NCBI RefSeq assembly: GCF_026914265.1
Contig: NC_069129.1
Span: forward strand, 15,425,571 to 15,489,570
Direction: 5' to 3'
Source: Mya arenaria
Lineage: Eukaryota; Mollusca; Bivalvia; Myida; Myidae
Length of the DNA stretch: 64,000 bases
The translations under genes and the position numbers were made by a program. The notes under the pieces were generated by a model that worked only from the letters and a program-made list of their open reading frames with translations, had not been told where the DNA came from and did not search any database. Below, piece after piece: positions 1-64,000 of the stretch; within the stretch, counting starts at the first letter, position 1, and the number at the start of each line of letters is the position of its first letter.

Positions 1-22
1 GCGGTTTCAACTGACTGGTGCA
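1..22. repeat. Right end of a Harbinger-like MITE
   Basis: The first 22 bases end in CTGACTGGTGCA followed by TAA. This matches the right terminus of the complete MITE at 58595-58907 (TTGACTGGTGCA followed by TTA). Only the end is in the window; the rest lies to the left. Confidence 0.55.
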
Positions 23-841
23 TAACCTTAGCCACAGGTGCAAGTCACATAATCAATAATCGCCTTATATATGGGATAAGTGTATTAAGATATTCTTATT
101 AAAATTGTTTGTGTCAAGTAGATCTACCTGTGTTCTTAGCTGATACATATTCAACAAGCCACACAAAAATGCAATAGAATAAAATATATATGACTTACCA
201 TGGAAGTTAGGGATATATCCATTTGGAAAAAATTAGTGTCATTCAGTCATTCTGATTCATCGTTCTGCAAAGCTCGATGATTTTGTTTATCTTCTATGAA
301 AACCAAATAATTCGTCTGACACATTCGTAATTTTCCAGCATGATACATGTACCCTGGTATTGATTATTGTAATTGTATGTTTGTGTTAAACCGGTTTAAA
401 GTCAGATTCAAGTACCAATAATTAAACAATTTTAAGCAAGATCATCTTTTTAACGTTACAACTCTTTAACGTCACGTATAATTTTCATTCCTGCAGTATT
501 TTTAAAGACGGTTAAAAAAGGAAGATTTTTTTTTAAAAAGGTTACATTACACTATTTCATAAGTTTCGAAATTAGTTAAATTACCTTTAACAATATCATT
601 TACATAACTAACATGGTTGTTATATTAAACATATAAGATACATATGTAGTAACATTCGTTTTTGCTTTAAATGAAACGCAATAATCACGTTTAAATCATA
701 AATAGTCAAAACAGGTTTTGCTGGGTTTTTCTCCCGTAAAAAAACATTCATAAAATTTCTATTGTTCTTTAAATAAAAAGCAAGTATTTCAAAATCCTTA
801 AACAAGTGATAATTAACATCATAACAATAATATACTAGCTT

Positions 842-1160
842 AGAAGTGGGGTTTTTACGGATTTTGCATTATCGGTAAAATCTTAGAGTTTTATCCCGCA
901 GGAGAAAAAACCCGTACTGAAAAGCGGGTTTTTTTTGTTTCGCGTTATTTCACTTCCGGTGTCAAAGCATAATGCTCCTTTTGATATAAGATGTTGTTTT
1001 GAGCTAAAATAACTTGAATCGTGTATAATTGAAACCCCGCGGGATTTTTCCCCAGCTTTTGAAAAACGGGAGAAAAATCCCGCGGGATAGTGAAAAACCC
1101 CGTGTTTTTCTGCGAAAACCCCGCTGGGGCCCGAAGTTGGCGGGTCAATTAGACAAATTT
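842..1160. repeat. Hairpin-rich GC island, possible small foldback element
   Basis: An otherwise AT-rich flank holds several CCCGCGGG and AAAACCCCG-type blocks. Positions 1036-1050 and 1072-1086 are perfect 15-base inverted arms (CCCGCGGGATTTTTC and its complement) around a 21-base loop. No target duplication was identified and no gene is seen. Bases 23-841 hold nothing recognisable. Confidence 0.4.
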
Positions 1161-1356
1161 CCAAAAACATTTCGCAAACAAAAAACACCAAAATCATACC
1201 TTAATGAAGCCTTCTAACTAAAGTATAGGCCAGTATTCGATTACACCGTATTTAAAGGGTACTTGAGTTTGCGAAATCTAGGATTTGCAAACACAAATTG
1301 GAGGTCGTTTTAACTAAAACTTTAAAAAAGAAACTCTTGTTAGCCCATAAGTTTTA

Positions 1357-1525
1357 TTAATTTCCCATAGAAGAACAAGAATAGTTTGCTAACCTATCAT
1401 GTTGACTAAGAGCTGCAATAAGAGACAGAACTCCTTCAGAAACTGAGTGATCTGAAGCCTTCGACAGGAACGAGACAACCTTTTGAACAAGGCCATGTCC
1501 TGGGTACATCAGGTACTTAAACAGT
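1357..1525 (-). CDS. TDRD12: TDRD12-like terminal exon (ARM-like helices, stop)
   Basis: Fifty-five residues, from LFKYLMYPGHGLVQKVVSFL to the C-terminus SCSSMGN, then TAA. The acceptor is ...ttcacag. Phase matches the preceding exon (GG|A). The segment LVQKVVSFLSKASD / EGVLSLIAALSQ has the two-helix pattern of an armadillo/HEAT repeat. This is inferred from hydrophobic spacing. Confidence 0.75.
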
Positions 1526-4500
1526 CTGTGAATGTAAAATTTCATTATGTTCCAGTTAATTGAATCAACAAAAACTAAAACATCAACACTAACAGTAATT
1601 TGTGTATTTCAAGGCGGCACATGTACAAACGTTTCAAGCAAGAACTCCTGCAAAATATTTTCAATCATGTACTGACCAATAATTAAGCAGGATAAAGTAA
1701 GCTTTCACAAAAACAGCAAGGATAGCGTTGGATATGGAACCCACCAACTGTTGTTAAAGAAAGGTGTTATTTAACTCTTTGAAAATATAATCATGTCTTA
1801 ATCTAAAAGCAATGAACTTTACCCGTCTGATCCTGAGGTCAGAGAAGCAAACGCCTGGCACACAGCTCCCTGCACCTGTAAATATATGGCTTCATACAGA
1901 TGTGTGCATGGTGATGACATATAAAACAAATGGAAATATGAGACTTACAGGGATCTAGTTTAATTATTTTGCCAGTTTGCTAGTGCCATTTTTACAACAA
2001 GCAGAAATGGTGGGTTCCTCTAGCAATTATTTAAAGGTTGTTTTACTTCCAGTAAGTTGACAAATCAATAATTTGATATATTGTTGCATTATGTACAACT
2101 GTTTATCATTTGAATACAGCGACAAGCCTCTACACGCGGTCACATTATTGTTGTTTTATAAACTACCTTAAAGGAGTTTTAAAAGAGAAAAGGACAGTTT
2201 TGAGCCAATACGTCGATTTGCTTCACATTGGTAAAAATATTCGAGTGCCAGGAATTTCTGCTCGCATTTTTTTTATTCTACTTGCGTTTTGAAATTAGCA
2301 ACCGTAAAATTCCATCCCTGACTTATATGTAACAAGCGTGCACAAGTTGATATCAAATAAAGATGAAAATATGCGACTCACATGGTACAATAATGCAAAG
2401 TTTTGTGACAAATAATGAATATAGGAGACTAATAAAATTAACTAGACATTTTGAACTTCATACAATGTAATGAATGTTGTGCTTGTTGTGACAAGTAAAG
2501 CCCGTAATTTTGATATAATATGTTATATGTTTGCTCCAGTATTCAACTCGTTGTACAGCAACCATATTCGGTGAAAACAATGTAAACATCAAATGACAAG
2601 AGCAACTAATATCATAATGCTAGCTTTTTAAATTAAAAAAAATCAATTCTACTACTTTTAACTAGTGTTCGGATTGAATGTATCTAAAACAGCTTCCCAT
2701 ATGGCACAAAACAAGACAATTGGTTGACCAATAATGAACAATTTTGTTTAAAGTTTTGATTGTTTATAGACCCTTGTTAGCACATCTAATGATACTGCTT
2801 CTTTATTTTCAAACCTGCTGACACATGGTGGATTCCAGTAGTTCAAATAGAACATCAGTTGAGTCCTGACCTCTAAAGGCTTCCTGCAGTCTGAAGCAAA
2901 AGATAAACAAAATATGTTATGTTAACACATGTATGCTGAAACAGATTAAACATATAGGCTGAAGTAGAAAAGGTTCACTGGCTTCCAACCTAGGTGACCC
3001 GGGTAAAAATCCCGTCCTGGTCACATTTGAATTTGGTATGTGGTCATAAAGCCGGACAGGTGGGTTTTTTCGGAACTCCGGTCACAGAGACGCAGAGAAA
3101 TGAAATTCTGGAATCTTCTAGAGACCTATCATGCACAAAATTTCGAATTTTGTCCACAACCAACTTACATTGATAATTAGATATTTGCACATGAAAAAAC
3201 TACACCGACCCTTTCAATTTAATAAATATGATAATATCAAACATCATTATAGGCAGAAAATACAATGTCATGTAGAAAGGGTGAATAACGTGAATTTGAA
3301 ATAAGTATCAGAGATGATACTTTTCACCTAGAAATTACACAAGTTCTAGGTTTCATATATTACCTGACTGAGATATTAGCAGCCTGGGTGATAAAGTCTG
3401 CAGCCTGGCGCTGGTGAATTGAACAAGAATTCTGGAAATAAACAACAGCATAGTGATTAGTCATTGCAGTTTTTAAAATCAAATTCTATACTTCTTCAAA
3501 AAATGAATTTGTACAATAGTATACATGTAGTTTTGCTGTGGACACATCAAATTATTTTTTTCTTTTACAGATTTTCAAGGGGAAAATGGGTGAATGAGCT
3601 AAAATTATAATTCCATTTCTATTTCAAAGATCAACGTCAGTGGCAAAAGCGATTTTGATGAAATTAAAAAACGCATTCTGAAGTTGTATATACATATTAC
3701 CAATACATTTTTAATGAATAACACATTTTGCTTTGATGTGTTCAAGTTTTGTGAGCATATTGCCATTATTTATACAGGTTCTGCATGAAAATAAATCACT
3801 TGTAATGAAACGAGTATCGAGTACAATAGAAAATCTTGATGTGTTCATTTTAACAAGGGATGCCACTCTCTTACACAAAATCGGTTAACGTAACAAATTT
3901 TGCTTAGAAAACTAACAAACACTCCCAAAATTCGAATTGTATTTAACATATTTCATAAAACTTCAATAATCTGTCTCTATAGTGTAGTGGGTCTGGTCTT
4001 AACTACAATTATCGGGCATCCTGCTTCGATGCATTCTGTTTTTCAAACCTTTTTTGGTATGGTTCATTATAAACAAATTTACTTTTTTTGTGAAGTATTA
4101 TGATATTAATATATTTTAATGAAATCTTCAATATAACAGGTTATTGAATGTAAAACTGGATAACAAATATTTAATATGCTTTTACATGGATAACATGCTA
4201 AGATAACTTTCTTAACGTGGTGTGCATCTTTTTTCAATTTTGATTTGCAATTATTTTCATGAAGTATGTGTTTTTGTGCTATTTTTTAATAGACAGACAA
4301 AGGTTATGGAAATTTACTTACTGTTGCATAAAGCATGACTATAGCATATAAAGAATGTATTCCTAAACTTTTGATTATTGTCCGATAGAAAATTGAAATA
4401 CTTGGTCCGATTAGATTTCGCTTTTCGATAGCAAATGGAGTCCGATTTTCAAACATTACAAATCGCCATAGCAGTAGTTTAACATGAAATTTGAAATTGA

Positions 4501-7500
4501 AAGTACTATTTTCTCATGGTACTATTTTGCTGTAGAGTAAGGTGATAATCAAACAAAAATAATGAAACCTCACCATTTCCAGGCAATAAGTTGAAAGTTG
4601 AACAATGTTCTCTTCCAAAAGGATGTCACACATTCTACAATAGAATGAAGATATTGATTGAACAGTTTAGAAACAATCTAACACTAATTTCTAAATATTC
4701 CCGGAGACAAGATATATTTTTGGAAAAACTACAATGCTCTTATCCAACTGCTTAAAAGTTATATTGTACGCATTCATAAGTGCATGTTGTCAGCTAACAG
4801 GCACAATAGCAAGTACAATTCATACATTGTTTTATGTACTCTGTATGCAATCAACAATGGATTACCTGTCACCCGCTTTGACATAACACAGTAGACACTC
4901 AAAGATGGTTTTGTGGATTTCCGGCTGTGTTACCCTGCCCACCATCTTAACCAAGCTCACAAGTCCTTCTTTTGCAACTGACTCCTGAGTTGTGCTTAAA
5001 CTGAAATACACATGATGTACATAGGTATTTATGAAAGATAATCTACCTCATTGTCTACTTCATTGATTGGATCAACTAACTCTGCAGCTCACTTGGAAAC
5101 AATGTCACAAAATATGTATTTCATTTCGTAAAGGTATGGCCAAGTTTAAAGTCTTTGTAAAACATTGCCATTTCAAAATAGATAATGCCACCAGGGCAAC
5201 CAGATACCTCAAAATATTATCTTCAATCAAACAGATACGCAAAAACTGCTTTATTATTATCACTATATGTTCACAAAATTTCCGCAAAATGGTTGCATCG
5301 TTTTAACAAGCTTTTCAACAAACTAACGTTAGAGATCAAACACAAACGTTTGACACCACTGACAAAGACTGTTATCCAGACTTAGCAGGTGAAACGAAAA
5401 TTGGAGAACTTACCTTCCAAGACATTCTGAAAGGATGTTGTGGAGCTCTTCGGCAAGTTTGGTAGCCTTACATAGGTCCTTAAACACACATTTATAGACA
5501 TACGTTAACAAAACTTACAAAATATACTTTTCTTGCCTGCATCATATTGCATTTAACTAATTACAGTCTCCAGATGTGATTTAAAACAAAATACTAGCTT
5601 TCTTGGGATTCAACAAGTAATGTTTGGTAGAAGACATATAATAAAGTGAAAACTATGAAAGTATATGCAGTACTTCAACTCTTCTTTCTTGAAATTACCC
5701 TAAATAACCAGTTTTACCTTTTCCCAATACACAGCAGAACAGAGGCCGGGAATCTTATGGAGTCTTGAAGGGAACACTCTCTTTCCTGGGGTGGACCGGG
5801 GTAACAAGAACTGTAGACAAAAAAGAATGTAAACTTTAATAGGGAACAGGGGTTGTGTGTATAACTCAAATTGTAAATTTGAACACAAACATTGTTGAGC
5901 AGTGTAAATTGTACTATTTGGCACAAATTTACCAACAATTCAGAATACATCTTATTTTTTCAGCCAATTAAATTGCATAAAGACAATCATTAAGTACTAG
6001 CTAAATCATAAAGGATGTTAACTCTCGCAGGTGTTGGAAGTCCCCCCTTCTGACACTCATACGATGCACCCTAAGTGCAGATAGATTTTTTTTCATTTTG
6101 GCAATTAGTACTTTGTAATTAGTAATTGCGAAAAGTTTAGAAACAAGAGCTGTCACAGAGACAGCGCGCTCGACTATTCCGCCGCTTTTCAGTGTAAGGA
6201 TTGACTTGAAAGTGGTTACATGCAAAACCTTAACCAGAATATCTATGTCAAATAAAAAAGGGGCTATTATTTGAATTTAATGCAAACTAGAGTTATCTTA
6301 CTTGGTTATCTAAGTAGATTGGATGGTTGAATACCATTTTATAAAGTCTCCATGCAATACATCCAGTAGTTGCTGAGACATTAACCTATGTGTGCTTACA
6401 TGCAAAACCTTAACCAGAATTTCTAAGTCAAATAATAAAGGCCCATAATTTGCATTATATTCAAAAAGTGTTACCTTACTTCATTAATTTAGTAGGTTAT
6501 ATAGTTGGGAATACATATGTAAAGTTTCAATGCAATACATGATATATTTGCTGAGATATTGACTTAAATGTGGCTACATGCAAAACCTTAACCATAATTT
6601 CTAAGTCGAATAATAAAGGGCAATTATTTTGCATTGAATGCAAACTAGAGTTATCTAACTTGATTAATTTAGTATATTGGATGGTTGAGTACCATTGTAT
6701 AAAGTTTCAATGCAATACCTCAAGTAGTTGCTGAGATATTAACCTATGTGTGCTTACACGCAAAACCTTAACCAGAATTTCTTAGTCGAATAATAAAGGG
6801 CAATTATTTGCATTAAATGCAAACTAGAGTTATCTAACCTGGTTAATTAAGTAGGTTGGATGGTTGGGTACCATTATATCGAGAATCAATGCAATACCTC
6901 AAGTAGTTGCTGAGATATTAACCAATGTGTGCTTGCACTCAAAACCTTAACCAGAATTTCTAAGTCGAATAATAAAGGGCAATTATTTGCATTAAATGCA
7001 AACTAGATTTATCTAACTTGGTTAATTAAGTAGGTTGGATGGTTGAGTACCATTGTATCGAGTCTCAATGCAATACCTCAAGCAGTTGCTGAGATATTAA
7101 CCTATGTGTGCTTGCACGCAAAACCTTAACCAGAATTTCTAAGTCAAATAATAAAGGCTTATTATGCATTAAATGCAAACTAGAGTTATCTTACTTGGTA
7201 CATATAGTAGGTTGGATGGTTGAGTACCATTGTATCAAGTCTCAATGCAATACCTCAAGTAGTTGCTGAGATATTAACCTATGTGTGCTTGCACACAAAA
7301 CCTTAACCAAGGGGTGACGCCGACGCATGGGTGAGTAGTATAGCTCTCCTTATTCTTCGAGTCGAGCTAAAAATCAAATTTGCTTTAAAAGTTTCTCAAA
7401 ATAGAGCAAAATTTTATTATATATTCCAAGGACGAACACAAAGGCCTACACTACCAGCTATTAAAACATGAGAAAATAAGCAATGATATTACAAAACAAG

Positions 7501-10500
7501 AGCTGTCACAGTGACGAGCGCTCGACTATTCCGCCACTTTTCGGTGTATGGATTGAAAAGTTTTGGCAAAACATGCATGGATTACTGTTAGATAAGATTT
7601 CAATGCAATACATGGTATGGCCAAGTTTAAAGTCTTTGTAAAACATTGCCATTTCAAAATAGATAATGCCACCAGGGCAACCAGATACCTCAAAATATTA
7701 TCTTCAATCAAACAGATACGCAAAAACTGCTTTATTATTATCACTATATGTTCACAAAATTTCCGCAAAATGGTTGCATCGTTTTAACAAGCTTTTCAAC
7801 AAACTAACGTTAGAGATCAAACACAAACGTTTGACACCACTGACAAAGACTGTTATCCAGACTTAGCAGGTGAAACGAAAATTGGAGAACTTACCTTCCA
7901 AGACATTCTGAAAGGATGTTGTGGAGCTCTTCGGCAAGTTTGGTAGCCTTACATAGGTCCTTAAACACACATTTATAGACATACGTTAACAAAACTTACA
8001 AAATATACTTTTCTTGCCTGCATCATATTGCATTTAACTAATTACAGTCTCCAGATGTGATTTAAAACAAAATACTAGCTTTCTTGGGATTCAACAAGTA
8101 ATGTTTGGTAGAAGACATATAATAAAGTGAAAACTATGAAAGTATATGCAGTACTTCAACTCTTCTTTCTTGAAATTACCCTAAATAACCAGTTTTACCT
8201 TTTCCCAATACACAGCAAAACAGAGGCCGGGAATCTTATGGAGTCTTGAAGGGAACACTCTCTTTCCCGGGGTGGACCGGGGTAACAAGAACTGTAGACA
8301 AAAAAGAATGTAAACTTTAATAGGGAACAGGGGTTGTGTGTATAACTCAAATTGTAAATTTGAACACAAACATTGTTGAGCAGTGTAAATTGTACTATTT
8401 GGCACAAATTTACCAACAATTCAGAATACATCTTATTTTTTCAGCCAATTAAATTGCATAAAGACAATCATTAAGTACTAGCTAAATCATAAAGGATGTT
8501 AACTCTCGCAGGTGTTGGAAGTCCCCCCTTCTGACACTCATACGATGCACCCTAAGTGCAGATAGATTTTTTTTCATTTTGGCAATTAGTACTTTGTAAT
8601 TAGTAATTGCGAAAAGTTTAGAAACAAGAGCTGTCACAGAGACAGCGCGCTCGACTATTCCGCCGCTTTTCAGTGTAAGGATTGACTTGAAAGTGGTTAC
8701 ATGCAAAACCTTAACCAGAATATCTATGTCAAATAAAAAAGGGGCTATTATTTGAATTTAATGCAAACTAGAGTTATCTTACTTGGTTATCTAAGTAGAT
8801 TGGATGGTTGAATACCATTTTATAAAGTCTCCATGCAATACATCCAGTAGTTGCTGAGACATTAACCTATGTGTGCTTACATGCAAAACCTTAACCAGAA
8901 TTTCTAAGTCAAATAATAAAGGCCCATAATTTGCATTATATTCAAAAAGTGTTACCTTACTTCATTAATTTAGTAGGTTATATAGTTGGGAATACATATG
9001 TAAAGTTTCAATGCAATACATGATATATTTGCTGAGATATTGACTTAAATGTGGCTACATGCAAAACCTTAACCATAATTTCTAAGTCGAATAATAAAGG
9101 GCAATTATTTTGCATTGAATGCAAACTAGAGTTATCTAACTTGATTAATTTAGTATATTGGATGGTTGAGTACCATTGTATAAAGTTTCAATGCAATACC
9201 TCAAGTAGTTGCTGAGATATTAACCTATGTGTGCTTACACGCAAAACCTTAACCAGAATTTCTTAGTCGAATAATAAAGGGCAATTATTTGCATTAAATG
9301 CAAACTAGAGTTATCTAACCTGGTTAATTAAGTAGGTTGGATGGTTGGGTACCATTATATCGAGAATCAATGCAATACCTCAAGTAGTTGCTGAGATATT
9401 AACCAATGTGTGCTTGCACTCAAAAACTTAACCAGAATTTCTAAGTCGAATAATAAAGGGCAATTATTTGCATTAAATGCAAACTAGATTTATCTAACTT
9501 GGTTAATTAAGTAGGTTGGATAGTTGAGTACCATTGTATCGAGTCTCAATGCAATACCTCAAGCAGTTGCTGAGATATTAACCTATGTGTGCTTGCACGC
9601 AAAACCTTAACCAGAATTTCTAAGTCAAATAATAAAGGCTTATTATGCATTAAATGCAAACTAGAGTTATCTTACTTGGTAAATATAGTAGGTTGGATGG
9701 TTGAGTACCATTGTATCAAGTCTCAATGCAATACCTCAAGTAGTTGCTGAGATATTAACCTATGTGTGCTTGCACACAAAACCTTAACCAAGGGGTGACG
9801 CCGACGCTTGGGTGAGTAGTATAGCTCTCCTTATTCTTCGAGTCGAGCTAAAAATCAAATTTGCTTTAAAAGTTTCTCAAAATAGAGCAAAATTTTATTA
9901 TATATTCCAAGGACGAACACAAAGGCCTACACTACCAGCTATTAAAACATGAGAAAATAAGCAATGATATTACAAAACAAGAGCTGTCACAGTGACGAGC
10001 GCTCGACTATTCCGCCACTTTTCGGTGTATGGATTGAAAAGTTTTGGCAAAACATGCATGGATTACTGTTAGATAAGATTTCAATGCAATACATGATGTG
10101 CTGAGATATTTACATAAATTGAATGGAAAATATTTGAGGTGATACGCAAACTTTAACGTCAATTCTAAGTCGAAAAAGGGGCATAAGTTTGTCAAAATGC
10201 TTGATAGAGTTACCTCCTCTTGTGTACAGATTGGGGGTATGATGGTGAACAAGCATACAAAGTTTCCAAGCCAGATGTCAATGGACTTTGAAAATATATG
10301 AGGTGGTACGCAAACTTTAACATAAATTCTAAGTAGAAGAAGGGGCATAATTTTGTCAAAATACTTGATAGAGTTACCTCCTCCTGTGTACAGGTTGGGG
10401 GCATGAAGTTGAACAAGTGTGCAAAGTTTCAAAGCCAGATGTTAATGGACTTTGAAAATATTTGAGGTGGTACGCAAACTTTAACATAAATTCTAAGTTG

Positions 10501-13500
10501 AAAAAGGGGCATAATTTTGTCAAAATGCTTGATAGTGTTACCTCCTCCTGTGTACAGGGTGGGGGCATGATGTTGAACAAGTGTGCAAAGTTTCAAAGCC
10601 ATATGTCAATATTCGAGGTGGTACACAAACTCTTACAAAAACTTTATCATAACATAAAGCTGACGCCGACACCGACGCCGACACTCGGGTGACTAGGATA
10701 GCTTTTGTATTTTGTACATCCTGACATAAGCTTCGACACAATACGTTTCTTCCACTTGACATAAGCTTTCTCTTAGGCCAAAAAAATAAATACCTGTGTT
10801 TCCGGTAACATGGCGATTTTTTTTTTTTTTTACATTTTCCATATCATACAAATTTCTGTTGCATCAGATCAATTATGTTATATCTACGCGTTTCCTAATT
10901 TACAAAAAGTCTGATAAAACAGCAATGTCTGAAATCATTTCCTTACCTTCGACTAAAGTATTTTCCCGCCAATTTTGCCCATGAAATCTGGTGCTTTTTT
11001 GTATACAATGCTTGTTTATAAGTCGTGATCGGTTTTTAGGAAAAATCCAGCACTTCAATTTCAACAAATCTTTGATAATGTTTTAGCCAAACAGTCAATT
11101 ATCAACTAAATTTTTAATTTGCTTGAGGAAAATCACCGATTTTCTTGTCAGCTCGTGCTCTGACATCACAAATTGTACCGTTTGATCTGCAGCCGACACA
11201 TTCCAATAAATGTGTTAACTTTCACAGGTTTTTGTTTGGATTTCAGTTGATGGGAATTAAATAAGGCAAAATAAATAACAATTGATAATTGCAGATAAAT
11301 TAATATAACAATAAATGAAATGTGTACTGGAACCTGGCAGTTAGCCTGCATGAATTCGCAAAGCCTAATTGTAAGAAGCTTGCATGATATACGCAAAGCC
11401 CTATCATAATAATGTAAGTTTTAATTTGGACATGGATATGGATAAATAACACCGCAAACTATAATTCAAAATATTTTCATTAAAAAGACAACAAAATATG
11501 TTTCCCGTGATCAATCAGGTGTTTTGACCGTAAACATGCGTTTGCCAATTTTAAGATAACGGACAGGGTTTGCCGCTCTCCGCCATTTCGTTTTTCTTTC
11601 AGTCTCGGTAATACACAATCAGGAATGAAAGTACATTCTCCGGGGACATTGAAAGACAAACAACGAAAATAATAACGATATATTTGAAGAAATATATTTT
11701 TTTACGAAAGAATTTAAAAAAAAAAAATGTTTTTACTTTAATGTCTAAAAAAAGATAAGGGTCGGCGAGGAAAAAAATAGGGGGTCGGTCGGGTCACCGG
11801 AAACACAGGTATTTTTTTTTTGGCCTTAGTGTCTTTTGTACATTCTGACATAAGCTTTTTGCTGTGATTTTTGTAGTCTGACGTAAGCTTTCATACTGCG
11901 TATTTAGTACAGTCTAGCGTAAGTTTTCCCTCTTTGTAATTTGTAGTCCGACATAAGGTTTCTCACTGTGTATTTGGCAATCTGACATAACCTTTCTCAT
12001 AGCATTTTTTTGTAATCTGACATAACTTTCTCATAGCGTTTTTTGTAGTCTGACATTTACTTACTCACTGTGTATTTTTAAGTCTAATATAAGCTTTATC
12101 ACAATGTGTTTTGTAATCGGACAAAAGCTTCGACTGCATAATTACTACAGCCTGCATAAGCTTTTCACTGTGTTTTTTGCAATCTGACATAACCTTTCTT
12201 ACTGTGTATTCGGTAGACATTTGCTTTCTCATTGAGTAATTGTAGTCTGCCATTAGCTTTCTCGCTATGTATTTTGAAGTCTGATATAAGCTTTATCACA
12301 TTTTATTAAGTTTCCTGACATAAGCGTTTTTATTACATATTTAGTACAGCCTAACGTAAGCTTTCTCAGTGTGTATTTTGTAGTTCAACATAAGCTTTCT
12401 CCTGTTGTATTTTGTAATATGACAAACGATTTCTCAAGGTTCATTCTGTGCAGCCTAAAATAAACTTTCTCCTGGTTTATTTTGTAATCTGACAGAAGCT
12501 TGCTCACTTAGTTATTCGTAATCTGACATTAATTTTCTTACGGTGTATTTTGTACAGTCTGGTGTATGTTTGGCAAGCTGTCTCCACACTAGTTCCTGAC
12601 CAAGATCCCTCTGTGTTGTTCTAAGCTCTACCACAAACTTCTGGCGTCCAGCGTATTTGGTCTCTTCTTTGGTCTGTACTACCGTGGCAACAAGCGGTCG
12701 AAGGTCCTTTTCATTCACAAAGTGTGACATGTCCCACAATGCATCTCCTGCCCGAATTTCCCAGGTGTCTCCTGTTATAAGTAGTAGTTGATTTATGAAA
12801 TGTAAGCGAACCACTTCCATGAAAACTTCAAAAATAAACTTGGAAAAGTTAGGAAATATACGCTCACTAGGTAAGTTAAATGCAAGCTGTGTATGTATAT
12901 TTTAAGCATTCATCCCCTTTCATACATTTTAAGTTCATAACATACCTATTTTCTCTATGTTGGCCAGCTTGCATTCAATTGCCTGTAATGGGAGCTCAAA
13001 GAACTTGTCAACTGGAAATTCTCGCACCTTATCCCGTGGGACAAAGTCAAGGTCGCCATAGTCTGGGAAAAATATCTCTACTGTGTCATCCTTCACTGTC
13101 TGTATATGGCCCCGGTACCATCTGATACAGAATGATAAAACGTGTAAGTTTTCTAACATATTTCAATAAAACTTGCATCAGTGACAATTGATATAGGAAA
13201 GACATGTTCTATTTTCTAATAATTTTCAGAAATTTCCCATATAACTGGCCTTATTGCTATCTGATATAGGTAAGAAGAAAATCATGTAGCTTTTCATGTG
13301 ACTTTCATAATATTACCATATGAATGGCCACATTGCCATCTGATATAGGTAAGAAAAAAACACATGTAGTTGTTCAAAGGACTTTCAGAATATTTCCACA
13401 TAACTGGCCTCATTGCCATCTGATATAGGTACGACATATGTAGTTCATCATATGCCTTTCAGAACATATTGATTTAAATGGCCTCATTGCCATCTGATAT

Positions 13501-16273
13501 AGGTTAGACATATGTAGTTCATAATATGCCTTTCAGAACATATCTATTTAAATGGCCTCATTGCCATCTATTTAGGTAAGACATATACAGTTCCTATTAA
13601 TATGACTTTGAAAACATATTATTTGAATGGCCTCATTGCCATCTTCTATCGTAAGACAAAACATATGCATTTTTTACATGAAATTTTCCATATAACTAGC
13701 CTCATTGTCATCTGATATAGATAAGACAAAACATATGCAGATTCACATACATCTTACATGCCTAAAATAGTGATATATCTCTACATGCTTACAGTAGTGG
13801 CCTTTAATACTTACAATAGTGACCTACCTCTCATGCTAAAATAGTGACCTACCTCTCCATCCTAACAATTATGACTACCTCTACATGCTTACAATAGAGG
13901 CCTACCTCTCCATGTTAACAACTGTGGCCTATCTCTCCATAATACTAACAATAGTGGCCTACCTGTCCATGCTTACAATAGTGACCTACCTCTCTATGCT
14001 AAAATAGTGACCTACCTCTCCATCCTAACAATTATGACTACCTCTACATGCTTACAAAAGAGGCCTACCTCTCCATGTTAACAACTGTGGCCTCTCTCTC
14101 CATGATACTAACAATAGTGGCCTACCTGTCCATGCTTACAATAGTGACGTACCTCTCCATGCTAACAAAAGTGATCTACCTCCAAATGCTTTCAATTGTA
14201 TTCTACCTTTTCATGCTTACAATATTAACCTACCAGGTTATGCTTGCAATCATGACAAACCCCTTAATGCTAACAAAAGTGACCTACCTCTCCAAGATGA
14301 CAAAAGTAGCCTACCTCTTTATGCTTACAATAGTGACCTACTTCCCCATGCTAACAACAGTGACCTACATCTCCATGCTTACAAGTTTGATCTACCTACC
14401 ACTCCTTGCTTACAATAGTGATTTACTTCTCCATGCTAACAACAGTGACCTACCTCTCCATGTTAACAATAGAGACATAATACTTCATCCTAACAACAGT
14501 GACCTACCTCTCCATGCTAACAATAGAGACATAATACTTCATCCTAACAACAGTGACCTACCTCTCCATGTTAACAACAGTGACCTACATCTCCATGCTT
14601 GCAAGTTTGATCTACCTACCTCTCCATGCTAACAATAAAGACATAATTCTTTATCCTTACAATAGTGACCTACCTCCCCATGCTTACAATAGTGACCTAC
14701 CTCTCCATGATGACAAAAGTAGCCTACCTCTTTATGCTTACAATAGTGACCTACTTCTCCATGCTAACAACAGTGACCTACATCTCCATGCTTACAAGTT
14801 TGATCTACCTACCACTCCTTGCTTACAATAGTGATTTTCTTCTTCATCCTAACAACAGTGACCTACCTCTCCATGCTAACAATAGAGACATAATACTTCA
14901 TCCTAACAACAGTGACCTACCTCTCCATGTTAACAATAGAGACATAATACTTCATCCTAACAACAGTGACCTACCTCTCCATGTTAACAATAGAGACATA
15001 ATACTTCATCCTAACAACAGTGACCTACCTCTCCATGCTTCCAATAATGACCTACCTCTCCATGCTTGCAAGTTTGATCTACCTACCTCTCCATGCTAAC
15101 AATAAAGACATAATTCTTTATCCTTACAATAGTGACCTACCTCTCCATGCTTACAATAGTGACCTACCTCTCCATGCTAACAATAAAGACATAATTCTTC
15201 ATCCTAACAATAGTGACCTACCTCTCCATGCTTACAATAGTGACCTACCTCTCCATGCTAACAATAGTGATCTACCTCTCCATGCTTACAATGGTGACCT
15301 ACTTCTCCATGCTAACAATAGTGACCTACCTCTCCATCCTAACAATAGTGATCTACATCTCCATGCTTACAATAGTGACCTACCTCTACGTGCTTAAAAT
15401 AGTGACCTACCTCTCCATCCTAACAATAGTGAACTACCTCACCATGCTTACAATAGTGAACTACCTCACCATGTTTACAATAACCTACAGCTCCCTGCTT
15501 ACAATTGTGGCCTACCTATACAAGCTTACAATAGTGACCTACCTCTCCATCCTTACAATGACCTCTTCATGCTTACACTGGTGACCTTCCTCTTTATGCT
15601 TACACTGGTGACCTACCTCTCCATGCTTACAATGGTAACCTACCTCTCCATGCTTCCAATAATAACCTACCTCTCCATGCTTCCAATAATGAACTACCTC
15701 TCCATGCTTCCAATGGTAACCTACCTCTCCATGCTTACAATAGTGACATACCTCTAACTGCTTATAATGTTGTCGTACCTTTTCATGTTAACAATAGGGA
15801 CTTACCTACTGGTAACAATCGTGACCTACCTCTCATCGAAGGAGGCATACTGGGCTAGACAGTATTTTCCAACTTGTGGTTCCTGTAGGACATCATCCTC
15901 CTCCTGTCTCTCAACATACGCCCCTATCTCGACCATAAGACTTTCCAGCCTGGAATACAATATAATGTCAAGAACTGGGACTCATTTTTAATAAAATACA
16001 CCAATGCGACAGCTCCGCATTGAAGACAGATGTTTTATTTAAAGATGCAAATTTTTCAAACCTAAAATCCTGAAAATACAATAATTGACTTTGATGCTGA
16101 CGTGTCAATAGTGTTTGTGCTAGGGTGAAAGCATGCATGCGTGTGTGTATGTGCATATATGTATGTAAACTAACTAATTGTAATGAAAATTGGAGATTTT
16201 TTTGAATATCCTGCAGAGAAAAAACTGCATTTATTTCTTGAGATTTGTGATTAGCGACCTAGTTTTTGACCTG

Positions 16274-16312
<39 letters not shown>

Positions 16313-17058
16313 TGCGCACGCACGCACACACACAAAGACAACAATGATAGTATGTGTTCAACCATATTTTACAAATGTTCAAGACTAAATGTACAGAAGT
16401 CTTCTAACAAAGTTTAAGATCACTTGGATAAAAACTATTGAATTTATGACAGGTGAAAATATTTCCGAAGATTTTTGTGACCTTATTTTTGACGTGATTT
16501 GACCTATATTCACAAATATTCATAACAGCATGTTGACAAGTATTTTGAGAAATTTATAACAATTGGATATGACTGTTGACTTTATGGCATTGAATTAAAA
16601 CTTTTAACGCAGAAATGTTAACACCCGCCAGCCCACACAACCACCGTACAAAAGCATTTCTCTTAATTTTAAACTTAAATTGGCATTTTTGATACATATT
16701 TCTATTAATGCATTATCAGCATCAAAGAGAAATCTCATGTTATTACAGGAATAAGAACACATCACAGATAAGCTTCACATTCACATTCAATGACTTACTT
16801 CAATGACTTTTACTTTTGAGTCTCAATGACTTGTTTTGTCTGCATTTATTTCATTAGTCAATGAAAAACAGTAATTTAATAGTTGAGTTAAATAAGAAGA
16901 AATTCATTAATTTAGCTTACTCTTCCAATTTCTCATGTCTCTGTATATAAAGATGATCTGGGGTGTGGACAGATGAGATCACTACCTTATGGGAGGGCCT
17001 GCAGGCTGGTAACACTTCAGTCAACAGCTCCTGGCACATCCTGTGTATGGAAAATGGG

Positions 17059-17153
<95 letters not shown>

Positions 17154-17449
17154 AATCACTACCACCATAAAGTATCACCACCACAACCACCACCACCACC
17201 ACCACCATCAGTATCACCACCATCAATACCGCCACCATCATCAGAAAGATCATCATGGTCACCACCACCACCACCAGCATCACCACCATCATCATCATCA
17301 TGTACACGAATACACTTAAATCTTAAAACAACCTGAAGTTTTGTGAGTGTATATTCAATGTGTTTAAAATTGGATGTGAAAAGCAGTTTTGGAAAATATA
17401 TAGAATGTACAGTACATGAATTTGAAGCATATAATACTATACATTATAC

Positions 17450-17546
<97 letters not shown>

Positions 17547-20500
17547 ACTACAGATATTAAGGTGACCATATATATATTAATCTAGGCATTATGGGGACCG
17601 CTGGATTAAGGCGACAAAAAATGGTCTCCTTAATATTTTCAGTCCAGATTTGATGTATCAAATGTCAATAAAAATGTCCATTGATAGTAAGTTGATAAGC
17701 TTGAATGTTTATTTACGAGATCATTTCATTGTTTTAAATCTTATTATCTTTTAATATCAAAAAAAATATTCTTAAACTTTTGTGTGTGTATATTTGTGTA
17801 TCCATAAAAATAGCTATTAAGGCGACCAGGGAAAAAATCATAATTTTGGTCAAAAATAGCTATATACTAAGCATTTTTTATTTGTTTTACTTTATTTAAA
17901 GCCTATTGTATATTATCCCGAAGTTTCATTCCATAAAAAACAGAAATAAGGAAATTCGATATTTCGTGTACCATCAGCATCCAAATTTTCAAGTATACAG
18001 AAATTTAACTTTCCGGAATATAACGGAAATTTTCGGGTATCTCCGTGGTACCATCTCCGTGCAATTATGCAGTATGGCGTTCATCTCTTACGGAAAGAGA
18101 ATGGTAACTTGGTAAGTGTTTAAAATACATATTCAACGTTTTTTTCGTTTATTTTTATGACTTTTGTACAGTAGTATAAATCGTCCACCCTTTGGATGAA
18201 AAGCAAATGATTTATCCGGATTTTGTTCATCCGAAACTAAATCACTAGTATCAACATCCGGTGTAATTTTTGCTTGTATTTTGGAGAAACTCGATTGATT
18301 TCTAGCAAACTTGGTTTACCACTACATCGTCGCTTATTATTATTTGGTATGTTCCAATCTAAAAAGGGATTTGCTCCCTTAACATCTCAGATTTTAATAA
18401 ATAAAAGACGAAATGATACAAATGCCTTACATTATTTCATTCAGTAAAGAGCATGCAATGGCATAGTGGTTGGATTAGATAATCTGACAGCGGTGCTGGA
18501 CGTCAGGAGTTCAAATATTGTTGTGAGTTCAATGTACCAAAAGAATACCTTTGGAATACACAATTATCTATAAAAATGGCAGAGCGAATTGCCCATATTG
18601 TAGTAATGTCTTAGATCCAGCTTGGATAACTTGGACACAGTAAGCGGTTCACACCAAGGGAAATTCTCAGATTAAACAGCGCTTATGAACTTGAACATTA
18701 CATTTTTCATTGAGACAAAGAAAAAACACTATTGCTGATCTTCTGAAAACAAATCTTGGATTTATACTAATCACCACCAAAAATTTAATTTTAATCACAC
18801 AATGTAAACAACTGCGCCACATATCTTATCTGTATGTTTAGGGTTTTTAAAATTTAGCAGTTAAATATAGATTAGCATACTGGTAGGTCTGGTTGGTCTG
18901 TTGCTTTAGATGCTAAGTAAACATAATGTCAGTGATTTCATCACTATTTCTATTAAAATATCAGTTTTCTTCTTCAGAGCTTCTCACATTTGCACCATTT
19001 TTTTACCATTTGAATCATAAAAAGATAACAAACAAACACGGATGGAACATTTGAAAATACAATTCAGTTGGTTTCTATTTTCATGCTCATTTTTGCTTAA
19101 AATTATTCTGCTTGAATGTGATTTATGTTGCTTAAATTTGAACTTAACTCTTTGTGAATATTTAAGGAATGTAAGGGGTCAGATTTCAGATTGCTCATTA
19201 TTTCTGGAACACTAAATACTTTATTTGATTGTGTACACTGCACTTTCTTGTTAAGCATTCATCCAAATCATTTGGGTAAATATTGGCAGAAAAACTGCTT
19301 TTAGATTTATACTGGTCATCAAAACCGGCACTGACAAAACATAAGATGTGTTTAATTAATGTGCGGGAAAGAGGTTTAAAGGTGTCCGCCCACAACAAAA
19401 TGCTTGCGGGTCATAGAACTCCTTCAATTAGTTCTTGAAAAAAAATGATTCTCTCAGGTAGCGTTTGATTATGTGTACATTGTATCCTTGTATGTATTTT
19501 CAAGTGTACACATGATTTATATAAGGTTTGTACAATTTTAGTTTTATTTAAATTTTAAAATTTTGACATTTTTTTTAAGATTTGCCTGCCCCTGTCTAAA
19601 CACTTAAATTCTTGGTCTTTGGACTATTGTCTGCAACTTCAAAACACACTTTTTGGAACAGGACACATTTTTCTGATATTTTATCCAGTTTGACTGCAAT
19701 ATAAGTTGTATTTATCAATCAAGTAAAAAATGACATTTATTTTTCCATAATTACCTGGTAGTTATTTGTTAATTTGTTTTAATTCATGGATAGGTTTATT
19801 GCGAGTGTCATGGAAAGCTGGAACTTTTCAGTACACAACATGCAAACTGAGAATGAACTGTGTGTGCCGGCTTTGTGAACAAAAACGCAAGGCGGCTATG
19901 GTAAGTTGCATCAAGATATATCCTTGGGACCCCCCCCCCTGGACACGCAATACAATTCGTGTTTCGCTGATCTGTTGGCTGGGATCAGATCATCCATTTG
20001 GGGATTTAGATATGTTATCCCAGCCAACAGGCTGCATGTTTAATTTAACTCAATACTAAGCTTTGTTTTAGTGCGAACATCAACATGTTTATCTAATTGC
20101 AGTTGCTGCTTGGGACAATAAAGTTAAGTCAGCAACCGTCTACCAGACTGCAAGATTCATCTCTTCCAAAGGATGTCGTACCTTTCTAGGTGGGTGTGCA
20201 TTGATTGATTGATTGATTGATTGTGAGTTTGTGTAAATGAATAACTGTGAAACCATAACCAAATGTTGGGCTGTAAAGGTGTGTATGTGCATGTTTCACA
20301 TATTCTCCATCCTTTTGGCATACTGGACCGTCATCAGACACTCTGCCATGAATGTTAGAGAGTTTAAAGCTATTTCTTATTTTCCTGTGTAACTATATTG
20401 ATGTTAGATTAAATTTACGCCGCCGTGTTACTGAGTAACAATTTGAAATTGGGCCAAAATCATCAAGCTAGAGCTTTGCATAATCTTTTTCAAACTTCTG

Positions 20501-22208
20501 CAAGATTTCTGCCCTTGACAATATTTGCTCGCAGCCCCCCTTAAAGTTGCACTTCGTTCAGTATTTGAAAGCTTACGGATACACTTTTTTGTTAATTTGA
20601 GATCTTAATGTGGCTACTTCTAAGTAAATAGATGCTCAAAGTAACTGGATGCTCTGGGTGTTCACTGGGTGACAAAGGCTACACAGTATTGGTTGTTTCT
20701 TTTTTCTGAAAAGATGTTTCTAGTGAATTGCCCAGTTGCAGTGGTTTTGACGCCACAGAACCAGCATAGCTCCATGACAGATATATATGTTTTCGTCATT
20801 GATGTCAGTACTGCTGTATTGGAGGCCTCACAATTTCTGTGTGGAAATGTCATCTGATACACTCATAACGGCGTATTTCTAGCATAGCTTTCATAAGTGC
20901 ATGGCCATTCTATGTCATTTTCAGATACACTGTGTTTTGTGTGGATAAGAAATGCAGAGTGGTACCACCAATCACCTAAGCCACCATTCCCCTAACAGAC
21001 AATAGGCTCATGGGGACAGTTCCTGCAATTTACAGTAAAGTTCTCAATTGTAGCCCTACGAACTTAAGGTAAGCGATAAATCTGGATTTCAAGATATCTC
21101 TGTACTCACTGTAAGTTTATACTTCATTTGAACAAAACATAGGGCCGAATTCAGAACAATCACTCTCACTCACACTCAATGAGTTAATCCTCTGTAATCA
21201 CATAACGGTCGAGATATTTTCGAGTGAAAGGTATATCCGTATTCACAGGTGTGAGTGAGACTCAAGTGTTTTGCGTGAGTGGGACATTTGTGAGTGCTCG
21301 GCTAGGCCACATGAACCGCCCTCGAGGATTGGTTGTGAATAGGAATTGAATGAGTGTATGTGAAAAAAGTACATGGCAAGTAGAAAAGATGAAATATATC
21401 AAATATTTGGAACAAATAAGGGACATGCTCGTTCCCAGACAATATTTAAGAGACCGGGATAATCCATTGAAGTACATGTTCATTCAATAATGTGGCCATC
21501 TATAAACAAAACAAATTCAAAAGGATGCGCCTATCATATATTTGTTTTGTCTCGCAATGATCTTGAACCCCCAGCAATGTTGATGTTTGCAATTCATCAA
21601 TGGCTGCAAAGACAGGCAGCTAAAGGTACGTGAAGTTAGCATTCTAGCGGCATGAAGTTAGCGGCCTAGCGGCGTGAGGTTGACGGACTAGCGGCCTAAA
21701 TTTGTTATCTATTTCAAGGTTCAATGGTTTAAATGGAAAATAAGATAAATCAATGTTTTTAGTCGTACATTAGCGGCCTTAAATTGTTTTCTACTTCAGC
21801 GCATTTTTATATGAGTTTTCTTCTAAAACAATGCTAAAATAATTGTTTTCCTATGCAAAATACATCACGCTTGAGCGGTCTTGCGGCGTGAACTTGGCGG
21901 CCTGGTGGCCTAGCGGCCTAAAAATCCCCAAAACTCATCCAGCAGCCCATGAAAAGGGGGAAATGCTGATATTCGCTAAAGGATGTTGATTTATGAAAAG
22001 GACATTTAATTTATCATTGTTTTAGAAAAGAACGCATATAAAATGCTTTGGAATAGAAAACAATTTTAGGCCGCTAGTCACATGAGGCGGCTAGGCCGCC
22101 AGGCCGCTAACTTGACGCCGCTAGGCCATTTCATAGCGTGGTAAGGGAATTGATATGTATTTTCCAGCCTACATTCAGCTGGATTATTATTACTATTATT
22201 GCTATTAC

Positions 22209-22256
<48 letters not shown>

Positions 22257-25200
22257 GATTATTATTATTATTATTATTTTCATCATCATCAGCAGCAGCA
22301 CCACCAACACCAGCAGCAGCACCACCAACACCAACACCACCATATCATCATCAACATCATCATTATTATTATTATTATTGTCATCTTCATCCATTTTCCC
22401 CTACATTTCTTGAGTTGTTTTTCACTCCGAGGTGTTATTTCCCCATAAGAAGTAGATTCATTCGCTAATTCTATCCATCTGCTATTTTTTCAACTTCCAT
22501 TTTTTCAACTTCCATATATTATTTTCAAACGCCCAAGACCGCTTTATGTAGAATACAAAAACAAGATTATATATGAATACATATTAAGTGATATAATGGA
22601 AAACGGCTACATATTTAAAACAGCAACAACAATGACAACAAAAAACATGCATTTAAACGTATTTTGCAACAGTTATTTACAACCCAAAACGTTTATTTTT
22701 ATTAACCAATTGTTTTAAAATGAAAATATCAGTTTTAGAATAACACTTATTATCATTTGTTTGTTGCCATAACTAACAATAAGGTACTCAAATCTCAAAT
22801 AAACATATGTTTACAATGTATACTGTAAACATCACCATAGTCAAACAGATAATCCGATATGATCATGTAAACATACGTGTATAATTATATACTGTATTGC
22901 TCACTTGATGAAGTGGAGTGTTAGCGAGGCGTGTGAATACGAACAGATCACTTGAGTGTCACTGCCCATATTCCACTCAAGTGATCATTTGAGTGTCCCT
23001 TACGGGAATGTGGTTGGAGTGTGAGTGAGAGTGGATGTTCTGAATTCGGCCCTTACAATTTCAGCATCAAAATCCAGGTTTAGATCCCAGACCGAACTTT
23101 GTCTCCTTCATTAAACTTAATTTCAGATGTTCTATAAGCCACATACATGTTCACTACTTATGACGGATAAGAACTTTCGCAAATTGATTATAAATGCGTT
23201 TTCCCAGATTTACACCCTCCTCTTGCAGATACTGCCGATGGTGAAGCTTGGGTGCACCGGGCCGGTTTTCCAGCCGTGTGGAATCTCCAGCTGAACTGGG
23301 GCCGGGAATTATATAAGACTCCTTAGCAGCATGGTGAGCTTTTGCGTATTTATTTCCAGGCTCATATACCCGGCCAGACTTCTGCGTATAATCTTTCCTG
23401 TCGTCATTTTTTTAAATAACGTATCTCAAGTCTTTCAATGAAATCACAACTGTGACACCTTTGGAGACTAGATTTAAATTAAGGAACCATTATGTGTAGA
23501 AAGCCTTTTGGGTGATTTAAAATCAAATTAGTAAACAGGATTCTCATGGTTCATGGTTTATAATTGGTCTTGTGGACCTTTCATTCTTTACTTTGGTAAC
23601 AGCCGCTTAAGTATGTAAGAAGGGGGGGGGGGGTACAGATGTGATAGTAAACAGTGTTTAATAAGGTATATTTGTTTTTATTTTATCACCAGTTTGAAGG
23701 TAATGATTTTGTTAAATCAGGGTTAAGTAACAAGTTTAACACAAACACTGTAACATGTTCTTTATTTCAAATAAATCTATAAATTATCTCTGGAGAATTT
23801 AGTCTGATCTCCATTTCTCAGAAAATGTAGCTGTCTAAGTGCCTATTCCATCAATGAGTATCACTGTCTTTAAATTGCTGTTGCGGTACAGTTTAAATAG
23901 CAAAAGTTTTATGGCCCTGCTTGTTTGCAACTCCTCATTCATTTTTGTACAGCGAGAAAAGTAAGGGAATTCTAGAGATTTACTAGAATTATGGATTGTT
24001 TTTCTTGAGTTACACAGTACATAAGGAGGAATAAGTGTGTACACAACTCCTCATTTTATTCCTGTTTATTATTTATATATGTAACATAGATGTGTACAAG
24101 ACTTAGAAACATGACATAAAAGAGCTCACTTTGATAAATTTTCTCAAAAAAAGATATCTTTACTGTTAAAGTAAGAACTTTTACTGCATAGTAAGTAATG
24201 TCTTCTGCTCATCTTTATGACATCATTACATGGAATGGAAACTTCCCAAGATACATTTCCACATGGGGCAGCTCATTTATATATATTGCTGATGGATTGT
24301 TTAGAAAGGGACAGTTTTAATTGGACAAAATGTTTTAATCGCCATTTTACAGAGTGCCAGCCAGTCATTGCTGTTCTTGCATTGCTGAGGAGGACAGTCC
24401 TGCCAACATAACAGTTTGTTCAATAACAGGTAAAAAACTGGTCTCACTTTACATTTTCAACCACTGCCAGATAATATAATCTTATATAATGATAACTCCT
24501 TCTTCACAACTGGTGTTAAATATATAATGATTAAACAAACAGTAAAATGAAAATTATGCTCTTTAAACTCAGAACCATTATTGACTTGTCAGATGCTACT
24601 GGTAAATGAACTGGTCTTGATGTCCTTTTCTTGAGATAATAACTATTTGCATATTACCCCGGTACTACTATTGTACATTCAATAGAAAATCGTCTTGTTT
24701 GTATTGTTAAATGGCTTTATAATGTTCCCCACTTCCTGATTCTTGAAAATTACGTGAACAAATGACAATCCTACTACCATTTAAAGTTTGATTAAATTTC
24801 GGACAAATGTGTTTGTTTTAATTTGCCTTCTGCTTAAAGTAAGGGTATATATACTGGGCAAGAAGTGCTGAATTTCATCGTGAATGACAGTGATTATCCA
24901 TAGTTTGAATTTGGTTCGGACATGTTTGACGGGAATTCAAAGACATTTTTTTGTCATCATTTCGCATACATTGGTTCATTCTAAGATAAAAAATATAACC
25001 TTTTTCAAAATGTTTAATCTGTGAGAGTGCAGCTTTAATAGACCTGTAAAGACTTGTCGATGTGAAACTAAACTCTCAATCAAACTTTGGTAAAAGATCA
25101 AATGCGGGGCTCCGTGTGCGGCATAGACTGTGTTAATTTTTATTTAATATGATGAAGAGCTAGTTAAGTTATCTTTGTTAAAAGTCTTCATTTGAAGCAA

Positions 25201-28200
25201 AATATGTTTCAATACCCTGTATGAATTTTCTTCACTGGATATTGATTTATAAAAAACATTGCTCCAGGGTGCGGAGCTATTTTTTGCTATATGTCTATAT
25301 GGAAAAATCTTCTCCTCAGAAGTCAACTTTGTTCCCCAATGTGCAAGGCACAATCGGTGAAAATAATTTCAATAAAAGTCACTGATTATTATTATTGTTA
25401 TTATTATTAATAAACTTTTACTATTTCAGGAGACAAACAGAAACACAGAGGTGCTATACATTCTGATGGAAAAACAAAAGCATCTCCCATCATTTTGGCG
25501 TGGCTCAGATCAAGAGGAGAATTTTAAGAAAGGTAATAACTGAGCGACTAAGAACATGCAAGTTGCACTGGTTAGAGTGTAAGACCCATCTCCCTTCATA
25601 AGAATTGATAATCATCACTGTATTAAATCAAGAAATTGAAACGTAAGTGTCTTGTCTTTTGCAGTGTTTTTGAAATATAATATAATTTAAAAAAAACTAA
25701 ATTATTATTTAATATGATTGTGAATGTGTGATGTTTTCTTCTGATCATTCACTCTCAAAAACCAGATACTAAAAACATATTTGTAGATTTTTTTGTTTTA
25801 CTTGTAAATATAGTTTTAAGGTTGTATTTTAGGCAAAGCCTTTTATTCTGCTCAATACAAACTTAAATATTGTAAGAGTTATGGCCCTTTGTAATTTTTT
25901 AAACAAATACATTTTTTTATGTTTTTGTAAGCCCATTATTAAGGGACTTTTAATATTTTCACCAGCTGCATAATAAAGTCAGACCAAAAGTGTTCAGTAA
26001 GTGTCCAAACAATAACTAAGTTAGAATCCTTTCTCAAATCAAGTGAGCGATATAGGGCCATCTCTGTGTTTGTCTGACTAATAAACAATAATCAATCTTT
26101 GAGTTAAATTGACAAATATTGTTGTAGAATGTTTTGTGAAGACATACAATTGGATTACTTTTGTGTCAATAGGATTAAGGTTTCTGCACATAAAAATTAT
26201 TTAGAATTGCATTTGGGTCAGTCGGTTCACGTTCAATATTACTTGCAGTATAAGTGGAAGCAGTGACTTAAAATTAATTACCAAACAGTTTCTGCTCAAT
26301 TGCTTTGAGTTAACATACGAGTTATGAAACTTGGAATACTAGTTCTTGGTGGCATAAATGAAAGACCTTGTTTTGTCACATTGACTTGTAATCAAGCACT
26401 AACTTCCTCTAAATTCTCTTCAGGTGATGGTTGGGCACACACAAGAAGACATAGATCACAGGTGTCTAGCCATATGAGTAGATAGGAGTGTCACACTCTG
26501 CCAAACTTACTTCATCAGACGAGCAGAAAGCTTCTCAAGATCCCGCACTGCACACTAAGACATAGTCTTTGACTACAACAAGGTGATGAAAGTACAGAGG
26601 TCCAATTGAAATCAATTCTGTGCTGCTGTCATTTCTTCATTCTGGAAGTCGATGGACATGATTTATTATGGCATCAAGTGTGCAGTTTGCCGACTATCAG
26701 CAGTCTTGTTCACCAGCTGTGCAACTTGAGCTGGTAGCTTTATTGCTTAAAGCCACTGCATAAGAGGGGGAAGGTGCAGGCTCATCAAAAAGTCTCAAAA
26801 GTTGAAACTAGGAAAAGAAGTTTATCAAGAGTGTGAATCTATTTTGAAAACAATCGTTACAATGATTTGGTTTCCTTTGAAACTTCATACATACTATGAA
26901 TTGAGATGCTTAAATAAAAAACCGCTATTCAAATATCAGGAAACTGCCTTTTTCATACTAAAGGGTAAATGATGTCGCCATTTCCTGTATGTATTTAAAT
27001 AAGATATGTCTCCACAATTAATATTTTTAGGGAATTTTTCTCAACCTAATGAATGAGATTAAATTGTACAGCGTTATATGAGGTTAATATGTTTTCTCAT
27101 TCTTTAAAATTGGTGAAAAATTTTCAGAAGATAATTAGACCAGTATCCATTACTGCAATCATACAATCAAATATACAGGGACAAGCCCACTGGGCATATA
27201 ATATAATTAAACCCTGTTTAGGGGCACGAGGCAAACAGAGTTACTTTCAAACAATAAAGCTGCACTCTCACACTTTGGATGTTTTGACAACTTTTTTCAT
27301 TTTATGTCTTGGATTGGAACCATCCAATTTTTGCGAACAATTAAATCCCAGATTTTTCTATTTAAGTTAAAACATTGATATTTTTTATGCACTTTTCTTA
27401 AACCGTTAGTAACATTAATTTTCGAACGGAAATATGAAATCTGCGATCTGATCTTTTGTCAGCAATCTTTTATCATTGGTTTGCAGATAAATACGCAAAA
27501 ACTTGCTCATTCGAAGACAAAAAAAGTTGTGGAAATGGTATATCTGTGAGAGCTGCAGCTCTAAATGTTTAATTGCTTGATTTTACTACTGTATTAGAAA
27601 TTACAGGGATTGGGGTATATTTTTAGTGTTTTTATTGCTTGTTTTTGATTCATACAGTCATACTTTATACTTCAGGGCACAACTTACAAATAAACAAAAC
27701 TGGAAAATGGTCATATCAAAAGGTCAAAGATAATGCAAGTTGAACAATCATATTGTTCATGGCTTGTATTTTTGGTATATTTTGTTGCATATGCTATAGA
27801 AAAGTTGAAAGTTAAAAATAAATTCATAGTTGAAATGATGGCTTTGAATGATATTGTCAGATGAGAAACGGCACTATTAAGAAATAGGTATAATGGTACT
27901 TTATTTATTTTAATCAATTTTAGATATTATGAAAATTATTATCTTATTTTGTACATGAGACCTTTTAAACAGTTATTGACAATATAACAATGTGTATATG
28001 AAGCTTTAGATCAAAACTTAAAGCTGCACTTTCACAGATTGTCAGTTTAGACACAAAATTGTCTCAAAATCGGCTGATTTGGTTATCATTCCTTTAATTC
28101 AGTCATATTAGATAATTCACAATAGAACCAATCAAAAATGTTTGGTAAAACTGCCGAAAAAGTAATTTACATTAAATTGTTTGTATGCTTTTAGTCATAA

Positions 28201-31200
28201 AACATCATTTTTTTAACATAAATATGATGAACTGCAATCTGATCTTTTTTCAGCAGTCTTATATCACTTAAAATTGGGTCTAGACATTTCTGCAAAAAAA
28301 TACTCCATTTATTGACAAACAATAAAAGAGTACCGGTAGTCAAAACGATCATTCGGTGAGATTGCAGCTTTAAATACACCTTTTAAGACCGCCGTAAAAT
28401 TCCAATGGTTTGCCTAAATCTTTAAAGCTAGCATACTGTTTAATTGACAACCATACTTATTGTTTAAAATATGTCATGATATCTTTGTACAATGTGTTTA
28501 TATAATTCATTAAAGAAGTCAAAACAAATTTGTTTACCTCGTAATTTGTTATCTGTTATTTAAATAACTCAGACAAAAATGGGAACGTCAGTGCTAGTTC
28601 TTTTACTATTAACATCCCATGAAGTTTCTATTGGTGTAGCAGCAAGGAGGTGTTACATTAATTATGCATCATTTAAACCAAATTATACATTCATATGCAC
28701 ATCATACAGGCGTGTAGCCGCCTATACGTGAATACGCGGCTGAATCCACATGATTCTGACAAAAAAATCAACCAAAGTTGCAGTATGCGAACTTGACTAC
28801 ATGAATCTAAAACTGGTTATTTTCCAGTACTAAATAATGCACTAGATTGCACCATGGTTTTCAAAATTTTCTGAGGGGGCACGCCCCTGAACCCCCCAGC
28901 ACATGAATTCACATGAATAGAGGGGTAGCTACGCCCCTGACATAATTGAAACCACAGTGTGGCTAAACAACACTTGTATGTTTATCATACGCAGTGATCT
29001 CCCATGGAAATGCAATCGTCAAAGAATCTGAAGGGGCTGTTTATATGGACTAGATTTGAAATGCACCAAGTGTTTAAAAAAGTTGATTTCAGTCACGAAG
29101 GGAATCAACCATACCCCACACTTGTTGGAGTAAGATGAAATGTCCACTTTCCGCGAGAAAGAAAGTACATTGAAAATGGTCATTTGATTTAATTGACTTT
29201 ATCTTTTTATAAATATGTTGCAATACATAAAATACGTTATTTGTTATAATTGTTTACCCATGTTGAATTTTATTTGGCAAATTTATAAGAGATTTAAATA
29301 TTAAGAAACTCAGCCGCTAAAGAGCATATGATTATGACATACTTTTTTTTAAATCTTTCGAACATGAGTTTCTGAGTGAATATAAGCGAAGCGTTAAGTG
29401 TTTTGAAATTGCATCTTTTACTTGGATTTTATAGATTGTTATTACGAAATAAAGTATGGCGAATCAAACGAAGTGTTAAAGCCAAGCTATTGATGGCTGA
29501 AACCCTTCAATAAATGTTGATATGTGCTAAAATATAGTCTTTGAAGTCCAAAATTTTGACATGCGTTACTAACCCGATTCAACAAAAGGCTGTTGCACAA
29601 TCAGTTGATTGACATAATCACGTGATAAACCAATAACTTCCATTAAGGTTAAAATATTCAACATCTTAGTATGAGTCCCTGTGGGCGAGTGGATAAGCGA
29701 TCCGTTTTTTATTCTATGTGTTATCTGCACCCCCATGTGCTTGCTCCCAACTTGAACAAGATAAATTTTTAATACTTTAATCGGTTTTTTTAAAAATGCA
29801 ATTGAAGTATAAAAGAAAATCAACCTGGTTACTATTATTTCTGCAATTTCAGTACCAAGGAGTAAAATAAATATACATGTAAGTGTTTTCAGATGCATTA
29901 CGAGGAAAAATATGTTTGGTGCCAAAACATGAGAGAGTCTCTTTAAACGGAAAAGTTTTGGCAGTTACTCAGTCAGTCAGATGATGATAAATATAATGCA
30001 TAGCATCATCGCTCTGGAGTACGAGAACGTTGTATACAGAGTATGTTTTTACTGAACATGCGTCTGTTTATTTTGATGCCATAAAAGGTTTAAACTGTTT
30101 AAAGGAACTATAACATTATGAAACAACAAATCTGATTACAGATATCAGTGGCAGATCCAGGAATTGACTTAAGAAGGGGTACGTGAAACTCATGGGCTTA
30201 ATCTTTCCACATCCGCCCCTCCCTCAGAACAGAAATTGAATGGATTAAAATGTTGGACCGGGGTGGGGGTTAGACTCCCCTAATTTATAGTCCGAAAAAG
30301 TGCATTTTTATCTTAATATTGTATTTTTTCCCGATATTGACTGAGAACGTATTATAAACGGACGATTCAAAGGGGTGGGGGACGGCGCGCGCGCTGGGAC
30401 CGACCCCACCCCTGAATCTGCAATTGAGTACATGGATTAAAACCGTCTCCGTAGCCTATTGGTTAAGGCGTTCTATACCCTTCATTCAATTGACTTAATA
30501 CTTCACACAATTGTTCAGGACCATCAGCCAATGAGGTTACATAACTCCATAATACAAGTTATGGCCCCTGATTGACTTAGGTTAAAGTTTTAGGCAAGTA
30601 AAATTTAAGGGGAAGTTGGAATTTAATAAAAAAAACTTCCATGGGTCACAATGAACCCAATGAACAATGTTCTTTAATCATGAGCTAACTGTTCAAGCGT
30701 CAACAGACACATTCCTGTGCAGATAAAACTTTTATTGTTTTTACAAGCACAAAACTTGTATTTAGAATTTACAGTTTCTATATAATTCAACTGAAAGTTC
30801 TATTTAACCATAATATATCAAATATTAAGTCACCATTCACTAGCGGATTGAGAATGGGGCGCAATCGGCGTGCGCTGCCTTTAAAATCGTCCAAGTTTAC
30901 TTTTTGTGTCAATATATGAGAAGAAAATAAATACGCACATAATGCATCATTTCCGACTACAAATTGTTAAAAATTTCTTGATTGAGTAACCCTCAATCCT
31001 CCTGCAAACGCCCCTTAGTAACGCCTCCTTCTAACGACAATTCCTGGATCCGCCCCTGGCCATTATATTTTTTGTTGATCAAACGGTACACATACCAAGT
31101 GACTGAAGCTGAATTTCATTTAATGAATGAGATGGTCTGTAAAAGATTTCTGATGAATATCCTATGAAATTTGCAGTCCTCCCGTTTCGACCGGTCAATG

Positions 31201-31622
31201 TTTGTGGATTTATTACACACAATTATATAAAAATACTATTACAAAGTTGTCTCTTAAGGTTACGGGAGCCTTCACTGTCAAAAGTAAGATATATATAATT
31301 TGTCCCCCTAATGCCATAAAATATGGATGGTCCCCTTAATGCCTCAAAAATAATATTATATATACACTGGTCTCCATAAACCCTTCGACATATATACCGG
31401 TCCCCTTAAAACCTGCAACATACTTACAAATTATTAAGGAGACCGCAAATTACGTATATTTTTTGTTAATTAATTTAAGAAGCCTAAATCTTGTACACAT
31501 AATAAATGATCATTTCAATACTAAATTATCAACAAAAAAGCAAAATAAAGTATAAAACAAAAAATATACAAATTGTCTCCTTAATGCCGTAAAATACATA
31601 CGGTCTCCTTAATGCCCTAAGT

Positions 31623-31674
<52 letters not shown>

Positions 31675-34600
31675 AATTGCTTGATCAAAGCCACAGTTGA
31701 TTGTCACTAGACATAATACATACATGAACCAAATGTCCTATTGCATGGATCTATTTAAAGAATGATCAACCTGATGTCACGTGCGTATTTTTAAAACAGG
31801 AAGTTAGATCAGTGTTATATTCAGCTTAAAATGGCTGAGAGAAAAACTTGAAGGGATTTTTTGTTAAGACAGGTAACAAGATACTTATATTCACTTAAGA
31901 GCGTGTTATTTTATCTTAAGTAAAAATTATGAAGCAATTTTGTGTCAAATTGCCTTCGTAATATTTGTTATCTTTAAATTACATTTCTTAATGGTTCTGT
32001 CCCATAAGTCAGATGTACATATTGTCTCTTCTGTTTTTCAGATGTAAATCTTTAATTAATATGAAATATATAATATTTGGTATGAAAACAATTGTCATTT
32101 TATAAGGAATTCATTTATATTCTTTATAATATAGAACCTTTAAATCATATGCAATATTTCATACATTTTATTTATTTCCTTTTACATCTGAAGGGTTTCA
32201 TAAAGGTTCCTTATTCTTAAACAAACTGTTATGTCTTGTGGCTACATGTTGTCTATGATTTTAGCACCTTTTTTATGTTCTAGATAATCTTTAAGCAACA
32301 GGCTTTGCTAGACAAAATTTGATAGCTAAGCCTGAGTGAGACATTTCAAAGATTCCTGTTATTTCTTAACCTTTTAAAACAACAATATGCTGGATATAAA
32401 AGCCTATAAGAGTCACTTTAATTCAGGACTTCGAATTGTATGGTGTTCCATTACATTAGTTTAGACTTTGTGTTACAAAAAATATTTTATACTTTGTGTG
32501 TGTATGTTACCAAAGTAAGGACATTGTGTTACAAATATATATTTTTAGGAACAGTTTAATAAGTGTGTTTTATAATTTGTGTTACAAATTTAAAATACTT
32601 AAACACTTGTGCTACAAACATTATTGATGACACTGTATAAATTATTTCTACTGGTGTTCCATAGAACTGTATACATGTGTTTATATTGTGGAGATTATTA
32701 AAACTTTAAAACATTCATTGTGAATTGGGTCAGGACTTTTATCCACACATTCACGTCATAATATAAACACCAGACTTATTATGCAAATGACATGTTAAGG
32801 TTACTAAATGTAAAGCATTTTAACATGTATGTATATTAAACTTCCAACGTTTTTCTCATGTAAAAATGTTGCTCCTAATATTGTTAACATATAATGTTTA
32901 ATTTGAATTATAAGTTAAATCAACCAATTAATAATAATAATAATAATAATCATAATAATAATGATTGTGTTTTGTGTCCTAGTTCTTTGTGTAGATTATA
33001 CTTGATGCACTCCGATTGGATAAGCATGACATCATTTAACCAATGATATATGCCGCTACAAAAATCAGCTTTTCTTTAATACAAACATATGTTGTCAGTT
33101 ACACTTTTTAAAGAACAAATACTCAGAGCATACGGCTTATTTCTAATAGCAATGAAAATATTTTGTAGATGTAAAAATAAGTATTGATCACATTTATTCT
33201 TCTTATGCTGTATAAACGCAGTAATGCAAGCGAGCAAATGACCAAAAAGCGCTGGTGCGTTCATACAGCATACACTCAAGAAAAAATGCGATCAATCATT
33301 AATTAATAATAATAGTTAATGTATTTATTGAAACACATTAAACATGACAGTTCCAGCAAACGTGGTTCGACTCTACTTGATTTTTGAACACATACATGCA
33401 ATGAAATGTAAACATACACATACTAAAAAGTTAATGTATGTTAATATTAAAAGAAGCACACATCAATAATTATATAAAACAATATAAGTTTATTATACAT
33501 TTTGGTTTTTAAGATGGAGCAACAAGCGGAACAAGTGTTGTCTCTACGTTTGTCCCGTGTTTTGGACGACATCGGGGTGAATAGGTACATGATCGCCAGG
33601 AGGAGGAGGACGTGGCTGATGATGGAGACAAGCAATACAATCAGTGATTCATTAGAAGGTACAAACATTAAAATATATCAGTTTGGCAGCCAGAGTGAGG
33701 GAACTACAACACTTGGTATGCAATCAGACATTGATACATTGCTCTGCATTGATTTTCCCGTCATATTGGACTGGGATGAGTGGCAGCAGGGAAAGCATCA
33801 ACTCCTTGTTGTCAAGACAGACCAGTTCCCACCCCAGCACTGTTGGCTTCAATGGCTGTTACCTGACATTCCATTACCAAGGACACATGTCATACTTCCC
33901 AGTGAGGTGATAGACAATGAAGGCAGAGTGCTGTATACAAACTCTCAGATGGAATTACATGACATTATCAGAGAATGTAGCTCATCAGGTGAACTAGTGC
34001 AACATGGACCATCTAAAAGCTATGATGAAAATGATCATGTTATTGCCCATCACTGTTGCAGTCTCCCAAATGATTGTCAGTTCCTGTTCCACAGACCCCG
34101 GCCTGGACACTGGCCCAGACCTGACACACTGGCCAGGGCCAGACAAACTGGAGTGTTTCTGGTGCCACAGGGATATTCAGAGTGTCCTTCAAGACCAACC
34201 AGATGTCGCTCTACTGCACTTCATGTCACCCCAAATAACCCATATTATCCACAGTCAAACTGGGAATGGAGGTTTTCTACATCAATGATGGAAAGATTAC
34301 TGATGTTTGACATGAACACTGTGCAGTACAAGACATATGTATTCATTAAAATATTAAGAAAAACTTTCTTAAAGCCTGTTGTTGGAGACCGTCTCAGTAC
34401 ATTTCACATGAAGACTGCAATGCTGTTCACAATAGAGACATATCCACCAGAGATATGGAGAGAAGAAAACCTTGTACAGTGTGTGATCTACTGTCTGACC
34501 ACACTTCGCAGGTGGCTGAAGTTGAAACACTGCCCACACTACACTATAGCTAGAGTGAATCTTTTAACAGGGAAACTATTCAAACATGAACTCCCAATAT

Positions 34601-37600
34601 TGTCTGCAATGCTTTCCTCCTTAATGGAATCCAATATGCCCTACATTCCACAGATAGACATGGATTTACTTGGAGACAAGATGCTGGGTATAAGCAGAAG
34701 CATTGTTTGTGAAAGTTACGAAAGGAAGAAAAACAATCAACTGATCCTAACAAATCTGAATAAAGAATACAATGATTCAATAGTAGCAGATCATGAAGAT
34801 GTCATAACTGACTTTTCTATGTGCACTTGGGATGAGATCAATGCACTCATTATAGAACATCTTCACACTTTACAACAAATATCCCAAAATGGGACAGACT
34901 TGGAACAAGAATCAGCTACAGTGATCATGCCTCTGTTGTATAGTTCATTTGCTTCCCTCATAGCCTCAATGTGTATTCACATAGGCCAATCAATAACACA
35001 GGACATTCTCCACCTGTACCACCTGTCCTTTGACTCTGATCTTCTTTCCAGTAGACTTAAGTTTGCCTCCATGTTGTACTGCAATGGGCAGTATGATGCA
35101 GCAGCAAACTGCCTGGTCTACTGTGAGGGACTGCTGGGACCAGAAGTGTGGCAATCATGCAATTGTATTGGAAGACTTCAAATCAAACCAAGCAGTAAGT
35201 TCCTAGACAAGACTGAACATTCATCAAATAAAGACATGCTACAGAAGTTTACTGCCATATGTGTATATTTCATGCCTCAAGAAATGTGCTGTGTACCAGA
35301 ACACCTGGTGTATGAAATGTTCAGAACTGTAGGAGATGAAGACAGACAAAAGAGACACCCAGCACATCATTATAAGTGGATGGATCAAGTCGTGATTGAC
35401 TGTATCCCTTTCCTCTACTATCTGCAGTACCTCACATACAGGCAACTGCACATGCATCATAGGAAACATGCTGCCCAAAAAAAAGCTTAGCCACTATACA
35501 TTAAGGGACAGTCATGGACATGGTCACATAGACACAGCTTTAAACATGCTGGGCAACTACTATGAACTTGAAAACAGACTGGATGTTGCATGGAAATGCT
35601 ACTCCAAATCTTTAGAAATCTACCCCAGAAATAATGCAGCCAATTGGCATGTGGCAAGAATACTGCATCAGCTAGTTAACAGCTAAATACTGCCGTAAAT
35701 AAAATTGAAGTATTCAAGTATTGGTGATATCCTCACCAATGAGCATGTGCAACATATAAAATTGAAAAAAATATAATGAGACTTACTTTGTTTTGATCAT
35801 AAGTGCTCTGGGAATGTGGACCTTCCCTTGAATCATCTTGAACAGTCGCTCCAAGTGCTGAAACAAGAGGCATAAACAACTGTCTGAGCATAAAGAGAAA
35901 AGAGAACTTCCTTGAATCAATTTTAATACTACAAATGTAATCAAGAATTATAAACTGTACAAAATATTATTAAGAATGGTTTTTTTAACTGTTTATGTAT
36001 ATTTTCTAGCTATGATGGAAATATTGTCAATGAATTTTCACTGTAATACTTACATCACAATGAATATATCAATGATAATGAATTGTAATACAATTTGTTG
36101 ATAAACTGTATTACCATAAAAACTGTATTACCATAAACGACTGTGTATAGCACGCATCCATAAAAGCAGGCAAATAATACATAAAGAACTGGAAAAAAGA
36201 CCTAAATTGTCTACACTAAAATTATCTTATATCATAAATTAAAAAATCCATAATGTTTGCTTACAATGCCAATTTTAATTATAACAAGAGCTGTCACAGA
36301 GACAGCGTGCTTGACTATTTTGCCGCTTTTCAGTGTAAGGATTGGCGAAATAGCATGTAATACATTAAAGGATTATAGCTTGTATATAATGATATTCTAA
36401 GTCCAATAATAAAGGGCCATTATTTGCAAAATACAAATATCTAACTTGGTTATTCAAGTAGGTTGGGTGGTTGAGAACCATTGTATAAAGTCTCTAGCAA
36501 TACATCAAGTAGTTGCTGAGATACTAACATACGTGTGTTTACATGCCAAACCTTAATCAGATTTTCTATGTTGAATAATGAAGAGCAATTATTTGCATTA
36601 AATGCAAACTAGAGTTATTTTACTTGGTTTTTGAAGTAGGTTGGGTGGTTGAATAGCATTGTATAAAGTGTCAACGCAATACATGAAGTAGTTGCTGAGA
36701 TATTAACCTATGTGTGCTAACATGCAAGACCTTAACCAGAATTTCTAAGTCGCATAAAAAAGGGGCAAAAATTATATAATATGCAAGATTATAAGTATCT
36801 TCCATGGCCGAGAGTGTAAGATAGGTTCATTCCGACCCGAGCGTAGGGTGTTTTGCTGAAACGAGGTTTACCTATCTTACACCAGCGGCTATGGTAGATG
36901 ATTTTTCTCCCACCTGATTTTTTGCTGGAACTCTTTTGTGGAACTCTTTTGTGATTAGTGAAAAAAAATTGCGTACGGATATGCAATAATTCGTGGTTGT
37001 CATGGATATTTGCGCAGTGATTCACAGTATGTAAATGGTTTGATCGGTCTTTAAATATGCATGTTTATTTATCATTTAAATACAATATGGTCAAAAATCA
37101 AAAACCATAATTAAGACACAGCCATTTTTTTCTCAGGAATTCTCTAGGAAAAAAGTGAGTCCTATACACAGTCAACCTGGTACAATTCAGAAAATAAAAT
37201 TTCCTGTTTTGGGGTTATAGTGCCTTTCACATGTACTTCTTTATCTAAGCCTTTATGAACAAAAAAGACTGGTTAGTGCTTAAATTAAATCTGAACCAAA
37301 CCTAGACACATAAAACCTTATTGTCATACTTACTGAAGGATTTTCATCAGCCAGTCCGTTCCTAATCAGTTCTGTATGTACAGAAAACTTGTTAATGATG
37401 GTGCGTGTTTCCCCAAGCTTTAATCGCATCACGAGAGGGTCCAGCCAGAGGCGATGACCGAGACGTAACACAATCTTGCCCTCCATTTCTCGACCATGAA
37501 GTTCCGTATGCACAAACACACTTGCCTGTTGGAAACGGAACAATGAAAGAATATGCTAATTAGCTCAATACAGGAAACACAAGCTGATTGCTCATGATGT

Positions 37601-40600
37601 TTAAATTTATGAAGTTATGTGTTTAAATGCAATTGTGTGTGAAAATGCAGTGATTTGTGAGAATGCAGTTTTATGAGAATGCAATTGTGTGTGAGAAATG
37701 CAGTTTTATGTGAGAATGCAGCTGGGTGTTTGAATGCAATTGTGTGTAAAAATGCAGTGATTTGTGAGAAAGCAGTTTTATGAAAGAATGCAGCTGTGTG
37801 TGAGAATGCAATTGTATGTGAGAATGCAGCTGTGTGTGAGAATGCAGTTGTGTGTTAGAATGCAGTTTTATGTGAGAATGCAGTTGTGGTTGAGAATGCA
37901 GTTGTGTGTGAGAATGCAGTTTTATGTGAGAATGCAGCTGTGTGTGAGAATGCAATTGTGTGTGGGATTGCAGTTTTATGTGAAAATGCAGCTGTGTGTG
38001 AGAATGCAGTTTTATATAAGAATGCAGCTGTGTTTGAGAATGCAGTTGTGGTTGAGAATGCAGTTTTATGTGAGAATGCAGCTGTGTGTGGGAATGCAGT
38101 TTTATGTGAGAATGCAGCTGTGTGTGAGAATGCAGTTTTATGTGAGAATGCAGCTGTGTGTGAGAATGCAGTTGTGTGTGAAAATGCAGTGATTTGTGAG
38201 AATGCAGCTGTGTGTGAGAATGCAATTGTGTGTGGGAATGCAGTTTTATGTGAGAATGCAGTTCTGGTTGAGAATGCAGTTGTGTGTGAAAATGCAGTGA
38301 TTTGTGAGAATGCAGCTGTGTGTGAGAATGCAATTGTGTGTGGGAATGCAGTTTTATGTGAGAATGCAGCTGGTGTGAGAATGCAGTTGTGTGTTAGAGT
38401 GCAGTTTTATGTGAGAATGCAGTTGTGGTTGAGAATGCAGTTGTGTGTGAGAATGCAGTTTTATGTGAGAATGCAGTTGTGGTTGAGAATGCAGTTTTAT
38501 GTGAGAATACAGCTGTGTGTGGGAATGCAGTTTTATGTGAGAATGCAGCTGTGTGTGAGAATGCAGTTGTGTGTGAAAATGCAGTGATGTGTGCGTATGC
38601 AGATGTGTGTGAGAATCAAGAAGTATGTGAGAATGAAGTGATATGCAAGAATGCAGTAGTTTAAGAGAAAACAGTAGTTTATGAGGATGCAGAATGTAGT
38701 GATGTGTGTGAGAAAACCAGAATGCAGTGAGGTGTGAGAATGCAATCATGTGTTAACATGAAGTAATGTCTGAAAATCTAGTTATCCATTCAGAGAGCAC
38801 AATTATGTTCAAACCTTGACTGTCCATTTAATGTCCTTGTCTTTCGGCTTCACTCTTCCTAGAAACACCTCCACTGCCTTGGAAATAGAGATGTATGTAC
38901 ATGTTTATGGATGTATCATGCAGTTCATAACATCTATAACATTATTATGAAACGTAATCACAATCATTAAAATAAACACAACCCTGCAAGACATACAATG
39001 GTTACCGGTAATATGCTTTTTGAAATTGCTCAAATTCTAAAGTTTACAGCAGGACTAGTTACACATCTTCATGTCAGGCACTAGTGTAAGAAGTGGGGAT
39101 TGTTCAGTCAAATTGTCATATTTAGACATGGTATGAATGGTGTGAGAGTCCTCTCAGAGATTCACTTCATGCTTTAACTCATCTCTTGGAGGTTGTCAGA
39201 CCTGCTAATTTAAAGCATTGAATTTTGAAACTTTAGGATAATCATATTTATTCCACGAAAGACATTTCCGAAGTAAAGTAATTATTGTTGATTTATGTAT
39301 ATCACAGTAGGAAATCTGGGAAAGATCCCTAAATTACTCAGAACTGTCCCATTACTGGATAAGCCACGACTCTCATGTCAAGGTACAGCTTATACAGGTT
39401 GTAGGCTGACCAATCAACACAACAACATCCCCAACTTATTCAGAACTGTTCCATTACCTGAAAGGCAATAGCTCTCAAATCCCCAGGCAGCTTATACAGT
39501 TTGAAGACCGGAATCTGTTCTAACCTACCACTGTCAATAAACATGATCTGAAACACACATAGCAATCCTGATTAAGTATGGCCTACAGTCTCTTCCAACA
39601 TTTGTTATCAATTTTTAATCGAATACCTTGAACAGTTTTTGAGTCATGGCCAAGGTTTATGTTTTTGAAAGTGGAAGTTAATGATGCCACTCCCTCGACA
39701 CTGCCTACAAGAATAACACCAAGGCTATGACATAACATATATTTTCATTCCTATGAAGTTAATATGTAGCAACACAGATAAGGCGATGTTGCAGCCCTAC
39801 AGGATTTTAAAACACATTTTAGAACACATTTTATAGTCAAAAAACATCTTTTTATTAATTGTATTCATCAGTTTTGCAAATGTTTTTATCAATTTTTCAA
39901 ACTTAAATGCAATTTATTTAAATTAAGTCTGTGATGATCACTTTTAATTAAAGCATACACATACAAACTAATGTAATAGAAATTGAATATTTCCATCATA
40001 CCACGGCATCAGTGGTTGCAGCCCCTTTTTCATGGCTCCCTTGCTCTTTCAACTGTAGAACCTGCACCCTATAGTTCATCAAACATTATTTCAATCAGGA
40101 GGATATTTGTAAAGTAAATCAGGGTTCGAATTTAACTTTGAGGAGCACTCGCAAAATGAAAAATCAACTTGCCATTTTATTTGTTTTATTTATTCCCTTA
40201 TAATATTGTCTAATTTAAGTAGATATTAACACCTAAGACATATTATGAATATAAAAAAGTATCAATCTTGAGTGACTCGACTACTAGAACTTGTTGATGG
40301 CTTAAATTATTTTTGGGGGGTACGGATGACTCATCAGATGCTGGCCGCTTTTTGATAACAAAGCTGTCCAATAATTTGACATTGTTAACTTTGAGGGGGG
40401 TATATTTACCTTCGCCATCGGGTAATACCCATTCGGCGAACACGCTACAGATTTCATTAACTGATTATTAAAAACAATAACACTATAAATTTAGAATAAA
40501 TAAAAGCAACAGTAAATGTAGCGTGGATGCTTTGGACTATAAAATATATCAAAGTCTATTCACTTTGGCAGTTGAGTGGATATATTCAAAGGTTGATGGG

Positions 40601-43600
40601 GTTTACATATAGTGCGCGAAAGTGCTATTTTTAGCCAATGATTGAGCTAGGTGATAACGTCATTTGTATTCACTTTGTATTATGCACGCCTCGGAGCATC
40701 CCGGAGAGATTCAAGATAAAACTCGGCCTTTTCCGTATTTGTCCTATTTTTGAAAACTTACTTGAGCGTGACTCCGTACTGTCTTCTCTTTACTGGTAGT
40801 GTAAACATGCCACTTATAGGTTGTTTACACTCGACTATGTAGCGCAGTTAAGTTCATGTTTATTCTACTTTCCTTTTAACATTTAGTGGTCTAGAAAAAG
40901 CCACTCACAGAATTTTGCCAGCTTGAAAAAAAGTCACTCGCAATTTGCAAATGTCGCTCGCATTTTGCGAGTATGCGAGTCTAAATTCTAACCCTGTAAA
41001 TTTCCCCCTATTCACATCATGGCAATATGTTTAATCTCCATGTGTTGAACAGTAATGGTGAGTTCAAAATCCTATTAGCGGTTGAAGAGAAATGGAGCAT
41101 AGTCATATGAACTTTTATGAGTAAGTGTGATCTTGACCTTAAACTTAGCTGGTAGTAAAATGCCTATGCACATTGTTTCAATATGGTGAACATTTCTGGT
41201 AAAAAAATTTTTTATCTTTAAAGCAGTTCAATAGATATGGAGTGGACATGAAAAGTATTCATATGACCTTTGACTTCTTAGCATGGACTTTATCAACTCA
41301 GATGGTAACGTAACAAGTGCTCTGCATATTTACTTAATATGGCAAACATTTGTGGTGAGTTATTTCAAAATCCATCAAGCTGTTCAATTCATACCGAGCG
41401 TACACAAAATATGACATCTAAATATGACATATGACCTTTGACCTGTAAGCATAACCTTGACCTTGAACTACTGGTTGAAACATTCACTTTGAACATTGTC
41501 TCAATATGATGAACAAGCAAGTCAAGAGATTGACCTTCGACTTCTAAGTGTGACCGTGACCTTAAACGGACCCACTTGTAACATGCGTTCTACAGGTCAT
41601 CTCAATATGTGAAACAGTTCAAATTTCAAAATCCTTTTAATGGTTCAAGCAATATGGAGTGGACACAATTTGAGACAGACAGACAGATGGACAGACAACT
41701 CAAGTAAAATCAAAATATGTTGCCTGATTTAAGGAGAAGACACAATTACGTAAGTGAGTGTGTAAGTGAATAGAGTTGTTGTTTGTCTGAAGGTTAGATA
41801 ATGCACATTGTCACCTTAATGCAAAACTCACTATCTGCTTCTTTATATATACATGTATGTACTTATTGAGTGTTTGCCCTAAGGTGACGAGGATGTTAGC
41901 TCTTGACTACCTGCCTAGTTGTAAATGTTCCAACTTTAATGTCAATGTTTCGACAAAAAAAAAAGAAAACACATTGTTTTCTGCATGTTCATAAACAAAT
42001 TACAAATTTACTAGTTGAAATTGATGTGTATAGTCATTGAAAATAAAAAGAGATTATTTTTTTTTATCAATTAGGAAATGCTCAAAAACTGACAATCTGA
42101 ATATTTCTTTTAACAAGAGCTGACGTAAGACAGCACACTCGACTACGCCGCTTTGACTTAGAAGTGAATACAATAATGATGTAATATTACCAAGTTTGGT
42201 CTCTTTTCGTCAAACGTAACTAAATTATTCAACACATAAGGTGACTTTGATGCTGCCCTGCCCTGAAAATGTGGTTAAAAATATACAAATATGCCTTTTA
42301 AAAGAAATCCAATGAAATTAAATAAAAAAAATCATAATTATTAAGGGTTAAAATGGAGTAATATTTCTTGTTGTAAGATGGTCGTAAATAATTTTTAATT
42401 TTATTAAGGGTACATTGAATGAAATGTATAGAAGTTTTTTTTATTAAAATCCCAACTTGTCCTTAAATTTAACTTGCCCTAAAACTTTAACCTAAGTCAA
42501 TCAGGGGCCATAAGATGTATTAAGGATAATATTGTGTCATGTAACGTCATTGGGTGATGGTCCTAAACAATAATGTTAAGTATTAAGTCAATTGAATGAA
42601 GGGTATAGAAGTTATTAATAAATATCCCAACTTGCCCTAAAACTTTAACCTAAGTTTCATAGTCAATCAGGGGCCCTAATTTGTATAAAAGATAATATGG
42701 AGTTATCTAACCTCTTTATGTGATGGATCTGAACATCTGTGTGAAGTATTAAGTCAATTGAATGAATGGTATTGGAGTTTTAAGTGAAAATCCCAACTTG
42801 CCCTAAATCTTGAACCTGCCCTAAAACTTTAACCTAAGTCAATCAGGGGCCATAACTTGTATTAAGGATAATATGGAGTTATGTAACGTCATTGTGGGAT
42901 GGTCCTGAACAATTGTGTGAAGTATTAATTCAATTGAACAAAGGGTATAGAAGTTATTATAAATATCCCACCTGCCCTAAAACTTTATCCTAGGTTCCAT
43001 AGTCAATCAGGGGCCATAATCTGTGTAAAGGATAATATGGAGTTATCTAACCTCATCATGTGATGGCCTTGAACAACTGTGTGAAGTATCAAGTCAATTG
43101 AATGAAGGGTATGGGACTTATAAGTGAAAATCCCAACTTGCCCTAAAACTTTAACAGGAAGTCGATGCCTACGCTGGGGCGAGTAGTATAGCCCCTCTGA
43201 TTCTTCGAATAGTCAAGCTAAAAACAATATTAACTGAGCAATTTGTGCTCAGGTGAGCTAATAAATAATAAAATTATGTCTTGTAAATATCTTCATCCGA
43301 GAAACTGGTATTTGATAGTAAACAACAATTTTTTTTTTTTTAAAGTTATATATCTATTTTGTCCTATGTTCAAAAAACATAATACATTCTTGTTTATGAT
43401 ATTAAAGGAACCTCTTACCTAAAGAACATCTCATTTTCCTGATATCCACAAATTTCACCAATCCTGGCACCAGCTGTGGAAAATAAAATGTACGAGGTAC
43501 AAACATACCATAATATATGTACCTGGTAAGTTAAAAATATCTGTGATACAAGTTGGATTGCATTTTGATATAAAATACTTGAATGACTATGTTTTGGGCA

Positions 43601-46600
43601 TGAGAATACATTCCTATGCTGAAAACACAATAATTAAGTATCATTCATCAATATAGGTTAGAAGCAAATTTTGGTCATCAATTATGGTTTTAATCCAATT
43701 TCCAATCCCTAGCAGTGCAACACCCATGCAGAGCTGATGGTGCTTTAGCATGATAAAAGAACAGAGAAAATAGCTGTTACAAGAGGCAACAAATATTGTG
43801 CTGGGACATATTCAGACTGAGTTTCTAGAAGATTGGATTAACTCTGTTCAATGAAAGGAATACCAAGTCTACTCACAGTGCCGTTTCTGGTGAGCCTGAT
43901 CACTGTACCAGAGGGCAAGGTTCATCTGTAGCTTAGAAAAGTCAGCCGATAAATCCTCCATCTTGCCCCCCTCCAACCTCCTCACCCCTAGAACTCTCAC
44001 AAAGTAGTGGCTAGCATCTATTACATGGGTCACCAGAACCTGCAGACAACTATCATATTATTATTTTGTGATTACAAAAGTGTTACAGACGCCAAATTTA
44101 TTCTATTCAAAATTGTTCCGGGTCGTTTTCATATCTAATCTTGTTCTGCCAAGAATTCTATTATTTTAACAACTTTTATCATGGCCCAACCAAGAGTATT
44201 TCATTTAATTTTCGACTAAAAATTATATAACCTTTTTTTGGAGAAGACATGAAAACATAAATGTTCACAGTAATCAATAATACAAAAATAACAACACATG
44301 TCCTAATCATCTAACAAGCATGCAACAGGAATGGACAATATTATGCACAAAATCATCAACCTTGATCTCCCCTTCATTTGGCAGCCAGTCTGTACTTGGG
44401 TGGACATCCACATCAGGCATCACTGAATGGCGGTATCGGCACCTCCAAACATCCCTGAAGATCAAGCAATGTTTTATACTCAGTGATCAAGTTGTCATGT
44501 CTTAATGGACCAAGTTCTTTATTGTCATGTTATCATGGACCAAGTTCTTTGTTGTCATGTTACCATGGATCGAGTTCTTTGTTGTCATGTTATCATGGGC
44601 AGAGTTCTTTGTTGTCATGTTATCATGGACAGAGTTCTTTGTTGCCATTTTATCATGGACTGAGTTTTTTGTTGTCATGTTATCATTTACAGAGTTCTTT
44701 ATTGTCATGTTAACATGGACCGAGTTCTTTGTTGTCATGTTATCATGGACTGAGTTCTTTATTGTCATGTTAACATGGACCGAGTTCTTTGTTGTCATTT
44801 TAACATGGACCGAGTTCTTTGTTGTCATGTTATCATTTACAGAGTTCTTTATTGTCATGTTAACATGGACCGAGTTCTTTGTTGTCATGTTATCATGGAC
44901 TGAGTTCTTTATTGTCATGTTAACATGGACCGAGTTCTTTGTTGTCATTTTAACATGGACCGAGTTCTTTGTTGTCATGTTATCATGGACTGAGTTCTTT
45001 GTTGTTGTGTTATCATTGACTGAGTTCTTTGTTGTTATGTTAATATTGACAGAGTTCTTTGTTGTTATGTTATCATGGACAGAGTTCTTTGTTGTTGTGT
45101 TAATATTGACAGAGTTCTTTGTTGTTATGTTATCATGGACAGAGTTCTTTGTTGTTATGTTATCATGGACAGAGCTCTTTGTTGTTATGTTATCATTGAC
45201 AGAGTTCTTTGTTGTTGTGTTATCATGGACAGAGTTCTTTGTTGTTGTGTTATCATGGACAGAGTTCTTTGTTGTCATGTTATCATGGACTGTGTTCTTT
45301 GGTGTCAAGTTGTCACTGTCTGAGTTCTTTGTTTTGAGTTGTTGAGTTATCATGGACTTATCATGAATTAAGGCTATATAAGTTAGTAATCATGGACAGA
45401 GATCTTTGTTGTTAAAAAATCATGGACTTAGACTTTCTTTATTATCAAGTTATCCTGGACTGAGGTCTATGTTGTCAAGTAACCACTGTCTGAGTTCTAT
45501 GTTGCCAATTACGGTAATCATGGCCGGAGTTCTTAGTTGTCAAGTTATCATGGACCGAGTCTGTTGTTGTTGTGTTAAAATAGACAGACTTTTTAGTAGT
45601 CAAATTATTCTGAACTGAATTCTTTGTTGACAAGTTACTATGTACTCAGCCTTTAGATATCATGGTATGATGGACTGTGTCGTTGATATCAAATTTTCAT
45701 GGGTAAAAAATTATTATAACAAGAGCTGTCACAGAGACAGCACACTCGACTATTCCGCCGCTTTTCAGTGTAAGGATTAAAAAGTTTTGGCAAAACATGC
45801 ATGGATCACTGTTATATTAGATTTCAATGCAATACATGGTGTGCTGAGATATTAACATAAATGTGGTTATATGCAAACTTGTAATAATAAAGGGCCATTA
45901 TTTGCAAAATACAGTTATCTAACTTGGTTATTTAATAAGGTTAGGTGGTTGAATACCATTGTATAAAGTCTCAATGCAATACATCAAGTAGTTGCTGAGA
46001 TACTGTCCTATGTGTGCTAACATGCAAGACCTTAACCAGAATTTCTAAGTCACATAATAAAGGTGCAAAATTTATATAATATGAAAGATAGAGTTATCTT
46101 ACTTGATTAAATAAGAAGGTAAAATGGTTGGGAGCCTGTGTGTAAAGTTTCAATGCAATACATGATGTATTTGCTGAGGTATTGACTTAAAAGTGGTAAC
46201 ATGCAAAACCTTAACCAGAATTTCTATGTCGAATAAAAAAGGGGCCATTATTTGAATTAAATGCAAACTAGAGTTATCTTACTTGATTATTTAAGTAGAT
46301 TGAATGGTTGAGTACCATTTTATAAAGTCTCAATGCAATACCTCAAGCAGTTGCTGAGATACTGTCATATGTGTGCTAACATGCAAGACCTTAACCAGAA
46401 TTTCTAAGTCACATAATAAAGGTGCAAAAATTATATAATATGAAAGATAGAGTTATCTTACTTGATTAAATAAGAAGGTAAAATGGTTGGGAGCCTGTGT
46501 GTAAAGTTTCAATGCAATACATGATGTATTTGCTGAGGTATTGACTTAAAAGTGGTAACATGCAAAACCTTAACCAGAATTTCTATGTCGAATAAAAAAG

Positions 46601-49600
46601 GGGCCATTATTTGAATTAAATGCAAACTAGAGTTATCTTACTTGATTATTTAAGTAGATTGAATGGTTGAGTACCATTTTATAAAGTCTCAATGCAATAC
46701 CTCAAGCAGTTGCTGAGATATTAACCTATGTGTGCTTGCATGCAAAACCTTAACCAGAATTTCTAAATCAAATAATAAAGGCCTATTATTTGCATTAAAT
46801 GCAAACAATAGTTATCTAACTTGGTTAATTAAGTAGGTTGGATGGTTGAGTACCATTGTATCAAGTCTAAATGCAATACCTCAAGTAGTTGCTGAGATAT
46901 TAACCTGTGTGCTTGCATGCAAAACCTTAACCAAGGGGTGACGCCAACGCCGACGCTTGGGTGAGTAGTATAGCTCTCCTTATTCTTCGAATGGTCGAGC
47001 TTAAAAGTTGGATTAAAATACCATTAAACAGACAGCATTATTAGTTAAACTGTTAAAAGCTGAGGGTTTTGGAAATTAAAATATACATCCAGGTATCTTT
47101 ATACCTTACATGAACAACCCTGACATACATGATAGTTGACAGAAGCATTTATAATTAAAATTCACTAAACATTTGAAATGTGTACCTGCAGACACCAAAA
47201 GCAAGTTTTTGGTCACATAGATCACGACTTTCGTCCTCTTCATGTCTCTGATAAAAGAAAAATATAAAATATTAGACTTTGCTTCCACTTTTTATCTAAA
47301 CTACTAACAGCAACATTCAAATGAGCTTAATTTACAAAAACGCATAAGAGCTGTCGTAGGACAGTGCACACGACTATAGGTCTCTTTGTCTTATAAATGA
47401 ATGTAATAATGGTGTAATATGTGCCTGTCAAAAGCAATTAAACAAGAGCTGTCACAGTATGTGACGAATGCCCCCGAATGTGACATTGACCTACGAACAA
47501 GGTCAGTACATGAAAAGTTGATCTTGCCTTTACGTGTCAAATACATATGGCAAGTTATTTTAAATTGCCTCTGAACATAAAAAAATACCACCCATACTTG
47601 ACAACCTACACTGTTATGTCCTTACATTCAGAATTCCCTTGTGAATAAACACTTAGTGTATCTTTCACCTTAGAGGTCGGGACATGGGTCTTGCACACGA
47701 CACGTCGTCTTCGTATGTGGAACACATGTAGCAAGTTATTTTAAAATCTGTCCATACAAGGGAAAGTTACAGCCCGGACACGACAACCTATACTCTATGT
47801 CCTTATATGCAGCACTCCATTGTAAATAAACACTAAGTGTGACCTTGACCTTTGAGGTAGGGACACGGGTCTTGCACGCGACACGTCGTCTTGGTATGTG
47901 GAACACATGTGGCAAGTTATTTTAAAATCTGTCCATACAAGAGAAAGTTACAGCCCGGACACGACAACCTATACTCTATGTCCTTATATGCAGCACTCCA
48001 TTGTAAATAAACACTAAGTGTGACCTTGACCTTTGAGGTAGGGACACGAGTCTTGCACGCGACACGTCGTCTTGGTATGTGGAACACATGTGGCAAGTTA
48101 TTTTAAAATCTGTCCATACAAGAGAAAGTTACAACCCGGACATAACAAACCTATACGCTATGTCCTTATATGCAGCACTCCATTGTGAATAAACACTAAG
48201 TGTGACCTTGACCTTTGAGGTAGGGACACGGGTCTTGCACGCGACACGTCGTCTTGGTATGTGGAACACATGTGGTAAGTTATTTTAAAATCTGTCCATA
48301 CAAGAGAAAGTTACAGCCCGGACACGACAACCTATACTCTATGCTTATATGCAGCACTCTATGGTGAATAAACACTAAGTGTGACCTTGACCTTTGAGGT
48401 AGGGACACGGGTTTTGCACGCGACACGTCGTCTTGGTATGTGGTACACATGTGGCAAGTTATTTTAAAATCTGTCCATACAAGAGAAAGTTACAGCCCGG
48501 ACACGACAACCTATACTCTATGTCCTTATATGCAGCACTCCATTGTGAATAAACACTAAGTGTGACCTTGACCTTTGAGGTAGGGACACGGGTCTTGCAC
48601 GCCACACGTCGTCTTGGTATGTGGAACACATTTGGCAAGTTATTTTAAAATCTGTCCATACAAGGGAAAGTTACAGAGCCGGACGGACGGACGGACGGTG
48701 CGATTTTAATATGCCCACCTTCGGGGGCATAAAAAGTCTGTATGAACTTTCATATAAACCAAGTTTGGTCACAATATGTCGACCTTTTTAAAGTTAATCA
48801 ATACCAGTTCTTTTGCTTTTAATAGTAACTTTGACCTTTATATTGATCCCAGAAGCCTAAAACGCAATCTCATGAAAGGTCTTCATAAAGGCTTCCTACA
48901 TACGAAGTTTGGTCACTATATGTCAAACCTAGCTAAAATTATTTTACACATAAGGTGACTTTTAAGACCCTTCCACCAGCCCGCCCAAACAATTAGCTTT
49001 CAAAAACCCTGTTAAGAATATATAAATGTGCCTGACATAAGAAATAAAAATGAAAAAAGGGCAATAATTTGTATTTAGTTAAAATGGAGTTATGTCACCT
49101 TATGTAAGATGTTCATCATTAATTGTGCAAGGTATTAAGTGCATTGAATGAAGGCTATTGAAGTATTAACCTCATTATGTAATGGCCCTGAACAACTGTA
49201 TGGAGTATTAAGTGACTTTAATGAAGGGTTTTGCAGTTATGAGTGAAAATCCCTATGAGTGAAAATCCCAACTTGGTCTTAAACTTTAACCGGACGCTAA
49301 AGCCAAAGCAGATGCTGAGGCGAGTGGTATAACCCTCCTTATTATTCAAATAGTCCAGCTAAAAATGTTGATAAGGTACATACCAGTTTGATATTTTGTC
49401 CATTTAAGAATATAACCACTGGAGGGAAGACATTTATTAAGTTTTTATGCCAACCCCATACAAAAGCAAATGTGCCTTTTGGGGTGCAAATTAGCAAAAA
49501 AGCCCAACCATATATTATTAAAAGTCTGCCAAACCCGGTGGTTATATGTTTTAGGAGAATAGCCCTAAGTGTTAATTACACTAAATATCGCCTTATTACA

Positions 49601-52600
49601 GCTTTGTTATTGACTTAAGACATGAGATGTTTATAATGTGTATTAGAGAGGTCCAATATCTATCGTTTTTGTTTAAGTCCCAGTCTAATCAAGATATCAA
49701 ACTGGTATGTACCGGTACTCCCATATTTTATTGAAATGATTCCAATAACACCCTTATCTCTGTTACTTAAAAATACAGTTGTCATAACAGAGCCCGTCCT
49801 CTTCAAGTCCACATTGGCAGTGAGATTAAATTAAAATGTGATTCTGTTCATTCTTCTTCAAACAGCATTCATCGTGAATCTCAGACATTTTTAATCTATT
49901 GGAAATAGAAAGAAGACCTTCATAGAAATTATTTCCATTTTCAGTTTTATGTATTTCATCATTATGGCAATTAAATTATAGTACAAATAATATCAAATTA
50001 TTATAAAGATGATTTTGACTTCTGTCATCTTCATTGCATCTAATCCATCTACATTATACTATCCTTTTACAATTGACATCTTTTTTAAATATATATATAT
50101 ATATATATAAATACTGAATGTCTAATAAACATTACCTGTAAAAGTGTCATGACTTGCACCCATATCTGTTTTAACTGAGTCTGTATCTGAAAAGGGTGCA
50201 TAAAATCAAAGCTTCACAAACAAATTAGCTTCATGTAATAAAGAAATATATAATGATGCTATGAAGACAAACATGCACTTATAATAAACTAGAGGCCTAT
50301 GTTCTACTGGCTGGGTTTGTGTGGTCAACATCACTGTTTTCGAAAAGAACCAACCCCTTATGGATTCTGAATACTCATTTTTTCATAAAGGCCCATAATC
50401 TTATCATTTCAAGGTTTTTCGAAAGGAACCAAGCTCTAATGGATATCAAAATACTGTACAAGTTTCATCAAGATACAATCAAAACTGAAGACTGTATCTT
50501 GTTAACCAGCAACTGCTTACTGACACACTGATTTTTTTACTATCAAGGCCCATAATCTAGGCATGCATGGGCGGATCTGGCTGGTTTTCGAAAGGAACCG
50601 AGCTCTAATGGATATCCAAATACTGTACAAGTTTCATCAAGATACAATCAAAACTGAAGGCTGTATCATGTTAAAGAGGAATTGTTTACAGACGCACGGA
50701 GGCACATACTACGTACACACTACCATCGCATAAGACTAAATGACTAAACAATAAACCAGTCCATTAGTTGAATAATTAAATTATATTATTTGTAATGTTC
50801 AGTCAACATTTAATGTATTGCACAAGCTCATGGTTGTTTAACATGTTAAACTTGTTAGGAATTAAATATCCAGTTAATAAACATATTATTCTTTGGGTTT
50901 AATTGCTGTAGCGTTTGTTATTCAAATTAAATGACGCAACATGTTCAAATGGTCAATTCAGCCCATTTCTAAATTTACCATTACCTGGTATGTTTGAATT
51001 GTGTTGACCAGGTGGATGAGGTTAATGGAGCAATGGATGATAAAGCGGCTGACTGCGAGTGCTGACATCTCTAGGCTTCAGGAACTGATTCAGAAAATTA
51101 ATTGAAATTAATTCTTCTTGTATATTTATGTTTTTTCCCATTAATGATTTTAAAAAAAAACATAATTTCATTGCTTTTAAAGTATAAGCATGACAGCAAA
51201 AACAAATACTATAAATAAGCATATATATGAGAGACTGTCCAAATTTCATTAATCTGCACATTTGTAGAATTCATCATGAAAAATGGGCACATAATATTTG
51301 TTCTTTCTGAAGTTAACTGTATTACAAAAATTGTAATCAGATTTTGACTAGATTATGTACTGAACACATATACCATGTAATAAAATAAAACTATGCCCTA
51401 CATTCCTGTTTCAGTTCTTGTTTGGAGCACACCCAATATCAATGCAAAAGGTGCATCGCACATTTTTGTTCAAGATACATGTTTACAAGCGGCGCCATGT
51501 ATAAGGCATTTTGAATAAAAAAAAAATTCCTTTTGTAAGTAAATGATTGAACACATGAATGAAATGACATACAGAATTATCATATCAACATTACAACAAG
51601 TTTATAATACTACTTGTTTTCCTACCACAGATTCTTCATGTTCTTTATGAAAAAGAAATTAAGAAAGTAGTGTTCATACATTTTGAATTTTTAATCCAGT
51701 GTTCTTTCTTACAATGAATGTAGTCAAATTATGTAGGGTTGAAGTATGTAGTTGCATTGAAAACATGAGAAAAGTAATGGGACATAAATCATTCAAAAAA
51801 TTGTGTGCCTATGACAATCCTTTAAAAGAAAGAAGTTTGGAAGAAATTTATATACATAGAAAAAACATGATTATTTCATTTGTAGTACCGGTAATTCTTT
51901 TGCAAGGCCCAGAATCACGCAATGCATATCATTTGGTAAACAACACATTTTTCAGGCATGTGGGAAAAGGCTGTGACCTGTACTTTTGTTTTTAAACTAA
52001 TATACGATACATTTAAGGAGGTTGCAATTATAAGTAACTTCTACTTCAATGAAATCGGCTCGGGTTCATATAAATCAGAAAAAAAAGATACAGAAATCGA
52101 AATGTTATATACTTAATACTCTGTGTACAGCACTGATGATGATTGAATAACTGGTTATATACAAAACATTCCATATAATTTACATTGCATCAGGGACCCA
52201 CCATCATCTTCAGTTTAAGGGGTTTCATGCGCTGCAGATCCTTGACATGTGCAAGCTGCTATTGCCCTTCTCTCCATTTCTATCTCATTGGCTGCAGGCT
52301 GAAATTTTTTAGTCTGCTTAGCACATCATAGCCACTTGGCAGAAGGTGGAATGAATTAATATTAACTTCAGTTATTATTATATGCAGTTATGACAGTATA
52401 CTATCCAATGTTCTTCTATTACTTTTGATGAAAGGTTCTCTTCAAAGGACAAAAATGATAATCACAATTCTAATTGAAAAATAGTTGTAAGTCATTACAT
52501 GTATGTGTACCTTTTTTTCTCACAACAAGAAGTCTGCACAGTTCAAACATTTATACGTTCTTAATGTTGTTACTTGGGATGCCTCCTAGGATGGCTCAAG

Positions 52601-55010
52601 GCACCTGCAGAGAAACAATACTTGTCAGATAGAATATGCATTCAAAGATAAAACATTGGTTTATACACTCTTTTTTTATCTCACTATTTGGACCAAATAT
52701 AATACCATAGTTTTATGATAAACATTAGGTTTATCTTTAAAGATCTTCCAACATATATTTATCCATATAAAGCACATAAACAAGGCAACCTGAAACTTAA
52801 GGATTTGATAAGAAATCCTCAAGTTTGTAAGCAGACAAAGTTAATTTGGCAATATTTGGACACATTGGTTAGAGTCTCATTGTCAATTAATGAAATAAAC
52901 AAATGTATGGAATAAAAATACTCTGTCAATCAGACAACAGGTGGGATTTTTCTTGTTGCTTGTGAAAAAATACAAAGTACTTAACTGTTGTTTAATGAAA
53001 TACTTTCTTTTTCATCAGAGGATTGATAATTATAAATCTAAGACAATGTTAAACATTGCATTATCACTAGTGTACGAGAATGATGAAATATAGGCTATAT
53101 TTCAAGCAACTCCAGTTATACCCCATCCCCTAAAGATCAGCCAGTGTTATATACTAGTACCTCTTCTTGACTTTAAGCTGAGAACAGTCATTAACTTTTT
53201 TTTTCCTTTTCTTCTTTATGCAACAAAGTTTAAAATAAAATTAAGTGCACATTACACATCATTACAAAATATTTTAATTAACTTGACACATCTACTCTAG
53301 CTGTTAAATAGATACATGTGGTTTACTTGTAACATTTTTGCTACCAGTAATAATCAAATATATTATCAGCTTTGACAGGTTATAATTTTCACCTACTGTA
53401 AAACCATTTTCAATTTTGTGTGGTATGAATCTCATTCATAATCCCTTGTATTTCCCACGTTTTTACAAATGCATCTAAATCCCATCGGAAAACATCCTCT
53501 TGTATACATTGATCGTATACTGAGGGCAATATACCAGTACTATTTTGCAAATATGTTGGTCAGTCAATAAAAGTTGATTTGCACTACATCTGAGTGCAAT
53601 TATTGTTTGTATCAGAATTTTAGGTTTTTATTTTTGTCTTCTTTGATCCAACAATCTGATCAATTCATCAAAAAATGAAAAAAGAAAGATTGAATTAATG
53701 CAAGCCATTTAAGTTCAAATTCTATGGAGATTAATTCTGTTACTACTATATATTTTAATGTTTAAAGTAACACTCTTATTCAAAATCAATACAAACGCAT
53801 GTATAAACAAAAATAAATTCTAAGTGATAAATCTTTATCTTCTTCCTAAATAATGCATTTATGGTGAGTGCTAAAGATTAACTGTGATCTACTATGGTCT
53901 CATTGAAATACTGTGATTTCTGCACCTTTCTGTTAATTAAACTTGGTACTTTATACATGAAAACCATAGATTTAAACATTTTTTCATACATTTGGTATAT
54001 AAAAACAATTGTACCAATTGTGATAAATCTTATTCGGGATAAAGAGTGTGCCTAGTTTATCATGCAGATTTTTTTTCAAAAGTTTACAAGCAAACTTAAG
54101 AGAAAAACATACAAGTACTTTACATAAATGATAAGCATTCTTAGGATAGCAGTAAGCCAGTTACTATCCTCACAAGAGACAATGCTCATCAAGGAATATA
54201 AATGCATAGGAGTGATTCAATAAAGTTAGCAAACATCTTTCATTTTGTCAAATCAAATATAGAAATCTCACTTTCAGATAGCTTTGAACATAACTGTAAA
54301 CGAGAAGTTGAGCTAGACACAGGAAAGGACAGTGCGATTTTAATTTTTTTCACTCTCGGGGGCATAAAAAATACACCTCAGAAATCAGTGAGATAAATTG
54401 GTTTTACTTTAACTTACCCATAAGAACTCGATCAGGCCAAAGAACATTTGGATTCCTCTTCACAAAGAATGGTGGGAAGAAAGATGGTGTGTACTGTCCC
54501 TTCTGATGCACTGTATACAGGAATGATACATGTCTATTAATCATTGTTATCACTAACTACATGAAACATGGCTTGAAACGGGCCAATTTCAGCACAATTA
54601 AGAGAAAATAAATAATATTTATATGACCATAGAAAAATTGTTTGATTTTGAAAGTCATTTTGAAACTCATATTCTTCACAAAATTGCAGTGTCCATTCAT
54701 TTTCACTTAAGGCTTGATGGGATAAAATAGCTTTGAAACTATACCATTGAATTGCTTTCAATATTTTGGCTTTCCATGTCAAATATTTATTGTTATCATA
54801 GATGCAAACAAGTCATTGCCTTAACACAAAAGTAAGTACCTAAACAAGTAAATAATCAATTGAAAAGAACTCATATTGATAATTGGCTCCAAATGTAATC
54901 TTCTGTAAAAATCAACCTTGCCTTTGTGAGCATATCCCTGGATCTTTCCTGTGATGTTACATCCTGAACATACTTTGGCTTTCACCATTCTGGAAATGCG
55001 GACAATGGGC
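1357..55010 (-). CDS. TDRD12: TDRD12-like Tudor protein (multi-exon gene span, 5' part incomplete)
   Basis: Known role of the family: TDRD12 (fly relatives are the Yb proteins) is a germ-line piRNA-pathway factor in cytoplasmic granules. Seen here, 5' to 3': a pre-helicase segment; the end of the helicase region; a CCCH zinc finger (C-x8-C-x5-C-x3-H across two exons); a Tudor domain whose segments IMFIDSGRLEQIPVF, VFLGRVKPKDKDIKW and VLRLGHRLWLDPLV match, from memory, human TDRD12 blocks LVEFIDEGRTGLVT, VCRVKPADNEIEW and ALGNTVWIDPMV; then a second classical Tudor domain (DERWYRGHIQTV, FFPDYGDLDFVP) and an ARM-like helical tail. Exons from 51.1 kb to the stop join in consistent phase with GT-AG borders. 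The stop is TAA at 1357-1359 and an AATAAA overlaps it. Odd points: no ATPase core found, an extra C-terminal Tudor, an ARM-like tail and an exon duplication. The TDRD12 call is firm; the exact 5' structure is not. Confidence 0.85.
1823..1875 (-). CDS. TDRD12: TDRD12-like exon VQGAVCQAFASLTSGSD
   Basis: A 53-bp exon with acceptor tatttacag and donor gtaaag. It starts in phase 0 and leaves two bases, which match the next exon. It reads as one amphipathic helix of the ARM-like tail. Confidence 0.7.
2815..2890 (-). CDS. TDRD12: TDRD12-like exon LQEAFRGQDSTDVLFELLES
   Basis: A 76-bp exon with acceptor ttgcttcag and donor gtttga, starting with the last base of a split Arg codon and ending in phase 0 (…TMCQQ). 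Helical, part of the ARM-like tail. Confidence 0.7.
3364..3431 (-). CDS. TDRD12: TDRD12-like exon NSCSIHQRQAADFITQAANI
   Basis: A 68-bp exon with acceptor atttccag and donor gtaat. It starts in phase 0 and leaves AG for the next exon. Helical tail segment. Confidence 0.7.
4574..4634 (-). CDS. TDRD12: TDRD12-like exon MCDILLEENIVQLSTYCLEM
   Basis: A 61-bp exon with acceptor tctattgtag and donor gtgagg. The first base completes an Arg codon and the exon ends in phase 0. Its pattern (…LLEENIVQLSTYCLE) is typical of the last helix of an ARM repeat. Confidence 0.72.
4866..5000 (-). CDS. TDRD12: TDRD12-like exon, ARM-like repeat
   Basis: A 135-bp exon with acceptor tgtatttcag and donor gtaatc. 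It reads LSTTQESVAKEGLVSLVKMV… then TIFECLLCYVKAGD. The VAKEGLVSLVKMV / IHKTIFECLLCYV pair is the clearest two-helix ARM/HEAT unit in the tail. Phase fits both neighbours (AG|T and AG|A). Confidence 0.78.
5414..5478 (-). CDS. TDRD12: TDRD12-like exon B, copy 1 (DLCKATKLAEELHNILSECL)
   Basis: A 65-bp exon with acceptor tgtttaag and donor gtaagt. It starts in phase 0 and leaves AG, which joins the exon at 4866-5000 to give Ser. Identical in the second copy at 7895-7959. Confidence 0.75.
5718..5810 (-). CDS. TDRD12: TDRD12-like exon A, copy 1 (FLLPRSTPGKRVFPSRLHKI…)
   Basis: A 93-bp, 31-codon exon, phase 0 at both ends, with acceptor ctacag and donor gtaaaa. It reads into …PGLCSAVYWEK. It links the Tudor part to the ARM-like tail. 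Confidence 0.72.
6142..7373. mobile_element. Helitron/pearl-like non-autonomous element with tandem-repeat core (family A)
   Basis: It begins AACAAGAGCTGTCACAGAGA and ends …CTTCGAGTCGAGCTAAAAA. The core is about six degenerate tandem units of roughly 165 bp, each with 'GCTGAGATATTAACC', 'AAACCTTAACCAGAATTTCT' and 'GCAAACTAGAGTTATCT'. GCTCGACTATTC near the start is mirrored near the end of other copies. This layout fits bivalve pearl / Helitron-like non-autonomous elements; the class is inferred. Confidence 0.7.
7495..7613. mobile_element. Family A element, start only, cut by duplication junction
   Basis: Only the first 119 bp of a family A element (AACAAGAGCTGTCACAGTGA…) are present before the junction. 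The equivalent at 9976 runs on to about 10705, so this copy was cut by the duplication breakpoint. Confidence 0.75.
7895..7959 (-). CDS. TDRD12: TDRD12-like exon B, copy 2
   Basis: Duplicate of the exon at 5414-5478 with the same splice sites and reading frame. Its AG end is compatible with the exon at 4866-5000 but not with the phase-0 start of exon A copy 1. Confidence 0.6.
8199..8291 (-). CDS. TDRD12: TDRD12-like exon A, copy 2 (Ser to Phe variant)
   Basis: Duplicate of 5718-5810 with PGLCFAVYWEK in place of PGLCSAVYWEK, plus one silent change. It is the first copy met after the exon at 12542-12771 and joins it in phase 0. Confidence 0.6.
8623..9854. mobile_element. Family A Helitron/pearl-like element, duplicated copy
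   Basis: Copy of the element at 6142-7373 carried in the second duplication unit. It has the same start and end motifs and a few single-base differences. Confidence 0.7.
9976..10705. mobile_element. Family A variant element with a different tandem core
   Basis: The start (AACAAGAGCTGTCACAGTGA) is family A. The core has three to four units of about 165 bp with 'GAGGTGGTACGCAAACTTTAA' -like and 'GTTACCTCCTCCTGTGTACA' blocks, and the end has a GCCGACACCGACGCCGACAC run before GGTGACTAGGATAGC. The ORFs in it on both strands come from the repeat. Confidence 0.6.
10706..12570 (-). repeat. Tandem array built from the 12542 exon/donor junction
   Basis: Degenerate units of about 35-45 bp, read on the minus strand as CTACAAAATACACAGTGAGA AAGCTTATGTCAGA. 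The real junction is CTGTACAAAATACACC|GTAAGA followed by AATTAATGTCAGA. So the last ~16 exon bases, the 5' splice site and the first ~18 intron bases form the repeat unit. A 1,050-bp transposon interrupts the array at 10776-11825. Confidence 0.7.
10776..11825. mobile_element. Harbinger-like non-autonomous DNA transposon
   Basis: Ends are inverted: GGCCAAAAAAATAAATACCT at the left and the complement of …ACACAGGTATTTTTTTTTTGGCC at the right. Inverted similarity covers about 30 bp and both sides share CTGTGTTTCCGGT. The element is flanked by TTA at 10773-10775 and 11826-11828, a 3-bp target duplication typical of PIF/Harbinger. No transposase ORF is seen. Confidence 0.72.
12542..12771 (-). CDS. 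TDRD12: TDRD12-like exon after the extra Tudor domain
   Basis: A 230-bp exon with acceptor cttataacag and donor gtaaga. It encodes DTWEIRAGDALWDMSHFVNE… to …LAKHTPDCTKYT, phase 1 in and phase 0 out. It continues the second Tudor region (extended Tudor or a small beta domain; fold not certain). Its donor is the first unit of the downstream array. Confidence 0.82.
12946..13121 (-). CDS. TDRD12: TDRD12-like exon, core of the extra Tudor domain
   Basis: A 176-bp exon with acceptor ctgtatcag and donor gtatgt. It encodes WYRGHIQTVKDDTVEIFFPD then YGDLDFVPRDKV and FFELPLQAIECKL. The WYR / F-x-DYG / LPLQAIECKL pattern is the canonical Tudor signature, with aromatic-cage candidates for methylarginine binding. 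Confidence 0.9.
13200..13760 (-). repeat. Tandem array built from the 13121 acceptor junction (~75 bp x 7)
   Basis: Seven units with starts near 13248, 13325, 13404, 13478, 13551, 13627 and 13697. On the minus strand each carries TATATCAG|ATGGCAATGAGGCCAT, close to the real acceptor CTGTATCAG|ATGGTACCGGGGCCAT. All copies lie upstream of the real exon in transcript orientation. Confidence 0.72.
13760..15829 (-). repeat. 27-bp tandem array built from the 15830 donor junction (~75 copies)
   Basis: On the plus strand the unit is CTACCTCTCCATGCTTACAA TAGTGAC. On the minus strand it reads CATGGAGAG|GTAGGTCACTATTGT, against the real exon-intron border GATGAGAG|GTAGGTCACGATTGT. The real donor is therefore the first unit of the array. 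The 27-bp period gives long frames with 9-residue repeats (YLSMLTIVT) that are not genes. Confidence 0.85.
15830..15949 (-). CDS. TDRD12: TDRD12-like exon, start of the extra Tudor domain
   Basis: A 120-bp exon with acceptor gtattccag and donor gtaggt. It encodes LESLMVEIGAYVERQEEDDV, then GKYCLAQYASFDE and a split Arg codon. 'G-K/C-x-A-x-Y-x-x-D-x-x-W-Y-R' across this border is the Tudor N-terminal strand. Confidence 0.88.
16276..16334. repeat. (CA)n microsatellite
   Basis: A run of CA dinucleotides followed by GCATGCGCACGCACGCACAC. It lies in an intron; the ORF over it is low complexity. Confidence 0.95.
16921..17040 (-). CDS. TDRD12: TDRD12-like exon MCQELLTEVLPACRPSHKVV…
   Basis: A 120-bp exon with acceptor ccatacacag and donor gtaagc. 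After a split Lys codon it encodes MCQELLTEVL…, ISSVHTPDHLYIQRHEKLE and joins ELESLMVE… in the next exon. 'V-x-x-V-x-x-P-x-x-L/F-Y-I-Q' is the usual opening of an extended Tudor domain. The intron upstream starts with a long (GAT)n run about 19 bases from the acceptor. Confidence 0.88.
17060..17304. repeat. (ATC)n / (CAC/CAT)n trinucleotide repeats
   Basis: About 95 bp of nearly pure ATC at 17060-17152, then mixed CAC/CAT to about 17300. It gives poly-His, poly-Ser, poly-Ile, poly-Met and poly-Asp frames on the two strands, none a gene. Confidence 0.95.
17450..17545. repeat. (TA)n microsatellite
   Basis: About 90 bp of TA. The following 300 bp contain ATTAAGGTGACC, ATTATGGGGACC and ATTAAGGCGACC, like the sequence beside the (TA)n tracts at 31.6 and 60.7 kb. 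Confidence 0.95.
18455..18535 (+). repeat. tRNA-derived SINE head (degenerate)
   Basis: ATGGCATAGTGGTTGGATTA resembles a Pol III A box, and 40 bases on CAGGAGTTCAAATATTG resembles a B box. No complete tRNA fold is expected from the spacing, so a SINE relic is the better reading. The rest of 17.85-19.75 kb shows nothing recognisable. Confidence 0.4.
19797..23326 (+). CDS. Unrecognised plus-strand gene, three exon-like pieces
   Basis: Three exon-like blocks lie in a TDRD12 intron, opposite strand. 19797-19900 reads LLRVSWKAGTFQYTTCKLRM then NCVCRLCEQKRKAAM with donor gtaagt. 20103-20189 (acceptor attgcag, donor gtgggt) reads AAWDNKVKSATVYQTARFIS SKGCRTFL. 23229-23326 (acceptor cttgcag) reads TADGEAWVHRAGFPAVWNLQ LNWGRELYKTP and a stop. 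The second and third join in phase (G|AT); the first does not join directly to the second, so an exon may be missing. A transposon cluster (21.1-23.05 kb) sits in the last intron. No family recognised; function unknown. Confidence 0.35.
21640..22130. mobile_element. GCGGCC-rich foldback element nested in the 21141-23052 element
   Basis: Repeated TAGCGGCCTA motifs at 21640-21710 and their complements at 22068-22125. The outer arms CTAGCGGCATGAAGTTAGCG and (complement) CTAGCGGCGTCAAGTTAGCG are nearly identical inverted repeats. Short internal direct repeats resemble a foldback element. Confidence 0.55.
22186..22380. repeat. (TTA)n and (CAN)n trinucleotide repeats
   Basis: A pure TTA run of about 60 bp, then degenerate ATT/CAT/CAC/CAG triplets. 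The frames over it (poly-Ile, poly-Tyr) are artefacts. Confidence 0.9.
25430..26690 (+). pseudogene. Decayed gene fragment with VGHTQEDID motif
   Basis: 25430-25532 (acceptor atttcag, donor ggtaat) is exon-like and reads ETNRNTEVLYILMEKQKHLP SFWRGSDQEENFKK. At 26424, after a cttcag acceptor, one frame reads VMVGHTQEDIDHRCLAI. Further on it reads TLCQTYFIRRAES and IVFDYNKVMK, with several stops. The motif resembles the VGHTHEDID signature that I recall from a widespread family of uncharacterised animal proteins (DUF7869-type). Family identity is inferred; whether the first exon belongs with it is uncertain. Confidence 0.4.
27255..27564. mobile_element. MITE with AAAGCTGCAC termini, copy 1
   Basis: Left end TAAAGCTGCACTCTCACAC and right end TCTGTGAGAGCTGCAGCTCT A form imperfect terminal inverted repeats about 310 bp apart. 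A second copy is at 28020-28372, and a lone right end (CTGTGAGAGTGCAGCTTTA) is at 25019-25037. Confidence 0.6.
28020..28372. mobile_element. MITE with AAAGCTGCAC termini, copy 2
   Basis: Left end AAGCTGCACTTTCACAGATT and right end CGGTGAGATTGCAGCTTTA. The interior (ATCTGATCTTTTTTCAGCA, CAAAAA…TCATT) is similar to copy 1. No transposase. Confidence 0.55.
28707..28939. mobile_element. hAT-like MITE, 233 bp
   Basis: Left end CAGGCGTGTAGCCGCC and right end GGTAGCTACGCCCCTG are imperfect inverted repeats with the CAG…CTG outline of hAT ends. The 8-bp flanks ACATCATA and ACATAATT match at 6 of 8. No ORF. Confidence 0.55.
29645..29778 (+). repeat. tRNA-like insert present in only one of the paired repeats
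   Basis: About 130 bp with GTGGGCGAGTGGATAAGCGA (tRNA-like A box) interrupt the composite repeat here. The partner copy at about 62568 is continuous across the site. This looks like a SINE-type insertion younger than the repeat pair, or a deletion in the partner. Confidence 0.45.
31626..31671. repeat. (TA)n microsatellite
   Basis: About 45 bp of TA at the border of the composite repeat, mirrored by the TA tract at 60641-60702. Confidence 0.95.
31770..31872 (+). promoter_or_regulatory. Probable promoter and 5' UTR exon of the Mab-21/cGAS-like gene
   Basis: CACGTG at 31778-31783, ACAGGAAGTTAG (ETS-like) at 31797 and AAAATGGCTGAG (YY1-like initiator) at 31829 lie within 60 bases. They are followed by a good donor, GACAG|GTAACA, at 31872/31873. 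The ATG there meets a stop after six codons, so the exon is untranslated. The intron would run to the acceptor ggtttttaag at 33513. Inferred from motifs only; 31873-33513 shows nothing else beyond short AT repeats. Confidence 0.4.
33514..35686 (+). CDS. Mab-21 / cGAS-like nucleotidyltransferase (cGLR-type), one frame break near the 3' end
   Basis: Single coding exon starting at ATG 33514 (AAGATGG context, directly after a ttttaag acceptor-like border). Residues 57-78, FGSQSEGTTTLG then QSDIDTLLC, give the GS motif (G58-S59) and the D-x-D pair (D72, D74) of the cGAS/Mab-21 fold. The C-half blocks NWEWRFSTSMMERLLM, LSTFHMKTAMLFTIET and LKHCPHYTIARVNL are typical of bivalve Mab-21-domain proteins. 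The first frame stops at 35490. The next frame continues from the A8 run at 35477-35484 with HIDTALNMLGNYYELENRLD, then SLEIYPRNNAANWHVA and a stop at 35686, which is the C-terminal TPR-like tail usual in these proteins. One base fewer in the run gives a 723-residue protein. Likely role by family: nucleic-acid-sensing cyclic dinucleotide synthase or relative; activity not shown. The locus is antisense inside a TDRD12 intron. Confidence 0.85.
35477..35484 (+). other. A8 homopolymer at the frame break
   Basis: The first frame ends GCC CAA AAA AAA GCT TAG. Seven A's would give GCC CAA AAA AAG CTT AGC and join the downstream TPR-like frame. A length error in the assembly, a length polymorphism or true loss of the tail would all give this. 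Confidence 0.75.
35698..35703 (+). terminator. Poly(A) signal AATAAA of the Mab-21-like gene
   Basis: AATAAA 12 bases after the stop of the continued frame at 35686. This supports the downstream stop as the natural gene end. Confidence 0.6.
35787..35857 (-). CDS. TDRD12: TDRD12-like exon HLERLFKMIQGKVHIPRALM
   Basis: A 71-bp exon with acceptor cttgtttcag and donor gtaagt. With the previous exon it gives …ADENPS|HLERLFKMI, matching the family's 'NPEHIEQLKKL' stretch after the Tudor domain. It leaves AA, which joins the exon at 17040 across an 18.7-kb intron. It is convergent with the Mab-21-like gene, whose stop is 100 bp away. Confidence 0.88.
36283..36790. mobile_element. Family A Helitron/pearl-like element, right-truncated
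   Basis: Starts AACAAGAGCTGTCACAGAGA and has two to three core units, but no end motif before the hairpin at 36798. Confidence 0.6.
36798..36899. repeat. 102-bp hairpin element
   Basis: TCTTCCATGGCCGAGAGTGT AAGATAGGT at the left is answered by ACCTATCTTACACCAGCGGC TATGGTAGA at the right, an imperfect inverted repeat with about 29-bp arms. Probably a minimal foldback MITE. Confidence 0.55.
37334..37525 (-). CDS. TDRD12: TDRD12-like exon, end of the family Tudor domain
   Basis: A 192-bp exon, phase 0 at both ends, acceptor ttccaacag, donor gtaagt. It encodes ASVFVHTELHGREMEGKIVL RLGHRLWLDPLV, then TRTIINKFSVHTELIRNGLA DENPS. It matches the remembered human order HDAKVILALGNTVWIDPMV … VRAEILSMGMGIDNPEH. 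Confidence 0.92.
37630..38755. repeat. 18-bp tandem array
   Basis: About 60 degenerate units of GAGAATGCAGTTGTGTGT (alternating with GAGAATGCAGTTTTATGT). Because 18 is a multiple of three, several frames on both strands stay open for 70-233 codons (ENAVVC / RMQLCV / LHSHTQ repeats). No gene is inferred. Confidence 0.95.
38815..38877 (-). CDS. TDRD12: TDRD12-like exon AVEVFLGRVKPKDKDIKWTV
   Basis: A 63-bp exon, phase 0 at both ends, acceptor tatttccaag, donor gtttga. 'A-V-E-x-F/I-x-x-R-V-K-P-x-D-x-x-I-x-W' is a distinctive TDRD12 Tudor block. Confidence 0.9.
39458..39547 (-). CDS. TDRD12: TDRD12-like exon IMFIDSGRLEQIPVFKLYKL…
   Basis: A 90-bp exon, phase 0 at both ends, acceptor tgtttcag, donor gtaatg. 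'F-I-D-x-G-R' followed by 'L-x-x-L-P' is the Tudor core; the usual DYG is DSG here, as in vertebrate TDRD12 (DEG). Confidence 0.9.
40002..40068 (-). CDS. TDRD12: TDRD12-like exon VQVLQLKEQGSHEKGAATTD
   Basis: A 67-bp exon with acceptor gaactatag and donor gtatga. The first base completes the Arg of …EMFFR, giving RVQVLQL, the counterpart of human FHRVQVLEV. Confidence 0.82.
40120..40996. mobile_element. hAT-like transposon remnant, 877 bp
   Basis: Ends CAGGGTTCGAATTTAACTTT and (complement) CAGGGTTAGAATTTAGACTC are inverted and start with CAG as in hAT. The flanks share TAAAT. A minus frame at 40243-40443 includes WVLPDGEGKYTPLKVNNVKL then LLDSFVIKKRPASDESS, which could be the N-terminal part of a hAT transposase. 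It lies in a TDRD12 intron 51 bp from an exon. Confidence 0.55.
41040..41705. repeat. Degenerate pearl-like tandem repeats ending in (GACA)n
   Basis: About five units of 100-120 bp with TGACCTTGACCTTAAAC and TTTCAATATGGTGAACA, ending in GAGACAGACAGACAGATGGA. The same 'GTGACCTTGACCTT' block is in the 47.4-kb and 55.2-kb repeats. Confidence 0.55.
42112..43224. mobile_element. Family A Helitron/pearl-like element with a different core
   Basis: Start AACAAGAGCTGACGTAAGAC, end CTTCGAATAGTCAAGCTAAA. The core is about six units of 110-120 bp with AAGTCAATCAGGGGCCATAA and TGAACAACTGTGTGAAGTAT. The same unit occurs inside the 29.3-31.7 kb composite repeat. Confidence 0.65.
43419..43473 (-). CDS. TDRD12: TDRD12-like exon GARIGEICGYQENEMFF
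   Basis: A 55-bp exon with acceptor tttccacag and donor gtaaga, taking one base and leaving two. Internal part of the first Tudor region; equivalent to human VEKVEKFGLYGLAEKTLFHR. Confidence 0.8.
43877..44039 (-). CDS. TDRD12: TDRD12-like exon VLVTHVIDASHYFVRVLGVR…
   Basis: A 163-bp exon with acceptor ttgtctgcag and donor gtgagt. It encodes VLVTHVIDASHYFVRVL, then MEDLSADFSKLQMNLALWYS. Equivalent to the remembered human FYILNATNYFGRIVDK … LYATLNAEMNEYF. Confidence 0.92.
44361..44454 (-). CDS. TDRD12: TDRD12-like exon, second half of the CCCH zinc finger
   Basis: A 94-bp exon with acceptor gatcttcag and donor gttgat. It encodes DVWRCRYRHSVMPDVDVHPS TDWLPNEGEIK. C and H of 'WRCRYRH' complete the finger begun in the previous exon. 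'LP-x-x-G-x-I-K' opens the Tudor region as in human. Confidence 0.9.
44480..45700. repeat. 30-bp tandem array
   Basis: About 29 well-preserved units of TTCTTTGTTGTCATGTTATC ATGGACAGAG to 45350, then degenerate units to about 45700. Both strands are open for more than 270 codons (FFVVMLSWTE on plus, KNSVHDNMTT on minus). It starts 26 bp upstream (transcript sense) of the exon at 44361-44454. Confidence 0.95.
45718..47005. mobile_element. Family A Helitron/pearl-like element
   Basis: Start AACAAGAGCTGTCACAGAGA, end TTCTTCGAATGGTCGAGCTT. The core contains a near-perfect direct repeat: 46014-46368 is repeated from about 46375 with very few changes, so part of the core was recently doubled. Confidence 0.7.
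47186..47247 (-). CDS. TDRD12: TDRD12-like exon, first half of the CCCH zinc finger
   Basis: A 62-bp exon with acceptor tttatcag and donor gtacac. It encodes RHEEDESRDLCDQKLAFGVC and leaves AG. With the next exon it gives C-x8-C-x5-C-x3-H, matching the remembered human [21 protein letters not shown]. Confidence 0.92.
47345..49366. mobile_element. Family A-like element interrupted by a second element
   Basis: Start AAGAGCTGTCGTAGGACAGT and end TTCAAATAGTCCAGCTAAAA belong together: the sequences at 47345-47440 and 48736-49366 form one element of the 42.1-kb type (AAGTTTGGTCACAATATGTC, GAACAACTGTATGGAGTATT) split by 47441-48735. Confidence 0.65.
47441..48735. mobile_element. Pearl-like element with ~182-bp tandem core, nested (family B)
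   Basis: Start AACAAGAGCTGTCACAGTAT and end GTGCGATTTTAATATGCCCA CCTTCGGGGGCATAAAAA. GAATGCCCCCGAA near the start mirrors TTCGGGGGCAT at the end. About six units carry GTGACCTTGACCTTTGAGGT, GCACGCGACACGTCGTCTTG and TAAAATCTGTCCATACAAG; the end has (GGAC)n. A lone end of this family is at 54330-54371. Confidence 0.7.
50136..50186 (-). CDS. TDRD12: TDRD12-like exon IQTQLKQIWVQVMTLLQ
   Basis: A 51-bp exon, phase 0 at both ends, acceptor cttttcag, donor gtaatg. It aligns with the human helix VPAELYEFTAGVLEAKED just before the zinc finger. Confidence 0.78.
50290..50720. repeat. Two-unit tandem repeat, ~180 bp
   Basis: TCGAAAGGAACCAAGCTCTA … GATACAATCAAAACTGAAGA at 50418-50505 is repeated at 50587-50675 with few changes. 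The ending GACGCACGGAGGCAC resembles other pearl-type element tails. Possibly a short degraded element. Confidence 0.55.
50985..51070 (-). CDS. TDRD12: TDRD12-like exon MSALAVSRFIIHCSINLIHL…
   Basis: An 86-bp exon with candidate acceptor gaagcctag and donor gtaatg, phase 0 out. The end LIHLVNTIQTYQ fits human VLRYLERADAK at the C-terminus of the helicase region. The start is less certain, as another AG could be used. Confidence 0.6.
52202..52258 (-). CDS. TDRD12: Candidate TDRD12-like exon QLAHVKDLQRMKPLKLKMM
   Basis: A 57-bp frame between gggcaatag and gtgggt. It resembles human 'GISDLQQLQKLKGLQPP' at the entry to the helicase region, but its phase (0 out) does not match the exon at 50985-51070, so exons between them are missing or the call is wrong. 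Confidence 0.3.
52620..54400. other. AT-rich intron, nothing recognised except one element end
   Basis: No exon-like block with open frame and splice sites was found on either strand. The only recognisable piece is the family B terminus at 54330-54371 (GTGCGATTTTAATTTTTTTC ACTCTCGGGGGCATAAAAA). Confidence 0.6.
54418..54502 (-). CDS. TDRD12: TDRD12-like exon KGQYTPSFFPPFFVKRNPNV…
   Basis: Encodes KGQYTPSFFPPFFVKRNPNV LWPDRVLM with donor gtaagt. The acceptor gtgcatcag at 54503 fits the phase of the upstream exon; an alternative AG eight bases upstream would add TGCATCAG. It resembles human SAPSFNKLNPALTLWPMFLQG between Tudor 1 and the helicase. Confidence 0.65.
54917..55010 (-). CDS. TDRD12: TDRD12-like exon PIVRISRMVKAKVCSGCNIT…
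   Basis: A 94-bp exon with acceptor attgttacag and donor gttgat. It encodes PIVRISRMVKAKVCSGCNIT GKIQGYAHKGK. Only this frame is open. It is the most 5' coding piece that could be placed with any confidence; Tudor 1 exons were not found. Confidence 0.55.
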
Positions 55011-55184
55011 CTGTAACAATTCAAAACAAAATTTTACAACTATAATATTAAATTGGGGTGGGGCATCATTTCAAGATCTGTTGACACAATTAAATCAGTG
55101 CCTGAATGTACAACAAGGCAATCCAAAGGACAGCTATATCCCCTGCAAATAACATTCTCGGATATCTGAACATAACGATATTTG

Positions 55185-55530
55185 TTATTCATATTGTGTG
55201 TACTAAGTGTAGGACCTTTAAATGTTAGATGTGACCTTGACCATTGAGTTATGGACACAGGTCAAGGTCACTGCAAATCATCCCAATGAGGACACATTTC
55301 TACCAGGTAATATGGTAATCCATTCCTGCAAGTTATACTCCAGACACGAGCATGTGTACTATGGCCTTTAAATGTCAGATGTGACCTTGAACATTGAGGT
55401 TTGGACCTGGGTCAAGGTCACTCCACATCATCTCAATGACAACATTTGTAAAAAGTTATATGGTACCCATCAATGCATTTGAAATATGGACCCGGATCAA
55501 GTTCACTGCACATCGTCTCAATAAGGACAA
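55185..55530. repeat. Degenerate pearl-like tandem repeats
   Basis: Three units with GTGACCTTGACCATTGAGTT, GGTCAAGGTCACTGCA and CATCATCTCAATGA, related to the family B core at 47.4-48.7 kb. Confidence 0.55.
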
Positions 55531-55544
55531 CATTTGAGTATCAG

Positions 55545-55645
55545 TGAAAGTGGCTTAAACTTTGGCTTTCACGTAAGAAAAGTAAGATGCTGGGTTTCAA
55601 ATTTGGCCACGCGGGTTTGAACCCAGTCTCCGACACATTTTTTTT
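55545..55645 (+). repeat. tRNA-derived SINE fragment
   Basis: GCGGGTTTGAACCCAGTCTC is a good Pol III B box with self-complementary arms; AGTGGCTTAAACTTTGGCTT upstream resembles an A box. Followed by an A/T tract. 55645-57340 shows nothing else that I recognise. Confidence 0.45.
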
Positions 55646-57121
55646 TATATCAAAGCGTTACACATTCTATTCGATAATTGTCCAGACATCAGATGGTCAA
55701 AAAACCCAGTAACTTCTCAAAAACAGCATAGAAATGTCCTTGTGAGCTACCATGAGGCAGATCATTTATAATGAAGATAAACCCAACAACTATGTCACAT
55801 CACTGACATCAGCACAGTTTACCTGTTTAGAAATAGCACATAATGGGTTCCCAGTTAAAAAAAAGCATGGAATGATATGACCTTGCAAGTCATGTGATCA
55901 TTTCATATCTTAAACTCAACTTTAAAGCATTGTAGCATTACATATAGCCCGGAATTAACATAACTGAGTTTTCCCATGCCGGTACAAATAAAAGGTGAAT
56001 TTCAAGCTATTGAAATGCATGTAACAGTCCAATGACTCTATTGTTTCCAAAGTAACGTGTATATATTACAACGGTTTAATTTTGTTTGTACCGGAGGATT
56101 AGGTTGGGTAAACCAGAATAGCTATAATTCCGGGCTACAACTATTTGCTGTGACTTTCAGCAGAGTTGACCTTCACTGTGTCTATGTCGTGACTAGCCTT
56201 TCAGTATACTAACCAAATCTGTGATATTTATATATATAATATATGCAAATTATATAGTTGAAAAGCATTCCTTTGGCTGCCATTTTAGAGCACCTGCTGA
56301 CACTGTATAGAAACACCAAATCTAATTGTACCCAAAGACAAAGCAATAATAGTTCCCATAATTGGGTATTGGAACCATGAGTTCACTGGACCACTTTATT
56401 GACTTTTACAGCAGGGTATGTATTGATCTGTAATTCATTTTTTTTCACAACAATATATAAAAGTTATGTAAATTCTAGACAATATTTTTAATTGTGTGCA
56501 ATTGTATTATGCGGTGTCCCTTTAAAAGATTAATAGTTTCATATCTAAATCATGCTCCAGTAAGAGTACTTAATTCTTTTAGGTATTGGATTTGTATCAA
56601 CACTGTTAATAAAACAGTACTGTCATATAATGAATACCACTGACACCAAAATGTGTGATTTAGGTGTATAAAATAGTGTTTTTGTTTACTAAATATGTGT
56701 CTGTTTTGATGGATTTCTCCAACTGTTTGAACAAACTAGTTTGGTCGTTAGCTAGTGAAAAGGAGTATAAACATTGTTTCACTAAAAGCAATATATAGGT
56801 ACCCTATGACTTGATATCAATATTATTCATGTTTGAAGTGTGTGTGGACATTTTTTTAAAAAAAGAAAAGATTACTATTACTATCTTTTGACTTTTCAAT
56901 GTTATAACCCTAGAGGGTATTTAGCCTTTCTCGTATGCAAGGCTCACGCCTGTCATTTTTCGGCTGTGAATTTTAACAAATTCACAGACAGGCTGAAAAA
57001 CAGACATTTTTTTCAAGTATTCTGTTTGTCATGTATAATATACTATGAGAAATTCGTCCCTCAAACTGTCTGAAGAGTGACAATATTAAATTTTTGAAAA
57101 AGATGATCACACAAGTTAAAT

Positions 57122-57181
57122 TGCACCAGCCAATTGTAACAACAAATTCCCAGGTCTGGGGGGAAACCAATAACTGGTGCA
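57122..57181. repeat. Deleted Harbinger-like MITE copy (60 bp)
   Basis: Both ends (TGCACCAGCCAATTGTAAC and ATAACTGGTGCA) match the MITE at 58595-58907, but almost the whole interior is missing. Confidence 0.5.
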
Positions 57182-57344
57182 TTGCATGCCACTTCCATGA
57201 GACAGAATTGTCATATTCGGAGGCAATTGTGCAGAGACCATGAAAAATACCGTCATGTTTACATGTTGAAAATAGACTTGGAAGATAAACAACCCTGAAT
57301 GCTTTATTTAACATGAACACCTTGAGACAACCACCTTATGAAAT

Positions 57345-57668
57345 AGAAAAAAATAGAAAAAGATGTAGCAAAAGGCAGATGTGGGAAACAAGAGTCCAGG
57401 TGCAATACCCTAGCTCTTTTACAAAGAGACCCCTTAGTTCCTTCACGGGCTAGGTGTGAAGCACTGATACACAGGGTGCAACTTACCTAGACTAAACCAG
57501 TACTGAATACACCACTTTTTCAAGCACTACACTGCCAGGCACCAGACAAGGGAGCTACATGTACTTGTACCAACTTTTAAGTATTTCAGTAAGAAGTGAC
57601 TTGGGAGTTTGAACCCTGACCTCCAACTCCTTAGGCGGACAACTTTACAACTGGGCATCGGAGACAGT
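57345..57668 (-). mobile_element. tRNA-derived SINE, ~320 bp
   Basis: On the minus strand it starts with ATGCCCAGTTGTAAAGTTGT (A box) and GTCAGGGTTCAAACTCCC (B box) at the usual tRNA spacing (GTCCGCCTAAGGAGTTGGAG between them). A 250-bp body follows, ending in a T/A-rich tail at about 57350. Confidence 0.6.
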
Positions 57669-57905
57669 TATAGATATCTACCGGCAGTATTTATCTACTG
57701 TGACAATTCACAAACATGTCTTTTTCATTTCTTAACTCCGGTGTACATGGTTGTAAACATCAGTTTTTTGGAGCATTTTAAATGTTTGACAACTATTTCC
57801 TCATGATAAATTGTTTTATTTTGTCCCATTACATGACAAGCAACCAACAATGTGGCTCTTACTTCTAAATAGAAGATTCTGATCTTGGTGATGAAATTCA
57901 CATAC

Positions 57906-57923
57906 CGTGACGTCAACTTTCAT
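57906..57923 (-). CDS. TDRD12: Possible first coding exon of the TDRD12-like gene (MKVDVT)
   Basis: ATGAAAGTTGACGTCACG is followed by a strong donor GTATGTG. A six-residue opening MKVDVT would suit a TDRD12 N-terminus (human MLQLLVLKIED). Weak evidence: no joining exon was found. Confidence 0.2.
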
Positions 57924-58058
57924 ATAACCTGTTCTAATAGCCCCACAATAACTTATGAAAAGAATTCAAACAGGAGTTATAGCAGGGCAGCTTAAAGAAT
58001 AATTATGACATTACTGGTTGACCATACGTGGTATATTTCCAAACAGGGCACAAATACT

Positions 58059-58326
58059 GATCACCTACTAATTGTAACCAGCCCCCCCCCCCAGGTCTGA
58101 CTTTCGGTCCAGCCAACCCCGGGGACAAACTGATGTTTAAACCCCAGCCAAATGCCCCCGCACCCCAGAGACTTTAAATAACGCCCAATCTCAGCTTAAT
58201 ATGGCCCTATGACAAAACCACCACGGTCACCTGGCCCTGCGGGGTCACCTGGAAAGTAAAAACACGGCCCTTTTCCCCGGTATACCCCAAGACCTGGGGG
58301 AACCGTGGTTACAATTGACTGGTGCA
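58059..58326. mobile_element. Harbinger-like MITE, copy 1 (left end diverged)
   Basis: Right end GTGGTTACAATTGACTGGTG CA followed by TTA; left end diverged but with AATTGTAACCAGCCCCCCC. The interior has AGGTCTGACTTTCGGTCCAG as in copy 2. Confidence 0.6.
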
Positions 58327-58594
58327 TTATTTGATGAATACAGGGCTTGCCTTGGTCATTAATTTCATCTTGTTTGTTGAGTACTTTTTAAAAAAAAAAA
58401 TGCCATTTAATGTAAATACGCTTAAAAATCATAATGTAGCACACGCGGGAATGACCTCAGAAGATTCATGTGCATTTTTGAGGTTTTGTGGTTATGTTAA
58501 CTTCAAGATATTTATAAATATAAATAATCTTAACATTTGAATTGCAATTGTTCCAAAAAACATTTGAAACAATAAATAACTTGAGTGAGGCTTA

Positions 58595-58907
58595 TGCACC
58601 AGTCAATTGTAACCATGCCCCCCCCTCCCTTTCTGGGGGATAGGGGGGATTTTGACTTTCAGCCCAGCCAACCCCAGCTAAAATCCCCGCCCTGCGGGCA
58701 CAAACAGATGGTAAGATCCCCGCCAAATGCCCCTGTCCGCCAGGGACCCTAGGTATATTTAAAGCGAAGACAAAACCACCTCATTCACCCGGCACTGTGG
58801 GGCCACCTGAAATGTAAAAACACGGCCCATTTCCCCAGCTATCCCTGGTATATACCCCACCCACACCCCCGGACCTAGGGGGGCCATGGTTACAATTGAC
58901 TGGTGCA
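58595..58907. mobile_element. Harbinger-like MITE, copy 2 (complete, 313 bp)
   Basis: Terminal inverted repeat TGCACCAGTCAATTGTAACC ATG at both ends, flanked by TTA at 58592-58594 and 58908-58910. GC-rich interior, no ORF. Confidence 0.75.
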
Positions 58908-59377
58908 TTACAGTAGTGTTTATTCAAAATAGCATCGGTATGATTTATAATTGTATTACCATGCAAGGAAACAGTATATGTGCCCTCCATAGCATAATTT
59001 TAATGGTGTTTTTCTTTCCATAATATGAACGATTTTTTTACATAAAAAAATATTAGGACGGGAATCTGTTGTCACATTAACCAAAGATGTTTCATACGAA
59101 ATTTTAACTTACAACAAAAAAGATAAGTGTGAAAAAACACTTAAAAAGTGTACGAATTTGTATCCTTAGCCTATATGTAGTCAAAGTAAAAACATAAAAA
59201 GAACTAACAAATAAAAAACATCAATTATTATTTTGGAATTGGATCGATGCCATTTTCACCGTTGGCTACGACGCTAAACTCAATTGAACAAAGTATTTAA
59301 ATTACACACATTTAACACCACTTATCTTCTCATGATTTCATACAAACATGCAACCAAGTATGCGTAAGTCTCGTTAC

Positions 59378-59470
59378 CGGCAACACATTTCCTTCTTCTA
59401 GGCAGCCATTTTTGTTACAGTCAGCATCACGGTAGTGTAGCACCGCGCATGCCCACACCACGTGACTATT
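59378..59470 (-). promoter_or_regulatory. Possible promoter and untranslated first exon of the TDRD12-like gene
   Basis: On the minus strand: CACGTG (59459-59464), GGGCATGCGCGG (NRF1-like), then AACAAAAATGGCTGCC (YY1-like initiator) and a donor TTGCCG|GTAACG at 59378. The ATG meets TAG at once, so the exon would be untranslated. It could serve another gene; link to TDRD12 is by orientation only. 59475-60640 shows nothing else. Confidence 0.35.
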
Positions 59471-60640
59471 TTAATATTCCATATATGGTAAAAACCGAAA
59501 AACTTACCACAGCCTAGTGCTATAGTTGAAAATAAGGTCATGAATGTTTGCCAAAATAACGACATGTCCCACTAAGATATTATAGTTACCGGCTATATTT
59601 ACGGTATCAGAACAATAACAAATGGCATTTACAGAACATACATGAGCTATGTCAGAAATTGGCATGGGCCCAGGCTATAAGTAATTGCAGAACGCCTGCT
59701 TAAAATTTTCATTACAGGAGAACCTATGTTTAATATATCTAAATGTCTTTATTGAAAATGGATTTTTTAAAGCTGAATGGTACTCAATGTCATTTGAGTA
59801 CGCCTTGCAATAAAATACAAATAATTTTTGAAATATTTAATGCATCCAATGACTTTGTTCATTTAATCAGTTACATGTATTTAATCCACGTTTAACGCGT
59901 ATTTTGTGTTTATGATCGAGAAAACTTGAAATTTAATATTGCAATTAATGAACATTATGTTCTAAAACAATGTTAGTATTGCAAGGGACATTTTGTCAGT
60001 ATATAAGTAAAGTAAAGTAAGTAAATAAAGTACATTCCTATTAAGGCTGCAATGACCCCGTCATCGAATCTTCCCGAAAGTTTCGTACGATCACATGTTT
60101 CAAACAAGGTTAGTTCAATAAAAAGGATGCCTTGTTGACTTTCGTACAACTACCAATTCAATGCGGCTTGCTTTGGAGGATTCCCTATCACAACATATGT
60201 TTACGGCATTTCCTACAATATCATATTTAATTAAATATTCGCTCAAACGTTGTCTTAGGATTGGACAGTACGTTCTTTTCGAGAACACTTTTGTTGTCCA
60301 GTAGCATACCGATAAGTCACTGAATTTCAGAAGGTCAAGAGAAAACACACACTCATATTATGTCATAAAGTTGAATTTCGCAAAACCTTGCATCTTTGAA
60401 ATGAGATTTTAGTAGCGCGTCATGTCTGAAAACGTGATTCAGAATGAGCATTTTCAAAATGCATACAGGGTCGTAGCAATATTTATGCAAAACGCTACAG
60501 AAACAAGCTCAGTAGCAAAAGGTTAAAACATAAACCCGGTTTAGTGGCATTGGGCAAACGCCAAATACATAGAACACAAAATTACAAACAAGAAACATAG
60601 AAGAACAGCACAAAACTCCACAAACAGCACAGTGCATACA

Positions 60641-60667
60641 TACTATATATATATATATATATATACA

Positions 60668-60707
<40 letters not shown>

Positions 60708-62886
60708 CATTAAGGAGACCGTATATTTTTACGGCATTAAAGAGACAATTTGTATATTTTTTGTTTTATACTTTATTTTGCTTTTTTGTTGATAATTTAG
60801 TATTGAAATGATCATTTATTATGAGTACAAAATTTAGGCTTCTTAAATTAATTAACAAAAATATACGTAATTTGCGGTCCCCTTAATAATTTGTAAGTAT
60901 GTTGCAGGTTTTAAGGGGCCAGGTATATATGTAGAAGGGTTTATGGAGACCAGTGTATATATAATATTATTTTTGAGGCATTAAGGGGACCATCCATATT
61001 TTATGGCATTAGGGGGACAAATTATATATATTTAACTTTTGACAGTATAGGCTCCCGTAACCTTAAGAGACAACTTGGTAAAAGTATTTTTTATAATTGT
61101 GTATAATAAATCCACAAACAATGACCAGTCGAAACGGGAGGACTGCAAATTTCATAGGATATTCATCGGAAATCTTTTACAGACCATCTCATTCATTAAA
61201 TGCAAGTCAGATTCAGTCACTTGGTCTCTGTACCGTTTGATAAACAAAATATATAATGACCAGGGGCGGATCCAGGAATTCTCGTTAGAAGGGGGCGTTA
61301 CTTAGGGGCGTTTGCAGGAGGATTGAGGGTTACTCAATCAAGTAATTTTTAATAATTTGTAGTCGGAAATGATGCATTATGAGTATATTTTATTATTTTC
61401 TTCTCATATATTGACACAAAAAGTAAACTTGGACGATTTTAGAGGGAGCGCACGCCAACTGCACCCCTTCTCAATCCGCTAGTGAATGGTGACTTAATAT
61501 TTGATATATTATGGTTAAATAGAACTTTCAGTTGAATTATATAGAAACTGTAAATGCTAAATACAAGTTCTGTGCTTGTAAAAACAATAAAAGTTTCGTC
61601 TGCACACGAATGTGTCTGTTAACGCTTGAACAGTTATATAGCTCATGATTAAAGAACATTGTTCATTGGGTTCATTGTGACCCATGGAAGTTTTTTTATT
61701 AAATTCCAACTTCCCCTTAAATTTTACTTGCCTAAAAGTTTAACCTAAGTCAATCAGGGGCCATAACTTGTATTAAGGATATGGAGTTTTGTAACCTCAT
61801 TGGCTTATGGTCCTGAACAATTGTGTGAAGTATTAAGTCAATTTAATGAAGGGTATAGAACGCCTTAACCAATAGGCTACGGAGACGGTTTTAATGCATG
61901 TACTCAATTGCAGATTCAGGGGGCGGGTTGGGGGTGGGGGGAATCGGTCCCAGCGCGCGCGCCGTCCCCCACCCCTTTGAATCGTCCGTTTATAATATGT
62001 TCTCAGTCAATATCGGGAAAAATACAATATTAAGATAAAAATGCACTATTTCGGACTATAAATTAGGGGAGTCTAACCCCCACCCCGGTCCAACATTTTA
62101 AGCCATTCAATTTCTGTTCTGAGGGAGGGACGGATGTGGAAAGATTAAGCCCATGAGTTTCACGTACCCCTTCTTAAGTCAATTCCTGGATCTGCCACTG
62201 ATATCTGTAATCAGATTTGTTGTTTCATAATGTTATTGTTCCTTTAAACAGTTTAAACCTTTTATGTCATCAACATAAACAGACGCATGTTCAGTAAAAA
62301 AATACTCTGTATACAACGTTCTCGTACTCCAGAGCGATGATGCTATGCATTATATTTATCACCATCTGACTGACTGAGTAACTGCCAAAACTTTTCCGTT
62401 TAAAGAGACTCTCTCATGTTTTGGCACCAAACATATTTTTTCTCGTAATGCATCTGAAAACACTTACATGTATATTTATTTTACTCCTTGGTACTGAAAT
62501 TGCAGAAATAACAGTAACCAGGTTGATTTTCTTACTTCAATTGCATTTTTTAAAAACGATTGAAGTAATGGAAGTTATTGGTTTATCACGTGATTATGTC
62601 AATCAACTGATTGTGCAACAGCCTTTTGTTGAATCGGATTAGTAACGCATTTCCAAATATTGGACTTCAAAGACTATATGTTAGCACATATCAACATTTA
62701 TTGAAGGGTTTCAGCCATCAATAGCTTAGCTTTAACACTTCGTTTGATACGCCATACATCTATAAAATCCAAGTAAAAGATGCATTTTTAAAACCCTTAA
62801 CGCTTCGCTTATATTCACTCAAAAACTCATGTTCGAAAGATTTAAAAAAGTATGTCATAATCATATCCTCTTTAGCGGCTGAGGAA
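60641..62886 (+). repeat. 2.2-kb composite repeat, inverted partner of 29305-31672
   Basis: Starts with (TA)n and GGGCATTAAGGAGACCGTAT and ends CTCTTTAGCGGCTGAG. The inner hAT-like part runs from CAGGGGCGGATCCAGGAATT (61262) to AATTCCTGGATCTGCCACTG (62202). Lacks the ~130-bp tRNA-like insert of the partner. Confidence 0.8.
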
Positions 62887-62927
62887 GCCGGTCCAAACTA
62901 TTCACATACTTTCCGAGTTTCTTAATA

Positions 62928-64000
62928 CGAGGGTATAGCCAGAAGTTCGTGGAATTCCTTAATACAATCAACACATTTCAATATTTTTCAACGAACGTCA
63001 CCTCGCTATAAAATCTATTTCAGCTGTAAATGACATAGAAAACTTCAAACTGATACATCAAATATAAAGGAAATTACAGCTTTTTCATTAACATGAGATC
63101 AGTATAGCCCGCGCAGTTCAAACGTCAGAATCTGACGTCAACGTCATAACTTATCAAAGAAAGAGCCGTTCGCCGCAATACAACGTCGAAGTCTCGCTAC
63201 CCACTGCCGCTAAATGTCACTAAACCACTCTGACTTGTAAAAATACAGGCGTGTCTGAGCTTCACTCTGTAGCGCCTGAAAGTCATTGAAGCGTTTACCT
63301 TTAGTTCACATTTAAGTTTCGGAAATAGGGCAAAATCGCATGGTGGTAGGTCTGGCGAATAAGGGGGGGGGGGGGGTGGGGAAGGATCTCCGCTTCAAGC
63401 TGGATTGTCGCGGTAGTATGTGCCTCCTCCGATCTATGCGCTGATGCATTTTCCTGGTGAAGAATCCACCCATCATGCAACGCCAGTGGTCTTTTAAATG
63501 CCATCGCCCTCTACAAGTCAGGCCTCAAAACCTTAAATGGAGAACATAACTGAGGCTTATAACATTTGTCGCGTTTTGCGTACTTCGTCAAATATAATTA
63601 AAACTAACACTTATTCAATCCCATATTTTTAATCATAAACTTTTTAAAACATTGTTTTATGCAGATTTTATCAAGTCCTAAATATTGATAAAAATGAATT
63701 TTGTTATATATCACTTTACCTTTTAGTAGGAAGCACCCGTCACAGAGTGGCTCTGCGGAACTGCATGGAGTAGGATAACACCGTGCACATCAAAGAAGAA
63801 AATGAACATATACTTTCCTATCGAGCAGGATGGTCGTGCCTTCTTCGGAGGCGGGGAACCGGTAGTCTTCCATTGACTGCTTTGCTGTTTTGTCTCAGGG
63901 TCGAAATAAAACAGTCAGGTTTCATCGCAAGTGACTATCTTCTCAAGAAAACGGTTTCCTTCCTTTTAGTACCGAGCTAAGAATCGGCGTGATTCCCGTA
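62928..64000 (-). mobile_element. Broken mariner transposon (runs off the window)
   Basis: Terminus CGAGGGTATAGCCAGAAGTT C next to a TA at 62926-62927. On the minus strand, 63727-63990 reads IVTCDET, then FYFDPETKQQSSQWKTTGSP and KYMFIFFFDVHGVILLHAVP, the first catalytic Asp region. 63301-63504 reads DGWILHQENASAH (second Asp-equivalent is E here) and ILPHPP; the rest, YSPDLPPCDFALFPKLKCEL then FNDFQALQSEAQTRLYFYKS, lies in other frames. Frameshifts, at least two stops, an Asp-to-Glu change and about 190 bp of AT-rich DNA between the two halves show that it is dead. Confidence 0.88.

Follow-up and report, generated by a model that had tools for sequence, protein, structure and literature searches.

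An intron of a Tudor-domain gene in Mya arenaria, probably grown inward from duplicates of both its splice borders

Results

A Tudor-domain gene with a repeat-filled intron

The window analysed here is a stretch of 64,000 nucleotides from contig C8 of Mya arenaria (15425571–15489570; the genome searched comprises 1.216 Gb in 18 contigs). It has a GC content of ~35% and contains large tandem repeats. The minus strand carries four exons, denoted A to D, each between an AG and a GT; spliced together, they encode 215 residues in a single open frame (Table 1). Pfam Tudor gives 48.5 bits when only the exon-C frame is searched and 86.2 bits with the spliced product, of which residues 19–206 align with TDRKH structures. 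The phase-2 intron between exons B and C splits the R of D-E-R-W-Y-R-G. Given the joined open frame, the Tudor and TDRKH matches and this split residue, coding evidence supports 15829 as the donor and 13122 as the acceptor. In the three minus-strand frames of ~13–43 kb, Pfam returned this Tudor exon and otherwise weak matches only, including EIF2B-type repeats located in the translated array A4.

Elsewhere in the window, a stretch from ~5.2 kb (5182–9790) seems to be repeated ~2.48 kb further on, with the same open frames recurring; it holds two 179-bp arrays of six units with identical consensus. On the plus strand, a 670-codon open frame at 33478–35487 matches the Mab-21 C-terminal domain (cGAS-like family) and lies between minus-strand exons. 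More minus-strand exons follow at 37331–44455, with the arrays A4 and A5 beside them. We take these exons to resemble the C-terminal part of TDRD12; three frames tried among them gave no Pfam match.

Table 1. Features of the Tudor-domain gene and of the tandem arrays (positions in the window).
Feature	Position	Strand	Remarks
Exon A	16921..17040	-	AG and GT flanks; open frame in spliced product
Exon B	15830..15949	-	120 nt; ends GATGAGAG before GT, phase 2; Tudor domain continuous across join
Exon C	12946..13121	-	176 nt; starts ATGGTACCGGGGCC (R-W-Y-R-G)
Exon D	12542..12771	-	230 nt as drawn; last 6–9 residues outside TDRKH alignments
B–C intron	13122..15829	-	2,708 nt, phase 2; ~95% A1 and A2 (TRF coordinates)
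Array A1	13757..15834	-	77 units of 27 bp, donor-derived; TRF and wrap-around alignment
True donor (first A1 unit)	15803..15837	-	donor G at 15829; alignment, junction scoring
Array A2	13122..13737	-	units of ~74–79 bp, acceptor-derived; TRF 13224–13737, degenerate down to true acceptor at 13122
Array A3	11830..12552	-	34-bp units copying end of exon D; TRF 11844–12552
Outlying A3 piece	10706..10772	-	separated from main block by inserted element
Array A4 (control)	37626..38692		
Array A5 (control)	44491..45333		

Array A1 copies the donor

The initial annotation of this locus had placed a donor-like array directly at the 5' border of the intron, and this was borne out. Both TRF (13757–15834, period 27, 77 copies) and wrap-around alignment yield 77 units, the first of which is the real donor (GATGAGAG in the exon followed by GTAGGTCACGATTGT in the intron), with 15830 as the last exon base, as claimed. 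The 27 positions of this first unit include 7 departures from the consensus, two gaps accounting for three of them. The other units are largely donor-like as well: GT is kept in 61 of 76 (0.80), 62 of 76 score above zero as 5' splice sites, and 32 reach the score of the real donor, 3 of these 32 surpassing it, on a scale built from vertebrate-type rather than host-derived frequencies.

A 50-nt piece at the exon B junction aligns with the A1 unit at a score of 38, which was reached by none of 2000 random 50-mers drawn from the window without arrays and simple repeats; the junction is also the best match of the unit outside the array within the window (38 versus 32 for the next). The annotation had read each unit as an exon end plus donor. 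The likeness is indeed strong on the intron side; on the exon side it is weak, extends over ~8–9 nt and is equalled by 64 of 3000 random 27-mers and by 5 of 1000 shuffles.

Distant units of A1 are no less similar to the junction unit than near ones (Spearman -0.09, P 0.42), and a gradient of age along the array is accordingly rejected. Mean agreement with the consensus is 20.0 of 27 positions in the first three units, compared with 23.1 in the others. A second type of unit, with TTATG replacing GTAGG, has spread within the array.

Array A2 copies the acceptor

The donor-derived array had been described as filling the intron. A1 accounts for 2,073 of the 2,708 nt, and most of the remainder is taken up by a second, acceptor-derived array, A2 (13224–13737), which is absent from the initial annotation; in TRF coordinates, the two cover ~2,587 of 2,708 intron bases. 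A2 contains seven decoy acceptors by a stricter pattern and eight by a looser one. Read in the direction of the gene, every decoy combines a pyrimidine-rich stretch (9–13 of 16) with an AG and with sequence copied from where exon C begins (ATGGCAATGAGGCC, compared with ATGGTACCGGGGCC in the real exon), and the real acceptor is the last A2 unit. The pattern ATGG....G.GGCCAT is common to A2 and the exon C start, a likeness equalled by 1 of 3000 random sequences and by none of 1000 shuffles.

A3 and the junction comparison

A third array, A3, clearly resembles the end of exon D by junction scoring. In four gene copies from elsewhere on the contig (L021, L022, L024 and L025), GT is absent at this position, and the TRF listings of L021 and L022 contain no 34-bp array. 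In the window, the frame at the end of exon D runs on for nine codons and then meets a stop. A3 may thus copy either a donor or the end of the coding sequence, and exon D may be the last exon. Inserted in A3 at 10781–11821 is an element of ~1.0 kb whose terminal inverted repeats agree at 27 of 29 bases.

Thirteen junction pieces were compared with the five arrays A1 to A5, in a window that also holds microsatellites and arrays of 160–360 bp period; three of the 13 junction coordinates (37331, 44039 and 43875) had been placed visually and miss AG/GT by one or two bases. For A1, A2 and A3 the matching junction was in each case the array's own, a fit equalled by 0, 3 and 0 of 2000 random 50-mers; for the control arrays A4 and A5, none of the 13 junctions matched. 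Chance likeness of junction and unit is rejected by the random and shuffled controls.

The array accompanies every exon B

Copies of the gene, open ones beside broken ones, occur in two regions of contig C8, at 14.8–15.7 and 28.7–29.0 Mb (L018–L032). Exon B has 13 matches in the genome (79–100% identity) and exon C has 9, all on C8. Behind all 13 exon-B matches stands A1, on the same strand and 0–24 bp away as judged from BLAST blocks; the weakest match, L026, has 79% identity, an unreadable exon end and the array at ~22 bp. The initial annotation had named as evidence against it an array away from the exon border in related species; among the paralogues, on which this comparison was run, array and exon adjoin in 13 of 13 cases. 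The array is thus anchored to this junction, with the 13 copies sharing ancestry and not counting as independent cases. A1 units have at least 388 matches in the genome; among the matches listed, all are on C8, and their clusters coincide with the 13 exon-B loci when matched by eye. On the matches listed, an introner or other dispersed repeat is therefore rejected.

Array size varies widely, from ~27 units (L028, L029) through 120 (L018) to some 200 (L026 with L030). Two blocks of A1 do not directly follow an exon B; one, in L026 (12–628, into L031), is inverted, and the other lies in L027 (3802–4308). At 12–1639 of L026, two 27-bp arrays on opposite strands meet head to head, from which a long hairpin is possible. 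In L019 and L020 the array holds an insertion of ~3 kb. L024 and L025 have broken frames and, between exons A and C, neither exon B nor A1, with two to three A2 units retained; the exon-B copies L028 and L029 are located ~3.6 kb past exon C of these two copies.

A tree built without L026, from the other 12 exon-B copies, places the second exon B of L027 and L028–L030 on the long branches; all of these have the array. The first 20 intron bases agree with the unit at 16–17 positions in the window, in L023, in both exon-B copies of L027 and in L030, a level that no other GT 20-mer in the window equals; for L028 the agreement is 12 of 20, and 54 of 7086 other GT 20-mers are as good. The genome search yielded no exon B without the array, the next nearest sequences being remote Tudor proteins of 23–34% identity, which leaves no array-free form from which to read the ancestral state and the direction of growth. 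Pairwise comparison of five open copies over 215 codons gives 0–10 synonymous and 1–11 non-synonymous differences, and thus no clear sign of protein constraint in the recent copies.

Stable edges and a changing interior

In seven copies, the length of the B–C intron ranges from 2,018 to 5,682 nt. Of the six other copies that possess both exons, four (L018, L019, L021 and L023) were aligned with the window over this intron. The first 110 intron nucleotides are identical between the window and L018, and none of the four alignments has a gap of 15 nt or more within the first 200 nt. Over the remainder of the intron, each alignment contains 9–11 such gaps, several of exactly 27 nt. The edges of the array are stable, and the interior gains and loses units.

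Decoy sites and the reading frame

When the frame of exon B is continued past the true donor in the window, it runs AGG TAG, and the letters are identical in seven other copies. In copies with the usual donor, use of a downstream donor would therefore bring a stop one codon later. Of the seven decoy acceptors, six meet a stop within three codons in the exon frame and the one at 13339 does so after 14. In-frame alternative exon ends are rejected on these grounds, and the suggestions of the initial annotation that the array supplies variable exon ends, or is tolerated because any unit can splice, find no support.

Discussion

The arrangement of A1 and A2 resembles the minisatellites over exon–intron borders known as 'mirages', here at both ends of one intron. 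We consider it likely that both splice borders of the B–C intron were duplicated and grew inward as minisatellites. Short tandem duplications over the 5' border (27 bp) and the 3' border (~74–79 bp) would have started the two arrays, which would then have expanded inward until they made up nearly the whole intron; for A1, growth by slippage from the junction, as proposed in the initial annotation, is plausible. Such change would be close to neutral, because copies of the border fall inside the intron while the outermost donor and acceptor remain beside their exons. Exon definition would favour the outer sites, and splicing between inner sites would leave the outer pair to complete removal. Judged from sequence, the outermost sites are probably still those used. 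Unequal exchange and slippage would reshape the interior fast and spare the edge units that carry the real splice sites. Within this model, the direction from junction to array, near-neutrality and the choice of splice sites are the parts that we infer.

The reverse order is improbable: a minisatellite inside the intron would have spread to the exon, one of its units replacing the original donor. Taken by itself, A1 matches the exon only briefly and weakly, so that this array might have preceded the junction unit and supplanted the donor; a diverged copy, the second exon B of L027, has a full 27-bp junction unit in register, which also speaks for a takeover. However, A2 and A3 share longer coding stretches with their exons, and a takeover must explain how conserved Tudor codons (W-Y-R-G) came to be copied. 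Three arrays in one gene, each at its own exon border, and the presence of the array at every exon-B match also argue against it.

Another rival account sees the inner units as backup donors, a nearby unit taking over when the real donor is lost and so easing migration of the splice site. L023 fits this idea: its donor reads GA instead of GT, the same change abolishes the in-frame stop, and the next unit, TAG/GTAAGT, 24 nt on, would lengthen the exon in frame by eight codons. Exon D of L023 is, however, one base short and followed by two stops, so that L023 may be a dead copy, and we regard such a backup role as unlikely. A broader reading joins this idea to inward growth: the intron would be rebuilt from its own two splice sites and persist through gene duplication, with a working outer pair, inner sites that are nested, harmless or in reserve, and a lost donor that could move one unit inward in a single step, as the sequence of L023 would allow. 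We put this combination forward tentatively, as less likely than not.

Least of all do we favour an array of functional decoys under selection, in which many donors bind U1 and guard against premature polyadenylation or slow splicing. The density of strong sites could be taken to speak for it, with 16.4 per kb in A1 as strong as the real donor, compared with 0.16–0.18 per kb in the window outside 11–18 kb and none on the opposite strand of A1. Against it, the donor GT ranks only 8th of 26 dinucleotides in conservation within A1, with TT, TG and AT elsewhere in the unit kept better; the GT being no better kept than the rest of the unit, selection for many functional donors is not indicated. Unit number also differs about sevenfold between copies, and the TTATG type of unit has spread, which makes a selected decoy function very improbable.

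Close parallels to this intron are on record from lancelets. The amphioxus mirages, tandem repeats over the exon–intron borders of Adh3 and of the globins BflGb6 and BflGb9 (PMC3087553), share several features with the array described here, as far as the accessible text of that report goes: the borders are spanned, at the 5' or the 3' side; many units retain AG/GT; array length is unstable, here between paralogues with introns of 2,018–5,682 nt; and edge units escape homogenisation, as with the 20.0 versus 23.1 of 27 above. In the present intron, A2 spans its border clearly on both sides and A1 weakly on the exon side, and duplication affects the donor (A1) and the acceptor (A2) of one intron. 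Mirages are further marked by normal splicing in spite of decoys, a feature on which the present comparison covered the reading-frame consequences of decoy use. By contrast with the mirages in that text, the arrays here occupy both borders of a single intron and ~95% of its length, and an array is present at all 13 exon copies. BflGb6 is given there with 3 and 6 units in two haplotypes, whereas the donor units here number ~27 to 200.

In lancelet PGBD5, tandem repeats of 60 and 108 bp lie over 5' as well as 3' splice sites (PMC3902484). The part of that text available likewise shows imperfect duplications with both kinds of splice site in one gene; the copies are few (a 108-bp triplication), and that part describes no whole intron made of them, as is found here. 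Internal tandem repeats in human segmental duplications (PMC2812944) are similar in being minisatellites, some at exon–intron boundaries, that vary among recent paralogues. They differ in averaging 4 units of 30 bp, with half in coding sequence, and the portions consulted discuss them as a source of new introns, not as splice-site copies filling an intron. The intronic minisatellite of earthworm metallothionein (PMC12783039) also forms large, copy-variable arrays in the intron of a duplicated gene, but has monomers of ~180 bp and, in the available sections, no link to splice junctions. Compared with the mirages as described in the texts consulted, three traits of this intron look new: that arrays stand at both of its ends, that their units are so many, and that the array persists wherever the exon has been copied.

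The intron offers a natural test of how the spliceosome selects one donor among dozens that are equal or better. It also bears on intron growth, since the material for growth is here the splice sites themselves. Thirteen exon copies of differing array length, one of them with a changed usual donor, constitute ready-made variants. In the accessible portions of the open-access literature searched, mirages are named from lancelets only; the source of this DNA is Mya arenaria, and if the host is indeed not a lancelet, border-spanning minisatellites would extend beyond the lancelets.
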